DNA from: Myxococcaceae bacterium JPH2
Lineage (GTDB): Bacteria; Myxococcota; Myxococcia; Myxococcales; Myxococcaceae
DNA: 64,000 nt
Assembly: GCA_016458225.1 (NCBI GenBank)
Contig: JAEMGR010000003.1
Location: 372,001-436,000, forward strand
Reading direction: 5' to 3'
Position 1 is the first letter of the stretch. Each line of letters opens with the position of its first letter. Below are positions 1 through 64,000 of the stretch, piece after piece. The notes beneath the pieces are model-generated. The model was not told where the DNA came from. It worked only from the letters and a program-made list of their open reading frames with translations, and made no database searches. The translations under genes and the position numbers were made by a program.

Positions 1-84
1 CTCCAGCCGCGCGAAGAAGGCGTCCGGGAAGCCGGCGCGATGCTTCAAGTAGTCCGACGACGTGCGTCCGAAGTCCACGTGCAT
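1..84 (-). CDS. Class I SAM-dependent methyltransferase, N-terminus only (runs off the window)
   Basis: The minus strand reads an ATG at 84 preceded by an AGAGGAG ribosome site at about 92-98 (plus-strand CTCCTCT). The 28 visible residues begin MHVDFGRTSSDYLKHRAGFP, the opening usual in small class I SAM methyltransferases (FGRTAxDYARHRAGFP). The SAM-binding motifs would lie outside the window, so family assignment rests on the N-terminus alone. The gene diverges from the citrate synthase-like gene at 236 and shares a 150-bp promoter region with it, which suggests possible co-regulation. Confidence 0.6.
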   Translation of the reverse strand, partial: MHVDFGRTSSDYLKHRAGFPDAFFARLE

Positions 85-117
85 GGCGGTGCTCCTCTGG
101 GCCTGCTGGAGACTTCA

Positions 118-136
118 ACTCGACGGGATGTCGAGT
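118..136. promoter_or_regulatory. Inverted repeat in the divergent promoter region, candidate operator
   Basis: ACTCGAC (118-124) and GTCGAGT (130-136) form a perfect 7-bp inverted repeat with a 5-nt spacer. A further GAGTCGAC follows to 145. It sits between two divergent genes, one of which carries an N-terminal helix-turn-helix domain. Binding by that protein is an inference. Confidence 0.4.
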
Positions 137-235
137 CGAGTCGACAATGGCGCGCCAGGAGGCTCGTGACGCATGGTGGGTCGCAAAGGCGGTCGCTCTC
201 AATCTCGATTCGACCTTCGACGTGAGGAGGAGCTG

Positions 236-1474
236 ATGTCCGCGGCGGAGGCCGCCACCCTGCTCGGCGTGAAGCGGGCCACGCTGTACACGTACGTCAG
301 CCGAGGGCTCGTGCGGTGTGTGCCCGAGCCGGGCACCAAGGAGAACCGCTACGTGCGCGCGGACCTGGAGCGGCTGAAGGCACGGCACGACGCGCGCGCC
401 GGTCACGCCGCGGTGGCCTCGGGCGCGCTGCGCTGGGGTGAGCCCGTCATCGACTCGTCCGTGTCACGCGTGGGCGCGGCGGGGCTCGCGTACCGAGGCC
501 ACCCCGCCGTGTCGCTCGCGTTGGAGGGGCGCGCGTTCGAGGACGTCGCGGAGTTGTTGTGGACTGGCACGCTGCCGACCACGTCCGCGCGCTGGGCCCC
601 TCCGGAGCCTCCCCCGTGGCCCGCCTCCACGCTCGCGGCGCTGCTGCCGCGCGACACGCCTCCGCTCGCGTCCTTGTCCGCGCTGGTGGCCCTGCTGGGC
701 GCGCAGGACACCGCGCGCTTCGCCGCCCCGCCCGAGCAAGAGAAGGCCCGCGCGCGGCGGCTGCTGCGTCACCTGGGTGCCTGGGGCGGCGTGGCGCGCG
801 CGCCGGGACGGGTGGCGCGGGCGCTGGAGGAGCCGACCGTGGCCGCGTCGCTCGGTCATGCGTGGGGCGCGAAGGGCCGGCACGCACCGGGGCTGCTCAA
901 CCGCGCGTTGGTGCTGTGCGCGGATCACGAGCTGAACGTGTCCACCTTCGCCGCGCGCGTGACGGCCTCGTCGGGAGCGGATCTCTACGCGTGTCTGAGC
1001 GCGGCGCTGGCGGCGCTGTCCGGCCCCAAGCACGGCGGCGCGTGCGACCGGGTGGAGGCCCTGCTCGCGGAGGTGGGCCGCCCCGAGCGCGCGGCCTCGG
1101 TGGTGCGCGAGCGGCTCCGGCGCGGCGAGGCCCTCACGGGCTTCGGACACCCGCTGTACCCGGACGGAGACCCGCGCACGCCGCCGCTGCTCGACGCCGC
1201 CCTGGCCCTGCGTCCCGAGGCGCCTGGCGTGCGCGTGGCGAAGGCCGTGCTGGAGGTGGTGCGCGACGCGGGCCACCCCGCGCCCTCGCTGGACTTCGGG
1301 CTGGTGACGCTGGCGCTGGCGCTGGGACTTCCCGCGGGGGCCGCGGCCACGCTGTTCGCGGTGGGGCGCGCGGCGGGCTGGGTGGCGCACGTGCTGGAGC
1401 AACGCGAGCAGGGACACCTGCTGCGCCCGCGGGCTCGCTACGTGGAGACACCGCGCGCGGATCCGCGCGGGTGA
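236..1474 (+). CDS. Citrate synthase-like protein with N-terminal helix-turn-helix domain
   Basis: 412 aa from ATG 236, chosen over the in-frame ATG at 173 because GAGGAGG lies at 224-230. The first ~50 residues are a MerR/excisionase-like helix-turn-helix (MSAAEAATLLGVKRATLYTY). The rest is a citrate synthase fold. The three catalytic positions of the family are recognisable: His in GPKHGGA, His in GFGHPLY and Asp in SLDFG. Citrate synthase condenses acetyl-CoA with oxaloacetate, but the DNA-binding fusion suggests either a regulator that senses a CoA metabolite or an autoregulated enzyme. It is unlikely to be the housekeeping gltA. Substrate is not predictable from sequence. Confidence 0.85.
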   Translation: MSAAEAATLLGVKRATLYTYVSRGLVRCVPEPGTKENRYVRADLERLKARHDARAGHAAVASGALRWGEPVIDSSVSRVGAAGLAYRGHPAVSLALEGRAFEDVAELLWTGTLPTTSARWAPPEPPPWPASTLAALLPRDTPPLASLSALVALLGAQDTARFAAPPEQEKARARRLLRHLGAWGGVARAPGRVARALEEPTVAASLGHAWGAKGRHAPGLLNRALVLCADHELNVSTFAARVTASSGADLYACLSAALAALSGPKHGGACDRVEALLAEVGRPERAASVVRERLRRGEALTGFGHPLYPDGDPRTPPLLDAALALRPEAPGVRVAKAVLEVVRDAGHPAPSLDFGLVTLALALGLPAGAAATLFAVGRAAGWVAHVLEQREQGHLLRPRARYVETPRADPRG

Positions 1475-1496
1475 CGCGGGGGGAAAAACGCTCGGG

Positions 1497-1534
1497 GCGC
1501 GGTGGTCCCCATCTCCCCACGGGAACCACCGCGC
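1497..1534 (+). terminator. Hairpin downstream of the citrate synthase-like gene
   Basis: GCGCGGTGGT (1497-1506) pairs perfectly with ACCACCGCGC (1525-1534), and the stem extends inward by a few C-G pairs. It begins 22 nt after the stop codon. There is no clear T-run, so it may be a 3'-end stabiliser rather than a classical terminator. The remaining intergenic DNA to 1811 holds no recognisable gene. Confidence 0.45.
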
Positions 1535-1811
1535 CTCGAACTCCGCGCCCGCCCCGTCTCCCCTCGGAGCGGTCGCGTTACCGCACTGCGACTGCAACTG
1601 CTGTACTGATGTGCCTGCGGTCACCCGCCGTGAGACGGCCGGGTGACCCGGAGATTCCCACGACCGCGACACGTTTCACAGTCCGTACGCGCCAGAGAAT
1701 CATTCCGGAATACTCGCGGCCATCAGCCCGGGGCTCCTGCCAGGGCGGAGAGGCCCGGTCCTGCCCCACCCCGGGTGTGTCACCTGCGAGGCATCCCCGC
1801 CGCGAATCCGG

Positions 1812-2132
1812 TTGGAGGCAGGACACCCGGCGGACAGACTGGCGGGCGTGAATTCGCGCCCGCCCCTGCCCGTGCCCGTCCTGATGCTGCTCGGAAACAT
1901 CGCCTTCATCGGGGCCTGGGTCGTGGTCCTCATGCACCCCACCGGCTGGCAGGTGCTGGGGCCCGTCCTGCTGGGCCTCTTCCTGCTCATCCGAGTGGGC
2001 GGCGCTTGGCTCTATGCGTCGCGGACGCCGGACCCCTCTGGCCGCGTCCGGCGCTCCGCTGTCGCCACCACCGTCATCGCGCTGTTCGCGGTGGGGCTCT
2101 GGGTCTTCACGCTGCTGCGAGGGCCCGGCTAG
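1812..2132 (+). CDS. Small hypothetical membrane protein
   Basis: Up to 106 aa from a TTG at 1812. An in-frame GTG at 1848 (94 aa) is an equally good start, since neither has a strong ribosome site. Three hydrophobic segments are visible: a first around VLMLLGNIAFIGAWVVVL, a second around VLGPVLLGLFLLI, and a third near the C-terminus (VIALFAVGLWVFTLL). I recognise no family. It converges with ychF. Confidence 0.55.
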   Translation: MEAGHPADRLAGVNSRPPLPVPVLMLLGNIAFIGAWVVVLMHPTGWQVLGPVLLGLFLLIRVGGAWLYASRTPDPSGRVRRSAVATTVIALFAVGLWVFTLLRGPG

Positions 2133-2149
2133 GCCCCCACAAAGCGAAA

Positions 2150-2178
2150 GCGGGCGCCTCCACGAAGGAGACACCCGC
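2150..2178. terminator. Two-part hairpin between convergent genes
   Basis: GCGGG (2150-2154) pairs with CCCGC (2174-2178), and inside it CTCC (2158-2161) pairs with GGAG (2167-2170) around ACGAA. The position between the convergent stops at 2132 and 2205 suits a bidirectional terminator. There is no T-run. Confidence 0.35.
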
Positions 2179-2204
2179 CGGGTAGGCCGCGCTCGCGCGA
2201 CGCC

Positions 2205-3314
2205 TCAGACGTTGAAGCGGAAGTGCATGCAGTCGCCGTCCTGGACGACGTACTCCTTGCCTTCCACGCGCAGCAGGCCCTTCTCCTTCACGGAGGCCTC
2301 GCTGCCCAGCTTCACCAGGTCCTCCCAGCGCATCACCTCGGCCTTGATGAAGCCGCGCTCGAAGTCCGAGTGGATGACGCCCGCCGCCTGCGGCGCCTTG
2401 AAGCCCTGGTGGATGGTCCAGGCGCGGCACTCCTGCTCGCCCACCGTGAAGTAGGTCCACAGGCCCAGGAGCTTGTAGCCGGCGCGCACCACCTTGTGCA
2501 GGCCCGGCTCGGTCAGCCCCGCGCTCTCCAGGAAGCCCGGACGCTCGGCCTCGGGGAGCTGTTGGATTTCCGACTCCATCGCGGCGGCCAGCACCACCAC
2601 GCCCGCGCCTTCCTTGGTGGCCATGTCGCGCACGGCCTGGACGAACTTGTCGCCCTCGTCCTTGCCAATCTGCCCCTCGCTGATGTTCGCCACGTACAGC
2701 ACGGGCTTGTCCGTCAGCAGGAACATGTCGCGGATGGCCGCGCGCTCATCATCCGTGAGCTTCTGCGCGCGCACGGTGGTCGCGTTGTCCAGCCCCGCCT
2801 TGATGCGGTCCAGCAGCACCAGCTCGGCCTTGGCCTCATCGCCTGCCTTGCCACCGGACTTGGCGTTGCGCTGGGCGCGCTCGCGGCGCTTCTCCACCGT
2901 CTCCAGGTCCTTGAGGCACAGCTCCGTGTCGACGACATCCCGGTCCCGCACCGGATCCACGCCGCCCTCGACGTGGGTGATGTTCTCGTCCTCGAAGCAG
3001 CGCAGCACGTGCAGCACGGCATCCACCTGGCGGATGTTCGCCAGGAACTGGTTGCCCAGGCCCTCGCCCTTGGACGCGCCGCGCACCAGCCCGGCGATGT
3101 CCACGAACTCCAGCGACGTGGGGATCTTCTTCAGCGGCTTGATGAGGGCCGACAGCTGGTCCAGGCGGTCATCCGGCACCGGCACCACGCCCACGTTCGG
3201 CTCGATGGTGCAGAACGGGTAGTTGGCCGCCTGCGCGCCCGCGGCGGACAACGCGTTGAACAGGGTGGACTTGCCCACGTTGGGCAGTCCGACAATGCCG
3301 ATGGAAAGAGCCAT
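2205..3314 (-). CDS. ychF: Redox-regulated ATPase YchF (Obg/OLA1 family)
   Basis: 369 aa, close to the usual ~363. The P-loop GLPNVGKST is at residues 9-17 and the switch II region (DIAGLVRGASKGEGLGN) follows near residue 70. The nucleotide-specificity motif is NISE rather than NKxD, the known YchF change that gives ATP preference. A C-terminal TGS domain begins near LLGLWTYFTVGE. The family associates with ribosomes and is linked to stress response. It lies 42 nt after atpF on the same strand and may share its transcript. Confidence 0.95.
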   Translation of the reverse strand: MALSIGIVGLPNVGKSTLFNALSAAGAQAANYPFCTIEPNVGVVPVPDDRLDQLSALIKPLKKIPTSLEFVDIAGLVRGASKGEGLGNQFLANIRQVDAVLHVLRCFEDENITHVEGGVDPVRDRDVVDTELCLKDLETVEKRRERAQRNAKSGGKAGDEAKAELVLLDRIKAGLDNATTVRAQKLTDDERAAIRDMFLLTDKPVLYVANISEGQIGKDEGDKFVQAVRDMATKEGAGVVVLAAAMESEIQQLPEAERPGFLESAGLTEPGLHKVVRAGYKLLGLWTYFTVGEQECRAWTIHQGFKAPQAAGVIHSDFERGFIKAEVMRWEDLVKLGSEASVKEKGLLRVEGKEYVVQDGDCMHFRFNV

Positions 3315-3356
3315 GTTGGATTCCTGGAACAGGCGAGCCCGGGGGCGCGCTTCCCG

Positions 3357-3893
3357 CTAGGCCGACTTGCGTGCGCCCTGCACCGGCAGGGACTGCACGA
3401 ACTGCTCGGCCAGCGCGCGGTGCTTGCTGTCGTCCATGCGCTCGTTCAGGAGCTTGCCGGCCACTTCCATGGACAGGTCCACGGCCATGGAGCGGACCTC
3501 CGCGATGGCCTTGGACTTCTGCTCCTCGATCTCCCGGCGAGCAGAGGCCTTCAGCTCCTCGGCCTCCTTGCGGCTCTTGGCCATCAGCTCGTCGCGGAAC
3601 TTCTCCATGTCCGCCTGGTTGCGGCGCATCATGTCCGCGGCCTCGCGGCGCGCCTCGGCAATGGCCGTCTTCTGGTCGGCGAGCAGCTTCTCCGCCTCGG
3701 CGCGCTCACGCTTGGCGCTCTCGATGGCGTTGGAGATCTGCTTCTCGCGCTCCTCCACCAGCTGGAGGATGGGGCCCCACGCCTTCGCCCGGAGGACGAC
3801 GAGCACGAGGATGAAGGTGACGATGGTCCAGAAGATGAGTCCCGGGCGGACCTCCACGAAGCTGCTGGAGGCGAGGACGGAGGGCAGGAGCAT
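3357..3893 (-). CDS. atpF: ATP synthase Fo subunit b
   Basis: 178 aa from ATG 3893 (MLLPSVLASSSFVEVRPGL). The open frame extends upstream to 4037, but that part overlaps the end of atpE and does not look like subunit b. One membrane helix (LIFWTIVTFILVLVVL) is followed by a long charged coiled coil (about residues 40-160), the classic peripheral-stalk layout. No strong ribosome site precedes the ATG. It is third of the Fo trio after atpB and atpE. The delta subunit and F1 genes that normally follow atpF are absent; ychF follows instead. Confidence 0.92.
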   Translation of the reverse strand: MLLPSVLASSSFVEVRPGLIFWTIVTFILVLVVLRAKAWGPILQLVEEREKQISNAIESAKRERAEAEKLLADQKTAIAEARREAADMMRRNQADMEKFRDELMAKSRKEAEELKASARREIEEQKSKAIAEVRSMAVDLSMEVAGKLLNERMDDSKHRALAEQFVQSLPVQGARKSA

Positions 3894-4009
3894 GGCGTGT
3901 CCCGAGGCGTGAAGGGAGGAGGGCGGGAACTGCGGGTGAGACGGGAACTGCACCGACCTGGCGCCCGCGGACTCAGGCCCGGGGCGCCAGTGCGGCGTGA
4001 CGAACCTGC

Positions 4010-4240
4010 TTAGGCCTTGATGGCGAGCAGGATGCAAACGACCAGCGCGAACAGCGTGGCGCCTTCGATAAGGGCCGCGGCGATGATCATCGTGGTGCGG
4101 ATGTCGCCAGCGGCGGCCGGCTGACGGCCCGTGGCGTCCATGGCGGCGGCGGCGAGCTTACCGATGCCGAGGGCGGCGCCGATGATGGAGAGGCCAGCGC
4201 CGATACCGGCGGCGAGGAAGGCAAGAGCGAAGTTGGTCAT
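4010..4240 (-). CDS. atpE: ATP synthase Fo subunit c
   Basis: 76 aa, two membrane helices joined by the polar loop with ATGRQP. The ion-binding carboxylate is Glu59 (ALIEGATLFAL). The Gln in helix 1 and the Ser/Thr directly after the Glu that mark sodium-type c rings are missing, so proton coupling is the likely mode. It lies between atpB (151 nt upstream) and atpF, in the normal Fo order. Confidence 0.96.
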   Translation of the reverse strand: MTNFALAFLAAGIGAGLSIIGAALGIGKLAAAAMDATGRQPAAAGDIRTTMIIAAALIEGATLFALVVCILLAIKA

Positions 4241-4391
4241 GGAAGCACTTCTACTTTCAGAGCGAGGACCCGCTTGTGGGGGGGTCGTGAATTCCCTTTA
4301 GGACTACCTCTGGCGACCTTTCGAATCGCCAGGTCTTCAACCGGGGCGCCGTACCGCCGCGCCCCGTCAACTTGATTGGACCGCTACCGGC

Positions 4392-5471
4392 TCAGGCGTG
4401 CGCCTTGCCGTGGGCGTCGTCCTTGTGGCCGTGCCCGTGGTCACCCTCGTGGCCGTGGTCATCGTGGTGGTGGCCCATGGCCACGCCCATGCCGATGAAG
4501 AGGGCCGAGAGCATCGTGAAGACGTACGCCTGCACGAAGGCCACGAACAGCTCCAGCAGGTAGATGCCGAAGGCGAACGGCACGCTCACCAGGGCCACCG
4601 CGGGGTGGGCCAGCATGAAGATGAGGCCCAGCAGGAAGAAGATGACGATGTGGCCCGCCAGCATGTTGGCGAAGAGACGGATGGTGAGCGCGAAGGGCTT
4701 GGTGAACAGGCCCAGCACTTCCACCGGAATCATGATGGGCCACAGCCAGGGAGCCACGCCGCCCGTCAGGTGCTTCAGGTAGCCACCGAGGCCCGCCGCG
4801 CGGATGCCGGCAATCTGGGTGACGACGAAGGTGCACACCGCCAGGCCGCAGGTGACCGCGACGTTGCCCGTGGCGGTCGCCATCCAGGGGAACAGGCCCA
4901 ACAGGTTCATGAAGAGGATGAAGAAGAACGCGGTCAGCAGGTAGGGCGTGTACTTGGGACCCTCCTCCTTGCCGATGTTCTTGATGGCCAGCTCGTCACG
5001 CACGAAGAGGACGAGCATCTCGAAGAGGTTGGCCCCGGCGCCGCGCGGCACCAGCTTCGACTTGTCGCGGTTGCTCCACAGCATCAGCGAGCCGATGAGG
5101 AGGACCGCCGCCAGCCACATCATCACCGTGTGCTTGGTGATGGAGAGGTCCAGGCAACCGGCGCCCAGGCCCGGCGTCACCTCGCCGTGCTCGGAGGCCA
5201 CCGGCGTGCATGCACCCTCGTGGAAGGGGATGAACAGCCGGGGGAGGTGGATGACGTGCTCCTCGGAGCTGAGCGGCACCTCGAACTCGTACTCATTCGA
5301 GTCCGCCACGTGGTGGAGGATGTAGCCGGCCACGTCCTCCTTCCCCGCCGCCTCATGGCCCCCCGCGGGGGCCTCGTGGCCCGCGGACTCGTGCCCCTCG
5401 GCCTCATGCTCCGAGGCCAGCACGGTGCCCGCGAACAGACAGGCGAACAGCACCATAGCCTTGCGCATCAC
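4392..5471 (-). CDS. atpB: ATP synthase Fo subunit a with His-rich extensions
   Basis: 359 aa, about 90-100 longer than E. coli subunit a. The core has the essential Arg in [12 protein letters not shown] and the conserved C-terminal helices. An N-terminal signal-like segment ([14 protein letters not shown]) is followed by a His/Glu/Gly-rich stretch and about 80 further residues before the first core helix. The last ~28 residues are again His/Asp-rich ([18 protein letters not shown]). Both tails look like metal- or proton-binding regions. The start codon overlaps the stop of the atpI-like gene (ATGA), which suggests translational coupling. Confidence 0.95.
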
Positions 5472-5872
5472 TCGTCTCCGCCCGCCGCGCCTTTCGACGC
5501 GGCCATCACGTAGCTGACTTCAATCCACTGCAGCGCGAAGTAGACGCCAAAGAAGCCGCCAACGAACGGCACCGCGCTCAAATCTCGAGACACCACCCAC
5601 GCCAACCCCAGCCCCACGCACACCCCGCGCAGCGCGAACACCAACCCCACGACCTTCAGCGCGGCCTTCAGGTCCGCCTGCCGCATCGCCCGTCGCTTCA
5701 ACAGCAGCGCCAGGACACCCGCCACCGCAGACAACCCCACGCCCAACAAGGCCGCCAGCCGGTCATCCGCCGCCTTCGGCATCGCGGCGGCCACCACCGC
5801 GCCCACGACCATCACCCCCGCCGCCAACCCCGCGTGCGACCGGAACGGGTCGCTTCCAGACTCCCGCGTCAC
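5468..5872 (-). CDS. ATP synthase subunit I-like membrane protein
   Basis: 134 aa with four predicted membrane helices and a positively charged loop ([17 protein letters not shown]), the usual look of AtpI-type proteins that assist c-ring assembly. It sits between the atpZ-like gene and atpB and overlaps both by 4 nt (ATGA). The family is weakly conserved, so the call relies on topology and position. Confidence 0.75.
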
Positions 5873-6132
5873 TTCCGCTTCCCCAGTCGGGCCATCTCAC
5901 GGAGGAAGCCGTAGAAGCCCACGCAAATCCCCACCAGGCTCAGCCCCAGCAGCATCCACGGCGCCGTCCCCAACCACCGGTCCAGCCCCCACCCGCCCAG
6001 CACTCCCACCACCGCGCCGCCCACCAGCTTCCACACCGCCGAGATGTAGGGCTCCGCGGCCCTCATCTGCCGGGCCGTCTCACCCAGCTCCCGGTCATCG
6101 GGGCGCTCGTTCGAGGGTCGTCGCTCCGCCAT
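5869..6132 (-). CDS. AtpZ/AtpI family protein
   Basis: 87 aa. A charged N-terminus (~30 residues) precedes two helices with the family pattern WKLVGGAVVGVLGGWGLDRWLGTAPWML and GLSLVGICVGFYGFL (shown here in parts). AtpZ-type proteins are small Fo-associated membrane proteins often encoded at the head of atp operons. This gene is the first of the Fo operon here. The stop overlaps the next start by 4 nt. Confidence 0.8.
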   Translation of the reverse strand: MAERRPSNERPDDRELGETARQMRAAEPYISAVWKLVGGAVVGVLGGWGLDRWLGTAPWMLLGLSLVGICVGFYGFLREMARLGKRK

Positions 6133-6459
6133 GTGGACGCCTCACCAAACCCTGGGAAAACCATGGGTTTCACCATCACCCCACCCTGCCCCATTCCACG
6201 CGCGGGCGCCGCTTAGCACCGAATGCGCGGCAGGCGCAACCGCTACCATCCGGGGGTGGACAGTCCCTCGGGAGAGGGGGTTGCGGCAGGCGTGAGTTCT
6301 TCTCTCGCCGTTCTCTCTCATGGAGGATCTGCCGCGCTCGTCCGCCCGGCGGACGCCAAGGCCAGGGCCCGCCTGGCCGCGCCTCGCCGCGACGGCTCCC
6401 GAGTCGCCAGCTTGCCTTGCGCACCGCATCGTTTCCGCGCGTCGCCCCGGAGGAGCCGA
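6133..6459. other. Divergent intergenic region
   Basis: 327 bases between the atp operon start (6132) and the PEBP gene (6460). No gene is supported, although open frames cross it. It should carry the promoters of both transcription units, but I see no convincing -35/-10 pair. Confidence 0.4.
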
Positions 6460-6960
6460 ATGCCCAAGCCGCTCGAACTCACGTCCCCGCGCTTCAAGAA
6501 CGGCGGCCCCATCCCCATCGCCTACACAGGGGAGGGAGAGGACAAGGCGCCGTCCCTTCACTGGGAGAACCCGCCCGCTGGGACCAAGAGTCTGGCCCTC
6601 ATCGTCGAGGACCCGGATGCCCCGGACCCACAGAACCCGAAGATGACCTTCTGCCACTGGGTCCTCTACAACATCCCCCCGGGCGCCCAGGACCTCCCGG
6701 ACGGCGCCAACGCGGACGTGCTCCCCGCCGGGGTCCGGCAGGGGCTCAACGACTTCCACCGCTCGGACTATGGCGGGCCCATGCCGCCCATCGGAAACCA
6801 CCGCTACTTCTTCCGGCTGTACGCGCTGGACACGGTGCTGCCAGACCTGGGGCGGGCCACGCGCGCGGAGCTGCGGGAGGCCATGAACGGCCACGTGCTC
6901 GGCGAGGCCGAGCTGCTCGGCACCTACCAGAAGGTGCACCACCGCGGCGCGACGCACTGA
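6460..6960 (+). CDS. YbhB/YbcL family (PEBP-like) protein
   Basis: 166 aa from ATG 6460, fixed by AGGAG at 6451-6455; the open frame upstream to 6223 is not gene-like. Family motifs include SPRFKNGGPIPIAYTGEGED near the N-terminus, the ligand-pocket DPDAPDP, CHWVLYNIP, and GGPMPPIGNHRYFFRLYALD. These proteins are related to phosphatidylethanolamine-binding proteins and Raf kinase inhibitor protein. The bacterial role is poorly known. No signal peptide is seen, so it is probably cytoplasmic. Confidence 0.93.
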   Translation: MPKPLELTSPRFKNGGPIPIAYTGEGEDKAPSLHWENPPAGTKSLALIVEDPDAPDPQNPKMTFCHWVLYNIPPGAQDLPDGANADVLPAGVRQGLNDFHRSDYGGPMPPIGNHRYFFRLYALDTVLPDLGRATRAELREAMNGHVLGEAELLGTYQKVHHRGATH

Positions 6961-6985
6961 GCGCGGCGACGGACTGGCTCCGGGC

Positions 6986-7561
6986 CTACCCGCGCACCAG
7001 CACGGCGGGCAGGCCCGGCACCTTCAGGTACTCCACGCGCGTGGGGCGCGGCGCCACCTCGGGCCAACCCGGGCGCGCCAGCGCGGCCAGAATCTCCAGC
7101 ACCGGATAGGTGAAGGACTCCACCCGCGCGCCTTTCGTCATCGGCTCCAGGCCCCAGGCGAGCCCGAGCCGCAATCGCTCACACCGCGCCAGCTCCGACA
7201 CGTAGGCGGGCAATCCCTCGGGCCGCGCCTCCAGGTCTCGGCAGAAGGTGATGGCCTCCTCGCGGTTGAGCAGCTCGGGCAGCGCTTCCGTCATGAAGCG
7301 CTGGAGCCGCGGGCCCAGCTCGGGGCGCTTCGATGCATCCACCCAAGGGAGCTGCTCGGTCACCCGCGCGCCCCGGTGGTAGTCCATCATCCGCCCGGCT
7401 CGGTCCACCACCACCGCGTCCGCGCGCAGGAGCGCCTCGCGCTCCCGAGGCGTCAGCGCATAGCCCGACAGCGCCGCGCTCGCGTCCTGTCCCCACGCCC
7501 GACGGAAGCGCGGGTCCACGTGCAGCCGCGCCAGCACTTCCAATGACTGGGAATAGCTCAT
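6986..7561 (-). CDS. Candidate MNIO partner protein of the RiPP operon
   Basis: 191 aa from ATG 7561, 13 nt after the stop of the MNIO gene. The first ~45 residues (LARLHVDPRFRRAWGQDASA, then LTPREREALL) resemble the small helical LigA/Nif11-like modules seen in peptide-modification systems. The rest (YHRGARVTEQLPWVDAS, YVSELARCERLR) is compatible with the diverse partner proteins of the MbnC, TglI or BufC kind that are encoded beside DUF692 enzymes and help bind the leader. I cannot place it in a named family. Position and coupling are the main support. It is the last gene of the operon. Confidence 0.6.
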   Translation of the reverse strand: MSYSQSLEVLARLHVDPRFRRAWGQDASAALSGYALTPREREALLRADAVVVDRAGRMMDYHRGARVTEQLPWVDASKRPELGPRLQRFMTEALPELLNREEAITFCRDLEARPEGLPAYVSELARCERLRLGLAWGLEPMTKGARVESFTYPVLEILAALARPGWPEVAPRPTRVEYLKVPGLPAVLVRG

Positions 7562-7574
7562 GGCCAGGTCTCCA

Positions 7575-8405
7575 TCAGGCCGTGCTCGCGCCATGGCGTT
7601 GCAAGATGGCCCGCGCCCGCGCCAGCTCCTCCACCAACCGCGCGAAGGGCGGAAAGCCGCTGTCCATCTCGAAGTTGACGCCGCGCACCGGGCAGCGAGG
7701 CACCACGTACTCCAACAACTGCCACACCTCCTCCGGAGAGGGCGCCGAGTGGCTGTCCAAGCGCAGGCCCTCGGCCGTCGTGCCGCCAGCCAGGTGAATC
7801 TGGACCACCCGCTCCAATGGCAGACGGTCGATAAAGCGATACGCGTCGTAGCCGTGATTCACCGCGTTGCAATAGACATTGTGCAAGTCCAACAACAGGC
7901 CGCAGTCCGCGCCTTCCACCACGCGACGGATGAAGTCCGCCTCGTCCAGCGTGTTCAGGTCGGTGTGGAAGAGATAGGCGATGTTCTCCAGCACGAACGG
8001 CACGCCCAGATCGGCGCGCACCGCGCGGGCGTTGCGCACGCAGGTCTCCACCGCCTCGTCCGTCAGCGGCACGGGCGTGAGCGCGCGCAAAGGCAGATGG
8101 CCCACGCGCGTGAAGCACAGGTGGTCCCCGTGCCACACGCTCTTCGTCCGCGAGAGGATGCGCCGCAGGCCATCCCGGTAGCCCGGCGCGTCCACGCCGT
8201 CCGAGCCCACGCTCAACTCCAGACTGTGGCCCACCAGCGGATAGCGCCTGGACAAGACATCCAGGCGCCGCTCCGCGTCCTCCGTCAGCGGCAGGAAGTG
8301 CTCGGGCGTCACCTCCAGCCAGTCCACGCCCGGGTTGCCTCGTGCGAGGTGAGGGTTCAGGTCCCAGCGATAGCTGAGGCCCACGCCCAGATAGGGAAGC
8401 CCCAT
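7575..8405 (-). CDS. DUF692 multinuclear non-heme iron oxidative enzyme (MNIO)
   Basis: 276 aa from ATG 8405 with TGAGGAG 7 nt upstream. The DUF692 TIM-barrel signature is clear: GVGLSYRWDLNPHL, DWLEVTPEHF, and a string of metal-ligand candidates His60 (LVGHSLELS), His92/Asp94/His95 (WHGDHLCF), Glu140 (LENIAYLF), Asp173/His175 (LLDLHNVYCN), His204 (QIHLAGG), Asp218/His219 and Glu246 (NFEMDSG). MbnB, TglH and the bufferin enzymes of this family oxidise cysteines in ribosomal peptides. Here the likely substrate is the precursor array at 13601-14738, which offers a CxC motif. The gene lies between the methyltransferase and the partner gene, with 10-13 nt gaps. Confidence 0.9.
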   Translation of the reverse strand: MGLPYLGVGLSYRWDLNPHLARGNPGVDWLEVTPEHFLPLTEDAERRLDVLSRRYPLVGHSLELSVGSDGVDAPGYRDGLRRILSRTKSVWHGDHLCFTRVGHLPLRALTPVPLTDEAVETCVRNARAVRADLGVPFVLENIAYLFHTDLNTLDEADFIRRVVEGADCGLLLDLHNVYCNAVNHGYDAYRFIDRLPLERVVQIHLAGGTTAEGLRLDSHSAPSPEEVWQLLEYVVPRCPVRGVNFEMDSGFPPFARLVEELARARAILQRHGASTA

Positions 8406-8415
8406 GGCGCGCTCC

Positions 8416-9255
8416 TCACGCCTTGCGGCGCGCCATCACCTGGAAGTGCTGCCCCAGCACCGCGAAGCCCTCGTGCGCCAGCCGCTCCTGGAGCGCGAGG
8501 ATTTCGTCGCGCGCCGCCCACGCGTCCCACGGCGTCCCGGGCGTGCCGCGCGCGGCGGCCATGGCCTGGAGCATGTCGAAGAACATGACGGGCTTGCCGA
8601 AAATCTCATCCAGCTCCGCGCCCGCGTCAGCCACCGCCTTCTCCAGCTCGCGCACCGTGAAGGCATGCACCGGCAAGCCGTAGGGACACGAGGTGCGGCC
8701 ATCGAGCAGGGATTGAAATGCCTCGGCGGGCTTGCCCATCTTCAGCGTCCCGGCGAACGCCTCGTAGCGGTTGTCCACGCCCAGCACCACCGGCGCGCCC
8801 GGCTTCGCCACGCGCACCAGCTCCTGCACCGCGCGCGGATACGCGTCCAGGCAATACGAGACCGGGTCGCCCTCGCAGAAGACCAGGTCGAACGTGGCGT
8901 CGGCGAAGTCCAGCGCCGCCACGTTGCCCTCCACGAAGGTGGCCCGCTCGAGCAGGCCCTTCGCGGAGAACTGCGCGCGCGCGCCGTCGAGCATCCCGGG
9001 CGAGATATCCAACACCGTGACGTGGTGCCCGGCCTCCGCGAAGCGCGTGCCGAACTTGCCGCCGCCACCGCCCGCGTCCAGCACCCGCCAGGACCGCCCG
9101 TCCTTGGGCAGCAGCGCCTCCACGGGCTTCCAGGTCAGGTGCTCATACGCCAGCCAGAACAGCTTGATGGCCACGTGGTTGGGCGCCGTCTGCTCATACT
9201 TGGGCGACACCTCGTCATAGCGGCTCTTGAGGGCCGTGGGGTTCGCGGAGCTCAT
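8416..9255 (-). CDS. Class I SAM-dependent methyltransferase of the RiPP operon
   Basis: 279 aa from ATG 9255 with GAGGA 8 nt upstream; the open frame further upstream overlaps the barrel gene and is not used. SAM motif I is VLDAGGGGGKFGTRFAEAG, followed by the acidic VTVLDISPGML, and motif post-I/II lies near LVFCEGDPVSYCLDAYP. No substrate-specific domain is seen. Its place, 10 nt before the MNIO gene and 11 nt after the barrel gene, suggests it methylates the modified peptide or an intermediate. That is inference. It is unrelated in sequence to the methyltransferase at 1-84. Confidence 0.85.
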   Translation of the reverse strand: MSSANPTALKSRYDEVSPKYEQTAPNHVAIKLFWLAYEHLTWKPVEALLPKDGRSWRVLDAGGGGGKFGTRFAEAGHHVTVLDISPGMLDGARAQFSAKGLLERATFVEGNVAALDFADATFDLVFCEGDPVSYCLDAYPRAVQELVRVAKPGAPVVLGVDNRYEAFAGTLKMGKPAEAFQSLLDGRTSCPYGLPVHAFTVRELEKAVADAGAELDEIFGKPVMFFDMLQAMAAARGTPGTPWDAWAARDEILALQERLAHEGFAVLGQHFQVMARRKA

Positions 9256-9266
9256 GCAGCGTGTCC

Positions 9267-11399
9267 TCAGTAGTTGAAGGAGACCTTGGAAAGGATTCGC
9301 CGTTCCTGTGAGCCATTGAAGGGCTGATCCGTATAGACGAGGAAGATGTCGCTCCACTGGCGGTAGTGCCACCCCACCATCGCGTCGAGGAACGTGCCCT
9401 TGACGCTGTTGTAGTCCGCCAGCTCGAACACGTTGCCCTTCTGGAAGGTGACGCGCGCGTAGAGGTCCGGGCTGAAGTGGTAGCGGAGCTGCGCGTAGCC
9501 GGACCAGCTGTAGCCATCCCCCGACGTGCCGAAGAGCTTGCTGCCCTCGGGCACGTCGAAGTTGCGCGTGTAGAAGCCGCTGAACTTCGCGACGATGTGC
9601 GGCCCCAGCTTCAGGTTGAAGGCGCCGTTGAGGCCGCGAATCTGCCCGCCCAGGAAGCGCCCGCCGATGCCCGTCAGCGTGAAGCTCTGCCAGTCATGCG
9701 GGAAGAGCGTGAAGCCCGCCGTGGCCAGCCGGTTCCGGAAGCCCTCGTTGTCGTCGTAGATGCCGTCGAAGTAGAGCGCGAAGTTGTGGTGCAGGTAGGG
9801 CTGCACGTTGAGCCGCTGGCGGTAGCGCGTGCGCGCGCCCTCGTGGTTGCGCCGCCACAGCGTGTCCCACGTCATGTCCAGCCGAGGCAAGAAGCGCCAC
9901 TTGGGGAACGGGTTCAGGAACAGGTGCGTGTTCCAGCCCTGCTTGTCCACCACCGGCGTCCAGCCCAGCGGGTTCGCGTAGTTCTTCCCGATGTCCTCGA
10001 ACTGGATCCAGAACTCCGACAGCGTGTCGAAGCGGTGGAGGCCCACGTGGTAGGCGTCCGCGTCCACGTTGCCCAGCGGGCTCCAGCTGCGCAGGGCCTC
10101 GGCCTGGATGAAGAACTCCTCGTAGATGTGGATGTTCGCGTCCATGCCCAACGTGGAGAAGTCCGAGTCGCCGTAGAGGCCGCCCCGCCCGCTGCGGTTG
10201 AGCGCCACGAGCGCCAGCATCGAGCGCTTGCCCAGGTCCTGCTGGAGCCGCACCACGCCGGAGTTGACGTTCTCGTACACCTCGGAGCCATCCGGGTTGC
10301 GGCCGGAGAGGTCACGGTGCTGCACGTCGAGCAGCGCGAAGTTGAGTCCGCCCAGCTTGCCGGTGAGCTGCAGACCGCCCCAGACGCGGTCATGCGGGCG
10401 CAGCGCGATGCGGCGCGAGGTGAACACGTTGATGGGCGCGATGAAGAGGTGCTCGCTCTCCAGGAAGAACTCGCGGCGCTCCGGCAAGAGGGGCTGCTCG
10501 GTGTCCAGCAAGAGGAAGCCCTGGTCCGCCTCCGCGTCGCTGAAGTCCGGGTTGGCCGTCAGCTTCATGGACAGCCAGGGCGCCGGATCGATTCGCCCGT
10601 CCGCGCCGATGTTTGGACGGAACACGCCGCGCCCATCCTCCGTCTTGAGCGCCACGGTGGCGGCGACGTACGGGGTGACGCTGAACACGCTGCGCGGGTT
10701 GATGCCCTGCAGCCCATCCAGGTGGGGATAGCGGCTGACCTTGGCGCTGTTGACGCCGTCGGGCGTCCAGTTGCTCCACTCCTGATTGCGCGACTGCTCG
10801 CGGTCCAGGAGCATGCCGAACGTCACCACGTCCTTCTTCGGGAACTGGAAGTTGGCGAAGGGGATGCGCAGCTCGGCGATCCATCCGTCCGAGACGACGG
10901 TGGACCGGGACTCCCACTCGCCCTTCCAGTTGGTGGAGAACGCCTCGCCGTCATCCACGATGCGCCCGTCGGTGCGAACACCGAGCGTGTTCGTCCAGAA
11001 GTAGTACGCGTTCCGGTGGTCCAGGAACGTGTCGAGGATGATGGTGATGTTGTCTTCCTGGTGGAGGAAGCCCTCGTTCTGCACCGTGTAGCCGGTGATG
11101 CGGTCCGGCTGTGAGTCGAGGCAGTGGAAGAGGAAGTAGAGGTTGTCCGCGTCGTAGAGGATGCGGACCTTGGTGTCATCGCGCGCGGGCTTGCCGTAGT
11201 CGATGCGGGTCAGGTGCCAGCCAGAAATCTCTGGCGCGGTCTGCCACGCGGGCTCGTCGCCCTTGCCGTCGATGGTGATGTGCTCGGTCGTCTTGGTCGC
11301 CTGGACCTGATAGGTCGAGTCGCCGAAGGCCGCGGCGGGCACGAGGAGGGACGCCAGCAGCGCGGCGCCCCGGAGACAGGCCTTGCTCCACGTTTTCAT
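9267..11399 (-). CDS. CBM9-like / DUF5916 outer-membrane beta-barrel protein
   Basis: 710 aa. A signal peptide (MKTWSKACLRGAALLASLLV, ending near AAAFG) is followed by a CBM9-like domain (ITIDGKGDEPAWQTAPEISG, then ILYDADNLYFLFHCLDS) at about residues 30-220. The C-terminal two-thirds has alternating aromatic strands and ends in KVSFNY, typical of an outer-membrane barrel. The ATG overlaps the MFS stop (ATGA) with GGAG just upstream. Proteins of this type are usually linked to surface or carbohydrate functions. Inside a peptide operon, a role as outer-membrane exit route, receptor or immunity protein is possible, but none is shown. Confidence 0.82.
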   Translation of the reverse strand: MKTWSKACLRGAALLASLLVPAAAFGDSTYQVQATKTTEHITIDGKGDEPAWQTAPEISGWHLTRIDYGKPARDDTKVRILYDADNLYFLFHCLDSQPDRITGYTVQNEGFLHQEDNITIILDTFLDHRNAYYFWTNTLGVRTDGRIVDDGEAFSTNWKGEWESRSTVVSDGWIAELRIPFANFQFPKKDVVTFGMLLDREQSRNQEWSNWTPDGVNSAKVSRYPHLDGLQGINPRSVFSVTPYVAATVALKTEDGRGVFRPNIGADGRIDPAPWLSMKLTANPDFSDAEADQGFLLLDTEQPLLPERREFFLESEHLFIAPINVFTSRRIALRPHDRVWGGLQLTGKLGGLNFALLDVQHRDLSGRNPDGSEVYENVNSGVVRLQQDLGKRSMLALVALNRSGRGGLYGDSDFSTLGMDANIHIYEEFFIQAEALRSWSPLGNVDADAYHVGLHRFDTLSEFWIQFEDIGKNYANPLGWTPVVDKQGWNTHLFLNPFPKWRFLPRLDMTWDTLWRRNHEGARTRYRQRLNVQPYLHHNFALYFDGIYDDNEGFRNRLATAGFTLFPHDWQSFTLTGIGGRFLGGQIRGLNGAFNLKLGPHIVAKFSGFYTRNFDVPEGSKLFGTSGDGYSWSGYAQLRYHFSPDLYARVTFQKGNVFELADYNSVKGTFLDAMVGWHYRQWSDIFLVYTDQPFNGSQERRILSKVSFNY

Positions 11400-12697
11400 C
11401 CGGGCTCCGAAGTAGGAGTGAGGCTGAGCGCGGGTGTGGCGGGAGCGCCGCGAGGCTCCCTCACCCGTGCCACACAGACGAGGGCCAACAGGAAGGCCCC
11501 CGAGGACAGAAGGAACGCGGCGGAGATGCCCAGCCGCTGGGCGACGGCGCCGTAGCTGATGGGCGCGAGCACCTGCGCCAGGGCCGCGCCCGAGCCCAGG
11601 GCGCCCATGAAGCGGCCCCGCTCGGCGGCGCTGGGCACCTGCTCCACCACCAGCGCGGCCGCGGACGAGCGATGCAAGCCGTCCGGCACCGCCAACAACA
11701 CCCAGGCGAACAACAGCGTGCTCAATGCCAACCGCGGCGGCATCCAGCCCGCCACGCCCAAGAGCGCGCTCGCCACCACCATGCCGCCCAGGCCCACGGT
11801 GATGAGGCCCACGCGCCGAGGCAGCCGGTCCGACAGCCGGCCACCAAAGGGCTGCACGAAGGCGAAGACGAGCCACGAGGCGGCGACCAGCGGCCCCACC
11901 GCCTCGCGCGGCGCGCCCAGCTCCACCACGTACAGCGGCATGTACGTGGGGAAGAGGCCCAGCGCGAAGGTGAAGAAGAACTGCCACAGGAACAGGCCCG
12001 CCAGATGCGGCTGCGCCCGCACGTACGAGAAGGGCGCCACCAGCCCCTTCAGCGCCAGGCGCCAGCCGGCCTGCAGGGAGGACTCGGGCGGCGGCGTGAC
12101 GGTCTCTTTCGAGTCGAGCGCCAGCAACACCAGGCTGCTGATGAGGAACAGCCCGCCCGCGAGGAAGAAGGCCCCGCTGATGGACATCCAGCGGACCACC
12201 GCGGAGGACGCGAACAGCGACGCGACGAAGAAGAGGTTCGACGTCGAGTCCAGCATCGCGAAGATGGTGGCGCGCTGCCGCGTAGGGGCGAAGTCCGCCA
12301 CCATGGCGTTGGAGACCGGCGCGGCGCTGCGGGCCAGCAGCATCTTCAGCACCATCACCGCGGCCAGCGGGCGGGCGTCATCGATGAGCGCCACCACCGG
12401 CACGAGCAGCGACGTGGCCAGCGACAGCCCCACCACGAAGGGCTTGCGCCCATAGCGGTCCGACAGCGAGCCCAGCATGGGCTGGACGAAGATGGGCAGG
12501 AGCGAGCCCGCTGTGTACAGCGTGCCAATCTCCTGGAAGCTCAACCCGCGCGAGCGCAGGTAGAGGCCCATGACCGGGTTGAGCAGACCCGAGGCCAGCA
12601 TCCCCAACAGGCCCGAGGCGAGCAGCACGCGCAGGTTTCCCAGGCCGCGCGTCAACCCATACATCTCCCGGATGGCCCGGACGCCTTGGCGAATCAT
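11396..12697 (-). CDS. MFS transporter, candidate peptide exporter
   Basis: 433 aa from ATG 12697 with AAGGAGG 5 nt upstream. About 12 membrane helices are visible. The MFS motif A occurs in both halves (GSLSDRYGRKP and GGRLSDRLPRR), as in drug/proton antiporters. The start overlaps the stop of the S16 peptidase gene and the stop overlaps the start of the barrel gene, so the three are translationally coupled. In context it is the inner-membrane exporter of the RiPP product or its precursor. Substrate is inferred. Confidence 0.88.
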   Translation of the reverse strand: MIRQGVRAIREMYGLTRGLGNLRVLLASGLLGMLASGLLNPVMGLYLRSRGLSFQEIGTLYTAGSLLPIFVQPMLGSLSDRYGRKPFVVGLSLATSLLVPVVALIDDARPLAAVMVLKMLLARSAAPVSNAMVADFAPTRQRATIFAMLDSTSNLFFVASLFASSAVVRWMSISGAFFLAGGLFLISSLVLLALDSKETVTPPPESSLQAGWRLALKGLVAPFSYVRAQPHLAGLFLWQFFFTFALGLFPTYMPLYVVELGAPREAVGPLVAASWLVFAFVQPFGGRLSDRLPRRVGLITVGLGGMVVASALLGVAGWMPPRLALSTLLFAWVLLAVPDGLHRSSAAALVVEQVPSAAERGRFMGALGSGAALAQVLAPISYGAVAQRLGISAAFLLSSGAFLLALVCVARVREPRGAPATPALSLTPTSEPG

Positions 12698-13326
12698 GCG
12701 CCCTCCTTTCGAGGCGACAGCCCCAGCACCTGCGCGACGGCGTCGGTGAGCGTGGCCACCGGACGCACGTCCAACGCCGTGAAGGGCGCGGGGTCATGGC
12801 CACTGCCCGCGGGCACGTACACCGGCACCGGCAGGGACGCGGCGAAGCGCTGGCGCGCGTAGGCATCCGCCACGCCCAGCTTTCCTTGCAGGTATTCGCG
12901 AGGCGCCGGGGCCAGCTTCTCGCCGTGCTCATCGAGCGCCACGCCCGTGGCCAGGAAAGGCGTGGGCAGCGGCTGCCCGCAGAGGAGCGCCACCCAGGCC
13001 ACGAACAGCGGCAGGGAGGCACTGCGACCGTCCAGCGTCACGCCCTTGCCACGCGGCGACACATGCAGGTCCGTCTCGTCCCACGCCAGCGCGTAGTGCC
13101 GCCGGCCGAGCGCTCCAAGGTGACGCACGTGCTGCTGCCACGACGACGTGAAGGCATTGTCGCGGGACAGGTCGACCCAGAGTCGGCCCTGGCCCTCTCT
13201 CACCGCCACGTCCACCGGAACGGTCCGGAAGAGCGTGCGGCCACCCAGGTCCGCCTGGGTGAAGAGCAACAGCGAAGTGGATGCGGAAGGCACGGCGCGG
13301 ACCAGGTCGGACGCAAGAGGAAACAC
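12694..13326 (-). CDS. Stand-alone Lon-type (S16) Ser/Lys peptidase domain
   Basis: 210 aa if it starts at GTG 13326; GTG 13293 is an alternative, and neither has a good ribosome site. The open frame continues up to 13455, but across a strong hairpin with poor coding character. The whole S16 fold can be followed: ADLGGRTLF, the acidic strand DLHVSPRGKGVTLDGRSAS with the nucleophile Ser102 in DGRSAS (Lon: DGPSAG), LLCGQPLP, FLATGVALDEHGEKL, and Lys149 in LQGKL, which aligns with the catalytic Lys of LKEKL in Lon. The end (VYVPAGS, then VRPVATLTDAVAQVLGL) also matches. There is no AAA+ domain. It may trim the leaders of the precursors encoded directly upstream. Confidence 0.7.
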   Translation of the reverse strand: MFPLASDLVRAVPSASTSLLLFTQADLGGRTLFRTVPVDVAVREGQGRLWVDLSRDNAFTSSWQQHVRHLGALGRRHYALAWDETDLHVSPRGKGVTLDGRSASLPLFVAWVALLCGQPLPTPFLATGVALDEHGEKLAPAPREYLQGKLGVADAYARQRFAASLPVPVYVPAGSGHDPAPFTALDVRPVATLTDAVAQVLGLSPRKEGA

Positions 13327-13327
13327 A

Positions 13328-13360
13328 GCCGGGCGGAAGGGACCTGCCCTTCCGCCCGGC
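13328..13360 (-). terminator. Perfect 14-bp hairpin between precursor array and enzyme genes
   Basis: GCCGGGCGGAAGGG (13328-13341) and CCCTTCCGCCCGGC (13347-13360) form a perfect 14-bp stem with a 5-nt loop. On the minus strand the stem is followed by GTGTTTCCTCTT, a weak T-rich tail. It lies about 240 nt after the last precursor and right before the S16 gene, so partial termination would yield more precursor mRNA than enzyme mRNA. Confidence 0.7.
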
Positions 13361-13600
13361 CATGGACGACTAGAGCCCCAGCCCGGCCGTCCCGGACGGG
13401 ACAGCCATGCCGCGACAACAGCGAAGCGGCACCGTGACAACGGCAACGCGGGCACTCACGGATGGACGGTTCATGGAATGTCTCCCGAAAGGTTTCGCGT
13501 GACTGGGGTGCCCCGGCTCACCGGTCCGCAAATGCAGACACTCGGGTGCGTTCGAAGGGGAGGAACCCCTCGAGGCTCCGCGTGAGCGAGGCGGGAGGGA
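13361..13600. other. Non-coding gap between last precursor and hairpin
   Basis: 240 bases. Open frames cross it on both strands, but none has a ribosome site or a recognisable product. No further copy of the precursor leader is present. Confidence 0.4.
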
Positions 13601-13699
13601 CTACTCGGCGCGCACCGTGGTGTCGCTCGCCATACCGGTGGAGCAGGTGCACTTGTCGGCAGCCGCGGAGACGCGGACGATCTCAGACTGGATGTACAT
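13601..13699 (-). CDS. RiPP precursor candidate, copy 9 (variant C)
   Basis: 32 aa, too short for most gene finders. It shares the leader-like start MYIQSEIVRVSAAAD and KCTCS with the others, then differs: TGMASDTTVRAE. Its nucleotide sequence differs from the repeats at many third positions (for example GCAGCCGCGGAG), so it is older than the identical copies. AAGGA lies upstream of the ATG. It is last in transcription order. This tail ends in AE rather than VAQ. Confidence 0.8.
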   Translation of the reverse strand: MYIQSEIVRVSAAADKCTCSTGMASDTTVRAE

Positions 13700-13725
13700 G
13701 GTGTTTTCCTTGAGAGCGGCGCGGA

Positions 13726-13827
13726 CTACTGCGCCACCTGGTCGGTGGAGAGGATGACCATGCCGCTGGAGCAGGTGCACTTGTCGGCGGCGGCGGAGAC
13801 GCGAACGATCTCGGACTGGATGTACAT
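13726..13827 (-). CDS. RiPP precursor candidate, copy 8 (variant B)
   Basis: 33 aa: leader-like MYIQSEIVRVSAAAD, then KCTCSSGMVILSTDQVAQ. AAGGA sits 6-7 nt before the ATG and 26 nt separate its stop from copy 9. An upstream in-frame start would give 60 aa but lies inside the previous copy in the wrong frame and has no ribosome site. Nucleotide-identical to copies 3-7. Confidence 0.85.
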   Translation of the reverse strand: MYIQSEIVRVSAAADKCTCSSGMVILSTDQVAQ

Positions 13828-13853
13828 GGTGTTTTCCTTGAGAGCGGCGCGGA

Positions 13854-13955
13854 CTACTGCGCCACCTGGTCGGTGGAGAGGATGACCATGCCGCTGGAGC
13901 AGGTGCACTTGTCGGCGGCGGCGGAGACGCGAACGATCTCGGACTGGATGTACAT
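13854..13955 (-). CDS. RiPP precursor candidate, copy 7 (variant B)
   Basis: 33 aa, identical in DNA and protein to copy 8, including its 26-nt spacer and ribosome site. Two cysteines (CTC) are the only cysteines. No signal peptide is present, so export of the product needs a dedicated transporter. Confidence 0.85.
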   Translation of the reverse strand: MYIQSEIVRVSAAADKCTCSSGMVILSTDQVAQ

Positions 13956-13981
13956 GGTGTTTTCCTTGAGAGCGGCGCGGA

Positions 13982-14083
13982 CTACTGCGCCACCTGGTCG
14001 GTGGAGAGGATGACCATGCCGCTGGAGCAGGTGCACTTGTCGGCGGCGGCGGAGACGCGAACGATCTCGGACTGGATGTACAT
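13982..14083 (-). CDS. RiPP precursor candidate, copy 6 (variant B)
   Basis: 33 aa, identical to copies 3-8. The conserved N-terminal half (SEIVRVSAAAD) is the probable recognition part and the CTCSSG onward the probable core. The cleavage site is not known. Confidence 0.85.
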   Translation of the reverse strand: MYIQSEIVRVSAAADKCTCSSGMVILSTDQVAQ

Positions 14084-14109
14084 GGTGTTTTCCTTGAGAG
14101 CGGCGCGGA

Positions 14110-14211
14110 CTACTGCGCCACCTGGTCGGTGGAGAGGATGACCATGCCGCTGGAGCAGGTGCACTTGTCGGCGGCGGCGGAGACGCGAACGATCTCGGAC
14201 TGGATGTACAT
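14110..14211 (-). CDS. RiPP precursor candidate, copy 5 (variant B)
   Basis: 33 aa, identical to copies 3-8. The 128-bp period comprises 102 nt of gene and 26 nt of spacer, so each copy carries its own ribosome site. Confidence 0.85.
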   Translation of the reverse strand: MYIQSEIVRVSAAADKCTCSSGMVILSTDQVAQ

Positions 14212-14237
14212 GGTGTTTTCCTTGAGAGCGGCGCGGA

Positions 14238-14339
14238 CTACTGCGCCACCTGGTCGGTGGAGAGGATGACCATGCCGCTGGAGCAGGTGCACTTGTCGGC
14301 GGCGGCGGAGACGCGAACGATCTCGGACTGGATGTACAT
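14238..14339 (-). CDS. RiPP precursor candidate, copy 4 (variant B)
   Basis: 33 aa, identical to copies 3-8. No synonymous difference is seen, which points to recent duplication or ongoing gene conversion. Confidence 0.85.
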   Translation of the reverse strand: MYIQSEIVRVSAAADKCTCSSGMVILSTDQVAQ

Positions 14340-14365
14340 GGTGTTTTCCTTGAGAGCGGCGCGGA

Positions 14366-14467
14366 CTACTGCGCCACCTGGTCGGTGGAGAGGATGACCA
14401 TGCCGCTGGAGCAGGTGCACTTGTCGGCGGCGGCGGAGACGCGAACGATCTCGGACTGGATGTACAT
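14366..14467 (-). CDS. RiPP precursor candidate, copy 3 (variant B)
   Basis: 33 aa, the first in transcription order of the six identical copies. Its start region (AAGGAAAACACC before ATG) is the one shared by copies 3-9. Confidence 0.85.
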   Translation of the reverse strand: MYIQSEIVRVSAAADKCTCSSGMVILSTDQVAQ

Positions 14468-14493
14468 GGTGTTTTCCTTGAGAGCGGCGCGGA

Positions 14494-14595
14494 CTACTGC
14501 GCCACCTGGTCGGTGGAGAGGATGACCATGCCGCTGGAGCAGGTGCACTTGTCGGCGGCGGCGGAAACGCGGGCGATCTCGGACTTGACGTACAT
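14494..14595 (-). CDS. RiPP precursor candidate, copy 2 (variant B core, variant leader)
   Basis: 33 aa. The N-terminus is MYVKSEIARV as in copy 1, while the rest (SAAADKCTCSSGMVILSTDQVAQ, in two parts SAAADKCTCSSG and MVILSTDQVAQ) equals copies 3-8. It is thus a chimera of the copy 1 leader and the variant B core. Its ribosome site is AGGAGA, stronger than that of copies 3-9. Confidence 0.85.
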   Translation of the reverse strand: MYVKSEIARVSAAADKCTCSSGMVILSTDQVAQ

Positions 14596-14627
14596 GGTGA
14601 GTCTCCTGTGTGGAGTTGCGGGTGGGA

Positions 14628-14738
14628 CTACTGAGCCACGTTGATGACGTCGATCTTCACGGTCGCGTTCATGCCGTTGCTGCAGGTGCACTTGTCAGCG
14701 GCGGCGGACACGCGGGCGATCTCGGACTTGACGTACAT
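14628..14738 (-). CDS. RiPP precursor candidate, copy 1 (variant A)
   Basis: 36 aa, the longest copy: MYVKSEIARVSAAAD, then KCTCSNGMNATVKIDVINVAQ in which only the KCTCS, GM and VAQ positions match variant B. AGGAGA lies 6 nt before the ATG. It is the first precursor after the PqqD-like gene and follows a 191-nt leader region with hairpins. Confidence 0.85.
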   Translation of the reverse strand: MYVKSEIARVSAAADKCTCSNGMNATVKIDVINVAQ

Positions 14739-14807
14739 GTTGATTCTCCTGGTTGAGGGTGAATGCCTGTCACGTCGAGACCCCATGTCTCAGGCAACAG
14801 GCGGCCA

Positions 14808-14839
14808 TGTGTGTCTTCACACGCAATCAAAGACACACA
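14808..14839. promoter_or_regulatory. 10-bp perfect inverted repeat ahead of the precursor array
   Basis: TGTGTGTCTT (14808-14817) and AAGACACACA (14830-14839) form a perfect stem with a 12-nt loop. A second small hairpin, GAGAC (14777-14781) with GTCTC (14787-14791), lies closer to copy 1. They may terminate or pause transcripts from the PqqD-like gene, stabilise the precursor mRNA, or serve as an operator. Confidence 0.5.
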
Positions 14840-14929
14840 GTTGTCGGGGCCCCTCTGGGCACGGCGCTGCCGTCCCCCGCGCACGACGCGGGGCCCCACG
14901 ATGGAAAAGTCTCCGCCCCGGTCAGGTCC

Positions 14930-15208
14930 TCAGGGGGCGGGATGGGGCTCGCACAGCCCCAGCTCCTGGAACTGCTCGACGGTCCTCCGCACGTCCGCGC
15001 GGATGTCCGCCTCCTGGCCCGCGGCGTTCAGGCTGCTCGCAAGCGTTTGCACCGCGGCATCCAGTGAGACGCCGCTCTGGCACAGCCCGAAGATGCGGGC
15101 CGCCGTCTCGTTGACGCGGAAGACCTCGCCACCTTCGGTATCCATCAAGAAATAGGCATCATCTTGTTGCTGCACGATGACGCCGGGCGCCGCGGGAGGC
15201 AGGTTCAA
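14930..15208 (-). CDS. PqqD-like RiPP recognition protein
   Basis: 92 aa from TTG 15208. The start is fixed by an in-frame TGA just upstream and a GAGGGGG ribosome site at the right distance. The sequence follows the PqqD fold: APGVIVQQQDDAYFLMDTEG, VFRVNETAARIFGLC, a helix SLDAAVQTLASSL and a C-terminal helix DIRADVRRTVEQFQELGL. PqqD-type (RRE) proteins bind leader peptides and present them to modifying enzymes. It is first in the operon, 191 nt before the precursor genes, and is the strongest independent sign that the repeats encode modified peptides. Confidence 0.88.
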   Translation of the reverse strand: MNLPPAAPGVIVQQQDDAYFLMDTEGGEVFRVNETAARIFGLCQSGVSLDAAVQTLASSLNAAGQEADIRADVRRTVEQFQELGLCEPHPAP

Positions 15209-15292
15209 ACGAAATCCCCCTCATGTGGGCGGCTGTCTCGATGTGCCCAATTACCGCTGAGACCCGATAAACCGCGCCTTGATGTGATTTCA

Positions 15293-15322
15293 TTTTTAAA
15301 ACCATTCCATCACAAGTGTCAA
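15293..15322 (-). promoter_or_regulatory. Candidate sigma-A promoter of the RiPP operon
   Basis: On the minus strand a perfect TTGACA (15322-15317) is followed after 17-18 nt by TTAAAA or TAAAAA (15299-15293). The 5' leader to the TTG start at 15208 would be about 75-80 nt. The surrounding DNA is markedly AT-rich for this genome. AAGTGT (15314-15319) and ACACTT (15331-15336) form an inverted repeat over the -35 region that could bind a regulator. Confidence 0.6.
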
Positions 15323-15476
15323 CACGCTGAACACTTTTCAAAATCGCTGTACGCAATGAGTTTCAAGACAGAGCCATGCGACAAAACGTGTCTGGTCGTG
15401 GCGCGGTGCGCGAGCGGATGTGCGGTGGTGGGCGGATCCAGGCGGACTTCGTTCGCACCGCGCGGCAGGTGATGCG

Positions 15477-18101
<2,625 letters not shown>

Positions 18102-18104
18102 GCC

Positions 18105-19805
18105 TTACGCGCGGAAGAGCCAGCCGAGCAGCCACACCCCGCCGAAGCCCAGCGCGCAGGCGGCGGCGAACAGCGCGACCCAATGCCAGACAGGCCGCGC
18201 GCGGAATGGCTCGGCGGGAGTGGGCGCATCCTCGCCCGAGATGGCGCGGACGAGCGCGAGGCGTTGAGCCACCTCCACCGCGGACGACTCCAACGTCTGG
18301 GAGATGTCCACGCCGAAGCCCACCTGGGTCTCTCGCGGGCCCGGCGTGACACGAGGCCGCATAGAAGCGCTCGCGGTGCGCGCGATGGCCCCGAGAATCT
18401 GTGAGGCCGCCAGGGCCTCGGTCGCATCGCCCACGGAACCGTGCGTGTCGCCTCCGGCCCCATGGGCCCCGGAAGCAATGGGTGCGTCGCTGCCGGGTCC
18501 GCGCATCGGCGGATGACCGTGCGCATCGCCCGAGGCTCCGCTCCTGGCCGGAGCACCCTGCGCGTCGACTCCACCGCCGCGCATGGCCGAAGCATCGCGG
18601 CCAGCGCCGCTCGTTCCGGGCAGACGTGGCGCCACCGCGGTCTGCGTCACCTCCGCGTCATCGTCCGAGGCGAGGCGGGCCTTCGCGGCGGACCGGGCGG
18701 ACTCGTCCGCGGGGGCCAGGAACTCCTCGGGAGCCTCCAGGCCCGAGTGCTCGAACGCGAGCGCCGTGGGCGGCGCGTGCACGGCGGGGAACTCCTGCTG
18801 CGTGCGCGATTGCGTCGAGTCCTCGCGCAACAACTCCGCGAGCACCTTCGTCTCCAATTGCTTCTCACGCGGGAACGCGTCACCCATCAGCCGAGCCAGG
18901 TCCGCGTCCCCGATGCCCGGGGCGAGCTTCGCCTTCAGCTCGCCCAGCGCCGCGCCCATGGCCGCCGCGTCGGGAAAGCGCTCGGAGGGCTCGGCGGCCA
19001 GCGCGCGCAGCAGGAACACGTCCACGCTGCGCGGCAGCCCCGGCCGATAGCGCCCCGCCGATTCCCACTGCGGATAGGCCGCGCGGCGCCAGCGCTCCGC
19101 GGGGTCTCCGCGCTGCGGCAGCGGCTTCCACGCGAACAGCTCCCAGAGCAGCGCGCCCGCGGCATAGACATCCGCGCGACGGTCCACGAAGCGCTTTCGC
19201 GCCTGCTCGGGCGCCATGTACGTGAGATTGCCAATCACCACGCGCGGAGAGGTCTGCTGCTCCTTCAGCGTGGACTGCGCCGCGCCGAAGTCGATGATCT
19301 TCACCTCGCCCGCATAACTCAGACAGACATTGGCGGGAGACAGGTCCCGGTGCACCAGGTGCAACGGATGGCCTGTCTCATCCAGCGCGTCGTGCGCATA
19401 CGCCAATCCCTCGCACAATCGCTGGCCCAGGTGCAGCAGCGCGCCCAGCGGCATCATCCGCCCGCGCTGACGCAGGCGATACGCCAGCCGGCTGAGCGTC
19501 TTGCCCTGCACGTACTCCATGGCGAGGTAGAGCTGCCCCTCGGCCTCGCCCATGGCGTACACCCGGGCGATGTTGGGATGCGCCAGCCGCACCACCACGC
19601 GCGCTTCGTCGCGGAAGCGCCCCACGAACTGCCGGTTCGCCACCAAGCCCGGCAGGACCTTCTTCACCACGACGGCCCGGCCCAACGCCTCCTCGCGCGC
19701 GAGGAAGACCTCCCCCATCCCCCCGGCGCCAATGCGGCGCACGAGGGTGTAGGGGCCGAAGCGGACGGGCCCCGTCAGGGGCTCTGGCTCAACGGGCCTC
19801 GCCAA
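18105..19805 (-). CDS. Serine/threonine protein kinase with C-terminal membrane anchor
   Basis: 566 aa from TTG 19805 (start uncertain, no strong ribosome site). The kinase domain spans about residues 15-280: glycine loop RIGAGGMGEVF, Lys in VVVKKVLPG, HRDLSPANV, DFGAAQ, and TYMAPEQA. A long low-complexity region rich in Gly, Ala, Ser and Asp follows, and one membrane helix (VALFAAACALGFGGVWLLGW) ends the protein, so the kinase faces the cytoplasm. The HRDLSPANV variant is common in myxobacterial kinases. It overlaps the hemL 3' end by 17 nt and ends 3 nt from the converging histidine kinase gene. Confidence 0.92.
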   Translation of the reverse strand: MARPVEPEPLTGPVRFGPYTLVRRIGAGGMGEVFLAREEALGRAVVVKKVLPGLVANRQFVGRFRDEARVVVRLAHPNIARVYAMGEAEGQLYLAMEYVQGKTLSRLAYRLRQRGRMMPLGALLHLGQRLCEGLAYAHDALDETGHPLHLVHRDLSPANVCLSYAGEVKIIDFGAAQSTLKEQQTSPRVVIGNLTYMAPEQARKRFVDRRADVYAAGALLWELFAWKPLPQRGDPAERWRRAAYPQWESAGRYRPGLPRSVDVFLLRALAAEPSERFPDAAAMGAALGELKAKLAPGIGDADLARLMGDAFPREKQLETKVLAELLREDSTQSRTQQEFPAVHAPPTALAFEHSGLEAPEEFLAPADESARSAAKARLASDDDAEVTQTAVAPRLPGTSGAGRDASAMRGGGVDAQGAPARSGASGDAHGHPPMRGPGSDAPIASGAHGAGGDTHGSVGDATEALAASQILGAIARTASASMRPRVTPGPRETQVGFGVDISQTLESSAVEVAQRLALVRAISGEDAPTPAEPFRARPVWHWVALFAAACALGFGGVWLLGWLFRA

Positions 19806-21084
19806 GCGCGCGGAACGCCTTGCGGGCCGCGGCGAGGACGTGCGCCACCTCCGGCTCGCCGATGGCCAGTGACACGAACGCCGCCTCGAACTGGCTGGGC
19901 GGCAGGTACACTCCCTCGTTGAGCATCGCGTGGAAGAAGCGCCCGAAGCGGGCCGTGTCTGCCTTCTTCGCGGACGCGTAGTCGAACACCGGCTCGCCCG
20001 TGAAGAAGACGGTCAGCATGCTGCCCACGCGGTTCACGGTGACGGGCACGCCCGCCGCCTTCGCCTCGGCCACGAAGCCCTCCTCCAGCGCCCGGCTCAC
20101 CTGCTCCAGCCGCGCGTAGATGCCCGGCGCCGCCAGCGCCTTCACGCACGCCATGCCCGCGGCCACCGCCACCGGGTTCCCGGACAGCGTGCCGGACTGG
20201 TACACCGGCCCCTCGGGCGCCACCTTCGACATGATGTCGCGCCGGCCGCCGTACGCGCCCAGCGGCATGCCGCCGCCCACCACCTTGGCCATCGTGGTCA
20301 GGTCCGGCGACAGGCCATACAGCTCCTGCGCGCCGCCGCGCGCCAGCCGGAAGCCCGTCATCACCTCATCCAGCACCAGCAGCACGCCGTGCTTGCGGCA
20401 GAGCGCCTGGAGCCCCTGGAGGTAGCCCGGCTTGGGAATCAGCACGCCCATGTTGCCCACCACCGGCTCGATGATGGCGCAGGCAATCTCACTCCCCTTC
20501 TCCGCGAAGAGGCGCTCCACCGCGTCCAGGTCGTTGAACGGCGCGGTGAGCGTCAGCTTCGCCAGCGCCGAGGGCACGCCCGGCGAGTCCGGCAGGCCCA
20601 GCGTCTCCACGCCGCTGCCCGCCTTCACCAGGAACGGGTCACCCGCGCCGTGGAAGCAGCCCTCGAACTTGAGGATGTAGTCCCGGCCCGTGAAGCCGCG
20701 CGCCACGCGGATGGCCGCCACGGTGGCCTCGGTGCCGCTGGAGACCAGCCGCACCTTCTCCACCGCGGGCATGGTGGCGCAGAGCAGCTCGGCGAACTCC
20801 ACCTCGTCCGGGTGGGGTGCGCCATACGAGGTGCCCCGCTTGGCCGCCGCGATGAGGGCCTCCACGATGGGCGGGTAGGCATGGCCGAGGATGAGCGGCC
20901 CCCAGCTCCCCACCAGGTCGACGTAGCGGTTGCCGTCCACGTCCGTGAGCCACGCGCCCGCGCCCTCCCGGAAGAAGACGGGGTCACCTCCCACGCCACG
21001 GAAGGCGCGCACCGGTGAGTTCACGCCACCCGGAATGCGCACCTGCGCGCGGGTGAACAAGGCCTGGCTCTGAGCGTGGTTCAT
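19789..21084 (-). CDS. hemL: Glutamate-1-semialdehyde 2,1-aminomutase
   Basis: 431 aa from ATG 21084 (MNHAQSQALFTRAQVRIPGG); the frame stays open to 21210 without homology. It makes 5-aminolevulinate from glutamate-1-semialdehyde in the C5 route to tetrapyrroles, with PLP as cofactor. Motifs: GGVNSPVRAF near the start, the PLP-contact region SSGTEATVAAIRVARG, the Asp in LVLDEVMTGFR, and the Schiff-base Lys in TMAKVVGGGMP. Length matches the family (~430). The partner hemA is not in the window. Confidence 0.97.
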   Translation of the reverse strand: MNHAQSQALFTRAQVRIPGGVNSPVRAFRGVGGDPVFFREGAGAWLTDVDGNRYVDLVGSWGPLILGHAYPPIVEALIAAAKRGTSYGAPHPDEVEFAELLCATMPAVEKVRLVSSGTEATVAAIRVARGFTGRDYILKFEGCFHGAGDPFLVKAGSGVETLGLPDSPGVPSALAKLTLTAPFNDLDAVERLFAEKGSEIACAIIEPVVGNMGVLIPKPGYLQGLQALCRKHGVLLVLDEVMTGFRLARGGAQELYGLSPDLTTMAKVVGGGMPLGAYGGRRDIMSKVAPEGPVYQSGTLSGNPVAVAAGMACVKALAAPGIYARLEQVSRALEEGFVAEAKAAGVPVTVNRVGSMLTVFFTGEPVFDYASAKKADTARFGRFFHAMLNEGVYLPPSQFEAAFVSLAIGEPEVAHVLAAARKAFRALGEAR

Positions 21085-21334
21085 GGCGCGTTCCATAACA
21101 CGCGAGCGGCCTCCACCTCGCGTCCGCTCCTTCCGCCAGCATGCCCGCTGCTTCTCACCGGCGCAGGCCCAGGTGATGGACCAGGGCCAACGGAGCGCCG
21201 AGTCACGCAAGCTTTACACGGTTTAGGACAGACGCGAGCGCCGGGCCCGGCCAGTGTCCGCTCGCCCGGGAGTCCGCCGCCGCGCCAGCGCTGTTTCAGT
21301 CGCCTGGAGGGCCGGGCATGGGTAATACCGGCGC

Positions 21335-21721
21335 ATGCGAATCCTGCACACCATGCTCCGCGTCGGCGACCTCGAGAAGTCGCTGGATTTCTATACCCGT
21401 GTCATCGGGATGAAGCTCCTGCGCCGCGAGGAGTTCCCCGACGGCAAGTTCACCCTGGCGTTCGTGGGCTTCGGCCCCGAGTCCACCCACCCCGCGCTGG
21501 AGCTGACCTACAACTGGGGCACCTCCCGCTACGAGCTGGGCACCGCGTATGGCCATGTGGCCCTGGGCGTCAGTGACATCCATGCCACGGTCAAAGCCAT
21601 CCGAGACGCGGGGGGCAAGGTGGTGCGCGAGCCGGGGCCCATGAAACATGGCACCACCGTCATCGCCTTCGTGGAGGACCCGGACGGCTACCGGGTGGAA
21701 CTCATCCAGCAAGGCGCCTGA
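21335..21721 (+). CDS. gloA: Lactoylglutathione lyase (glyoxalase I)
   Basis: 128 aa, the short bacterial form. [20 protein letters not shown] gives the first metal His; the others are Glu (ALELTYNWG), His in YGHVALGV and Glu in GYRVELIQ. The enzyme converts the methylglyoxal-glutathione hemithioacetal to S-lactoylglutathione. It is monocistronic with a weak ribosome site. The 250 bp upstream hold no gene. Confidence 0.95.
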
Positions 21722-21813
21722 GACCCAAGGCGGGCAGGCGGGCGGGAATCGTCACGAAGTCACCCGCCTTCCGCTCGCCGCGCTGCCCGAGCGGGTGTAG
21801 AGAGGCCGGCGTC

Positions 21814-23142
21814 ATGGTGGAGAGCCCCCAGAGCCAGAACGCGTTGTCCATCGAAGAGCTCCACGAGGCCTGGCCGGTGCTGTCTCCCGACGAGCGCATC
21901 GAGGGCTTCCGACTGCTGCCCCCCGCGGTGGCGGACGACTTCTTCCTCGACCTGTCTGCCCGGGACCAGGCGGACCTCATCCTCAGCCTGCCGCCGGGCG
22001 AGCGCCGCACCTGGGTGCGCTTGCTGCCGCCGGACGACCTGGCGGACCTGGTGCAGGCCGTGGAGCCCGAGCAGGCGGAGGCCATCCTCTCGCAGCTCGA
22101 CGACATGAGCCGCCGCGAGGTGAACGTCCTCCTGGCCTACGCCGAGGATGACGCCGGTGGCTTGATGAACCCGCGCTTCGCCCGGGTCCGTCCGGAGATG
22201 TCCATCGACGAGGCCATCGGCTATCTGCGCAAGCAGGCGCGCGAGAAGGTGGAGACGGTCTATTACGCCTACGCGCTCGACGCCGAGCAGCACGTGGTGG
22301 GCGTGTTGTCCTTGCGCCAGCTCTTCCAGGCCGCCCCGGACAAGAAGGTGGCGGACGTCATGCAGCGCGACGTGCGCGTGGTGGCGGAGAACACCGACCA
22401 GGAAGCGGTGAGCCGGCTCATCACCGAGCACGGCTTGATGGCGCTCCCGGTGGTGGACGAGCACAACCGGATGAAGGGCATCGTCACGGTGGATGACATC
22501 GTCGACGTGGTCCAGGAAGAGGCCACCGAGGACATCCAGAAGGTCGGAGGCATGGAGGCGCTCGACGCGCCCTACTTCGAGGTGGGCTTCTTCGCCATGC
22601 TGCGCAAGCGCGCCGGCTGGCTGATGGTGCTCTTCCTCGGCGAGATGCTCACCGCCACGGCGATGGGCTACTTCGAGCACGAGATTGCCCGCGCCGTGGT
22701 GCTGAGCTTGTTCATTCCGCTCATCATCAGCTCGGGCGGCAACTCGGGCAGCCAGGCCACCACGCTCATCATCCGCTCGCTGGCGCTGTCGGAGATGCGC
22801 TTGAAGGACTGGTGGCGCGTGGCGCGGCGCGAGCTGGGCACGGGCCTGGCGCTGGGCACCATCCTGGGCCTCGTCGGCCTCACGCGCGTCATGGTGTGGC
22901 AGACGCTGTTCAACAGCTACGGCCAGCACGCGCTGCTCGTGGCGCTCACCGTGGGCGCCTCGCTGGTGGGCGTGGTGATGTTCGGCACGCTGTCCGGCTC
23001 CATGCTGCCGTTCATCCTGCGCCGCGTGGGCTTCGACCCCGCGAGCGCGTCCGCGCCCTTCGTGGCCACGCTGGTGGACGTCACCGGCCTCATCATCTAC
23101 TTCACCGTCGCGAGCCTCATCCTCCGCGGCACCTTGTTGTAG
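21814..23142 (+). CDS. mgtE: Magnesium transporter MgtE
   Basis: 442 aa with GAGAGG upstream of ATG 21814. The N domain of helical repeats (about 1-125, LLPPAVADDFFLDL and similar) is followed by two CBS domains (about 130-250, ending VDDIVDVVQEE), a plug helix, and five membrane helices with the selectivity-filter region SSGGNSGSQATTLIIRSLAL. MgtE forms a Mg2+-gated dimeric channel in the inner membrane. All domains look intact. Confidence 0.96.
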   Translation: MVESPQSQNALSIEELHEAWPVLSPDERIEGFRLLPPAVADDFFLDLSARDQADLILSLPPGERRTWVRLLPPDDLADLVQAVEPEQAEAILSQLDDMSRREVNVLLAYAEDDAGGLMNPRFARVRPEMSIDEAIGYLRKQAREKVETVYYAYALDAEQHVVGVLSLRQLFQAAPDKKVADVMQRDVRVVAENTDQEAVSRLITEHGLMALPVVDEHNRMKGIVTVDDIVDVVQEEATEDIQKVGGMEALDAPYFEVGFFAMLRKRAGWLMVLFLGEMLTATAMGYFEHEIARAVVLSLFIPLIISSGGNSGSQATTLIIRSLALSEMRLKDWWRVARRELGTGLALGTILGLVGLTRVMVWQTLFNSYGQHALLVALTVGASLVGVVMFGTLSGSMLPFILRRVGFDPASASAPFVATLVDVTGLIIYFTVASLILRGTLL

Positions 23143-23178
23143 CGGCGCGCCCATCCGCCTCGGGCGCGAAAGGCAATC

Positions 23179-24102
23179 ATGATTCGCACCACCCGGCGGC
23201 GCACCCTCACCCTGGCCTCCTCCGAATCCCCTGGCCGCGCCGCGCACGTCTCCGCGGCCAGCGGGCTGGTGCGCGTGGGGAACTGGCTGCACGTGGTGGC
23301 GGATGACTCGCTGTGCCTCGCGGTCTTCCCGCTGCACGGGGACGCGCCGGGCCAGCTCGAGCGGCTGTTCCCGGGCGAGCTGCCGGAGGCGCCCGGCCCT
23401 CGCAAGGCGGCCAAGCCGGACCTGGAGGCGCTGTGCGCGCTGGGGCCGCTCGCCTTCGCGCCGCATGGGGCGCTGCTCGCGCTGCCCTCGGGCTCCACGC
23501 CTCGGCGGCGGCGCGGGGCGGTGATACCCCTGGCGGCGGATGGCTCGCTCGCGGGTGAGCCCAGGACGGTGGACTGCACCGCGCTCTACGCGCAGTTGGA
23601 GCGAGAGTTCGGCGTGCTCAACATCGAGGGCGCGGCGCTCGCGGGGCCCCGACTGCGGCTGTTGAACCGGGGCAATGGCGAAGGCGGCGTGGACGCGCTG
23701 GTGGACCTGGACGCGGAGCGGCTCCACCGCGCGGTGGAGACGGGCGCGCTGGGCCCCGAGGTGGTGCGCACCACGCGCCGCTGGGAGCTGGGCCACGCGG
23801 GGGGCGTGCGGCTGTCCTTCACGGACGCCTCGCCGCTGCCGGATGGGCGCATGGTGTTCACCGCCGCGGCCGAGGACTCGCGCGACGCGGTGGCGGATGG
23901 AAAGGTGACGGGCTCCGCGGTGGGCCTGCTCGCGCCGGATGGGACGCCGCTGTTCCTGGACGGCGTGGACGTGCCCGTGAAGCTGGAGGGCGTGGACGCG
24001 CGCATCGAGGGGGGCCGCATCCACCTGCTGCTGGTGGCGGACGCGGATGACCCGACGGTGGCCGCGCCGCTCCTGGAGGCCGTGCTGCCCGTGCCCGCGT
24101 GA
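23179..24102 (+). CDS. DUF6929-like hypothetical protein
   Basis: 307 aa, AAGG before ATG 23179, 37 nt after mgtE. It has repeated beta-strand units (GLVRVGNWLHVVADDSLCLAVF, split here in mind as strands; LGPLAFAPHGALLALPSG; DASPLPDGRMVFTAAAED) that suggest a propeller-like fold. No signal peptide is present. It resembles a group of uncharacterised proteins annotated DUF6929; function is unknown. Confidence 0.65.
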   Translation: MIRTTRRRTLTLASSESPGRAAHVSAASGLVRVGNWLHVVADDSLCLAVFPLHGDAPGQLERLFPGELPEAPGPRKAAKPDLEALCALGPLAFAPHGALLALPSGSTPRRRRGAVIPLAADGSLAGEPRTVDCTALYAQLEREFGVLNIEGAALAGPRLRLLNRGNGEGGVDALVDLDAERLHRAVETGALGPEVVRTTRRWELGHAGGVRLSFTDASPLPDGRMVFTAAAEDSRDAVADGKVTGSAVGLLAPDGTPLFLDGVDVPVKLEGVDARIEGGRIHLLLVADADDPTVAAPLLEAVLPVPA

Positions 24103-24118
24103 GGCACGGGGAAGCGCA

Positions 24119-24868
24119 TCAGGGGCCGCGCTTGATCGGCAGCGGCCCGAACGACTGCACCACCGGCATCACCGACAGCACGTTGACGTTGACGTGCGCG
24201 GGGCGCGTGGCCACCCAGTGCACCGCGTCCGCGATGTCCTCGGGCGTCAGCGGCTGCGTGTTGGCGTAGGGCGCGGCGGCGCGCGCGGCGTCGCCCTCGA
24301 AGCGCACCTGGGAGAACTCGGTGCCGCCCACCAGCCCCGGCTCGATGTCGGTGACGCGCACCGCGGTGCCATGCAGGTCCGCGCGCAGGTTGAGGCTGAA
24401 CTGGCGCACGAAGGCCTTGGTGCCGCCGTACACATTGCCGCCCGGATAGGGGAACTCGGAGGCGATGGAGCCCATGTTGACGATGTGGCCCCGGTTGCGC
24501 GCCACCATGCCGCCCAGGACCGCGTGCGTGCAGTACAGGAGCCCCTTCACGTTGGTGTCCACCATCACGTCCCAGTTCTCCGGACGCGCGGCCTGCGCGG
24601 GCTCCAATCCCAGCGCGAGCCCGGCGTTGTTCACCAGGACATCCACCTCGGCGAAGTCCGCCGGCAGCGATTGCACGGCGCGCTCCACCGCCTCGCGGTC
24701 GCGCACGTCCATCGTCACGGGCAGCACCTGCGGGCCCAGCTCCGCGCGCAGTGCTTCCAGGCGGTCCGTGCGGCGGCCCGTGGCGATGACGCGAGCCCCG
24801 TCCTTCACGAAGCGCCGGACAATGGCCAGACCAAAGCCCGCGGTGGCACCCGTTACCAAGACAATCAT
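24119..24868 (-). CDS. SDR oxidoreductase, YdfG-like
   Basis: 249 aa with GAGGAG before ATG 24868. Classical short-chain dehydrogenase: TGATAGFGLAIVRRF (cofactor loop), ATGRRTDRLEAL (Arg suggests NADPH), NNAG, catalytic Ser in MGSIASEF, and Tyr/Lys in VYGGTKAFVRQF. The closest pattern is the YdfG group (3-hydroxy acid/serine dehydrogenase). Substrate is not certain. Confidence 0.88.
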   Translation of the reverse strand: MIVLVTGATAGFGLAIVRRFVKDGARVIATGRRTDRLEALRAELGPQVLPVTMDVRDREAVERAVQSLPADFAEVDVLVNNAGLALGLEPAQAARPENWDVMVDTNVKGLLYCTHAVLGGMVARNRGHIVNMGSIASEFPYPGGNVYGGTKAFVRQFSLNLRADLHGTAVRVTDIEPGLVGGTEFSQVRFEGDAARAAAPYANTQPLTPEDIADAVHWVATRPAHVNVNVLSVMPVVQSFGPLPIKRGP

Positions 24869-24891
24869 GTGTCACTCCTCATCGTGCTGAT

Positions 24892-25797
24892 CTAATCGCC
24901 GTGCTCGCGAGACGCTTCCTCAGCGGAGCCACCCATGGCCTCCAGCGAGGTGCGCGCGACCTTGGAGCGATCAAAGGCGGCTTCCTTCCCCAGACCGTCC
25001 GGCGTGGTGTTGGCGAGCCGCCGCCGCGCCCGGGCGATGGAGTCCTGCACCATGGCCGGGTCGGGATGCGTCTTCAGCGTCTCCACCCACAGCTCGATGG
25101 CCTTCTCGTACTCGTTGGAGTCCGCGCGCAGCTTGCCCATCTCATACAGGGCATAGGGCGCCAGCTCGGAGTCCGGGAAGCGGCTGCGCAGGTCCGCGAA
25201 CGTGCGCGACGCCTCCTGGCGCTTGCCCTCCACCATGGACAGCGCCTGCGCCTCCAGGAAGAGCGCGTCGTCCACGAAGGCGCTCGCGGCGAAGCGCTCC
25301 GTCAGCTTGCGCGCCTCCAGCTCGCACTGCGGATAGTCCTGCAGCTCGAAGTAGAGCTTGGCCACCTGGTACTGCAGCTCCGCGCCCTGGGGTGGGTTGC
25401 GCTGGAGCGCGGCGGTGAGTTGATCAATGGCACCGCGCAGGTCGCGGTAGTGCGCGCGCAAGAGCTCGGCCAGGATGATGCGGGCCTCGAGCGCCTCGGG
25501 AGACTCCGGGCACTGCTGCACCAGCTCCTTGTAGACGCCCACCGCCTCCTTCACCTTGCGCTGCTCCAGCCAGTACACGTCGGCGGCGCCCTTGAGCGCG
25601 CGGGCGCGCAGCACCAGGGCCTCCGGCGAGTCGTCGCGGCGGAGCATGTCGAAGGCCTTGCGGTACTCCACCAGGGCCTCGTCCGGTCGCTTCTCGAAGA
25701 CGGCGTCGTGGGCGCGCTGCATGTGGTCCACCGGCTTCTCCCGGCAACCCGTGGCGGCCAGGAGCCAGACACTCAGCAGGGGGACCAGTCGCCTCAC
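24892..25797 (-). CDS. TPR-type lipoprotein
   Basis: 301 aa from GTG 25797, with GGAGG 7 nt upstream and a GTGA overlap with the preceding gene. A lipoprotein signal (VRRLVPLLSVWLLAATGC) is followed by about six tetratricopeptide-like helical hairpins (EALVEYRKAFDML, EAVGVYKELVQQCPES, EASRTFADLRSRFPDSELAP, YEKAIELWVETLKTHPDP). Such proteins act as periplasmic scaffolds. The partner is unknown. Confidence 0.78.
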   Translation of the reverse strand: MRRLVPLLSVWLLAATGCREKPVDHMQRAHDAVFEKRPDEALVEYRKAFDMLRRDDSPEALVLRARALKGAADVYWLEQRKVKEAVGVYKELVQQCPESPEALEARIILAELLRAHYRDLRGAIDQLTAALQRNPPQGAELQYQVAKLYFELQDYPQCELEARKLTERFAASAFVDDALFLEAQALSMVEGKRQEASRTFADLRSRFPDSELAPYALYEMGKLRADSNEYEKAIELWVETLKTHPDPAMVQDSIARARRRLANTTPDGLGKEAAFDRSKVARTSLEAMGGSAEEASREHGD

Positions 25798-26051
25798 TCG
25801 CAAGCCTCCGGGACGATTCGTACGCAGCGCGTCTCCTCGCAGCGCACACACTCGCGCTGCGGAGACACGTCCGACACGCACAGCGAGACGCGCGAGGTGC
25901 GGGGACAGTCCTCGGAAGTGACGCAGCGGTAGACACCTCCGTCGGAACGGTCGATGTCTATCGGCGTGGAGCCGCAGACCTCCAGGTCATTGCATCCCAA
26001 GAGTCCGCTCACACACACGACCGCGAGCGCTCCGAAACCAGCCCGTCTCAC
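25794..26051 (-). CDS. Small cysteine-rich lipoprotein
   Basis: 85 aa if started at GTG 26051; the frame is open to 26120 but the longer form hides the signal sequence. Signal: VRRAGFGALAVVCVSGLLGC. The mature part has eight or so Cys in spaced pairs (CNDLEVCGS, CVTSEDC, CVSDVS, CVRCEETRCV), suggesting disulphides. The stop overlaps the start of the TPR lipoprotein, so the two are probably made together. Confidence 0.6.
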   Translation of the reverse strand: MRRAGFGALAVVCVSGLLGCNDLEVCGSTPIDIDRSDGGVYRCVTSEDCPRTSRVSLCVSDVSPQRECVRCEETRCVRIVPEACE

Positions 26052-26159
26052 GTCGGCGGTTCTAGCCGGATTCAGTGGCGCCGTCACGGAACCATGTGGC
26101 TGCCTGCCTGCTTCACCCACAGGGCGCTACAGGCTCGCGAAGTGTCCCGAATCAGGGAC

Positions 26160-26942
26160 TCACAGCGCGTGGCGGCACTCTCCCAGGAAGCGCGTGAGTT
26201 CGTCATGGAACCACTTGGGGGCATCCAACATGAGCCAATGGCTCGCGTGCGGCGCCAGCGAGCGCACCAGCTCGGGGCGCTGGGCCACGAGGGTGTCGGG
26301 CGTGGACGTGGCGGCCAGCGCGTGGGTGGGCCCCGTGAAGCTCGCGAAGGCCTCGCCCGGGTCATGGTGGAAGAGGGACTCGAGGTTGCCCGCGATGGCT
26401 TCGCGGCGTGACGTGCGCATGGCGCCCAACACGCGCGTGCGCGTGGAGTCCTTCGCGTTCACCAACAAGGGCAGCAGCCACTGCTCACGGAACGCGCTGA
26501 AGTGCTCGACGGTGAAGTGACCGAGGAAGGCCGCGACCTCGTCGGCGGGCGTGGCGCGGAAGTCTCCCACCGCGTCGACGTAGAGCAGGCCCGCGAGCCG
26601 CTCGGGGTAGTAGGCCGCGAAGGCACCGGCCACCGCGCCCCCGAAGCCGTGCCCCACGAGGACGAACTTCATGGGGAGCTGCGCGTCCGCGAAGGCGGCG
26701 ATGTCCTCGACCGCAGCCTCGATGCCGAAGGGGCCGTGGCCTCCCGCGCTCTCGCCCAGGCCGCGCAGGTCGAGCGCGGCGGTGCGCGTCTCCATCCCGT
26801 GCTGCGCCTCGGCCCAGTGCGTGCGGTCCGCGGCGAGGTCATGCACGAAGAGGACGGGGATGCCGCCCTCACCCTCCACGGTCGCCACCAGGCGTCCCGC
26901 GGGTCCCTGGACGGTCACCGTCGACGGCGCTTTGTGTTTCAT
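26160..26942 (-). CDS. Alpha/beta hydrolase-fold protein lacking the nucleophile Ser
   Basis: 260 aa with AGGAG before ATG 26942. The fold is clear: VLFVHDLAADRTHW (oxyanion region), ALDLRGLGES, nucleophile elbow LVGHGFGGAVAG, and a C-terminal His in APHASHWLMLD. The elbow should read GxSxG, but the codon is GGC (Gly). The general acid may be Asp in YVDAVGD or nearby. It may be a binding protein or a non-hydrolytic enzyme. No frameshift is seen. Confidence 0.85.
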   Translation of the reverse strand: MKHKAPSTVTVQGPAGRLVATVEGEGGIPVLFVHDLAADRTHWAEAQHGMETRTAALDLRGLGESAGGHGPFGIEAAVEDIAAFADAQLPMKFVLVGHGFGGAVAGAFAAYYPERLAGLLYVDAVGDFRATPADEVAAFLGHFTVEHFSAFREQWLLPLLVNAKDSTRTRVLGAMRTSRREAIAGNLESLFHHDPGEAFASFTGPTHALAATSTPDTLVAQRPELVRSLAPHASHWLMLDAPKWFHDELTRFLGECRHAL

Positions 26943-27052
26943 GGGCTCGGCTCCTGGCCCCCCCGACTTCCGCGCCCGTGGGCGCTGGGCCTTGCCGTGC
27001 AGTCTGCCCTACTTCGCGAGCCCACACCTCGCGCCCGCCGTGTCGCACCCCG

Positions 27053-27427
27053 TCAGAGGCCCGGTGTTCCGTCTGACTCCGAGCCGAGGAGCGCCGCGAG
27101 GAACAGCGCATACGTCAACTCGGCGACAGCGCGGCGCTCGCGTCGCGCCTGGGTGCGCAGGGCCTTGGGCAAGGAGCACGGCCGCCCGCGCTCGCCGTCG
27201 CGCAGCTGCACGTAGCCGCGCTCGGAGTAGCCCACCACCTGCCACCCTTGGGTGACCAGCGCCTGGCTGAGGTCATCCGTGAGCTGGTGATGCACCGCCC
27301 GAGCAAGCGGCGCGGGCCGGAAGCGCGCGTGGGCCCAGCCCCCCTCTTCCTCGCGCCAGCCGCGCGCGCGCAGGTAGTGGACCTTGCGCGCGAGCGACAA
27401 CCCTCCGACATGGCGCTCCAGCTTCAT
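27053..27427 (-). CDS. Hypothetical protein
   Basis: 124 aa with GGAG before ATG 27427. It is basic and rich in Arg, with a middle part VHHQLTDDLSQALVTQGWQVVGYSERGYVQLRDG (two parts) that has alternating strand character. No motif or signal peptide is recognised. It lies just downstream of the vWA gene on the same strand. Confidence 0.55.
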   Translation of the reverse strand: MKLERHVGGLSLARKVHYLRARGWREEEGGWAHARFRPAPLARAVHHQLTDDLSQALVTQGWQVVGYSERGYVQLRDGERGRPCSLPKALRTQARRERRAVAELTYALFLAALLGSESDGTPGL

Positions 27428-27454
27428 GCGACTCCGTGCGGGCGGCTCCCGGGG

Positions 27455-27493
27455 TACTCCCCGGTTACTCCCCGGTTACTCCCCGGTTACTCC
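27455..27493. repeat. 11-bp tandem repeat carrying stop codons in all frames
   Basis: Three full units of TACTCCCCGGT and a partial fourth. On the minus strand each junction reads TAA (27489-27487, 27478-27476, 27467-27465). As 11 is not a multiple of 3, these fall in the three frames. The first is the stop of the vWA gene. Confidence 0.85.
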
Positions 27494-28638
27494 AAGGAAA
27501 GCTTCTGCCCGGCGGCCTGCTTGCGCACGGACTGGATGATGGCGGTGTCGAGCGTATCCGCTCCCGCGCTCGCGGGGCGCACCGCCTTCTGCTCGGCGAG
27601 GTACTTCTCGCGCTCGCCCTTCAGTTTCACGATGCGGTCCTGAATGGCCTCGCGCTCCTTCGCCTTCGTGGCCACCACGGCCTTGCGCTCCTCCACCGAC
27701 TTGCCCTGAAGCTCCGCGGGCAGCTCCTCCTCCTTGAGCGTGTCGAGCTTCACCGCGCCCGACTTGGCGCCATCCACCAGGTCCCAGCTCGAATTGTCAT
27801 ACAGGCGGCTGGCCTTGGACACGGCGCGCGTGGCGGCGACGCTGGGGCTGGGCGCCGCGTTGGTGTCCTGCGCCACCTGACGCGCCTTGCCCGCGCTGCC
27901 TCCGGAGCCGTAGCCCAGGTACGTCTGGTTCAGCTCGCCGCTCAGCCGCGCCAGCTCCGCGTCCTGGGGCGTGGTGACCTGCGCCACGGCGCGGTTCTGG
28001 TCGATGTTGAGCGCCTGTCCTTGCGCGAGGGCCGCGGCGGCCGTCCACCCGTCACGCGCGCCCACCTCCGAGCCACCGCAGTGCACGGTGTTCACGATGA
28101 TGCCGTGCTCCTTCGCGTTGGCGATGGCGGTGGCGAACGCGACCGGCCCTTGATTGAACGGCTCGTTGCCCGCGATGTAGATGAGCTTCAGGTCGTCGTG
28201 GGACTTGCTCCACGCGAGCTGCGTGGTGGCCTTCTGGATGACCATCCCGCAGTACTCGTCTCCGCCGTTGGTGCGCAGCGCGAAGAGCTTCTCGGAGACG
28301 CTGTCCAGGTCCGTGGTGAAGGGCAGGATTTGACGCATGTAGCCCGCCTCGGCGGCCAGGTCGCTCTTGCCGTACTCATAGAGGGCGATCTCCAGCCGGG
28401 CGAGCTGCTCTCCGCGCCGCGCCTTCTGGAAGGTGTTCACCACGGTCCACATCTGCCGGCGCGCCTGGTCGATGAGTCCGTCCATGCTCCCGCTCGTGTC
28501 CAGCAGCAGGGCGATCTGCACGCGGGGCGCGGACGTCGCCTGGTCCACCACGGCGGGCGGGGGCTTCACAGGCGTCCCCGCGAGCGCGACGTGAGGAAGA
28601 GCGAACAGGCCGAGGCCAAGGACGAAGGGCTTGAACAT
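27487..28638 (-). CDS. Secreted von Willebrand factor A domain protein
   Basis: 383 aa with GGGAGA before ATG 28638. A signal peptide (MFKPFVLGLGLFALPHVALA) precedes a vWA domain at about residues 35-220 with MIDAS DTSGSMDG and a later NGGDEYCG/IYIAGNEPF. The C-terminal 120 residues are charged and helical (SVEERKAVVATKAKEREAIQ), probably a coiled coil. vWA domains bind metal and partner proteins; here it should act in the periplasm. Partner unknown. Confidence 0.88.
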   Translation of the reverse strand: MFKPFVLGLGLFALPHVALAGTPVKPPPAVVDQATSAPRVQIALLLDTSGSMDGLIDQARRQMWTVVNTFQKARRGEQLARLEIALYEYGKSDLAAEAGYMRQILPFTTDLDSVSEKLFALRTNGGDEYCGMVIQKATTQLAWSKSHDDLKLIYIAGNEPFNQGPVAFATAIANAKEHGIIVNTVHCGGSEVGARDGWTAAAALAQGQALNIDQNRAVAQVTTPQDAELARLSGELNQTYLGYGSGGSAGKARQVAQDTNAAPSPSVAATRAVSKASRLYDNSSWDLVDGAKSGAVKLDTLKEEELPAELQGKSVEERKAVVATKAKEREAIQDRIVKLKGEREKYLAEQKAVRPASAGADTLDTAIIQSVRKQAAGQKLSLE

Positions 28639-28753
28639 GGGGATTCTCCCGCGCGAGTGCGCGAGCGGCGCGGAAGGGTGATGCGCCGCCGGATTCCCCT
28701 GATACGAACCGGGTCGGCAAAAGGTTTATCCGTGCCAGGATGACGGCCCGTCC

Positions 28754-29518
28754 ATGTCCTCCCTCGCCGCGCCGACGCCCCCTCCCCTCTTCCTCTTCGC
28801 GGACAGCGCCCTGCTCTTCTGGCGCGTGGAGGGCCGTCCCTTCCTCGACTGCCTGCGCGTGCTCACCGGCGCCGAGCTGCGCGTCCCGCCCGTCCGCGCC
28901 GCGTACCTCGGCGCCTCCAATGGGGACGTGCCCGCCTTCTACGAGGTCTTCACCGCGGCCATGGAAGGCATCGGCATCACCCACTGCCGCGCCATCCCCG
29001 CGAGCCCCACGCCGCAAGACCTGGAGTGGCTGGCCCACGCGGACATCGTCCTGCTCGCGGGGGGCGACCCGCGCGTGGGCTGGGAGGCGTTTCGCGCCCA
29101 CGGCGTGGACGCGCTGCTGCAGGAGCGTCATCGCGCCGGCGCGGTGCTGATGGGCGTCTCCGCGGGGGCCATGCAGTTGGGTCAGGGCCTCTGGGGCGAG
29201 CCCCTCCCCATGGAAGACGAGCCGCTCCCCACGCTGGGACTGGCGCCCTTCCTGGTGGGCGTCCATGAGGCGCCGGAGTGGCCGGGCTTGCGGCGCGCGC
29301 TCCAGCAGGCTGGCTACCCGCACCGCGCCCTGGGCATCCCCCTGGGTGGAGGACTCCTGGTCCACGCGGATGGGAGCATCGAGCCCATCCGCCATCCGGT
29401 CATCGACCTGGGACTCGACCCCGAGGGCCGACTCCATGAGTCCCTGCTGTTGCCTCCCGTCAATTCCTACCAGGGAGAGCGGCCCGCACCCGCCGAGGCC
29501 CCCAAGCTGCTGCAATGA
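28754..29518 (+). CDS. Type 1 glutamine amidotransferase-like / peptidase S51-like protein
   Basis: 254 aa. The fold of cyanophycinase and dipeptidase E is recognisable: AAYLGASNGD, IVLLAGGDPRVG, and the nucleophile elbow LMGVSAGAMQLGQ with Ser. A His in the C-terminal third (GGGLLVHADGS) may complete the triad. The natural substrate is not predictable. Weak AGGA ribosome site; a hairpin terminator follows. Confidence 0.8.
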   Translation: MSSLAAPTPPPLFLFADSALLFWRVEGRPFLDCLRVLTGAELRVPPVRAAYLGASNGDVPAFYEVFTAAMEGIGITHCRAIPASPTPQDLEWLAHADIVLLAGGDPRVGWEAFRAHGVDALLQERHRAGAVLMGVSAGAMQLGQGLWGEPLPMEDEPLPTLGLAPFLVGVHEAPEWPGLRRALQQAGYPHRALGIPLGGGLLVHADGSIEPIRHPVIDLGLDPEGRLHESLLLPPVNSYQGERPAPAEAPKLLQ

Positions 29519-29565
29519 CTCACGTGGCCCGTGACACAACGGGCACAATGTCAAACATGGGACAG

Positions 29566-29608
29566 CGTCAATCCAGACCCCGGGTCTGCATTGACGAGTC
29601 TATTTTTT
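29566..29608 (+). terminator. Near-perfect 31-bp palindrome with T-run, rho-independent terminator
   Basis: CGTCAATCCAGACCC (29566-29580) and GGGTCTGCATTGACG (29582-29596) pair with a single mismatch. TCTATTTTTT follows at 29599-29608. It lies 48 nt after the stop of the S51-like gene. GAGTCT (29596-29601) and AGACTC (29611-29616) form an overlapping smaller hairpin. Confidence 0.85.
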
Positions 29609-29694
29609 AAAGACTCAACGTTTCATCCGTCTCTTTTGACGGCCGGCCCCCTGCCCGTTCCCCTCGACGGTCCGGCCAAGAGAGCCGCGTCACC

Positions 29695-31959
29695 ATGAAA
29701 CGCCTCGGAAAGAACGCTGCTCGGGTCACCAGTATCGCGGTCCGCCCCACCACGGCGCATGCCCTCACCTCAGCGGCCGCTTCGAGTGGCAACGCCTCTT
29801 CGCTCGCCACGCGCGCGGCCGCGAGCAGAAGACAACGGACAGCTCGCCCGGCCCGGAAGACGGTGGCCACGCCCGTGGCGAACACCACGACCGCGGCATC
29901 CAACACGGCGGCGGCCCGTCACCCCACGGGCGCGGCGGCAGCAGCGGCGGCGACCCCCACCGACATGAGCGCGGCGGGCGCTGGGCGCGGCAACGACAAC
30001 AGCCCCCTGCCCGCCTTCGCGGGCATCGCGGTGCCGAACCACGCCTACCCGCCCGCGGGTGCCCCCTACTTCGCGGGTAGCTACGTGCCGGTGTTCATCG
30101 CGGGACGCCCGTACTTCCCCCTCAGCAACCAGCTCTCGGTGCCGGGCATGACAGCCGTCAGCACCGCCAGTTCGAGCGGCGCCGTCGGGTCTTCCTCGGG
30201 TGGAGCCGCGGCGGGTCAGGCCATCCTCGGCGCCACCTTGCGCAGCGCGGGCATCACGCCCACCGCCGTCACTCCCGCGGTCCGAAAGACGGCCGCGGGA
30301 CTCCTCAGCGGCTCTCGTGGCGCGAGCGCCGGGACCGCGCTCACCCGCCGCGCCTCGCTCCCAGGCGGATTCTCGCCAGCCCGGGAGATCCACACGGACC
30401 GAGACACGAGCAATCACAGCCTCTTCACGGCCCTCCGCCGAAAGGCCAGCGCCCTGCCCGAGGTGCTCTACCAGGGACCCTCTGCATCGGACGTCACGTC
30501 CGAGTCGCCCCGTTGGCGCATCCCGCTCCGCCAGGCCACGCTCCACGCGCTCGGCGTGCTCCAGGGCCTGGATTCCTATTCGCGAAGCGCCTGGGGCGAC
30601 GGGGCCCAGGCCACCTTGATTGCCCACGCCATCCGGGACGAGGCTGCCGCCCTCGACGATGCACTCCCGCCAGGGATCCCCATCGCGGACGTCCCCCTCC
30701 CGGAGCTGCTGCGCCTTCTCGCGGCTGAACTCAACAGCCCGACCCCCGACGTGGACAGGCTGCTCACATGGGCCAACACCGCGTGCTTCGAGGCGCGGCG
30801 GATCGCGGCGGAGGCCCCGCTCTTCGCCGTCGACGAGGCCGGCGTCCAGGACTACCGCCTCATCCTGCGCATGCTGGACGAGGCGAGGAAGAGCTCCCTC
30901 GCGAGCGTCAAACAGAACTACTGCCGAGAGCTGGCGGCACGAGTCCTCCCTCGCTGCGAGACGGACATCTCGTTCCTCCAGGGCATCTCGATGTTGGCGG
31001 GATATCTCGACCTCCCCGCCGGGCTCAGATTCCCCTTCACCCCACGGACCTCCCTCCTCCTTCCCCTCGAGCATCAATCGAAGGTGAGCAAGACGCGGAC
31101 CCTGGTCCTCAAGCACATCGTGCTCCAGACGGGAGGTCGCTACGCGGGCGTCCGGCAGCAGTACTACGAGGGCCGCGACAAGGACGACAACTTCTCCGGC
31201 CTGCTCATCATCAACTCGATGGGGACGAACTCGGACGGAGCCAACCGCGACGTCGTCTTGAAAGCCAAACAGGTCGCGACCGGTGCCTTGGCGAATATCG
31301 ACCCCCGGGGCGTCGGCTACACCGCCTCACAGGCGGCGGCGCCCCGGCAGCGCGAACTCCTCGAGAACTATCCGGAGGACACCGTCGTCGTCAGCACCGG
31401 CCACAGCCTGGGCGCGTCCGTCGCGGTGGAGCTGTTCCACCTCCTCCACCTGCAGGGCTTCGTGAACTCCTATCTGGCGGGCTTCAACGGGGGCGCCATC
31501 AACCACGACGTCCCCGAGGAGGTGCTGCGCGCCGCTCGCACGAACGCCCGGTTCGTGCAGAACCAGGGGGATCCGGTTCCCTACGGTGGCAGGCACCTGC
31601 TCCCCGGCGTGGAGAAGATCCACACCGCCCAGACCGTGGGCACCATCGCGCGCGGCACACCGCATCCGATCATCCCCAACCTCCCCGACGTCATCAACCA
31701 CGGCATCCCCAACGAGGTCGCGCAGGTCATGTTCGGCGTCCCAGGGACGGCCTCGCTCCAGCTCCACAACGAGCTGGTGCGCGGCTGGCGGCGAAACTTC
31801 TTCATGGTGCTGCGCAACTACTTCTCCTGGCTGCCGGACAAGGCGCTCACCACGGTACTGAAGCCTGACCCCATCGAGGCGGGCAAGACCGAGGACACCT
31901 TCATCGAGGACCACGCCGACGACGACGCGGACGGCGACGCGCCCGCGAAGAAGCGCTGA
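29695..31959 (+). CDS. Large lipase-like (class 3 type) protein with disordered N-terminus
   Basis: 754 aa. Residues 1-230 are rich in Ala, Ser, Thr and Gly, probably disordered, with no clear signal peptide. A helical region follows, then an alpha/beta part with the nucleophile elbow VVSTGHSLGASVAVELFHLL, Asp in NQGDPVPYGG, and a later His (LHNELVRGW or HPIIPN), the order found in class 3 lipases. The acidic tail (EDHADDDADGDAPAKKR) ends the protein. Substrate and location are unknown. The upstream 176 bp include the terminator of the preceding gene. Confidence 0.7.
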   Translation: MKRLGKNAARVTSIAVRPTTAHALTSAAASSGNASSLATRAAASRRQRTARPARKTVATPVANTTTAASNTAAARHPTGAAAAAAATPTDMSAAGAGRGNDNSPLPAFAGIAVPNHAYPPAGAPYFAGSYVPVFIAGRPYFPLSNQLSVPGMTAVSTASSSGAVGSSSGGAAAGQAILGATLRSAGITPTAVTPAVRKTAAGLLSGSRGASAGTALTRRASLPGGFSPAREIHTDRDTSNHSLFTALRRKASALPEVLYQGPSASDVTSESPRWRIPLRQATLHALGVLQGLDSYSRSAWGDGAQATLIAHAIRDEAAALDDALPPGIPIADVPLPELLRLLAAELNSPTPDVDRLLTWANTACFEARRIAAEAPLFAVDEAGVQDYRLILRMLDEARKSSLASVKQNYCRELAARVLPRCETDISFLQGISMLAGYLDLPAGLRFPFTPRTSLLLPLEHQSKVSKTRTLVLKHIVLQTGGRYAGVRQQYYEGRDKDDNFSGLLIINSMGTNSDGANRDVVLKAKQVATGALANIDPRGVGYTASQAAAPRQRELLENYPEDTVVVSTGHSLGASVAVELFHLLHLQGFVNSYLAGFNGGAINHDVPEEVLRAARTNARFVQNQGDPVPYGGRHLLPGVEKIHTAQTVGTIARGTPHPIIPNLPDVINHGIPNEVAQVMFGVPGTASLQLHNELVRGWRRNFFMVLRNYFSWLPDKALTTVLKPDPIEAGKTEDTFIEDHADDDADGDAPAKKR

Positions 31960-31974
31960 GCCCTCGCGCTCGCG

Positions 31975-34284
31975 TCAGAGATTGAAGCCCACGTTGCCCA
32001 CCGAGATGCTGGGTCCGAAGATGAAGGACCAGCGGCTGGAGGGCACCACGCGGTCGGTGCTGGGGTCGCCATTGGTGCGGCGCGTGATGTCGCCTCGGAA
32101 CTCGCGCGCCACCCACGCCTGCACGCCCACGGACGCGCCGGGGCCAATGGGCACGCGCAAGCCCAGGCCCGTCACCGCGGCCAGCGTGGGCGGGAACTGG
32201 ATGTCTCCGGACTGCGGCACCAGCCCCAATCCCATCAAGCCCAGCTCCAATCCCACCAGCCGCTCCTGCCCCTCGTTGTTGAGGAAGACGAGCCGCGACA
32301 GCACGCCGAAGTTGAGCGTGAGCTGGCCGCTCGGAGACGTCGCGCGGTAGAGGCCCGCGGGGATGGTGGCCATGGTGTACAGGCGCATGAGGCCGCCCTC
32401 GATGGTGGCGGTCCACTGCGCGGACGGCAGGCCCGTGCGGTCCGAGGCGCTGAGCGCATAGCGCGACTCGTCCGCCACGTGGGAGACCTGCACGAGGATG
32501 CGGTCGTACTGCCCCAGCGCCCCTTGGATGGGAATGGAGCGAGGCTCACCGCGAGGACGCAGGACCATCCGCTGCTCCACGTGGCTCTCGGTCCGCGCCG
32601 AGCCGTCCGGCTTGGTGACGTCGACGCGCAGGACAATCTCCTGGATGCCGCGCTCGGGCGTCACGCGCTCGCGGTGCACGACGACGCGGCAGGTGTTGCG
32701 CAGCTCGAAGGAGATGCGGTGCGGCCAGCTGGGCGCGAGCACCTTCTCCTGGCCCTGCTTGTCCGCGCAGACGAACTCCACCAACTGCTCCACGGGCGTG
32801 GGCACGCTGGCCTCGCGCACCGCGCGCTGCACGCGCTCGCTGACCACCACCAGGTCCGCGGTGGCCAGCTCCGCCGGCAGCGAAGGCAGCCGATATCCGA
32901 AGCGCAGGGACACGAAGCCGCTCGCGGTGGGCTCGCCCTGGAGCAGCGTCGTCGAGTCGCGCACCGTGACGGTGTAGACGCCGCTGACTGGACGCGGCAC
33001 GAAGCGCCCCACCGCGCCCGTGTTGGAGGACACCTTCACCTCCGCGGGGCGATTGGTCGGGATGAAGTCGATGGTGCCCTCGCCCGGCAGCTCCAGCGTG
33101 GCGCGCGCATCCGGCAGCGGCTCCGTCTTCGCCGTCTCCGAGGCCACCACGGTCCGGTCGAGCCGTGAGCTGGTCGCGGTGATGGTGACCTGCGGCTCCG
33201 AGGTGCCGCTCGTGCGCACCAGCACGTAGACGCCATCCGAGCCCTTCGCCACGCGCTCCACGCGGGCGCGCTCGCCGTTGACCGACCAGAAGAGGGTGCG
33301 CGGGTCGTGCGCGCATGAAGCATCGAGCCGCAGCACCAGCGCCGGACTCTCCGCGTCGCGCAGCACCGTGCCCTCCACGGCCGTGAGTCCACAGGCGAGC
33401 ACGGGGAGGGACTCGGTGACCACCTGCTCCAGCGCATCGCCGCGCGCGAACAGGATGCGCGGTGCGAGCCGCAGGCGCAGCGTCACGTTCGCATCCTCGC
33501 CCGGGACGTTGCGCACGCTCACCGCGCCGTCATTCACCTCGCAGCGCGCCAGCCCGCAGTCCACCGAGGCGAGCGCCTCCGAGTGGCTCACCGCCACCGA
33601 GCCCGGGCCCTTGGACAGGTCGATGCCGCTCGACTGCACGAGCGGGCGCGTGAGCACCACCCGCCCCGGTCGCAGCCGGAAGACCTGCGGATCCACCACG
33701 TTCCCCGCGGCGTCGTAGGTGATGACCTCCGCGCCTCGGCGTCCATGCGGAGGAATCCACGTCAGCACCGCGTCCGTGGGCAGGCCCGGCGTGACGGGCA
33801 CCACGCACTCACCGGGCCGCACCCCGGAGTCGGGCGGAAGACAGACATCCTGGCCCTCCATCACCCCGTGCGCGCCGGACTCTCCGCGCGGCGTGCCGGA
33901 CCAGGCCAGGCCCAGGTCCTTGAGGTTCGCGCCTTTCAGCTCCACGCGTCCGTCATCGGGAAAGAACGTGGAGGTGGCTGCGTCGATGCGCGGCAGCGGT
34001 CCCGTGGCAATCACAGTCACGGAGTCCTGCGCGGTGGCGCACGCAGCCGCGTCGTCGGCCACCTTCAACTCCAGGCTGCGCGCGCCATCCTCCACCTTCG
34101 CGGGCGGTCGCACGCCGTGCCCATCCGGCGTCAGTGCCCAGCCCCCGCGAACAGGACCGCAGACGACACCCTTCGCGGAGACCTCGACGGCACGTCCACC
34201 CTCGGGCACCTGAATCACGGGAGCGGCGGCGGCGAGCCCGGCGAACAACAGCCACCCGACGCAGAGAGCACGCACGAAAACCAT
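31975..34284 (-). CDS. Large secreted protein with possible C-terminal beta-barrel
   Basis: 769 aa from ATG 34284, which gives a good signal peptide (MVFVRALCVGWLLFAGLAAA). Most of the protein is beta-rich with several Ig-like stretches (VYVLVRTSGTSEPQVTITAT). The last ~150 residues alternate polar and aromatic residues and end in GPSISVGNVGFNL, as in outer-membrane barrels. I recognise no named family. It converges with the lipase-like gene (15 nt apart). Confidence 0.65.
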   Translation of the reverse strand: MVFVRALCVGWLLFAGLAAAAPVIQVPEGGRAVEVSAKGVVCGPVRGGWALTPDGHGVRPPAKVEDGARSLELKVADDAAACATAQDSVTVIATGPLPRIDAATSTFFPDDGRVELKGANLKDLGLAWSGTPRGESGAHGVMEGQDVCLPPDSGVRPGECVVPVTPGLPTDAVLTWIPPHGRRGAEVITYDAAGNVVDPQVFRLRPGRVVLTRPLVQSSGIDLSKGPGSVAVSHSEALASVDCGLARCEVNDGAVSVRNVPGEDANVTLRLRLAPRILFARGDALEQVVTESLPVLACGLTAVEGTVLRDAESPALVLRLDASCAHDPRTLFWSVNGERARVERVAKGSDGVYVLVRTSGTSEPQVTITATSSRLDRTVVASETAKTEPLPDARATLELPGEGTIDFIPTNRPAEVKVSSNTGAVGRFVPRPVSGVYTVTVRDSTTLLQGEPTASGFVSLRFGYRLPSLPAELATADLVVVSERVQRAVREASVPTPVEQLVEFVCADKQGQEKVLAPSWPHRISFELRNTCRVVVHRERVTPERGIQEIVLRVDVTKPDGSARTESHVEQRMVLRPRGEPRSIPIQGALGQYDRILVQVSHVADESRYALSASDRTGLPSAQWTATIEGGLMRLYTMATIPAGLYRATSPSGQLTLNFGVLSRLVFLNNEGQERLVGLELGLMGLGLVPQSGDIQFPPTLAAVTGLGLRVPIGPGASVGVQAWVAREFRGDITRRTNGDPSTDRVVPSSRWSFIFGPSISVGNVGFNL

Positions 34285-34383
34285 GCCCTCACTAACGACG
34301 AACGGACGCGCCTCGGTCAAGCGCCGCGCACTGCACCGCTGAGCACAGCGTGTTTCACCCGCAGACGCGCGCGCTCGGGGGCC

Positions 34384-36096
34384 TCAAGGGTTTCCCGTCT
34401 CACACAATCCCAGGCCCATCAGCTCGGAGGGTGCGTCCTTGCCCTCGCCCGCAGCGCAGAACGGGCGCACCGCCTCGCGCGCCTCGGCGTCGCGGCCCTG
34501 GGCGAGCAGCGCGCGCGCCAGCACCTCATGCAGCTTCAAGGGCAGGCGAGCGCCCGCGAAGAAGTGCTCCAGGACCTCGCGCTCGGCCAGGGCCACGCGA
34601 ATCTCGCGCTCCGCCCCCGACGCGTCCCCTGCGTCCAGCATCACCGCCGCCTGGAAAAGGTGCGCGCGTGGATCCCTCGGGTAACGGGCCACCAATCCCG
34701 GCGCCACCGCGGGCAGGTCATCCGCGGGCGTGGGCATGGACTCCGCGGGGATGAGCGCGTTCTCCAGCCGCGCGAGCGTGTGCACGCGCGCCACCTGCGG
34801 CCCGGTCGCCACCAGCGCCACGCACACCAACGCGCCCAACGCACCCACCCACCGCGTCCCCGGCGGCACCGCGTCTTGCTTGCGCCACACCCGCGTGAGC
34901 ACGAAGCCCACCAAGCCTCCGACCAGCGCTCCGCCCAGGTGCGCCGCGAAGTCCACGTGGTCGCTCGTGCGCGTGGTGGCCAGGGGAATCAGCGAGGGCA
35001 CCAGGAAGCGCAGCGCGCCCATCTGAAGCTGCACGCGGAGGGGGCCCGCTGGAGCCCGCTGACTGAGCACCAGCACGGCCGCGAGCAAGCCCATGATGGC
35101 GCCCGACGCGCCCACCGACACCACGCCCACGGGGTTCACCGCCAAGGACAGCAACCCGCCGCCCACGCCGCCCAGCACGAACACGAGCGCCAGCCAGGCG
35201 CGGCCGATCTGCTTCTCCAGCATCCACGCGGAGAACCCCAGACCGATGCCATTGAGCAGCAGGTGGAAGACATCCGCGTGCAGCAGCGGCGCCGTCAAGA
35301 GCCGCCACCACTGGCCTTGTTCCCACACGGAGGTCCAGTCCAAGCCCCCCAGGCCCCACAGCGTCTGGACGCTCGGCCCGAGCAGGCCCACGCCCTCTCC
35401 CGCGAGGGGAAAGAGGTGCTCCGCGCCGAACACCGCCACGAGGGCCGCGAGCAGCGCCACGGTGAGCACGGGACGTCGCTCGGGAGGCGGCGCCACGACC
35501 TCCGGCGTGGACTCCACGCGCGGAGATACCAACAACTTGCGCAGGTAGCTGGGGCGCGGCGCGGAGCGAGGCCAGCCCTCGTTGTGCCAGACGTCACACG
35601 CGAACGTGTCGACATACGAGGCGCTCACGCGAGCGCGTGAGAAGAAGCCCGTGCGGTAGCCCTGGAGGCGCTCGCGGTCCGCGGTGGAAGGCGGCTCCTT
35701 GCCCACCTCGATGAGATGAAGTCCCAGCGGCAGCTTCGCGCCGTTCACGCGGCCCGTGTACTTGAGGCAGTCGTTCGCCACGCGCGCCACGACCTCCGGC
35801 GACACGGTGAAGCGCCGCGACGGATCCCGCTCGCGATCCATGATGCAGACGATGCAGCAGCTCATGCCATCCGAGTACGTGAGCACCGCGTCCGATGCCG
35901 TCACCAGCGCCTGGGCCTCGGGCACCGTGCCCGGGTGGTAGCCCTTGTCGGTGAACAGCTTGCGCGTGAGATAGACGGCGAACGACTCCGTCGTCGGGGG
36001 CGCGGCGTCTCCGGAGGGCGTGGAGGCTTCGGGGACGGACAAGGCGGGCTCCCAGGGCGGAATCCCCGGCAGCCTGCCCGAAACCCAACGACTCAC
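34384..36096 (-). CDS. Rhomboid intramembrane serine protease with N- and C-terminal extensions
   Basis: 570 aa from GTG 36096. Residues 1-205 form a soluble region with Cys residues (SYSDGMSCCIVCIMDRERD is too long to be chance low complexity), followed by the rhomboid core: HLLLNGIGLGFSAWMLEK, catalytic Ser in VSVGASGAIMGLLAA and catalytic His in VDFAAHLGGALVGG. After the last helix about 140 residues resemble TPR hairpins (FQAAVMLDAGDASGAEREIR). The protease cuts membrane proteins in or near the bilayer; its substrate is unknown. Confidence 0.9.
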   Translation of the reverse strand: MSRWVSGRLPGIPPWEPALSVPEASTPSGDAAPPTTESFAVYLTRKLFTDKGYHPGTVPEAQALVTASDAVLTYSDGMSCCIVCIMDRERDPSRRFTVSPEVVARVANDCLKYTGRVNGAKLPLGLHLIEVGKEPPSTADRERLQGYRTGFFSRARVSASYVDTFACDVWHNEGWPRSAPRPSYLRKLLVSPRVESTPEVVAPPPERRPVLTVALLAALVAVFGAEHLFPLAGEGVGLLGPSVQTLWGLGGLDWTSVWEQGQWWRLLTAPLLHADVFHLLLNGIGLGFSAWMLEKQIGRAWLALVFVLGGVGGGLLSLAVNPVGVVSVGASGAIMGLLAAVLVLSQRAPAGPLRVQLQMGALRFLVPSLIPLATTRTSDHVDFAAHLGGALVGGLVGFVLTRVWRKQDAVPPGTRWVGALGALVCVALVATGPQVARVHTLARLENALIPAESMPTPADDLPAVAPGLVARYPRDPRAHLFQAAVMLDAGDASGAEREIRVALAEREVLEHFFAGARLPLKLHEVLARALLAQGRDAEAREAVRPFCAAGEGKDAPSELMGLGLCETGNP

Positions 36097-36136
36097 GCCA
36101 GCTTCGCGCCCGCGCGACGCGACCGACTCCGAGCGC

Positions 36137-36529
36137 TCAGTAGTGCGCCCGCCGAGGCGCCTTGCCCGACGTCAGCACGGTGGTGGACGCGGAGGCCACG
36201 CTGTCTCCACTGCCATTGCGACGCTTCAGGCGACGCGCCTTCTCTTCCATGCGCTCGTAGTGCTGCATGATGGCCACGAGGTGCGCGTCCGCCACCTTGC
36301 ATTGAATGGCGGACACCTCCTGGTGACGGCGTCCCAGCTCCTGCCACATCGCCACCGTGGATTGGTTTCCCAACAGCCGCGTCTCCACCGTGTCGAGCGC
36401 CGCGTCCATCTGCTTGCCCTCGCGCTCCAGCGTCGCCATCCGGACGTCCGCGTCCTCAGGAGGCGAGGTGCATCCCAGGGCCGCCGCCACGCTCACCGTC
36501 ACCGACAACCCGAGCCACATCCGCCGCAT
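36137..36529 (-). CDS. Small coiled-coil lipoprotein
   Basis: 130 aa from ATG 36529; GTG 36535 is an alternative, and GGAGG lies just upstream of both. Signal and lipobox: WLGLSVTVSVAAALGC. The mature part is helical and charged (MATLEREGKQMDAALDTVET), resembling small Lpp-like or coiled-coil lipoproteins. Function unknown. It lies 40 nt upstream of the rhomboid gene on the same strand. Confidence 0.6.
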   Translation of the reverse strand: MRRMWLGLSVTVSVAAALGCTSPPEDADVRMATLEREGKQMDAALDTVETRLLGNQSTVAMWQELGRRHQEVSAIQCKVADAHLVAIMQHYERMEEKARRLKRRNGSGDSVASASTTVLTSGKAPRRAHY

Positions 36530-36751
36530 GCCCACGTCGCCTCCCTGTGGTGTCTCGCGCCGTCCATCGGCAACCGTCGTTGCGCAAGGTAGGGAGCGAC
36601 ATGGGGGGCGACAACCCAGGCGGCGGGCTCGGGTCCGAGGCCTTTCGACGAGCCGACGTTTGTCCGCGCCCGCGCCGCGAAGTGTTGGGTCGCAGCGCGC
36701 GCGGGCCTCGCACGCCAGGGAGGTGTGACTTGTCAGCGAGCGCGGCTCGCC

Positions 36752-37723
36752 CTACTTGGGCACGGCCTTCAGCGATGCCTTGCCGTCCTTGATGACGACC
36801 TTGAACTCGACGGCCTTCGCGTTGTGCTGCTTGAGCAGCTCCGGCACCTGCTTGCGCAGCGTGGCGGCCACGGACTCGAAGGACAGCTTCGACGTGTCCT
36901 CCTGGCAGCGGCGCTTCGCGGTGACGTAGGCGTCGTACACGGCACGCAGCTTGTCGTCGCTCATGCCACCGGACCCGGTGGCCGCCGGAGGCCGAGGCGC
37001 GGCCGTCGCGGCCACCGGACGTGGCGCGGCACCAGACGCGGGAGGCGCCACCGCGGGAGGCTTCGCGGCCATGCCCGGAGGCGTCGCGGGCGCGCGCGCA
37101 GCGGGAGGCACAACCGCCGCGACAGGCGGCACCACGGCCGTGATGGAGGGCATCCCTCGAACAGCGGGAGGCACCGGCGCGGCGGCCACGGGCGCGGGGC
37201 GAGCAGGCGCCACCGCGGGAGCCACGGGCGCGGGGACGACGGCGAGCTTCGGCTCGTTGGGAATCACGCGGCCCGCGAGCTCCTCCACCTCCTCGTAGTC
37301 GAGGTCAGTGAGCTCCTCGGCCATGTCCGTCGTGCCCTTGCGCGCGGCGGCGCTACCCGGGGCGTCGCCCTTGCGAGCATCGGCGCGACGGCGCGCCTTG
37401 AAGACATCGCGGCGGTAGGTGCCCGCCTCCATCTCCTGGAGCGTGCGGGCCCAGAGCCGCTCGTAGGTGAGGTACTTGTTGTGCAGGGACTGCGCGCGGA
37501 ACTTCGCCGCCGTGCTGCGGATGAAGGCGCCCTTGAGCTTGAGCAGGCGCTTCTTCAGGTCATCGTGCGCGCGCGTGGGCGCCTGCCGCTCGGTGCCCAG
37601 GAAGTACTGCTCGTAGGAGTTGCGCAGGGCCGCGAGCAGCGCTTCCAGCGCCTCGCACTCCTGGAGGATGGCCTCGCTGGAGTTGGCGTCCTGCCCCGGC
37701 CTGGCGTTTTCGTTCGGCGGCAT
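36752..37723 (-). CDS. Hypothetical protein with Pro/Ala linker, MXAN_5187-C-like
   Basis: 323 aa. Residues 1-130 are helical and charged (YEQYFLGTERQAPTR, KKRLLKLKGAFIR), 165-255 are a Pro/Ala/Val linker, and the last 70 (DDKLRAVYDAYVTAKRRCQE, SKLSFESVAATLRKQVPELL) form a compact domain that recalls the one annotated as MXAN_5187 C-terminal in myxobacteria. That name is from memory and unverified. It lies 42 nt after lgt and may be its operon partner. Confidence 0.65.
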   Translation of the reverse strand: MPPNENARPGQDANSSEAILQECEALEALLAALRNSYEQYFLGTERQAPTRAHDDLKKRLLKLKGAFIRSTAAKFRAQSLHNKYLTYERLWARTLQEMEAGTYRRDVFKARRRADARKGDAPGSAAARKGTTDMAEELTDLDYEEVEELAGRVIPNEPKLAVVPAPVAPAVAPARPAPVAAAPVPPAVRGMPSITAVVPPVAAVVPPAARAPATPPGMAAKPPAVAPPASGAAPRPVAATAAPRPPAATGSGGMSDDKLRAVYDAYVTAKRRCQEDTSKLSFESVAATLRKQVPELLKQHNAKAVEFKVVIKDGKASLKAVPK

Positions 37724-37765
37724 GTCGTCTCTCGAGTGTCCCCAACCGAAGCGCGGCGATCAACC

Positions 37766-39067
37766 TCACGCCGCCGAGGGTGTCGGCCCCACGCCGGAAG
37801 GCACCGCGCTCGGCGGGCTCCGGCGGGACAGCAGCACCGCACCGAACGTGAACATGCACAGGGAGATGAACTGGCTGGTGGAGATGTTGTACCAGGCCTC
37901 CAGGGGCACCGCGTCCGCCAGCCCGCCCAGGTCCAGGGACGCCAGCAGGCCGTGCAGCGTGCCGCGCTCCACGTCGCCTCGGAACAGCTCCACCGTGCTG
38001 CGCAGGACCGCGTAGGCCATGAGCCACTGGGCGAAGACCTGCCCGTGGAACCGGCGGAAGCGCCGCGCGTAGAGCAAGGTGATGAACAGCACGAGCTGCC
38101 CCACCGACTCGAAGAGCTGCGTGGGGTACACCGGCAGCGTCGTGCCGTGGCTCGCCACCCAGTCCGAGATGCGCACCGCGTCCGGAGTGGCGTGGTGGAG
38201 CACCTCTCCCGTGGACTCCACGACATAGCGCGCGTCCGCCGCCTGCGAGCTGTACGCCAGGCTGGTGATTCCGGCCACCCGACCGAACAGGTCCTGCGCG
38301 AGCCCCGAGCCCGGGAAGTGCACCACCCAATGCGCGTGGCTGCCCGCCACGTCGCCCCAGCAGCAGCCCGCGGAGAAGCAGCCCAGCCGCCCCAGGCACT
38401 GCCCCAGGGACACCGTGGGGATGCACACATCCGCCAGGCGCAGGAAGTCCAGCTGGTGCCTGCGCGCGAAGACGAACGCCGCGAGCCCCGCGCCCATCAG
38501 GCCGCCGTAGAACACGAGCCCGCCGCCCAGCGAGAACACCTGCGTCCAGTCGCGGGCGTAGTCCTGCCAGTTGACCAGCACGAACAGGGCACGGCTGCCC
38601 AGGAGTCCGCCCACGAGCACCCAGAACGCCATGTCGAGGACCAGCTCGCGCTTCTTCGGGCCCTCGGTATCCACCCAGCCCTTGCCCTCGATGAAGGACA
38701 CCTTGCGCCACTCGTCCTGCGCCAGCCGCGACGCCACGGTCACCGCCGTGATGAAGCCCGTGGCGAGCAGCACGCCATACGTGTGGATGGGGATGCCCTC
38801 GCCGCGACCATCCGGGAACGCCTCGGCCGGCAGCGCGTACTTGAGGCCGAAGTACGCCAGCATTCCGCCCAGGGCCGCATAGGACGCGGCGCGCACCAGG
38901 CGGTCCGTGGTCGTGGGCGGGCGCGGGCCCTTCTTCCCCTCCGGAGTGCCCTGCGCGCCGCGCCAGCCGTTGTAGGCAATGGACGCCAGCGTGGCCACGG
39001 CCACGGCGTACAGCAGCACCTGCGTCCACAGCGTGGTGAAGGTGAGGCGGAGGAGGACCGGGAGCAT
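37766..39067 (-). CDS. lgt: Prolipoprotein diacylglyceryl transferase, enlarged form
   Basis: 433 aa, while most Lgt proteins have 260-300. Core motifs: PIHTYGVLLATGF, SLGGGLVFYGGLMGA, and the signature GQCLGRLGCFSAGCCWG (E. coli GRIGNFINGELWG), then PTQLFES and GRxR-like FHGQVFAQW. The extra length is an N-terminal helix plus a ~50-residue loop before HTYG and a periplasmic insert after the signature. Lgt attaches diacylglycerol to the lipobox Cys, the first lipoprotein maturation step, and two lspA genes for the second step lie just upstream. Confidence 0.92.
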   Translation of the reverse strand: MLPVLLRLTFTTLWTQVLLYAVAVATLASIAYNGWRGAQGTPEGKKGPRPPTTTDRLVRAASYAALGGMLAYFGLKYALPAEAFPDGRGEGIPIHTYGVLLATGFITAVTVASRLAQDEWRKVSFIEGKGWVDTEGPKKRELVLDMAFWVLVGGLLGSRALFVLVNWQDYARDWTQVFSLGGGLVFYGGLMGAGLAAFVFARRHQLDFLRLADVCIPTVSLGQCLGRLGCFSAGCCWGDVAGSHAHWVVHFPGSGLAQDLFGRVAGITSLAYSSQAADARYVVESTGEVLHHATPDAVRISDWVASHGTTLPVYPTQLFESVGQLVLFITLLYARRFRRFHGQVFAQWLMAYAVLRSTVELFRGDVERGTLHGLLASLDLGGLADAVPLEAWYNISTSQFISLCMFTFGAVLLSRRSPPSAVPSGVGPTPSAA

Positions 39068-39184
39068 GGAGACCTGCCGGAGCGGAGGCGGGGACTCGCG
39101 AAGGCTAGCGCCTTCACGCGAAGAAGGGGCGCGGACGGAGGGACGAGGTGCCGGCTGTCCACCCGCGGGCCGAGCGCGAGAGCG

Positions 39185-39802
39185 TCAGGCCTTGGAGGGC
39201 GTTCCCTCGGTGGCCCGGGGCTTCTCCTTGCGCACGATGGCATCCACCAGGAGCATCCCCACGCCCACGCAGATGGCCGAGTCCGCGATGTTGAACGAGG
39301 GCCACGCGGCCTTGTCGAACCAGTGCGCTTCCAGGAAGTCGATGACGAAGCCGCGCGCGAGCCGGTCGATGTAGTTGCCCAGCGCGCCGCCCAGCACCAG
39401 CGGCAGTCCCCACAGCGCCCAGCGCTCCGTCGGATCCGTTCCGGACAGCTTCCGGAAGTAGAAGACGATGAGGCCCACCGCGCCCAGGATGACGACGTGG
39501 AAGAGCGGCCCTCGCGTCTCGCGCGGCAGGCTGCGGAACAGGCCCCACGCCGCGCCGGGGTTCTCCGCGTAACGGATGCGGAAGAAGTTCTCGGAGACCT
39601 CGATGTGGCGACTCGGCTGGAAGTGCAAGCCGTTGAAGCCCTGCGGGGGCGGCTCACTGTAGAGGGCCGAGAGGCGCTGACCCAGCGAGTCCAGGCCATC
39701 GAAGCGCGTGGTCAGGTCCTGCACGACCAGGTACTTCGTCCACTGGTCGAGCGCGATGACGCCCAGGGTGACGGCGAGAAGGAGGATGTATTTGCGCGGC
39801 AC
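39185..39802 (-). CDS. lspA: Signal peptidase II, paralogue 1
   Basis: 205 aa from GTG 39802, longer than E. coli LspA (164). Four membrane helices, RIRYAENPGAAWGLF, and both catalytic Asp boxes: GGALGNYIDRL and FNIADSAICVG. A ~45-residue periplasmic insert follows helix 1 (SLGQRLSALYSEPPPQGF). LspA cleaves prolipoproteins before the lipidated Cys. It is followed by lgt (117 nt). Confidence 0.95.
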   Translation of the reverse strand: MPRKYILLLAVTLGVIALDQWTKYLVVQDLTTRFDGLDSLGQRLSALYSEPPPQGFNGLHFQPSRHIEVSENFFRIRYAENPGAAWGLFRSLPRETRGPLFHVVILGAVGLIVFYFRKLSGTDPTERWALWGLPLVLGGALGNYIDRLARGFVIDFLEAHWFDKAAWPSFNIADSAICVGVGMLLVDAIVRKEKPRATEGTPSKA

Positions 39803-39833
39803 GGGGTGCGTTTATAGCACCCCGCCCCACCCG

Positions 39834-40463
39834 TCACGGGTTGGGGCTTTCCGTCAGCGGCGCGGCGGGAGCGGGCTCGGGGCGGCTCGCCTTGGGCGAC
39901 TCCAGGAGCAGCAGCGCCACGCCCACGCAGATGGCGGCGTCCGCCACGTTGAAGGTGGGCCAGCGCATCCCCGGCTGGTTGCGCCAATGCCAGTCAATGA
40001 AGTCGATGACATAGCCGCGCATCAACCGGTCGATGAAGTTCCCCAGCGCGCCGCCCATCACCAGCGCCAGCGCCGTGCGGGCCAGCCACTGCTTGGGCGT
40101 GGTCCGGCGGTACATCACGAAGATGAACGCCAGCGCCGCCAGGCTCACCACGGGGAAGAAGGCCTTGCGCACCGCATCCGGCAGGCCACCGAACATTCCC
40201 CAGGCCGCTCCCGGGTTCTCCACGTAACGGAAGTGCCAGTAGTCCTCGATGAGGCGGTACGCCTGGGTCACCCGGCGCCGGCCACCGTCCTGGGGCGGGT
40301 CGTTGTCCAGGTTCTGCTCGGTGACGAAGGCGGAGACTCGCGCCAGCCCGCTGTGCCCCTCCAGGGCATCCGTCAGCCGGGAGACGGCCAGATACTTGGT
40401 TCCCTGGTCAGCGACGACCACGGCCAGGACCACCAGAATGAGGGTGCGAAGGGAGGCTTTCAT
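39834..40463 (-). CDS. lspA: Signal peptidase II, paralogue 2
   Basis: 209 aa from ATG 40463. Both catalytic Asp motifs are present (GGALGNFIDRLMRGYVIDF and FNVADAAICVG), with FRYVENPGAAWGMF. It is clearly diverged from the neighbouring copy, and its insert after helix 1 (EQNLDNDPPQDGGRRR) is different. Extra lspA copies in Myxococcus are known to matter for the LspA inhibitor TA (myxovirescin). No antibiotic cluster of that kind is in the window. The gap to paralogue 1 is 31 nt. Confidence 0.94.
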   Translation of the reverse strand: MKASLRTLILVVLAVVVADQGTKYLAVSRLTDALEGHSGLARVSAFVTEQNLDNDPPQDGGRRRVTQAYRLIEDYWHFRYVENPGAAWGMFGGLPDAVRKAFFPVVSLAALAFIFVMYRRTTPKQWLARTALALVMGGALGNFIDRLMRGYVIDFIDWHWRNQPGMRWPTFNVADAAICVGVALLLLESPKASRPEPAPAAPLTESPNP

Positions 40464-40565
40464 GGCGATGGCCCGACCTCTAACCCGTGCCCGGAGGGCT
40501 GACAACCCATCCATCCGGCGAGGCTCGTTCTCCCACCGAACAAGCGTTTGGGGCATGGTGCGCCC

Positions 40566-40940
40566 ATGCCGCCTGTTGAGCCGGACGTGAAAGCTCCTGT
40601 CTCCGACACCTCCCCACAAACGCTCCCCGCCGCGCCCCCCGCGAAGCCCTCCCTCATGGAGCGCTTCAAGGCCTTGATGGTCGACTACGGCCCGCTGGCC
40701 GTGGTGGTGAACTTCGCCATCCTGGGGGTGGTGATGGCCGGCTTCTACGTCGCCTTCCGCTTCGGCTTCCAAGCGGAGAGCTCGGGGGCGAAGGCCGGGA
40801 CGCTGGCGGCGGCCTATGCGGCGGCGCAGGTGGTGAAGCCGATCCGGCTCGCGGCCGTGTTCGTGCTCACCCCGCTCATCGCGCGCATTCCGCCGGTCGC
40901 GCGCTTCCTGGCGCGCAACCGGCACAAGTGGAACTTCTGA
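40566..40940 (+). CDS. FAM210/DUF1279-like membrane protein
   Basis: 124 aa from ATG 40566. An N-terminal Pro/Ala-rich tail is followed by LMERFKALMVDYGPLAVVVN, the start typical of the DUF1279/FAM210 group, two membrane helices (FAILGVVMAGFYVAFRFGF and LAAVFVLTPLIARI) and a basic end. Function in bacteria is unknown. It diverges from the lspA genes. Confidence 0.75.
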   Translation: MPPVEPDVKAPVSDTSPQTLPAAPPAKPSLMERFKALMVDYGPLAVVVNFAILGVVMAGFYVAFRFGFQAESSGAKAGTLAAAYAAAQVVKPIRLAAVFVLTPLIARIPPVARFLARNRHKWNF

Positions 40941-41001
40941 AGCTCCCCTTCGCGGCTCGCGGGGAGGGAAGACCTCCAACCCCGCGAGCCCCATCCCGTG
41001 A

Positions 41002-42771
41002 CTAGAAGTTCGGAACGCTGAACGTCTTCACGACGCCCATGTGCTGCATGTTGGTGGCGCCGCTGTCGCCCGACTGAACCGGAGCAATCTCCGACAGCGG
41101 CGAGTACACGCGGCTGTCGAGCACCAGGCCATTCTTGTAGACGCTGTTCCCGATGACCGTGTCGGTCTTGTACTGGTTCAGGTCCGCGTCCACGAGCACG
41201 TGGTCATACGGCTTGCTGCGGCCGAAGTTGGTGCCGCCGTTGTTGTTCTGATCCACGGGGTACGGGCTCGCGGTGACGAGGATGGGCGAGAACGATCCGA
41301 ACAGCGGCTCGGAGCGATTGTCCGAGTTGAAGTCGCCGCCGACCGTGAGGTAGTCGCCGTCGGGCACGTTGGCCTTGATGAACGTGGTGAGGTTCTTGGC
41401 CTCGGTGTTGCGGACGGTCGCGTTCGCCGTGAGCAGGTGCACGCTCACCGCCCAGAGGTCGCGCGGTCCCGGCAGGTCGATGCGCGCCCAAGCGAAGCTC
41501 CGGTTGGAGACCTGGGTGTCGACCCAGTTGCCCGAGGCGATGATGGGCCAGCGGCTGATGATGCCGTTGGGGATCTGCGCGCCGCTCTCGCGGAAGTACG
41601 AGAAGGACGGGCCGAACGTGGTGTCCACCATCTGGCGAATCGCCGTGGCCGAGTTGTTTCCGTAGTTGAACTCCTGGATGAGGACGACGTCCGGCTTCAC
41701 GCCCTGCATCAAGCGCATGCCGTGGCCCGGGTCGTAGGACTGGTAGTTCCCGCTCGAGGTGTTCGACGCCATGATGCGGACCTGCGTGTAGGTGGGGACG
41801 GTGCCCGCGTCGGAGCCCGTGCCCGCGTCGGTGCTGGTGCCCGCATCGGTGCTGGTGCCTGCGTCCGTCGCCGAACCCGCGTCCGTGCCGGTGCCCGCGT
41901 CGAAGTCAGTACCCGCGTCGGTGCCGGTGCCCGCGTCGAAGTCAGTACCCGCGTCCGTCACCGTGCCGGCGTCGAAGTCAGTGCCCGCATCCGTCGTCGT
42001 GCCAGCATCCGTCGTCGTGCCAGCGTCCGTGGACGTACCCGCGTCCGTCGTCGTGCCAGCGTCCGTCGTCGTGCCAGCGTCCGTCGTCGTGCCAGCGTCC
42101 GTGGACGTGCCCGCGTCCGTCGTCGTGCCAGCATCCGTGGACGTACCCGCGTCCGTCGTCGTGCCAGCGTCCGTGGACGTACCCGCGTCCGTCGTCGTGC
42201 CAGCGTCCGTCGTCGTGCCGGCATCCGTGGACGTACCCGCGTCCGTCGTCGTGCCAGCGTCCGTCGTCACGCCTGCATCAATCGTCGTTCCGGCATCGAC
42301 CTCCGTGCCCGCGTCGACGGTCGTTCCGGCATCGACCTCCGTGCCCGCGTCGACTCCGGTGCCACCGTCCGTGCCCGCCTTGATCCGCTCGCACTCCTCG
42401 ACGGGCAGGCAGTATCCGTCCTGCGTCGCCTCGTCGCTGCCGCCGCAGCACGCCGTTCCCGGCTGCTGGCACGGCTTCGCGGAGTCACAGATGGCCGCGC
42501 AGAACGCGCTGCCAAAGACCTCGATGGGACGGCAGGACCAGTTCGGTCCGCAGACGCCAGCGTCCTGCAGCTCCGGATCACACTCGGCCCAGTCACCCGC
42601 ATCCAGGCCCGCATCCACTCCGCCATCCGTTCCAGCATCCCGCACCCCAGCGTCGGGGATGTACGGGGGGACGGGGATGCGAACAGGAGGCTGCGAATCA
42701 GGGCCACATGCGATCGCGATCGCGATCAGCGCGACGACTCCACCCAAGAGAGCTGATGACTTCTTCAACAT
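41002..42771 (-). CDS. Repeat-rich lipoprotein with C-terminal endonuclease/exonuclease/phosphatase domain
   Basis: 589 aa with CAGGTT before ATG 42771. The lipobox is in ALIAIAIACG. Residues 40-130 include a Cys-rich module (CGPNWSCRPIEVFGSAFCAA; CCGGSDEATQDGYC). A run of about 30 DAGT-type repeats (about 135-320) follows. The last ~260 residues have EEP-superfamily motifs: RIMASNTSSGN, VVLIQEF, VHLLTANA, GGDFNSDNRSEP and PYDHVLVD, so catalytic Asn, Glu, Asp and His positions look present. It is probably anchored on the cell surface with the repeat as a stalk; the substrate (DNA, lipid or other) is unknown. Confidence 0.82.
   Translation of the reverse strand: MLKKSSALLGGVVALIAIAIACGPDSQPPVRIPVPPYIPDAGVRDAGTDGGVDAGLDAGDWAECDPELQDAGVCGPNWSCRPIEVFGSAFCAAICDSAKPCQQPGTACCGGSDEATQDGYCLPVEECERIKAGTDGGTGVDAGTEVDAGTTVDAGTEVDAGTTIDAGVTTDAGTTTDAGTSTDAGTTTDAGTTTDAGTSTDAGTTTDAGTSTDAGTTTDAGTSTDAGTTTDAGTTTDAGTTTDAGTSTDAGTTTDAGTTTDAGTDFDAGTVTDAGTDFDAGTGTDAGTDFDAGTGTDAGSATDAGTSTDAGTSTDAGTGSDAGTVPTYTQVRIMASNTSSGNYQSYDPGHGMRLMQGVKPDVVLIQEFNYGNNSATAIRQMVDTTFGPSFSYFRESGAQIPNGIISRWPIIASGNWVDTQVSNRSFAWARIDLPGPRDLWAVSVHLLTANATVRNTEAKNLTTFIKANVPDGDYLTVGGDFNSDNRSEPLFGSFSPILVTASPYPVDQNNNGGTNFGRSKPYDHVLVDADLNQYKTDTVIGNSVYKNGLVLDSRVYSPLSEIAPVQSGDSGATNMQHMGVVKTFSVPNF
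41802..42366. repeat. 18-bp-period coding repeat (TTDAGT units)
   Basis: Imperfect tandem units built on GCGTCCGTCGTCGTGCCA encode the six-residue pattern (T/S/G/F)(T/D)DAGT. About 30 units are counted by eye. The most uniform block is about 41985-42265; outer units diverge. Confidence 0.9.
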
Positions 42772-42848
42772 GCGCGTGAACCTGAATCCTTGCTCCCGAG
42801 GGGGGTAGGAGAGCGGTCTGTTGGCTAGGACACAGCACCAACCGGGCT

Positions 42849-42854
42849 ATTATA
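42849..42854 (-). promoter_or_regulatory. Candidate -10 box of the repeat-rich lipoprotein gene
   Basis: The minus strand carries a perfect TATAAT here, 78 nt before the ATG at 42771. No good -35 hexamer is found 16-18 nt upstream. The rest of 42772-43012 holds no supported gene. Confidence 0.4.
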
Positions 42855-43012
42855 GAAGATTTCAGTGCAGCGGTCGTCTGGCCCAGTGCTTTCCAGGCGG
42901 ATTGGAATCTCGGAAAGCCAGGGACAGTGCGAATAAAATCCGGGTAAAAGCCCACGAGCCCGCAAGCGGCGCCCCGCCGAGCCCGGCGATGCAACCTCAG
43001 GAGTCAGCGATC

Positions 43013-43855
43013 ATGAGCGAAGCGGGCGAGGCGAAACGAGCGATCAGCGTGCGGTTCCATGGCGCGTTGAACGACTTCCTGCCGGCGGAGCGGCGCGACG
43101 TCACCTTCACCCATGTGTTGCAAGGCAGTCCCTCGGCCAAGGACCTCATCGAGTCGCTGGGGCCGCCGCACCCGGAGGTCGACGTCATCCTGGTGAACGG
43201 CGTGGCGGTGGACTTCTCGCACCGCATGGCGGCCGGGATGCACGTCATCGCGGCGCCCGCGTCCTATCCGCTGGAGGTACCCGAGCCCGCGCTTCGAGTC
43301 GGTCCTCCGCTGCCGGACATGCCGCGCTTCGTGCTCGACGTGGGCTTGGGGCGACTGGCGGGCTTCCTGCGGATGCTCGGCTTCGACACCCTGTGGCGCA
43401 ACGACTTCGAGGACGACGAACTCGCGCGCATCTCGCATGACGAGTCGCGCGTCGTGCTCACGCGAGACCTGGGCGTGCTCAAGCGCTCGGAGGTGGTGCT
43501 GGGTTACTTCCCGCGCGCGACGGAGCCCTCCGAGCAGCTCGTGGAGGTGGTGCGGCGCTTCGCGCTGACCTCGCGCATGCGCCCCTTCTCCCGCTGCATT
43601 CCCTGCAATGGCCCGTTGAACTCCGCCGAGCCCCACGCGGTGAAGGACCAGGTCCCCGAAGGCGTGGCCGAGCGACACACGCGCTTCCAGCAGTGCCCCG
43701 ACTGCCGCCGCGTGTTCTGGCCCGGCACGCATCACCAACGCATGGAAGCGATCGTGGAGGCCCTGCGCGCGCGGGAGCAGACCGAGCCCCCGCGCAACGC
43801 ACCCGAGGCTACGCGCGAGCCGGAGCCACCGGGCCCAGCGCGTCCTGGCACTTGA
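43013..43855 (+). CDS. Mut7-C RNase-domain protein with N-terminal ubiquitin-like domain
   Basis: 280 aa from ATG 43013, with AGGAG 8-9 nt upstream; ATG 42989 is possible. The N-terminal ~90 residues are the Mut7-C ubiquitin-like domain (ISVRFHGALNDFL, VDVILVNGVAVDFSHR). The Mut7-C domain follows with RFVLDVGLGRLAGFLRMLGF, the acidic DDELARIS and VLTRDLGVLKR. A four-Cys zinc ribbon closes it (CIPCNGPL and CPDCRRVFW). The family is a PIN-like presumed RNase. Its 3' end overlaps the converging ileS by 47 nt. Confidence 0.92.
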   Translation: MSEAGEAKRAISVRFHGALNDFLPAERRDVTFTHVLQGSPSAKDLIESLGPPHPEVDVILVNGVAVDFSHRMAAGMHVIAAPASYPLEVPEPALRVGPPLPDMPRFVLDVGLGRLAGFLRMLGFDTLWRNDFEDDELARISHDESRVVLTRDLGVLKRSEVVLGYFPRATEPSEQLVEVVRRFALTSRMRPFSRCIPCNGPLNSAEPHAVKDQVPEGVAERHTRFQQCPDCRRVFWPGTHHQRMEAIVEALRAREQTEPPRNAPEATREPEPPGPARPGT

Positions 43856-46724
43856 GGCACACCTCGCCCGCGGTCCCCACTGCTTCCGAATAGGTCCAGC
43901 AGCGCGGGCACTTGCGCCCGTGCGCCGGCAACACACGCGCCGTCACCCGCGCCCCCTCACCCAAGGCCTGCGTCAGCTCCAGCGCGGTGGCGCCTTCGGC
44001 TGGCGCATCCTCCAGCTCGACCTGGCTGGTGATGAAGAGGCTCGGCAGCTCCGCGAGGCTCGCCTGAAGCAGCGCGCGCGCGGAGCCCTCCGCGGTGAGC
44101 ACCACCCGGGCCTCCAGCGACGCGCCGATGCGCTTGTCGCGACGCGCGGCCTCGAGGACGCCCTGCACCGCCGAGCGCACCGCGAGCAGCTTCCCGTACC
44201 GCTCCGCCAGCGCCGCATCCAGGCTCGCCTCCGCGACCGGGAAGTCCGCGAGGAACACGCTCGGCGCAGTCCGTCCGGGCAGCACCTGCCACGCCTCTTC
44301 CGCCGTGAAGCTCATCACCGGCGCGAGCAGCCGCAGCAGCACCGAGGCCACCTCGTGCAGCACCGTCTGCGCACCTCGCCGAGCCGGCCCGTCCGTGCGC
44401 GACGTGTAGAGGCGATCCTTGAGGATGTCGAAGTACACCGCGGACAGGTCGCCCGCGCAGAAGTCCACCACGGTGGCGTAGACAAGGTGGAACTCGTAGT
44501 CCTCGTAGGCCTTGCGCACGCGCGCCACCACCTCGGCGAGCCGGCCTCGCGCCCACTGGTCCAGCGGAGACAGCGCCGAGGCCGCCACCGCGTCCCGCGC
44601 CGGGTCGAAGTCGTAGAGGTTGCTCAGCGCGTAGCGAACCGTGTTTCGAATCTTCCGGTAGCCCTCGGACAGGCCCTTGAGGATCTGCTCGGACAGGCGC
44701 ACGTCGTTGCGGTAGTCGCTCGCCGCCACCCACAGCCGCAGCACCTCGGCGCCGTGCTGCTGGATGATCTTCTCCGGCGCGACGGTGTTGCCCAGGCTCT
44801 TGGACATCTTCTCGCCCTTGCCGTCCACCACGAAGCCGTGGGTGAGGCAGGCCTTGTAGGGCGCCACGTCGCGCGTGCCCACCGACACCAGCAGGGACGA
44901 GTGGAACCAGCCGCGATGCTGATCACTCCCCTCCAGGAACAGGTCGGCGGGGATGCGCTGCCGGCGCTCCAGCACCGCGGAGAACATGCAGGCCGAGTCG
45001 AACCACACGTCGAGGATGTCCGTCTCGCGGCGGAACTCGCCCTTGCCGCAGCTCGGGCAGCGGAAGTCCGCGCCCAGGAAGTCCTTCACTGGCGTGCGGT
45101 ACCACACGCCCGCGCCTTCCTTCTCCACCGCGTCCGCCACGGCATGCATCAACTCGGGGGACACCACGGCCGCCTCGCAGCCCTCGCAGTACGCGATGGG
45201 GATGGGCACGCCCCAGCTCCGCTGTCGGCTGATGCACCAGTCCGGCCGGCCTTCGAGCATGCCGCGGATCCGGCTGTGTCCCCACGCGGGCACCCAGCGC
45301 ACGCGGTCCACCGCGTCGAGCACCCCCTGCCGATACGTCGTGTCCCCCTGGAGCGGGCGGTCCAGCGGGATGAACCACTGGTACGTCGCGCTCAGGATGA
45401 CCGGGTTGTGGCAGCGCCAGCAATGCGGGTAGCTGTGCTTGACGGTGTCTTGCTTGTCATTGAGCAGCGCGCCCTTCTCCACCAGCAGGTCGATGACGAG
45501 CGGGTTGGCCTCGAAGACGCGCTTGCCCGCGAGCGGCTCGCCCACGCTGTCGTCGTAGCGGCCATCCGGGCGCACGGGGTTGTAGATGTCCAACCCGTAC
45601 CGGAGGCCCACCTCGTAGTCCTCCTGGCCATGGCCCGGAGCGGTGTGCACCAGGCCCGTGCCGGCCTCCAGCGTGACGTGCTCGCCCAGCACCACGCGCC
45701 CGCGCCGCTCGAGGAACGGGTGCTGATACGTCACGTGCTCCAGCTCCTCGCCGCGCGCGTACGCGAGGATGCGCGAGGGGTCCACCAGCGCCGCCGCGGA
45801 CACGTCACCGCCCGGCAGGGGCACGGTCTTCACCGCCAGCTCGTCCGCCTTCACCTCGGCGAGCACGCGCGGCAGCAGGTCCTTGGCCACGCACAGCACC
45901 CGCTCACCGAGCTGGTAGAAGACGTACTCGAACGAGGGGTTCACCGCGATGGCCAGGTTGGCCGGCAGCGTCCACGGCGTGGTCGTCCAGATGACGAACG
46001 ACACCTCGCGCCCCTCCAGCGAGGGCACGCGATCCGCCAGCGAAGGATCCGCGCGGAAGGCCACGTAGACAGACGGGGACGTGTGCTCGGCGTACTCGAC
46101 CTCCGCCTCGGCGAGCGCCGTCTGGTCCGTCAGGCACCAGTACACCGGCTTCTTGCGGCGGTAGAGCATCCCGCGTCGCGCGAACGTGGCCAGCTCGCGG
46201 ATCTCCTGGGCCTCGTAGGAGAAATCGAGCGTCTTGTAGGGCGCGTTCCAGCTCCCGAAGACGCCCAGCCGCTGGAACTCCGCCTTCTGGATCTCCACGA
46301 ACTCCAGCGCGTATGCCCGGCAGTGCTCCAGGAAGGCGTCCTTCGACAGCGTGCGCTTGTCGATCTTCTTCTCCTTCAGCCGCTTCTCCACCGCCTGCTC
46401 GATGGGCAGACCGTGCGTGTCCCAGCCGGGGATGAAGTCGCAGTGGCGCCCCGTCATGTTGCGGAACTTCACCACGATGTCCTTGAGGACCTTGTTGAGC
46501 GCGTGGCCCGCGTGCAGGTGGCCGTTCGCGTACGGCGGACCATCGGGGAGGACGAAGGGCTCGGCGCCGGTGTTCTTCTGGAGGATGCGACCCCAGACAT
46601 CCTGCTCGGCCCACCACCCCAGCATGCGAGGTTCGAGCTGCGCGAGGTTCCCCTTCATGGGGAAGTCGGTGCGAGGCAGGTTGACGGAGTCCTTGTAGTC
46701 CTTCTCCTCGGGCGCGTCGCTCAT
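43809..46724 (-). CDS. ileS: Isoleucine-tRNA ligase
   Basis: 971 aa from ATG 46724; the frame upstream to 47114 overlaps another gene and is not used. The HIGH motif is PYANGHLHAGHALNK (about residues 57-72), the KMSKS loop GEKMSKSLGN is near 640, and a C-terminal zinc finger (CPRCWTYSEAVG and CLKCQDAL) ends the protein, as in bacterial type 1 IleRS. It charges tRNA-Ile and has the editing domain in its middle third. There is no T-box or other leader visible upstream. This is the housekeeping form. Confidence 0.98.
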   Translation of the reverse strand: MSDAPEEKDYKDSVNLPRTDFPMKGNLAQLEPRMLGWWAEQDVWGRILQKNTGAEPFVLPDGPPYANGHLHAGHALNKVLKDIVVKFRNMTGRHCDFIPGWDTHGLPIEQAVEKRLKEKKIDKRTLSKDAFLEHCRAYALEFVEIQKAEFQRLGVFGSWNAPYKTLDFSYEAQEIRELATFARRGMLYRRKKPVYWCLTDQTALAEAEVEYAEHTSPSVYVAFRADPSLADRVPSLEGREVSFVIWTTTPWTLPANLAIAVNPSFEYVFYQLGERVLCVAKDLLPRVLAEVKADELAVKTVPLPGGDVSAAALVDPSRILAYARGEELEHVTYQHPFLERRGRVVLGEHVTLEAGTGLVHTAPGHGQEDYEVGLRYGLDIYNPVRPDGRYDDSVGEPLAGKRVFEANPLVIDLLVEKGALLNDKQDTVKHSYPHCWRCHNPVILSATYQWFIPLDRPLQGDTTYRQGVLDAVDRVRWVPAWGHSRIRGMLEGRPDWCISRQRSWGVPIPIAYCEGCEAAVVSPELMHAVADAVEKEGAGVWYRTPVKDFLGADFRCPSCGKGEFRRETDILDVWFDSACMFSAVLERRQRIPADLFLEGSDQHRGWFHSSLLVSVGTRDVAPYKACLTHGFVVDGKGEKMSKSLGNTVAPEKIIQQHGAEVLRLWVAASDYRNDVRLSEQILKGLSEGYRKIRNTVRYALSNLYDFDPARDAVAASALSPLDQWARGRLAEVVARVRKAYEDYEFHLVYATVVDFCAGDLSAVYFDILKDRLYTSRTDGPARRGAQTVLHEVASVLLRLLAPVMSFTAEEAWQVLPGRTAPSVFLADFPVAEASLDAALAERYGKLLAVRSAVQGVLEAARRDKRIGASLEARVVLTAEGSARALLQASLAELPSLFITSQVELEDAPAEGATALELTQALGEGARVTARVLPAHGRKCPRCWTYSEAVGTAGEVCLKCQDALGPVAPARA

Positions 46725-46842
46725 GGGGGGGCCCGTAACATGGGTGCTCCGCGCCTTCAATCCGAGCCAGACCCGACCTATGCTCGCCCGCCCGGAACGC
46801 GCGTCACGCGTCCGAGAACCTCCCCACCCCGAGGCCCCATCC

Positions 46843-47187
46843 ATGAGGCGTTTCGCTCTGCTGTTCACCTGTCTCGTCGCGACCCTGCTCCTCGGCAGCC
46901 CGGCCCAGGCGGAGCGCCCGCCGTTCGGCGCGGAGCCGCAGGGCATCTCGCAGCAGGAGGAGGACCATGACGACCACGGCGGACACCGCGCGCCGGGCGG
47001 CGGGAAGATCACCACCGAGGACGGCCACACCATCAACACGCCGGACGCGCCCGCGTGCGTGAAGAAGTGCGAGTCGGTCACCACCTCGTGCATGGGCAGT
47101 TGCAAGCCAGGCAACCAGAAGTGCTACTCGCTCTGCGGCGCCAAGGTGGATAAGTGCATGAAGGCCTGCGAGAAGAAGCACCGCTAG
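46843..47187 (+). CDS. Secreted His- and Cys-rich small protein
   Basis: 114 aa from ATG 46843. Signal peptide MRRFALLFTCLVATLLLGSP ends near AQA. A His/Asp-rich stretch (EEDHDDHGGHRAPGG) is followed by six to eight Cys in CxxxC spacing (CVKKCESVTTSCMGSC, CYSLCGAKVDKCMKAC), which suggests a disulphide-stapled helical hairpin or a metal site. No family is recognised. It overlaps nothing and converges with the sigma54 activator gene. Confidence 0.7.
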   Translation: MRRFALLFTCLVATLLLGSPAQAERPPFGAEPQGISQQEEDHDDHGGHRAPGGGKITTEDGHTINTPDAPACVKKCESVTTSCMGSCKPGNQKCYSLCGAKVDKCMKACEKKHR

Positions 47188-47197
47188 GCCCACGGCC

Positions 47198-48628
<1,431 letters not shown>

Positions 48629-48703
48629 CTGCGTCCGAGGATAGCAAAGCGCGCCCACGCGCCATGCGCTCCCGATAGCCCGTGCTAGGCTCCCGCGCCC
48701 CGC

Positions 48704-49720
48704 ATGTCCCCCCGCAAAACCCAGCCGAAGCAGGCGCCCCCGTCTCCCGGCGCGCCGGCGCCCGTGCGTGCCTCCGCGCAGCGCCCGCGTCGCGTCCGCT
48801 CGAAGAAGACGGTCGCCATCCTCTCCCGCAAGCGCTCGCTGTACTCCACGCGACGGCTGGTGGAGGCCATCAAGGAGCGCGGCCACCGCGCGCTCGTGTT
48901 CGATACGCTGCGCTGTTGTCTCCTGCTCGCTCAGGGCCAGCCGCGCATGACGTACCGAGGCGCGGAGGTGCAAGGCGTGGACGTGGTCATTCCGCGCATC
49001 GGCGCATCCATCACGCCCTATGGCCTCGCGGTGGTGAACCACTTCGAGATGATGGACGTGCCGGTGCTCAACCCCGCCACCGCCATCGCGCGCAGCCGCG
49101 ACAAGCTGCGCGCGCTCCAGTTCCTCTCGCGCGCGGGCCTGGACATCCCGCGCACGGTGATGGCCAACGACCGCAGCAACGTGAGCCGGCTGGTGAAGGA
49201 GGTCGGCGGACTGCCCCTCATCATCAAGCTCATCCGCGGCACGCAGGGCGTGGGCGTGATGATTGCCCACACGCTCCCCGAGGTGCAGACCATCCTCGAC
49301 ACCTTCTGGGACCTGGGCCAGGAGATCCTCCTCCAGGAGTTCGTCGCGGAGAGCGAGGGCCGCGACGTGCGAGCGCTCGTCGTGGGCGACCGCGTGGTGG
49401 GTGCCATGCGACGCAAGGCCAAGAAGGGCGAGTTCCGCTCCAACATCCACCGCGGTGGCGAAGGCCAGGCCATCGACCTGTCACCGGCCTACGTGGAAGC
49501 CGCGGTGCGAGCCGCGCGCATCATCGGGTTGGAGGTGGCGGGCGTGGACATGTTGGAAGGACATGCAGGCCCTCGGCTGATGGAGATCAACTCCAGCCCT
49601 GGCTTCGAGGGACTCGAGGGCGCCACGCAGCGCGACATCGCGGGCGCCATGGTGGACCACGCCATCGTGTACGCGGAGCGCCGGGCAGGCGAGCTTCGCG
49701 CGCGCGAGCGGGGTGGCTGA
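48704..49720 (+). CDS. RimK-like ATP-grasp ligase
   Basis: 338 aa. A basic N-terminal tail (~35 residues) precedes a RimK pre-ATP-grasp domain (VAILSRKRSLYSTRRLVEAI, VDVVIPRIGASITPYGLAVV) and the ATP-grasp fold (PLIIKLIRGTQGVGVMI, EILLQEFVAES, FRSNIHRGGEG, and LMEINSSPGFEGLEG for Mg-ATP). RimK-type enzymes add glutamate to ribosomal protein S6 or to small molecules; the target here is unknown. It lacks a clear ribosome site. Confidence 0.88.
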   Translation: MSPRKTQPKQAPPSPGAPAPVRASAQRPRRVRSKKTVAILSRKRSLYSTRRLVEAIKERGHRALVFDTLRCCLLLAQGQPRMTYRGAEVQGVDVVIPRIGASITPYGLAVVNHFEMMDVPVLNPATAIARSRDKLRALQFLSRAGLDIPRTVMANDRSNVSRLVKEVGGLPLIIKLIRGTQGVGVMIAHTLPEVQTILDTFWDLGQEILLQEFVAESEGRDVRALVVGDRVVGAMRRKAKKGEFRSNIHRGGEGQAIDLSPAYVEAAVRAARIIGLEVAGVDMLEGHAGPRLMEINSSPGFEGLEGATQRDIAGAMVDHAIVYAERRAGELRARERGG

Positions 49721-49891
49721 GACCTCGCGCGTCATGCCTGAGGCATGCGCTGGAGTGGAGAGCAGGCGGGCGGGCAAGTGCGCGCGCACGGTGCCTTGCA
49801 TGCTCCTCAGGAACTCAGGAATGCCTTTCGTGGCCACGTGTCGTGGGGTGTTGGCATCCGCATCGGGGGCCTTCTAATCTCAGTCCCCTCG

Positions 49892-50563
49892 ATGAAAACG
49901 CTGCACAAGCCGCTGCAGATCACCGTCTACCAGGATGTCCTCTGCGCCTGGTGTTACCTCGCCGACCTGCGCCTGGAAGTCCTGCGGCACGAGTTTGGCG
50001 ACGCCGTGCGCTGGAGCGTGCGGCCCTATCCCCTGCGCGTCCAAGACGTGCTGCCCACGGAGCGCGAGCTGCGCGGGCTGGTGGAAGAGGTGCAGCGCGC
50101 GCAGCGAGAGCCCGATGCGTTGGCGCGTCAGCTCTCCGCGGACTTGTGGCAGGGAGGAGATCCTCCGCGCACGAGCGTGCCGGCCTTGGCGGCGCTGGAG
50201 GCCGCGCGACTGCAAGGCCCGCAGGCCCGTGCGTTCCTCGCGCGCGCCATGCAGCGAGCGGCGCTGGAGCAGGGCGTCAACGTGTCGCGCTCGGATGTGG
50301 TGTTCGAGCTGGCGTCGCGCGTGGGCCTGGCGATGAACGAGTTCTCCGCGGCCTTCCGCTCCGAGGAGACGCGCCGCCTCATCCTCGACGAGCACCGGCT
50401 GGCGCAGAGCCGCGGCGTGCGCGGCGTGCCCACGCTCGTGATTGGCGGCCGGTGGATGCTGTGCGGGCTGCGAGACCTGACCGAGTACCGCGAGCACATC
50501 CTCGCGTGCCTGGGTCGACTGTCGGCGCCCCGCTCGGGATCTCCCGAGCGGGTGGTGCACTGA
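49892..50563 (+). CDS. DsbA/FrnE-type thioredoxin-fold oxidoreductase
   Basis: 223 aa from ATG 49892; the frame upstream to 49745 has no homology. The active site is CAWC in QITVYQDVLCAWCYLADLRL, with the cis-Pro loop near RGVRGVPTLVIGGRW, the pattern of the cytoplasmic FrnE/2-hydroxychromene isomerase group. There is no signal peptide. Likely role is thiol redox chemistry; substrate unknown. Confidence 0.88.
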   Translation: MKTLHKPLQITVYQDVLCAWCYLADLRLEVLRHEFGDAVRWSVRPYPLRVQDVLPTERELRGLVEEVQRAQREPDALARQLSADLWQGGDPPRTSVPALAALEAARLQGPQARAFLARAMQRAALEQGVNVSRSDVVFELASRVGLAMNEFSAAFRSEETRRLILDEHRLAQSRGVRGVPTLVIGGRWMLCGLRDLTEYREHILACLGRLSAPRSGSPERVVH

Positions 50564-50588
50564 GCGGAGCGCCGAGCCGCGCGAGGAC

Positions 50589-51560
50589 TCAGCCCAGGTC
50601 CTCGGACTCACGACTGACGGCCAGGTACATGCCCGCGAACAGCACCTGGATGAGCGCCACGGCGGGAATCAGGCCCACGCAGCACGCGAGCAACCCCGCC
50701 AGTGAGATGACGACCATCACCATGCAGACGCCCAGCATGCGCAGGCGCTGTCCGTCGGCGTAGCGCCAGCAGCGCTGCAGCACCTCCAACGGAGACGGAG
50801 GGTCGTCGCGGAAGGCGAGCTCCGGCTGGATGAGGTACATCGGAATCAGCAGGTACGAGCCCAGGAGGAGGATGGGCACGCTGACCAGGCTCACCACGGC
50901 GAGGATCGACCCAGGATTGTCGAACAGCACCGCGGGGTGGCGCAGCGCCTCCACGCCCCCCATGCCCAGCACCACCGCCACGCCCACGCCCGAGAAGAGC
51001 AGCAGGGCGGGGATGAACAGCACGAGCACCATCACCACCATCGTCATCGCGTAGGGCACCAGCTTGTTCATCTGGCTGAAGAGGCGCGCCAGATCCACGC
51101 TCCGCCCATGCAGCACGTCGAACGCGACCCGCAAGAAGCCGAGCTGCACCAGTCCCTGCACGAGCATCTGGGCGATCATGACGATGAGCGTCAGCACCAC
51201 GGTCAGCGCGACGCTGTTCGATGCGCCGCCGATCGCCACGACGAGGTTCATGAACACCTGCGCGCCGCCGCTGACGCCCATCAGGATGAGCGCCGCGACG
51301 CTGAGCATCCCCCACTCGCGCTGGAAGGCGGCCCAGCACAGCTCCCACAGCGAGCCGATGGTCCAGTTGGAGCGGTTCAGCGGGAACGCCGTGAAGCCCT
51401 CGCGATCGCGGCACGCCAGGCACAGGGAGCGCATCCCCCGCTCGGAGCAGATGTCGCACATGAAGTTGCCACACCGACCGCAGGCCCTCGTGGCATCCCG
51501 GTCCGGGTGGACCGGACAGGGAGTCCCCGACCCCTGCCCGTAATCACTGCTGTCCGACAT
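50589..51560 (-). CDS. B-box zinc-finger membrane protein
   Basis: 323 aa from ATG 51560 (MSDSSDYGQGSGTPCPVHPD). A small Cys/His zinc finger (CPVHPDRDATRACGRCGNFM, CDICSERGMRSLCLAC) at residues 15-58 is followed by six or so membrane helices (WGMLSVAALILMGVSGGAQV, VVLTLIVMIAQMLVQGLVQL). The layout resembles myxobacterial 'B-box' membrane proteins with a DUF975-like transporter-type fold. Function unknown. Convergent with the DsbA-like gene. Confidence 0.78.
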   Translation of the reverse strand: MSDSSDYGQGSGTPCPVHPDRDATRACGRCGNFMCDICSERGMRSLCLACRDREGFTAFPLNRSNWTIGSLWELCWAAFQREWGMLSVAALILMGVSGGAQVFMNLVVAIGGASNSVALTVVLTLIVMIAQMLVQGLVQLGFLRVAFDVLHGRSVDLARLFSQMNKLVPYAMTMVVMVLVLFIPALLLFSGVGVAVVLGMGGVEALRHPAVLFDNPGSILAVVSLVSVPILLLGSYLLIPMYLIQPELAFRDDPPSPLEVLQRCWRYADGQRLRMLGVCMVMVVISLAGLLACCVGLIPAVALIQVLFAGMYLAVSRESEDLG

Positions 51561-51739
51561 GTATCCGCCTCCTGGGCGCGACGCGGCGCGCCCGGCCCTC
51601 ATATCAGCGGCGCTGTCTGCTCGCCGACAGCGACCAGCCAGGCGGACGGGCGTGAATTTCTCGCTGGGGGAGACGTCGGGAGCCCAGAGGTTGCGAAGAC
51701 GGACGGTTGCAGGTCCACTCCGCCCCGGGAGAATCATCC

Positions 51740-52837
51740 ATGCGTCGTCTGCTCACCCTGACCTTGCCGCTCGTGCTCCTGCTGGGGACGGGCTGTGTCG
51801 TGGACGGTCACTATCACCGGCCCTACGGCTCCTATGAATCCGCCCGGGTGGAGTTCCGATTCTCCGGTGCCCACCCCATCCCCGATTCGTACGGCGGCGG
51901 CTGGTGCCCCGAGGGGCATCTCCACATCCACGACTACGAGCCGCCCACCACGTACTACACGTACACCAACGACGTGTATTACTACCGAGGCCCCACGGTC
52001 GTCTGGTACTGGGACTACCACCCCATCCCGAGCGGCGGTTACTGCAGCAACCACGGTCGCCACTCGCACGGCTACTACCCGCAGTCCTGGGGCAACACCT
52101 ACGCCTACGACCGCGGCCGGGGCTACGTGTGGAACAACACCCACGACGCCTCGCCGGGCTACGGCTCCCGCTCCGGTTCCAGCTACACCCCCGCGCCCTC
52201 GCGTCCGGCGCCCGAGCCCAGCAGCGGCACCAACTGGGGCCGCCGTCCTCCTCCGGGTGGCACGGGCTACTCCACCAGCCCGCCCCGAGGCTCGCCGTCC
52301 CATGACGACCGCGGCTGGGGCAACGACAACCGCGACAACAACAACGGCAACAACGGCGGCGGCCATGGCGGTGGTTGGGGCAACGACAACCGTGACAACA
52401 ACAACGGCAACGGCCATGGCGGTGGCAACGACAACCGCGACAACAACAACGGCAACAACGGCGGCGGCCATGGCGGGGGTTGGGGCAACGACAACCGTGA
52501 CAACAACAACGGCACCGGCCATGGCGGTGGCAACGACAACCGCGACAACAACAACGGCAACAACGGCGGCGGGCGCGGTGGCGGCTGGGGCAGCCCGCCT
52601 CCGGGCCGAGGCAGCTCGGGCAACAGCGGCGGCGACCGTGGCAACGACGACAATCGCGGCGGTGGGCGCGGTGGCGGCTGGGGCAATGGCGGCAACAGCG
52701 GCGGTGGCAACGGTGGCGGCAACGGCAATGGCGGTGGCAACGGTGGCGGCAACGGCAATGGCGGCGGACGCGGTGGCCGAGGCTGGAGTTCGGGCAACAA
52801 CGGCGGCTCCAACGGGTCCGGTGGCAGTCACTGGTAG
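51740..52837 (+). CDS. Gly/Asn-rich lipoprotein with tandem repeats
   Basis: 365 aa from ATG 51740, GGGAGA upstream. Lipobox LLLGTGC. Residues 20-150 form a Tyr/His/Trp-rich region (YYTYTNDVYYYRGPTVVWYW), then a Pro/Ser linker, and the last ~175 residues are Gly/Asn repeats (WGNDNRDNNNGNNGGGHGG). The repeat part is probably flexible and surface-exposed. No enzyme motif. Possibly an adhesive or matrix protein, which is inference. Confidence 0.8.
   Translation: MRRLLTLTLPLVLLLGTGCVVDGHYHRPYGSYESARVEFRFSGAHPIPDSYGGGWCPEGHLHIHDYEPPTTYYTYTNDVYYYRGPTVVWYWDYHPIPSGGYCSNHGRHSHGYYPQSWGNTYAYDRGRGYVWNNTHDASPGYGSRSGSSYTPAPSRPAPEPSSGTNWGRRPPPGGTGYSTSPPRGSPSHDDRGWGNDNRDNNNGNNGGGHGGGWGNDNRDNNNGNGHGGGNDNRDNNNGNNGGGHGGGWGNDNRDNNNGTGHGGGNDNRDNNNGNNGGGRGGGWGSPPPGRGSSGNSGGDRGNDDNRGGGRGGGWGNGGNSGGGNGGGNGNGGGNGGGNGNGGGRGGRGWSSGNNGGSNGSGGSHW
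52316..52578. repeat. Coding repeats of NDNRDNNNGN units
   Basis: Five units starting GGCAACGACAACCGYGACAA (long and short forms, about 60 and 45 bp) alternate within the lipoprotein gene; simpler GGNG repeats follow to about 52790. Confidence 0.85.
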
Positions 52838-52977
52838 CCGTTGAGTGAACGGCGAGCGGGCGAGCATCCTGGTGCCGCCCGTTTCCGTTCAGCGGTAGGT
52901 GGGCGCGTTCTCCAGGGGACGAAATCCCCTGCCCCACGGATTGCGACTCCGGCGAGGCGTGAAGATGTTGCCCGCCG

Positions 52978-53841
52978 ATGACTCGCCCCCTCTGGCTGAC
53001 ATGCGGCGCAGTGCTGAGTCTCGGACTCGCGGCGTGCAGTACCACCACCTCCGCGCCGGATCCGGGTGTTCGCACCGAGGACGCCGGGGTGGTGGACCTG
53101 GATGACCTCCACATCAACGTGAGCGGCCGTGTCGCGGTGCTGCCCGAGGCGCAGACGCTGCTCCAGGCGCATGGCCAGGCTCCGCTCTCCATCGACGGCG
53201 CCCCGCTCACCATCGAAGAGCCCCTTCGCGTGGCGGTGCACGACACGAGCGCCACCGTCGGCGCGGGAACGCTGGCGAGCGACGGCGCCTTCCACGTGAC
53301 CCACGTGTCCGTGCGCGACATCCATCAGGGGCTCGCCGTCGGCGTGTCCCACGAGGGGCTGGCGCACTGCACGTCCATCATCTTCGACACGGCCTTCACG
53401 GGCACCCGGCCGCACACGGACTTGGTGGACGCGCAAGCCTGGGTGCTGCCCACCGCGTTCGTGCAGGCGCTGGACACGGCGATCGGCGAGACCCGCCTGC
53501 GCGCCCACACCGAGGGCCGCGCCTCCACGTTGGAGGAGGCGGGCTTCATCATGGGCCGCGTGGTGGACACCAGCGGACACCCCGTGACGGGTGTGCGCGT
53601 GGTGCCGGACCGGACCGAGCTGTCGGACCGCGTCTACTACCCGTCCGAGGACCTGAGCACCGTGAACCAGGACGGCACGTCCGGCAGCGGCTTGTTCGTC
53701 TATGTCCACACCGCGAAGGGCCTCAGCGCGTTCCACCTGAGCGTGGAGGGCGCGGGCAACTACGTGCCTCGCAACGTGGGCGCGTCCGCCGGGCTGGGCA
53801 TCGTGCTGACGATGTATCCCGGGCGCTTCCCGCCCCCCTGA
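52978..53841 (+). CDS. Hypothetical lipoprotein with carboxypeptidase-regulatory-like part
   Basis: 287 aa. Signal and lipobox: LWLTCGAVLSLGLAAC. The C-terminal part contains IMGRVVDTSGHPVTGVRVVPD, the typical start of a carboxypeptidase-regulatory (CarboxypepD_reg) beta domain. The middle has no known motif. No strong ribosome site precedes the ATG. Converges with the propeller lipoprotein gene, 3 nt apart. Confidence 0.7.
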   Translation: MTRPLWLTCGAVLSLGLAACSTTTSAPDPGVRTEDAGVVDLDDLHINVSGRVAVLPEAQTLLQAHGQAPLSIDGAPLTIEEPLRVAVHDTSATVGAGTLASDGAFHVTHVSVRDIHQGLAVGVSHEGLAHCTSIIFDTAFTGTRPHTDLVDAQAWVLPTAFVQALDTAIGETRLRAHTEGRASTLEEAGFIMGRVVDTSGHPVTGVRVVPDRTELSDRVYYPSEDLSTVNQDGTSGSGLFVYVHTAKGLSAFHLSVEGAGNYVPRNVGASAGLGIVLTMYPGRFPPP

Positions 53842-53844
53842 GCG

Positions 53845-54954
53845 TCAGCGCTGGACGAACCAGCGCGGCAACCAGTCCGCTCCCTTCGCGGTGGTGAGGC
53901 GCGTCTGTCCGGTGCCGTCCGCGCGCATCAGGTACAGGTCCACCTCCGCGTCGCGCTCGGAGACGAACACCAGGGACTTCCCGTCCGGACTCCACGCGGG
54001 CATGTCGTCGCGGTGCGTGCCATCCGTGAGCGCTCGAGGCGCGCCGCCGGATGCAGCCACCACCCAGATGCGACTCTTCCCTTCCGGCAAACGGCTCACG
54101 TAGGCCAGCCGCTGACCGTCCGGACTCCAGGCCGCCTCGCGCTCGTCTCCCGCGAAGGCCTCGCCGGAGATGGCGCGCAAGTCCGAGCCATCCGCACGCA
54201 CGCGGTAGATGCGCTCGCGCTGCTCACGGTTGCTGACGAAGGACAGCCACTGCCCATCCGGACTCCACTGGGGCGTGCGGTCCTCTCGGTAGAACGTGGT
54301 GATGCGACGCGGGTTCGTCCCATCCGCGCGCGCCACGTAGATTTCGGGATCGCCTTCGTCGCTGCTGCACGCGTAGGCCACTTCGGCGCCGCTCGGAGAG
54401 ACGGCCGGCTCGAAGCAGCCCTGGGGCACGTGCGTCAGCGGCAGCTCGGGCGCGTCGGCGCGCGGCGACAGGCGCACCACGTCGCTGAAGCCCTTCGCGT
54501 CCGACTCGGCCACCAGCCACGCGCCATCCGGAGACCAGCTCGCGTTGCGCGAGCGCGTCCGCGGCAGGTGCAGCGCAACCTCCGGCCCGCCCTCCAAGGG
54601 AAGCACGCGCAGCTGCTGGAAGCTCTGTCCCTGGAGTTCATTGGACGAGATGACCAGCAGCGCGTGCCCGTTCGGCGAGGCCGGCCCGGGGTACTCGTCC
54701 TCGGGGCCGTGTGTGAGCTGGCGCTCGACGCCCGAAGGCGTCACCAGCCACACGTCCTTCTGCCCCGCCCGCTCCGAGAGGAACGAAATCACGCCCGGCA
54801 TGGCGCGCCGCTCGGAGTCAGACAAGGGCCCGGTACCGGACGCCCCGGAGCCACAGCGGCCCGCGGGGCATCCAGCGACCAGCACAGCGAGCGCGGCGAA
54901 GCACCGCGCCCATCCAGGCCCGGAACCCGTTCTTCGTTCAAGGCCTGGAGACAT
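53845..54954 (-). CDS. TolB-like beta-propeller lipoprotein
   Basis: 369 aa from ATG 54954 (GTG 54957 is also possible). The lipobox is ALAVLVAGC. Five to six WD40-like/PD40 repeats carry the signature WSPDGxxLxFVS and the following ADGTxxRRIT (ASWSPDGAWLVAESD, PQWSPDGQWLSFVSN, AAWSPDGQRLAYVSR, PAWSPDGKSLVFVSE). It should form a periplasmic propeller for protein or carbohydrate binding. It is not the tolB of a tol-pal operon, as no tol genes are near. It follows the amidase gene by 4 nt. Confidence 0.88.
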   Translation of the reverse strand: MSPGLERRTGSGPGWARCFAALAVLVAGCPAGRCGSGASGTGPLSDSERRAMPGVISFLSERAGQKDVWLVTPSGVERQLTHGPEDEYPGPASPNGHALLVISSNELQGQSFQQLRVLPLEGGPEVALHLPRTRSRNASWSPDGAWLVAESDAKGFSDVVRLSPRADAPELPLTHVPQGCFEPAVSPSGAEVAYACSSDEGDPEIYVARADGTNPRRITTFYREDRTPQWSPDGQWLSFVSNREQRERIYRVRADGSDLRAISGEAFAGDEREAAWSPDGQRLAYVSRLPEGKSRIWVVAASGGAPRALTDGTHRDDMPAWSPDGKSLVFVSERDAEVDLYLMRADGTGQTRLTTAKGADWLPRWFVQR

Positions 54955-54958
54955 CACG

Positions 54959-56557
54959 TCAGCGGATCCGGATGGCGTCGGCGATGACGACCGAGGAGGC
55001 CTCGCCCGTCCACCGGCTCAGCATGACCTTGTTCCAGCCCGCCGGGAAACTCCACGTGCCCAGCGTGTTCCACTGGCTGCCGTTGATCTGCTGGCTCACC
55101 TTCACCGTGGCCACCGTGGTGCTGCCGGCCACGATGAGGAAGGGCGCCGCCGCCGAGCGGTTGGTGCCCGCCACCCACCACGCGTCGATGGTCTTCGTCC
55201 CCGCCGCCGGCATGTAGAAGTAGAAGTCCGCCGTGTCGGAGATGGCCTGCGTGGACGCGTACCAGTAGCCGCTGCCGTAGTAGCCGGCGCTCGTGCCGTC
55301 CACCCAGTTCGCGGACACGTTGATGTAGCCCTTGGCCGTGTCGTTGTTGGCGTTGTTGCTGTCCACCACGATGGTGCTGCTGGTGGTGCCGCAGTAGCTG
55401 TTGATCTTGCTGATGTACGAGGACCACGGCCAGTTGGGACCCGGATCCGTGCGCGAAGCCGGCTGCAAACGGCCGTGCGCCACGATGTGGTAGCTGTCCT
55501 TGGGGATGGAGTTGTCGCGCGCGATGTCGCACGACAGCTTGGCCGAGGTATCAATCTGCCCGGCCGGGAAGCTCGACTGGCTGGCGAAGCCACCGTGCTC
55601 GATGCCGACCGCGAAGTGGTTCACCGACACGCCGTTGAGTCCGCACGACGTGTTGCCGTTGAGCGAGCAGTCATACGTGGCGCCCACGTGCCACGCGCGG
55701 TCCGCCTCGCGCACGAGCTGCGACACCTCGCTGCCGGACTCGTTCACGACGTAGTGCGCGCTGACCTGGGAGGCGGAGTTCACCAGCCAGCCCCAGCACC
55801 CCGAGTACTCGCCCTCGCACGTGTGGATGACGATCATCGACGGGGAGTAGCCGCTCGGGCGCGCGTTGTAGTTGGGCGATGGGCGCCACACCGCGGCGGC
55901 GTAGTTCGGGCCCGCGGCCTGCGCCTTCACCGGCGGCGCCTCGAACTGGGCCTGGACGTCCACCGGCTCCAGCGTGGCCGCCGACGAGCCGTCCTCGTTG
56001 ATGGCCACCGCGCCCTGCCGCAGCGTCGCGTACAGCCCGCGGTGGATATAGGTCGCCAGGGCCTCGGAGTCGGAGATGCCGCTGAGTCGCGCGGCCACCG
56101 GCGCCCAGGCGCCCAGGTCCGAGCGGTCCAGCTTCAGCTCGGTGGCATAGGCGGACAGCAGGGCCGCGCCCGCGCGCAGGTGAGCGCGCGCGTCCGTGCG
56201 CACCGCGTCCACGGACTCGCCGGACAGCGACGCCGCCTCGGCCAGCGCATCACCGCGAAGGGCGAGCAGACCATAGGCCGGGGCCATGCCCGGGAACTCC
56301 TCGGAGCCCTCCACCATCTGCCAGTGCGTCTGCGTGTAGGAGATGGCCTTGAGCAGCGACTCGGGGACGTTGAACTCCGCGGCGGCCTGCGCGAACAGCG
56401 GATCCAACTCGCGCGGGGTGCGCTGAGCCGTGGTGCTGGACGGAGCCGGCGTCTCGGTGGGGGTGGGAGCGGGGGCCTCGGGCTGCGGCTGGGGGCCGCA
56501 AGCGGCCAACGCCAACGCCGCGGCGGCCGCCGCGAGGGGGTTGCGAATCGCGTGCAT
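54959..56557 (-). CDS. N-acetylmuramoyl-L-alanine amidase lipoprotein, multi-domain
   Basis: 532 aa from ATG 56557 with GAGGAG 6 nt upstream. Lipobox ALALAACG, then a Pro/Thr linker. Residues 50-185 resemble a lytic-transglycosylase-like helical domain ([20 protein letters not shown]) without an obvious full active site. The Amidase_2 domain (about 215-390) has zinc-ligand His in [29 protein letters not shown] and [20 protein letters not shown]. The C-terminal 130 residues look like a golvesin/CBM-type beta domain ([19 protein letters not shown]). It cuts the peptide from glycan in peptidoglycan, likely at the outer membrane or surface. Confidence 0.93.
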
Positions 56558-56975
56558 GAGTACTCCTCGAGGGGGAGAGGTGCATCGGCACGCCCCGCTC
56601 GCGCGGAGACGTGTCACGCGGTGCGTGAGCAGCATGCGTGCCAGCCCCGTGCGCCGCTCCCACGCGCTCCGGTAGGAGCACGCATGCACCACTTCCCTCG
56701 CGAGCCTTCCGCTCCCGCGCGACAAACCAAGCCACGCTCGAGGGCCAACCCCGTGAAATCACGAAGGGCGGGCCTCACCGGGCAAGAAATTCTTACGCGT
56801 TAGCAGTACTGGTCCATGGATGTCTCACTGACGCATTTCTGGACACTCAAACTGTAGGCAAATTTTACAGTTTTTACAGCTTTATCAGCGCTTTGTCGCG
56901 GGGGTGGCGGACTGGAATCGGGCAGGCAGGCGCGCGAGGGCCGACAGGGGGCGAGGCATCCGCTATGAGGGCGGC
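56558..56975. other. 418-base divergent intergenic region
   Basis: No gene is supported. The right half is AT-rich (about 56785-56890) and should hold the promoters of the amidase and phosphoesterase genes. An inverted repeat there is listed separately. Confidence 0.5.
56849..56873. promoter_or_regulatory. AT-rich inverted repeat upstream of the phosphoesterase gene
   Basis: AAACTGTA (56849-56856) and TACAGTTT (56866-56873) are perfect 8-bp arms around a 9-nt spacer. A further TTTACAG follows at 56873-56879. It may be an operator; a hairpin with a T-rich tail is the other reading. Confidence 0.4.
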
Positions 56976-57713
56976 ATGCGGCTCTTCGGCATTGGCGACA
57001 CCCACCTTCCCTCCACCCGTCAGAAGGACATGCACCGCTTCGGCTGGACGGACCATCCCTTGCCGCTCCAGCGCGCGTGGGATGAGCGGGTGCGGGCCGA
57101 GGACGTGGTCATCGTGGCGGGGGACATCTCCTGGGCCACGCGGACGCACGAAGTGCAGGAGGACCTGGCCTGGCTGGACGCGCGCCCGGGCCGCAAGGTG
57201 CTGGTGCGCGGCAACCACGACTACTGGTGGGGAGACTCCGCCTCCAAGCTGCGCAAGGTGCTCGAGCCCTTCCGGACGCTGGAGGGCTTCCTCCACAACA
57301 GCGCGGTGGTGATGGGGCCGTGGGTGATTGCCGGCAGCCGGCTGTGGACCGCCCCCGAGGCGCCGCCCATGCCCGGCGGAGAGATGGGCGATGAGCCCTC
57401 GGACGCGGGCTACGTGGAGCGGGAGACGCGCCGGCTGGCGACGTCGTTCGAGGACGCGCGCAAGAAGGAGCAAGCGAGCCCCACGCCCCTCATCCGCATC
57501 GCGGCCGTGCACTTCCCGCCGCTGTACGCCAACGAGAAGCCCACCGCGTTCAGCGCCCCCATCGAGGCCTTCGCGCCCAAGGTGTGCGTCTACGGTCACC
57601 TGCACGCGGGCGGAATTCCCGCGGGCTTCACGGGCGACCACGGGGGCGTGCGCTACGTGCTGGCCTCATGCGACGCCGCGGGCTTCGCGCCCGTGCTGCT
57701 GGACGAGGTCTGA
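56976..57713 (+). CDS. Calcineurin-like metallophosphoesterase
   Basis: 245 aa from ATG 56976, GAGG 5 nt upstream. Metal-ligand motifs in order: GIGDTHLP (GDxH), IVAGDISW (GDxxW), VRGNHDYWW (GNHD), a His in AAVHFPPLYAN and GHLHAGG (GHxH). The substrate is unknown; the family includes nucleotidases, phosphodiesterases and protein phosphatases. No signal peptide. Confidence 0.93.
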   Translation: MRLFGIGDTHLPSTRQKDMHRFGWTDHPLPLQRAWDERVRAEDVVIVAGDISWATRTHEVQEDLAWLDARPGRKVLVRGNHDYWWGDSASKLRKVLEPFRTLEGFLHNSAVVMGPWVIAGSRLWTAPEAPPMPGGEMGDEPSDAGYVERETRRLATSFEDARKKEQASPTPLIRIAAVHFPPLYANEKPTAFSAPIEAFAPKVCVYGHLHAGGIPAGFTGDHGGVRYVLASCDAAGFAPVLLDEV

Positions 57714-57868
57714 GGCCGAGCAGTTGGAAGCAGTGAGGCCAAGCCACCCCGCCGCGAGCACCGTGTGAGCAGCCAGGTCGGACGGCGCGTGCTTTTTCGA
57801 CACGGCGCTCGGTGTGGCTACACTGCGTGAGGCATTCCGCCAGCGCGCGCGAAGCGCAGGAGTGAGTC

Positions 57869-58450
57869 ATGCCGTCCAACAAGGCCGAACTCGCCGCCCG
57901 CCTCGCCGCCGCCCAGCCCGGGGACTCCGTCCGCGGCCTGTTCTTCAAGGCGGTCTTCAACCTGGTGCAGCAGCACGGGGGCCCCTCGGCGCTGGAGCGT
58001 GTGCGCGTGGGGGAGCTGGCCAAGGACTACTCGGACCTGCGCACGTACCCGGTGCAGGACTTCCTCGCGCTGCTCTACGCCGCGGCGGACGCGCTGGAGG
58101 ACACGCTGGGCACCGAGCACGCCGTCTACCACGCGTGCGGAGAAATCAGCATCACGCGCTACTCCACGGGCCCGGGGATGCTCATCTTCGGCATCATCTC
58201 ACGCGGGGATCCGCAGAAGCTCTTCGCGGGAGCGCAGATGGGCTACAGCGCGGCCGTGACGTACGGCAGCCGCGAGTACCTCACCACCGGAAGCAAGTCC
58301 GGCACCCTGCGCGTCCGCCGCGACATGCTGCCGCCCGCGTACCACGAGGGAATCCTGAGCGGCGCCCTCAAGGTGCTCGGGCTGAAGGGCACGGCCAAGG
58401 CCAACCCTCAGGGCATCGACCGCGTCGACTACGACATCCAGTGGAGCTAG
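57869..58450 (+). CDS. TIGR02265 (DUF2378) family protein
   Basis: 193 aa, AGGAG 7 nt upstream. It fits the paralogous myxobacterial family TIGR02265/DUF2378: SVRGLFFKAVFNLVQQ near the start, DYSDLRTYPVQDFLALLY, GEISITRYSTGPGMLIFG and a basic C-terminal half. Function of the family is unknown; it is abundant in Myxococcus. This is a good taxonomic marker. Confidence 0.9.
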   Translation: MPSNKAELAARLAAAQPGDSVRGLFFKAVFNLVQQHGGPSALERVRVGELAKDYSDLRTYPVQDFLALLYAAADALEDTLGTEHAVYHACGEISITRYSTGPGMLIFGIISRGDPQKLFAGAQMGYSAAVTYGSREYLTTGSKSGTLRVRRDMLPPAYHEGILSGALKVLGLKGTAKANPQGIDRVDYDIQWS

Positions 58451-58457
58451 GTCCGCG

Positions 58458-59456
58458 TCAGTCCACGCGGGAGAAGGTGACCTCGAGCTGCGCGACCACG
58501 CGCTCGCCCACCGCGGCCCAGCAGCTGAAGGACTGATCCGACCCGTTCGCCGCGGTGCGGTTCGCGCCGAACACCACGTCCTGGCCGGCGTACGCGAGGC
58601 TGTCCGCGCTCAGCTTGACGTCCTTGGCCACGAAGCGGGCCTCGGGAGCGCCCTCGAGCGCGCGGGCCAGCGCCGTCGCCACCCGCGTCATTCCGCTGGC
58701 GACGATGGCCACCGGCATCACCGGGTGCATGGCGAAGTGGCCCTTGCACATCTCCGGGGTGACGGTGCCGAGGTTGGCGCGCAGCGACGCGCCGTCGCGC
58801 TGCCAGTCCCGCAGGTCCAGCGGCTTGCTGTACGGGTTCTGCCGCAGCTTCGCCCACTCCTCCGGGGTGCGCTGCACGGTGTCCGCGGGGCGGGGCGCGC
58901 TGCGCATCTCCTGCTTCGCGGCGCCGAAGAGGCGGGTGAAGGCGGCGGCGGACAGCACGTTGTAGTCCACCTCCAGCTTGAACAGCGGCGTGCCATCCGC
59001 GGCGGACAGGAGCGTGCGCGCCGTGGCGGTGCGCTTGCCCGTGTACTCCGCCTGCGCCAGCGCCCACAGCATGTCCGAGGCGCGCTCCTGGGCGCGCGGC
59101 TCCAGCCACTGACCGCGGGCGGCGCACGCCAGGTAGAAGTGCTGCCCGTCCTTGGGCGCCACCAGCGCGGACGCGCACGAGCCGAGGATGGCCAGGTGCC
59201 GGCCGGACTCCGCCAGGCTGATGGGCATGGCCTCGGCGTCGGGCGCCAGCTGCACCGGAACGCGGGCCACCACCTCACCCGGCGCCAGCACCGTCACGTC
59301 CTTCAGCGCGAAGTACGGGTCGCGCACGCAGATGCGCGGGTACAGCTCCTGCGCGCTCAACACCGTGTACGGCGACACCTGCTGAGCGCCCCACGGCATG
59401 GCCGGGAGCGCCGAGGGGGCGACAGGGGCGACGGCGGGGGCGACGTGCTCGAGCAT
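58458..59456 (-). CDS. Double-hotdog protein, FabA/FabZ-like
   Basis: 332 aa, GAGG 8 nt upstream. Two hotdog-like halves are visible: the first with SLAESGRHLAILGSCASAL and the second with GHFAMHPVMPVAIVASGMTRV, close to the GHFPGDPVMPG active-site motif of FabA/FabZ dehydratases (active-site His kept, the GDP part altered to MHP). It may be a 3-hydroxyacyl-ACP dehydratase of a secondary or lipid pathway, or a thioester-binding protein. No partner biosynthetic genes are adjacent. Confidence 0.7.
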   Translation of the reverse strand: MLEHVAPAVAPVAPSALPAMPWGAQQVSPYTVLSAQELYPRICVRDPYFALKDVTVLAPGEVVARVPVQLAPDAEAMPISLAESGRHLAILGSCASALVAPKDGQHFYLACAARGQWLEPRAQERASDMLWALAQAEYTGKRTATARTLLSAADGTPLFKLEVDYNVLSAAAFTRLFGAAKQEMRSAPRPADTVQRTPEEWAKLRQNPYSKPLDLRDWQRDGASLRANLGTVTPEMCKGHFAMHPVMPVAIVASGMTRVATALARALEGAPEARFVAKDVKLSADSLAYAGQDVVFGANRTAANGSDQSFSCWAAVGERVVAQLEVTFSRVD

Positions 59457-59810
59457 GGGGCTGACCTCGGTTGAGACGCTGGGTGTTGGGGGACACCTGA
59501 CTGCAGTGTACTGGAGTCTACTTCCGGAGCTACAGAAATTTCTCTGTTCGCTGGAAATATTCTCGAACCAACAGCTCAGAAGTTGCTGCCCGCCGGTATT
59601 TTTCTACCGGAATCGGAAATCCAGGGGGAGGTCGCGCACAGATGAGCAGGCAGCGGCGGGAGAAAAACCGCACTTGTCGCACGGTGTCAAGCCCCCCTGG
59701 GGTATGACCCACCCAGGGAGCCCTCAAAACATCGCTGGAAAATCAGGCGCTTACAAAAGCGTAAGTGTCCGAAAGCGAACACCCTGATTTCCAGGCGATT
59801 CGGCCAGGGG
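59457..59810. other. 354-base intergenic region between kup and the double-hotdog gene
   Basis: No gene is supported. It contains a bulged hairpin near kup (listed separately), a small hairpin CCGGTA/TACCGG (59593-59598 and 59605-59610) and a palindrome AGAAATTTCT (59534-59543) about 80 nt before the start of the double-hotdog gene. Confidence 0.45.
59732..59798 (-). terminator. Large bulged hairpin downstream of kup
   Basis: The arms TCGCTGGAAAATCAGG (59732-59747) and CCTGATTTCCAGGCGA (59783-59798) pair over 15 bp with two single-base bulges. The loop contains a smaller hairpin, CTTAC (59750-59754) with GTAAG (59761-59765). Read on the minus strand it starts 12 nt after the kup stop and is followed by TGTTTTG, so a terminator is the simplest reading. 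Confidence 0.6.
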
Positions 59811-61724
59811 TCAAAGCTCGACCTGGCTGCCCAATTCCACCACGCGGTTGGGTGGAATCCGGAAGTAGGCGGTGGCGCTGCGCGCGTTGCGGCTCATCCA
59901 GGCGAAGAGGGCCTCGCGCCACACCGCCATGCCCGGCTTCTTGGTGGGGATGAGCGTCTCGCGGCCCAGGAAGAAGCTGGTGCCCATGAGCTGGAACTGG
60001 AGCCCCTTCTCGCGGCAGCGCTTGAGCACGTCCGGAATGCTGGGGTTCTCCATGAAGCCGTACTGGGCCACCACGCGCACGAAGCCCAGCTCCAGAGGCT
60101 CCACCTCCACGCGCTCGGGGGCGGGCACGTGGGGGACCTCCTCCGAGAGGATGGTGAGCAGCACCACCTGCTCGTGCAGCACCTTGTTGTGCTTCAGGTT
60201 GTGCAGGAGCGCGGGCGGAGTGCCCTCGGCGTTGCCCGTCATGAAGATGGCGGTGCCGGGCACGCGCACGGGCGGGTGGTCCCCGAAGCTCTCCAGCAGC
60301 TCGCGCAGGCTGATGGTGGAGGCGCGCAGCTTGTTGGCCAGGATTTCCCGGCCGCGCTTCCACGTGGTCATCAGCGTGAAGATGCAGACGGCCAGGAGCA
60401 GGGGGAACCAGCCGCCGTCGGCGATCTTCACCGCGTTGGCACCAAAGAAGGACAGGTCCACCAGCAGGAACACGCCGGCCACCGGAAGGGCCAGGGCCCG
60501 GCTCACGCCCCAGCGCTCGCGCGCGACGATGTAGGCCAGCACGGTGGTGATGGCCATGGTCGTCGTCACGGCGATGCCGTACGCGCTGGCCAGTGCGCTC
60601 GCCGAGCGGAAGCCCAGCACCAGCGCCACCACGCCCAAGAGCAGCACGCCGTTGAGGCCCGGCAGATAGATTTGCCCCATCTCCTCGGCGGAGGTGTGCA
60701 CCACCTCCATGCGCGGGCTGTAGCCCAGCTGCATGGCCTGGCGGGTGATGGAGAACGCGCCGGAGATGAGCGCCTGGGACGCAATCACCGTGGCGCCCGT
60801 GGCCAGCACCACCAGCGGGTACAGCGCCCAGTCCGGGGCCAGGAGGTAGAACGGGTTGCGAGCCGCGGACGCGTCACGCAGCAGGAGCGCGCCCTGCCCC
60901 AGGTAGTTGAGCATCAGCGCGGGCAGCACCAGCGTGAACCACGCGAGCTTGATGGGACGCCAGCCGAAGTGGCCCATGTCCGCGTACAGCGCCTCGCCGC
61001 CCGTCACCACCAGGAACACCGAGCCCAGCACCAGGAAGCCGTGGCCGCCGTTGCGGATGAAGAACAGCGCTCCGTGCCAAGGCGACAGCGCGCCCAGCAC
61101 CACCGGGTTGTGCACCAACTCCTTCACGCCCAGCACCGCCAGCGTGAGGAACCACAGGCACATGAACGGCCCGAACACCGCGCCGATGCCCGCCGTGCCG
61201 TGCCGCTGCACCAGGAACAGCACCGCCAGGATGACCAGCGTGATGGGGATGATGTAGGGGTCGAAGACGGGCGTGGCCACGTTGAGGCCCTCGACCGCGC
61301 TGAGCACGGAGATGGCCGGGGTGATGAGCCCGTCTCCATAGAGGAGCGCCGCGCCGAAGATGCCCAGCGTCACGAGCACCGGCCGCGCCTTGTGCGCCGC
61401 GCCCCGAGGCCGCTGCATCGCCAACGCCATCAGCGCCAGGATGCCGCCCTCGCCCCGGTTGTCCGCCCGCATCACGAAGATGAGGTACTTCACCGACACC
61501 ACGATGATGAGCGACCAGAAGATGAGGGACAGCACCCCCATCACGTTCTCGGGCGTGGGCACGATGCCGTGCGGCCCCGTGAAGCACTCTCGCAGGGCGT
61601 AGAGCGGACTGGTTCCGATGTCTCCATAGACGATGCCCAGGGCCCCGAGGGCGAGCATCGCGATGCGCTTGGAGGTGTCCATGGACGGAGCCACGGCACC
61701 CGGTGCTTCCGAGGTAGCGGTCAC
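59811..61724 (-). CDS. kup: Kup-family potassium transporter
   Basis: 637 aa from GTG 61724; ATG 61682 (623 aa) is an alternative and neither has a clear ribosome site. The family opening LGALGIVYGDIGTSPLYALR is followed by 12 membrane helices, GEGGILALMALAMQR, YGDGLITPAISVLSAVEGL and GGEALYADMGHFG, then a ~200-residue cytoplasmic C-terminal domain. Kup is a low-rate H+/K+ symporter in the inner membrane. The 247-bp upstream region shows no riboswitch I can recognise. Confidence 0.95.
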   Translation of the reverse strand: MTATSEAPGAVAPSMDTSKRIAMLALGALGIVYGDIGTSPLYALRECFTGPHGIVPTPENVMGVLSLIFWSLIIVVSVKYLIFVMRADNRGEGGILALMALAMQRPRGAAHKARPVLVTLGIFGAALLYGDGLITPAISVLSAVEGLNVATPVFDPYIIPITLVILAVLFLVQRHGTAGIGAVFGPFMCLWFLTLAVLGVKELVHNPVVLGALSPWHGALFFIRNGGHGFLVLGSVFLVVTGGEALYADMGHFGWRPIKLAWFTLVLPALMLNYLGQGALLLRDASAARNPFYLLAPDWALYPLVVLATGATVIASQALISGAFSITRQAMQLGYSPRMEVVHTSAEEMGQIYLPGLNGVLLLGVVALVLGFRSASALASAYGIAVTTTMAITTVLAYIVARERWGVSRALALPVAGVFLLVDLSFFGANAVKIADGGWFPLLLAVCIFTLMTTWKRGREILANKLRASTISLRELLESFGDHPPVRVPGTAIFMTGNAEGTPPALLHNLKHNKVLHEQVVLLTILSEEVPHVPAPERVEVEPLELGFVRVVAQYGFMENPSIPDVLKRCREKGLQFQLMGTSFFLGRETLIPTKKPGMAVWREALFAWMSRNARSATAYFRIPPNRVVELGSQVEL

Positions 61725-61971
61725 GGGCCCCGCTTTAGCCGAACGCCATGCCGTCGCAACCCAAGCCGCGAGGCCGCTCTGTGTTTTCCGACGCCAAGGT
61801 AGGCAAATGTAACCCCTGCCACGACGTCTCTTCAGGTGCGACACCGGGGAGCAGGCGAAGCGTTGAGGGCGAACAATCCGGAGGGCCGGGTGTTGTCCAT
61901 CCTTGATGTGCGGGGCGAGCGCCTGCCCCGGGCCGCCGCGTCCGTGCTCCCATGACCCAGGTGGGGGCGTG

Positions 61972-64000
61972 ATGACCATGGCGGCTTCCAGGCTCGGCGA
62001 GGGACGGCAGTACGGGGCCCACGCTCCGGAAATCGAGGAGCGCCTGGCCCTGCTGGCCGAGGCGTCTCGAGTCCTGGCCGACGCGAGCCTGGAGTCTCCG
62101 GCGGTCATGGAGCGGTTGTGCGGGCTGGTGGTTCCACTGCTGGGCTCGGCGTGTGCGCTGCGGTTGCTCCTGGAGGATGGGCGGTGGCTGCGCACCGTCG
62201 CCTCGGCGTCGTGCGTGCCGGAGGTGCGTCCGCTGTTCCAGGCGCTCACCGCGCCGCTGGTGCGCGCGGACGAGGGCGTGGCCGGTGAGGTGATGCGCTC
62301 GGGTGAGGCGCTGGGCGTGGAGGACGTCACCGTGGAGGACCTGCGGCGCGTGCTGCCCGGACCCTACCCGGGCGCCATGGACCGCTTCCCTTTTCATCAC
62401 TTGCTGGTGCTGCCGCTCCGCGCGCGGGGGCACACGTTGGGGACGCTGACGGTGTGGCGCGAGGAGCAGGAGCGCCGCTTCGACGGCGGAGAGCGGCTGC
62501 TGCTCCAGGAGCTGGCGGACCGCGCGGCCATGGCGCTGGACGTGGCGCGCGCCTACGCGGCGGAGCGACAGGCGCGACAAGCGGCGGAGGTAGCCGCGGG
62601 GCGACTGGCCCGGCTCCAGCACGTCACCGCGGAGCTGTCCGAGGTGCTCACCGCGTCGCGCGTGGCGGAGATCGTCATCGACCAGGGGCTGGAGGCGGTG
62701 GGCGCGCGCAACGGTGGCCTCTGGCTGCTGGAGCCGGGCGAGGCCCAGGCGCGGCTCCTGAGGTGCGCGGGCTACGCCCCGGCCATGACGGAGCTGTTCC
62801 GCATCGTGCCCCTGAACAAGCGCACGCCCATGCGCGAGTGCCTCCAAGAGCTGCAGCCCGTGTGGCTGGAGGGCCCGGACGAGCTGGCCGCGCGCTTCCC
62901 CGAGGTGGATGCCCGCGGTCCCCACTTCGCCCTGCAGCAGTCCCCCTCGTCCGCGTGCCTGCCGCTGGTGGTGGATGGCCGGGCGCTGGGCGCGCTGCTC
63001 TTCGCCTTCGCCCTGCCCCACCGCTTCGACGACGACGAGCGGGCCTTCCTCCTGCTCGTGGCGCACCACGCCGCCCAGGCCCTGGCGCGCGCGCGGCTGC
63101 TGGAGCAGGAGAAGCGCGCTCGGGCCGCGATGCGGCAGGCGCACCAGACGCTGGAGGCCGTCATCCAGGCGAGCCCGGCGGCCATCATGCTGCTGGACCC
63201 GGATGGCATCGTGCGGCTGTGGAACCCCGCCGCGGAGCGCATGCTGGGGTGGACCGCCGAAGAGGTGATTGGCCAGGTGCTGCCCGCAGTGCCCGAGTCC
63301 CGCCAGGAGGAGTTCCGCCAGCATCTGGAGCGGGTGACGCAGGGCACGGTGCTCGCGGGCGCGGAGACGGAGCGGCTGCGGCGCGACGGCGGCACCGTGC
63401 AGGTGGCGCTGTGGACGGGGCTCGTGCGCCCCGCGAGCGGTCCCCCCCAGTGCCTCAGCGTGGTCGTGGACATCACCGAGCGCCAGCGCGGCGAGGAGAT
63501 GCAGCGCTTCCTCGCGGAAGCCGGCGGCGTGCTCGCGGGCAGCCTGGAGCAGGAGGAGACGCTGGAGCGCGTGGCCCACCTGGCCGTGCCCGCGCACGCG
63601 GAGGCCTGTGGCGTCTTCCTGGCGGATGGGCTGGGCGGCGTGCGCTGCGTCGCCACCGCGTCGACTCCCGAGGCCGCGACCCGCCACGGGCCCACCGGCG
63701 ACATGCCCGCGCCCGGGCTGACGGTGGTGTCGCGGGTCATCAGCTCGGGCAAGCCGGAGCTGCGCTCGGGGCCCTCCGAGACCGAGGGCCGCTGCGACTA
63801 TCTCTGCGTGCCCTTGCGCGTGCGCGGCCAGACGATTGGCGCGCTCTCCTTCGTCACCTCGCGGCGCGCGTATGACCCGCAGGACCTAGCGCTGGCGCAG
63901 GAGCTGGCGCGTCGGGCGGCGCTCGCCATCGACAACGCGCGCCTGTACCGCGAGGCCCGGCAGGCCATCCGGCTGCGCGAGGAGTTCCTCTCCATCGCGA
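61972..64000 (+). CDS. Multi-GAF/PAS sensor histidine kinase, 5' part (runs off the window)
   Basis: At least 676 residues from ATG 61972, with AGGTGGGGG upstream and no stop before the window ends. Domains in order: GAF (about 30-190, PAVMERLCGLVVPLLGSACA), GAF (about 215-375), PAS (about 390-510, VIQASPAAIMLLDPDGIVRL then ITERQRGEE), GAF (about 515-650), and the start of HisKA at REEFLSIA, the usual opening of the dimerisation helix before the H box. No membrane segment. The phosphoacceptor His and ATPase lie outside the window, so a kinase is predicted rather than proved. Confidence 0.88.
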   Translation, partial: MTMAASRLGEGRQYGAHAPEIEERLALLAEASRVLADASLESPAVMERLCGLVVPLLGSACALRLLLEDGRWLRTVASASCVPEVRPLFQALTAPLVRADEGVAGEVMRSGEALGVEDVTVEDLRRVLPGPYPGAMDRFPFHHLLVLPLRARGHTLGTLTVWREEQERRFDGGERLLLQELADRAAMALDVARAYAAERQARQAAEVAAGRLARLQHVTAELSEVLTASRVAEIVIDQGLEAVGARNGGLWLLEPGEAQARLLRCAGYAPAMTELFRIVPLNKRTPMRECLQELQPVWLEGPDELAARFPEVDARGPHFALQQSPSSACLPLVVDGRALGALLFAFALPHRFDDDERAFLLLVAHHAAQALARARLLEQEKRARAAMRQAHQTLEAVIQASPAAIMLLDPDGIVRLWNPAAERMLGWTAEEVIGQVLPAVPESRQEEFRQHLERVTQGTVLAGAETERLRRDGGTVQVALWTGLVRPASGPPQCLSVVVDITERQRGEEMQRFLAEAGGVLAGSLEQEETLERVAHLAVPAHAEACGVFLADGLGGVRCVATASTPEAATRHGPTGDMPAPGLTVVSRVISSGKPELRSGPSETEGRCDYLCVPLRVRGQTIGALSFVTSRRAYDPQDLALAQELARRAALAIDNARLYREARQAIRLREEFLSIA

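Follow-up and report, generated by a model that had tools for sequence, protein, structure and literature searches.

What does a bacterium make with a DUF692/MNIO enzyme whose operon also holds a row of tiny genes sharing the motif KCTCS? Such an operon lies on the minus strand at 6986..15322 of the window, the whole 64 000-nucleotide stretch of Myxococcaceae bacterium JPH2 DNA analysed here, and a sequence-only reading had proposed that it forms an apparently new RiPP cluster. We found precursor genes and modifying enzyme to be linked and conserved as a unit, as expected of a RiPP cluster, and the best reading is a new MNIO-RiPP subclass.

Operon layout

A single operon was found to contain nine tiny ORFs and the genes for PqqD-like, Lon-fold, MFS and CBM9 proteins, a methyltransferase, the MNIO enzyme and an MNIO partner. 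The features of the region are as follows.

6986..7561, minus strand: predicted MNIO partner, 191 aa, TglI/NGO1945-like (AlphaFold model and fold searches)
7575..8405, minus strand: MNIO (DUF692) enzyme, 276 aa (PF05114, E 7.5e-78, 261.8 bits against a cut-off of 25)
8416..9255, minus strand: SAM-dependent methyltransferase, 279 aa (PF13649, 72.8 bits against 27)
9267..11399, minus strand: CBM9-domain protein, 710 aa, possibly outer-membrane (PF06452, 36.3 bits against 23.4)
11396..12697, minus strand: MFS transporter, 433 aa, predicted exporter (PF07690, 175.1 bits against 33.4)
12694..13293, minus strand: stand-alone Lon-type (S16) protease-fold protein (predicted structure; likely GTG start)
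13324..13364, minus strand: terminator-like hairpin of 18 pairs between the array and the downstream genes (-37.9 kcal/mol, z -6.4)
13370..13474, minus strand: tenth precursor-like ORF, degenerate, 34 aa, CC in place of CxC
13601..13699, minus strand: precursor copy 9, 32 aa, with a differing tail
13726..13827, minus strand: precursor copy 8, 33 aa, same protein as copy 3
13854..13955, minus strand: precursor copy 7, 33 aa, same protein as copy 3
13982..14083, minus strand: precursor copy 6, 33 aa, same protein as copy 3
14110..14211, minus strand: precursor copy 5, 33 aa, same protein as copy 3
14238..14339, minus strand: precursor copy 4, 33 aa, same protein as copy 3
14366..14467, minus strand: precursor copy 3, 33 aa, same protein as copies 4-8
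14494..14595, minus strand: precursor copy 2, 33 aa
14628..14738, minus strand: precursor copy 1, 36 aa
14930..15208, minus strand: PqqD-like (RRE-type) protein, 92 aa, TTG start (PF05402, 46.9 bits against 23.4)

The proposed minus-strand operon with a DUF692/MNIO enzyme and a PqqD-like protein was confirmed, PF05114 and PF05402 both scoring above their Pfam cut-offs, and the methyltransferase, MFS and CBM9 domains passed theirs in the Pfam search as well. The earlier assignments of partner, PqqD, methyltransferase, MFS and Lon-type proteins hold as annotations or predicted folds. The claim of an outer-membrane barrel stood in part: the protein carries a clear CBM9 domain, whereas its DUF5916 match falls below the cut-off and its outer-membrane location is only possible; no papers on DUF5916 were found in open-licence PMC. 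The PqqD-like gene was the first gene of the operon in all loci whose contig extends to it. Terminator-like sites in the region showed no excess in number (1 against 1.3 in shuffles), and no sigma-70-like promoter was found there. Judged by eye, 16 of 21 loci have long hairpins akin to the one at 13324..13364 on the 3' side of their array.

Precursor array

All nine KCTCS ORFs that had been claimed on the minus strand were present. The pattern KCTC[S/T] matched nine times, whereas 100 shuffles gave 0.01 matches on average and never nine, and chance repeats were therefore rejected as the source of the array, which is a 128-bp tandem of 7.6 units with 98% matching. The encoded precursors have 36, 33 (seven times) and 32 residues, and six of the ORFs give one identical protein. 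Array and MNIO gene are ∼5 kb apart, and it is the methyltransferase gene that immediately precedes the MNIO gene. A degenerate ORF of the CC type is also kept in locus L111, and loci L116 and L117 have divergent end copies of another make.

Across loci, 72 precursors were compared, a set that leaves out the degenerate ORFs (window 13370-13474, L111:6299, L116:7115 and L117:5410) and the fused precursor of locus L127. They are 30-36 aa long with a single CxC; a conserved head that closes with DKC[TS]C...M precedes a variable tail whose last residue is Glu or Gln in 72/72, and Asp15 is invariant in all 72. Since the pattern used to collect them already fixed MY, I/V/L at position 7, R at position 9 and the Cys residues at positions 17 and 19, only Glu/Gln-6, Asp15, Lys16, Met23, the last residue and the lack of any other Cys are free observations. 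No signal peptide was apparent by eye. The tails gave a pN/pS of 1.43 (23 same-length pairs), a value not read as positive selection, since tails of this kind perhaps cannot be aligned with one another. In one genome (L127), seven units are fused into a polyprotein with Glu-Ile at 5/6 junctions.

Distribution across genomes

An orthologue of the MNIO was found in 23 of the 145 genomes of the order with 74-100% identity, the next best match dropping to 45%, and a curiosity confined to the window was thereby rejected. Loci with at least 74% identity included 14 named ones (Citreicoccus, Corallococcus, Pyxidicoccus, Myxococcus and two MAGs), Chondromyces apiculatus encodes an MNIO at 61% identity, and metagenomic MNIOs occur at 57-71%. 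Presence was patchy in genus g19 (5/27 genomes), and reach across the phylum was thin: at E 1e-80 none of the 16 and 9 genomes from two other classes of the phylum had an MNIO match.

The sequence-only reading had held that its proposal would fail if array and MNIO did not co-occur in relatives. Of the 23 genomes with the orthologue, 22 yielded precursors, and in the remaining one the contig stops before the array; in 73 family genomes lacking the orthologue, the Cys-motif DNA pattern gave scattered matches in 9 and no array. The gene order that was sought in other myxobacteria proved to be conserved and the flanks did not. In genera g1 and g5, every locus whose contig extends far enough has a histidine kinase gene beside the operon and the same DNA stretch on its other side, and neither lies beside it at any of the six loci of genera g7 and g19; the operon therefore travels as a unit. 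Co-location by chance was rejected since the flanks change between genera while the operon stays together.

MNIO enzyme and predicted partner

The enzyme belongs to the MNIO superfamily, passing the Pfam cut-off and keeping the His, Asp and Glu positions. H60, H95, E140, D173, H204, D217, H219 and E246, among which the metal ligands presumably lie, are invariant in 25 MNIO sequences and aligned with TglH and 3bww. Five NCBIfam MNIO models matched the window enzyme and all scored below their cut-offs, namely the models for BufB (NF050167, 196.2 bits against 310), HvfB-type (NF003818, 195.3 against 360), ApyH (123.8 against 400), ChrH-type (70.2 against 600) and MbnB (25 against 325), while an MNIO paralogue in the same genome, serving as a positive control, passed as the bufferin maturase BufB (324.5 bits). 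A known MNIO family was rejected on these grounds, and the clustering with a characterised family that was to count against novelty was not seen at these cut-offs. We also built a tree of 69 rows, made up of the window enzyme, 33 out of the 43 close relatives, one in four of the following 77 sequences and 15 further ones; in it, the 34 clade rows fell on one side of a branch with support of only 79/98, found in 82% of bootstrap trees. Delimitation of the clade thus rests more on the gaps that set it apart, where identity falls from 57% to 47% and score from 519.7 to 297.7 bits.

The gene directly after the MNIO, with a likely ATG start at 7561 inside a longer ORF beginning at 7594, is predicted to encode a DUF2063-like fold without the DUF2063 signature, as in a PME-type 2, TglI-like partner. 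The best fold match of its model was the TglI chain, and matches below rank 3 in Foldseek, except MbnC, were treated as noise. Its profile found no relative by sequence in PDB.

Lon-type protein

The claimed Lon-type peptidase domain has no Pfam match, yet structure prediction gives a Lon fold for the protein, which likely starts with GTG at 13293 (the model spans 12694-13290). Ser90 and Lys137 are invariant in 25/25 homologues down to 47% identity; in a weak sequence match to the Lon homologue 1xhk (E 0.52) they fall on DGDSA and NEK, consistent with the Ser-Lys dyad of Lon (S16). We take their counterparts in Lon to be the catalytic residues.

Comparison with known systems

A mismatch with methanobactin, 3-thiaglutamate and bufferin clusters had been claimed and is supported, the MbnB and BufB model cut-offs being missed and all three systems differing from the operon as set out below. 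The bufferin, HvfA-oxazolin and captophorin systems (BufB, HvfB, FonB) also pair an MNIO with a partner, gave the highest NCBIfam scores (196 and 195 bits) and have Lys-Cys motifs in the EGKCG family, as do the window precursors. In contrast to them, the window MNIO stays below the cut-offs of 310 and 360, its partner is TglI-like without a DUF2063 match, the precursors are 30-36 aa long with one CxC, their genes are far away from that of the MNIO, and the operon has additional genes for PqqD, methyltransferase, Lon-fold and CBM9 proteins. 3-Thiaglutamate biosynthesis (TglHI) is alike in the partner fold and in the alignment of the MNIO with TglH (86.8 bits). Pearlin clusters need a lanthipeptide-type enzyme (PEARL), whereas no such enzyme was among the operon Pfam matches and the Cys lies inside the window peptide. 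Methanobactin (MbnABC) differs in its MbnB score, precursors and gene set.

Lasso peptides use a PqqD-like B1 protein and a separate B2 peptidase, and the window likewise has a stand-alone PqqD-like protein of the PF05402 family and a separate candidate peptidase. The best NCBIfam PqqD model was lasso_PqqD (38 bits against a cut-off of 70), but the window peptidase has a predicted Lon fold and no lasso cyclase match was found in the operon. According to the available part of PMC12257519, the biphenomycin-like pbs cluster also combines several precursors, an MNIO, an RRE partner, an MFS transporter and a protease; its FHAFRF precursor motif, B12 radical SAM enzyme and arginase had no matches in the window operon. 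The claim that product and chemistry are undescribed agrees with our finding no description among the matches listed in open-licence PMC, and the accessible portion of PMC12710340 holds nothing on this cluster.

Proposed pathway and alternatives

Our main reading, with a probability of roughly 0.55, is that the operon is a RiPP biosynthetic cluster combining oxidation by MNIO and partner, a methyl cap, PqqD-guided Lon-type release and export. The gene set, its conserved order, the co-occurrence of the array, the head-and-tail precursors, the seven-unit fusion and the predicted partner and peptidase folds were obtained directly. The likely steps are heterocycle formation on Cys at Lys-Cys, methylation, and cleavage behind Glu/Gln to release the product. 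Each precursor would be an MNIO substrate, oxidised at its conserved Lys-Cys-x-Cys site by the enzyme acting with the predicted partner. The nearest characterised enzymes (HvfB/BufB/FonB type) modify Lys-Cys sites, and by analogy Cys17 and/or Cys19 may become 5-thiooxazole-type rings (-4 Da each). The methyltransferase would then cap the product, probably on the freed thiol. PqqD may pass the precursors to the Lon-type protein, which would likely cut after the conserved Glu/Gln-6, and the MFS and CBM9 proteins would export the set. For the protein of copies 3-8, calculated monoisotopic masses are 3503.68 Da for the unmodified full length including Met, 3499.65 Da after loss of 4H and 3495.61 Da after loss of 8H; the part from Val10 onwards would have 2384.10, 2380.07 and 2376.04 Da, respectively, and each methyl would add 14.02 Da. 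The predicted cleavage product, beginning at Ile7, would have 2752.36 Da when unmodified.

That the array is not a substrate of the MNIO and only shares its neighbourhood by coincidence would fit the ∼5 kb between them and the methyltransferase gene directly before the MNIO, but is very improbable given their joint occurrence in 22/23 genomes while the flanks change. A copper- or metal-buffering role, with a bufferin-like metallophore whose tails are irrelevant, is suggested by the top scores of the bufferin/HvfB maturases and by the Cu binding that the available parts of PMC12452194 and PMC12668002 describe for bufferin-type thiooxazole peptides. We consider it unlikely: the precursors have two Cys only and no signal peptide by eye, no DUF2063 or DoxX match occurred among the operon proteins scanned, a separate MNIO of the genome already passes the BufB cut-off, and the patchy distribution (5/27 in g19) and diverse tails fit secondary metabolism better.

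The cluster may also be the same but its MNIO hydroxylate Asp15 or Lys16, or make an oxazolone or thioamide, leaving one or both Cys free, in a disulfide or as a metal site. In its favour, the accessible text of PMC13060819 describes an MNIO that hydroxylates Asp, Asp15 is invariant and the enzyme falls below the NCBIfam cut-offs of Cys-modifying families. This version is nevertheless doubtful, as the top model scores are those of Cys-modifying BufB/HvfB, the available part of PMC12452194 names conserved Cys as the likeliest MNIO targets in large families, with other residues as possible targets of small MNIO groups, and every canonical precursor has the Cys pair, a weak point in that the pair is part of the search pattern. 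A structural or assembly role for the Lon-fold protein, with general proteases maturing the peptides, seems improbable too; against it stand the invariant Ser90/Lys137 and their alignment with 1xhk.

Significance

MNIO chemistry is unusual and, according to the accessible part of PMC12257519, not yet predictable from sequence except among close homologues. The loci described here, some of them in named strains, bring precursor and enzyme together with a predicted partner, a candidate protease for release, a methyltransferase and a transporter, and precursors of 33 residues are small enough to be studied in cell-free assays. A published survey, as described in the available part of PMC12452194, collected ORFs preceding MNIO genes and could therefore have missed precursor genes ∼5 kb away. 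In a word search, Lon and S16 were absent from the accessible main text of the RiPP leader-protease review PMC10885120; a Lon-type leader or unit peptidase, if true, would add a type of protease that, as far as seen, is new to RiPPs.

The array would make a small natural library, its members alike in the modified site and varied in their tails. In its fullest form, which we put forward tentatively, the proposal is a new RiPP class of predatory myxobacteria, with a conserved head on which the MNIO would form a ring system at Cys-x-Cys, a methyl cap and a dedicated stand-alone Lon-type Ser/Lys peptidase cutting after Glu/Gln, in which array expansion and tail change would give each strain its own exported peptide library, sometimes as a seven-unit polyprotein. 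The predicted product of the conserved gene set in these soil-dwelling myxobacteria is an undescribed peptide family whose members are modified and exported.

Organization of the operon

The sequence-only reading had described nine tiny minus-strand ORFs carrying KCTCS within an operon that also encodes an MNIO (DUF692, PF05114) enzyme and a PqqD-like protein, and this arrangement was borne out with the following features.

15208 to 6986 (-): operon, in the order PqqD-like protein, nine precursor ORFs, Lon-fold protein (a stand-alone predicted S16 fold), MFS transporter, CBM9-domain protein, SAM methyltransferase, MNIO and predicted partner (TglI/NGO1945-like)
13370-13474 (-): tenth, decayed precursor-like ORF
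15420-18101 (+): PAS/GAF histidine kinase, divergently transcribed beside the operon

KCTCS was common to the nine precursor ORFs, against a chance expectation of 0.01, and six of the nine encode the same 33-residue protein in 128-bp tandem. The tenth ORF follows the array, has CC in place of CxC and is retained in the sister genome. Arrays at three other loci (L111:6299, L116:7115 and L117:5410) likewise end in precursor-like ORFs that are decayed or divergent and in which Cys residues are shifted or additional ones occur (RCC, RCMCC).

An 18-pair hairpin (z -6.4), with T-rich sequence after it, separates the array from the downstream genes. When the sequence after each array was scanned for its most stable 60 bases, comparable long hairpins were recognized by eye in 16 of 21 loci; terminator-like sites are no more frequent in the region than in shuffles (1 vs 1.3). 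The putative role of the hairpin, to provide more transcript for precursors than for enzymes, is plausible.

Precursor sequences

We collected 82 precursor ORFs from 21 loci, giving 72 distinct peptides. Residues 1-23, the head with Lys-Cys-x-Cys, were strongly conserved, while the last 7-13 residues differed between copies and strains and were rich in V, T, A, S, I and L. At positions free of the search pattern's own demands, residue 6 was Glu or Gln in 72/72, Asp15 and Met23 were present in all 72 and Lys16 in 71, the terminal residue was Glu or Gln in every peptide, and none of the 72 had a Cys beyond the pattern pair. The heads had a pN/pS of 0.15 (155 non-independent pairs), suggestive of purifying selection.

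One genome, G081, encodes a fused precursor of seven units, in which the MY start occurs once and I-x-R-[VL]-x-x-T-T-D-K-C-T-C occurs in every unit. At five of the six junctions the Glu ending one unit directly precedes Ile7 of the following unit; the remaining junction is Ala-Ile, and the final residue is Gln. From these sequences we infer precursor cleavage after Glu/Gln, and the MY and I-x-R-V segments may serve different binding proteins.

Distribution and co-occurrence

A homologue search with the window MNIO (E 1e-20) returned 1632 proteins; among the best 120, 43 had at least 57% identity and the next had 47%. Orthologues (74-100% identity) were found in 23 of 145 genomes of the order, comprising 2/2 of the window's genus, 15/16 of g5, 1/7 of g7 and 5/27 of g19. 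The same 23 scored at least 519 bits in a 195-genome phylum sample, where the next match scored 298. Of 77 MNIO loci in the named genome collection, 14 had at least 74% identity (Citreicoccus, Corallococcus, Pyxidicoccus, Myxococcus and two MAGs) and the other 63 had at most 43%.

When the window was compared with the 22 other orthologue genomes, the gene order was identical wherever the contig extended far enough. The histidine kinase and a DNA stretch on the opposite flank adjoin the operon in the g1 and g5 genera; none of the six g7 and g19 loci has them there, and the unit borders are therefore PqqD and the partner. The kinase, a neighbour only in g1 and g5, is a possible regulator of the operon.

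Array and MNIO also co-occurred: canonical precursors were read at the MNIO locus in 18 of the 23 genomes, G081 has the fused precursor, and three draft genomes carry the array on a separate contig alongside the PqqD and Lon-type genes. In G059 the contig stops within the MFS gene and a search of the rest of the genome gave no Lon-type gene, so we read its missing array as an assembly gap. A DKCxCx DNA pattern run over 96 family genomes matched 20 of the 23 with the orthologue, missing G059, G064 and G066, though precursors of the latter two were read directly. Among the 73 without it, nine had pattern matches, never more than one, or two on different contigs; the sole g5 genome lacking the orthologue, G069, had none. 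In the sister genome (G055), two DKCNCL-type matches outside the cluster (C53:75466 and 79318) are separated by about 4 kb.

Relation to known MNIO families

MNIO-RiPP clusters are already known; the gene set, precursor type and predicted peptidase here are not in the literature searched. No description of the cluster was found among the matches listed from open-licence PMC. The main text of the MNIO landscape paper had no word starting with myxococc, no PqqD and no methyltransferase, and its adjamnio families, where described, differ from these precursors in length, signal peptide or Cys motif. In a word search, Lon and S16 were absent from the main text of PMC10885120, a review of RiPP leader proteases. 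The ChrH-like enzymes described in PMC12636315, some in Myxococcota and with CPxCG motifs, belong to a different subfamily.

Other myxobacterial MNIOs were also observed. Those at L159 (-, ORF at 8961) and L160 (-, ORF at 9269), about 43-45% identical to the window MNIO, directly follow 57-66 aa Cys-rich ORFs with a common TEEFKLEMLDCGPAY and Cys-rich end, which by sequence constitute a second, different predicted precursor family. The window's own genome has a bufferin-type MNIO on contig C7 (L133, ~9493-10692; 324.5 bits, above the BufB cut-off), preceded by an ORF of 87 aa that contains Cys and begins like a signal peptide, and a third, very divergent MNIO-type domain inside a 552-aa open frame on contig C9 (L134, ~9628-10344).

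Proposed pathway

The partner would present the precursor head to the MNIO, which would oxidize Cys17 and/or Cys19, most likely to 5-thiooxazole, by analogy with FonA, for which PMC12668002 localizes a 4 Da loss to each Lys-Cys motif. The methyltransferase would then cap the thiol, and PqqD would hand the precursor to the predicted Lon-type peptidase. Because the PqqD-like frame looks broken at the G109 locus (L130; 55 of 92 residues align, with a different frame end), the need for PqqD is perhaps not universal. The product would be exported by the MFS transporter and the CBM9 protein.
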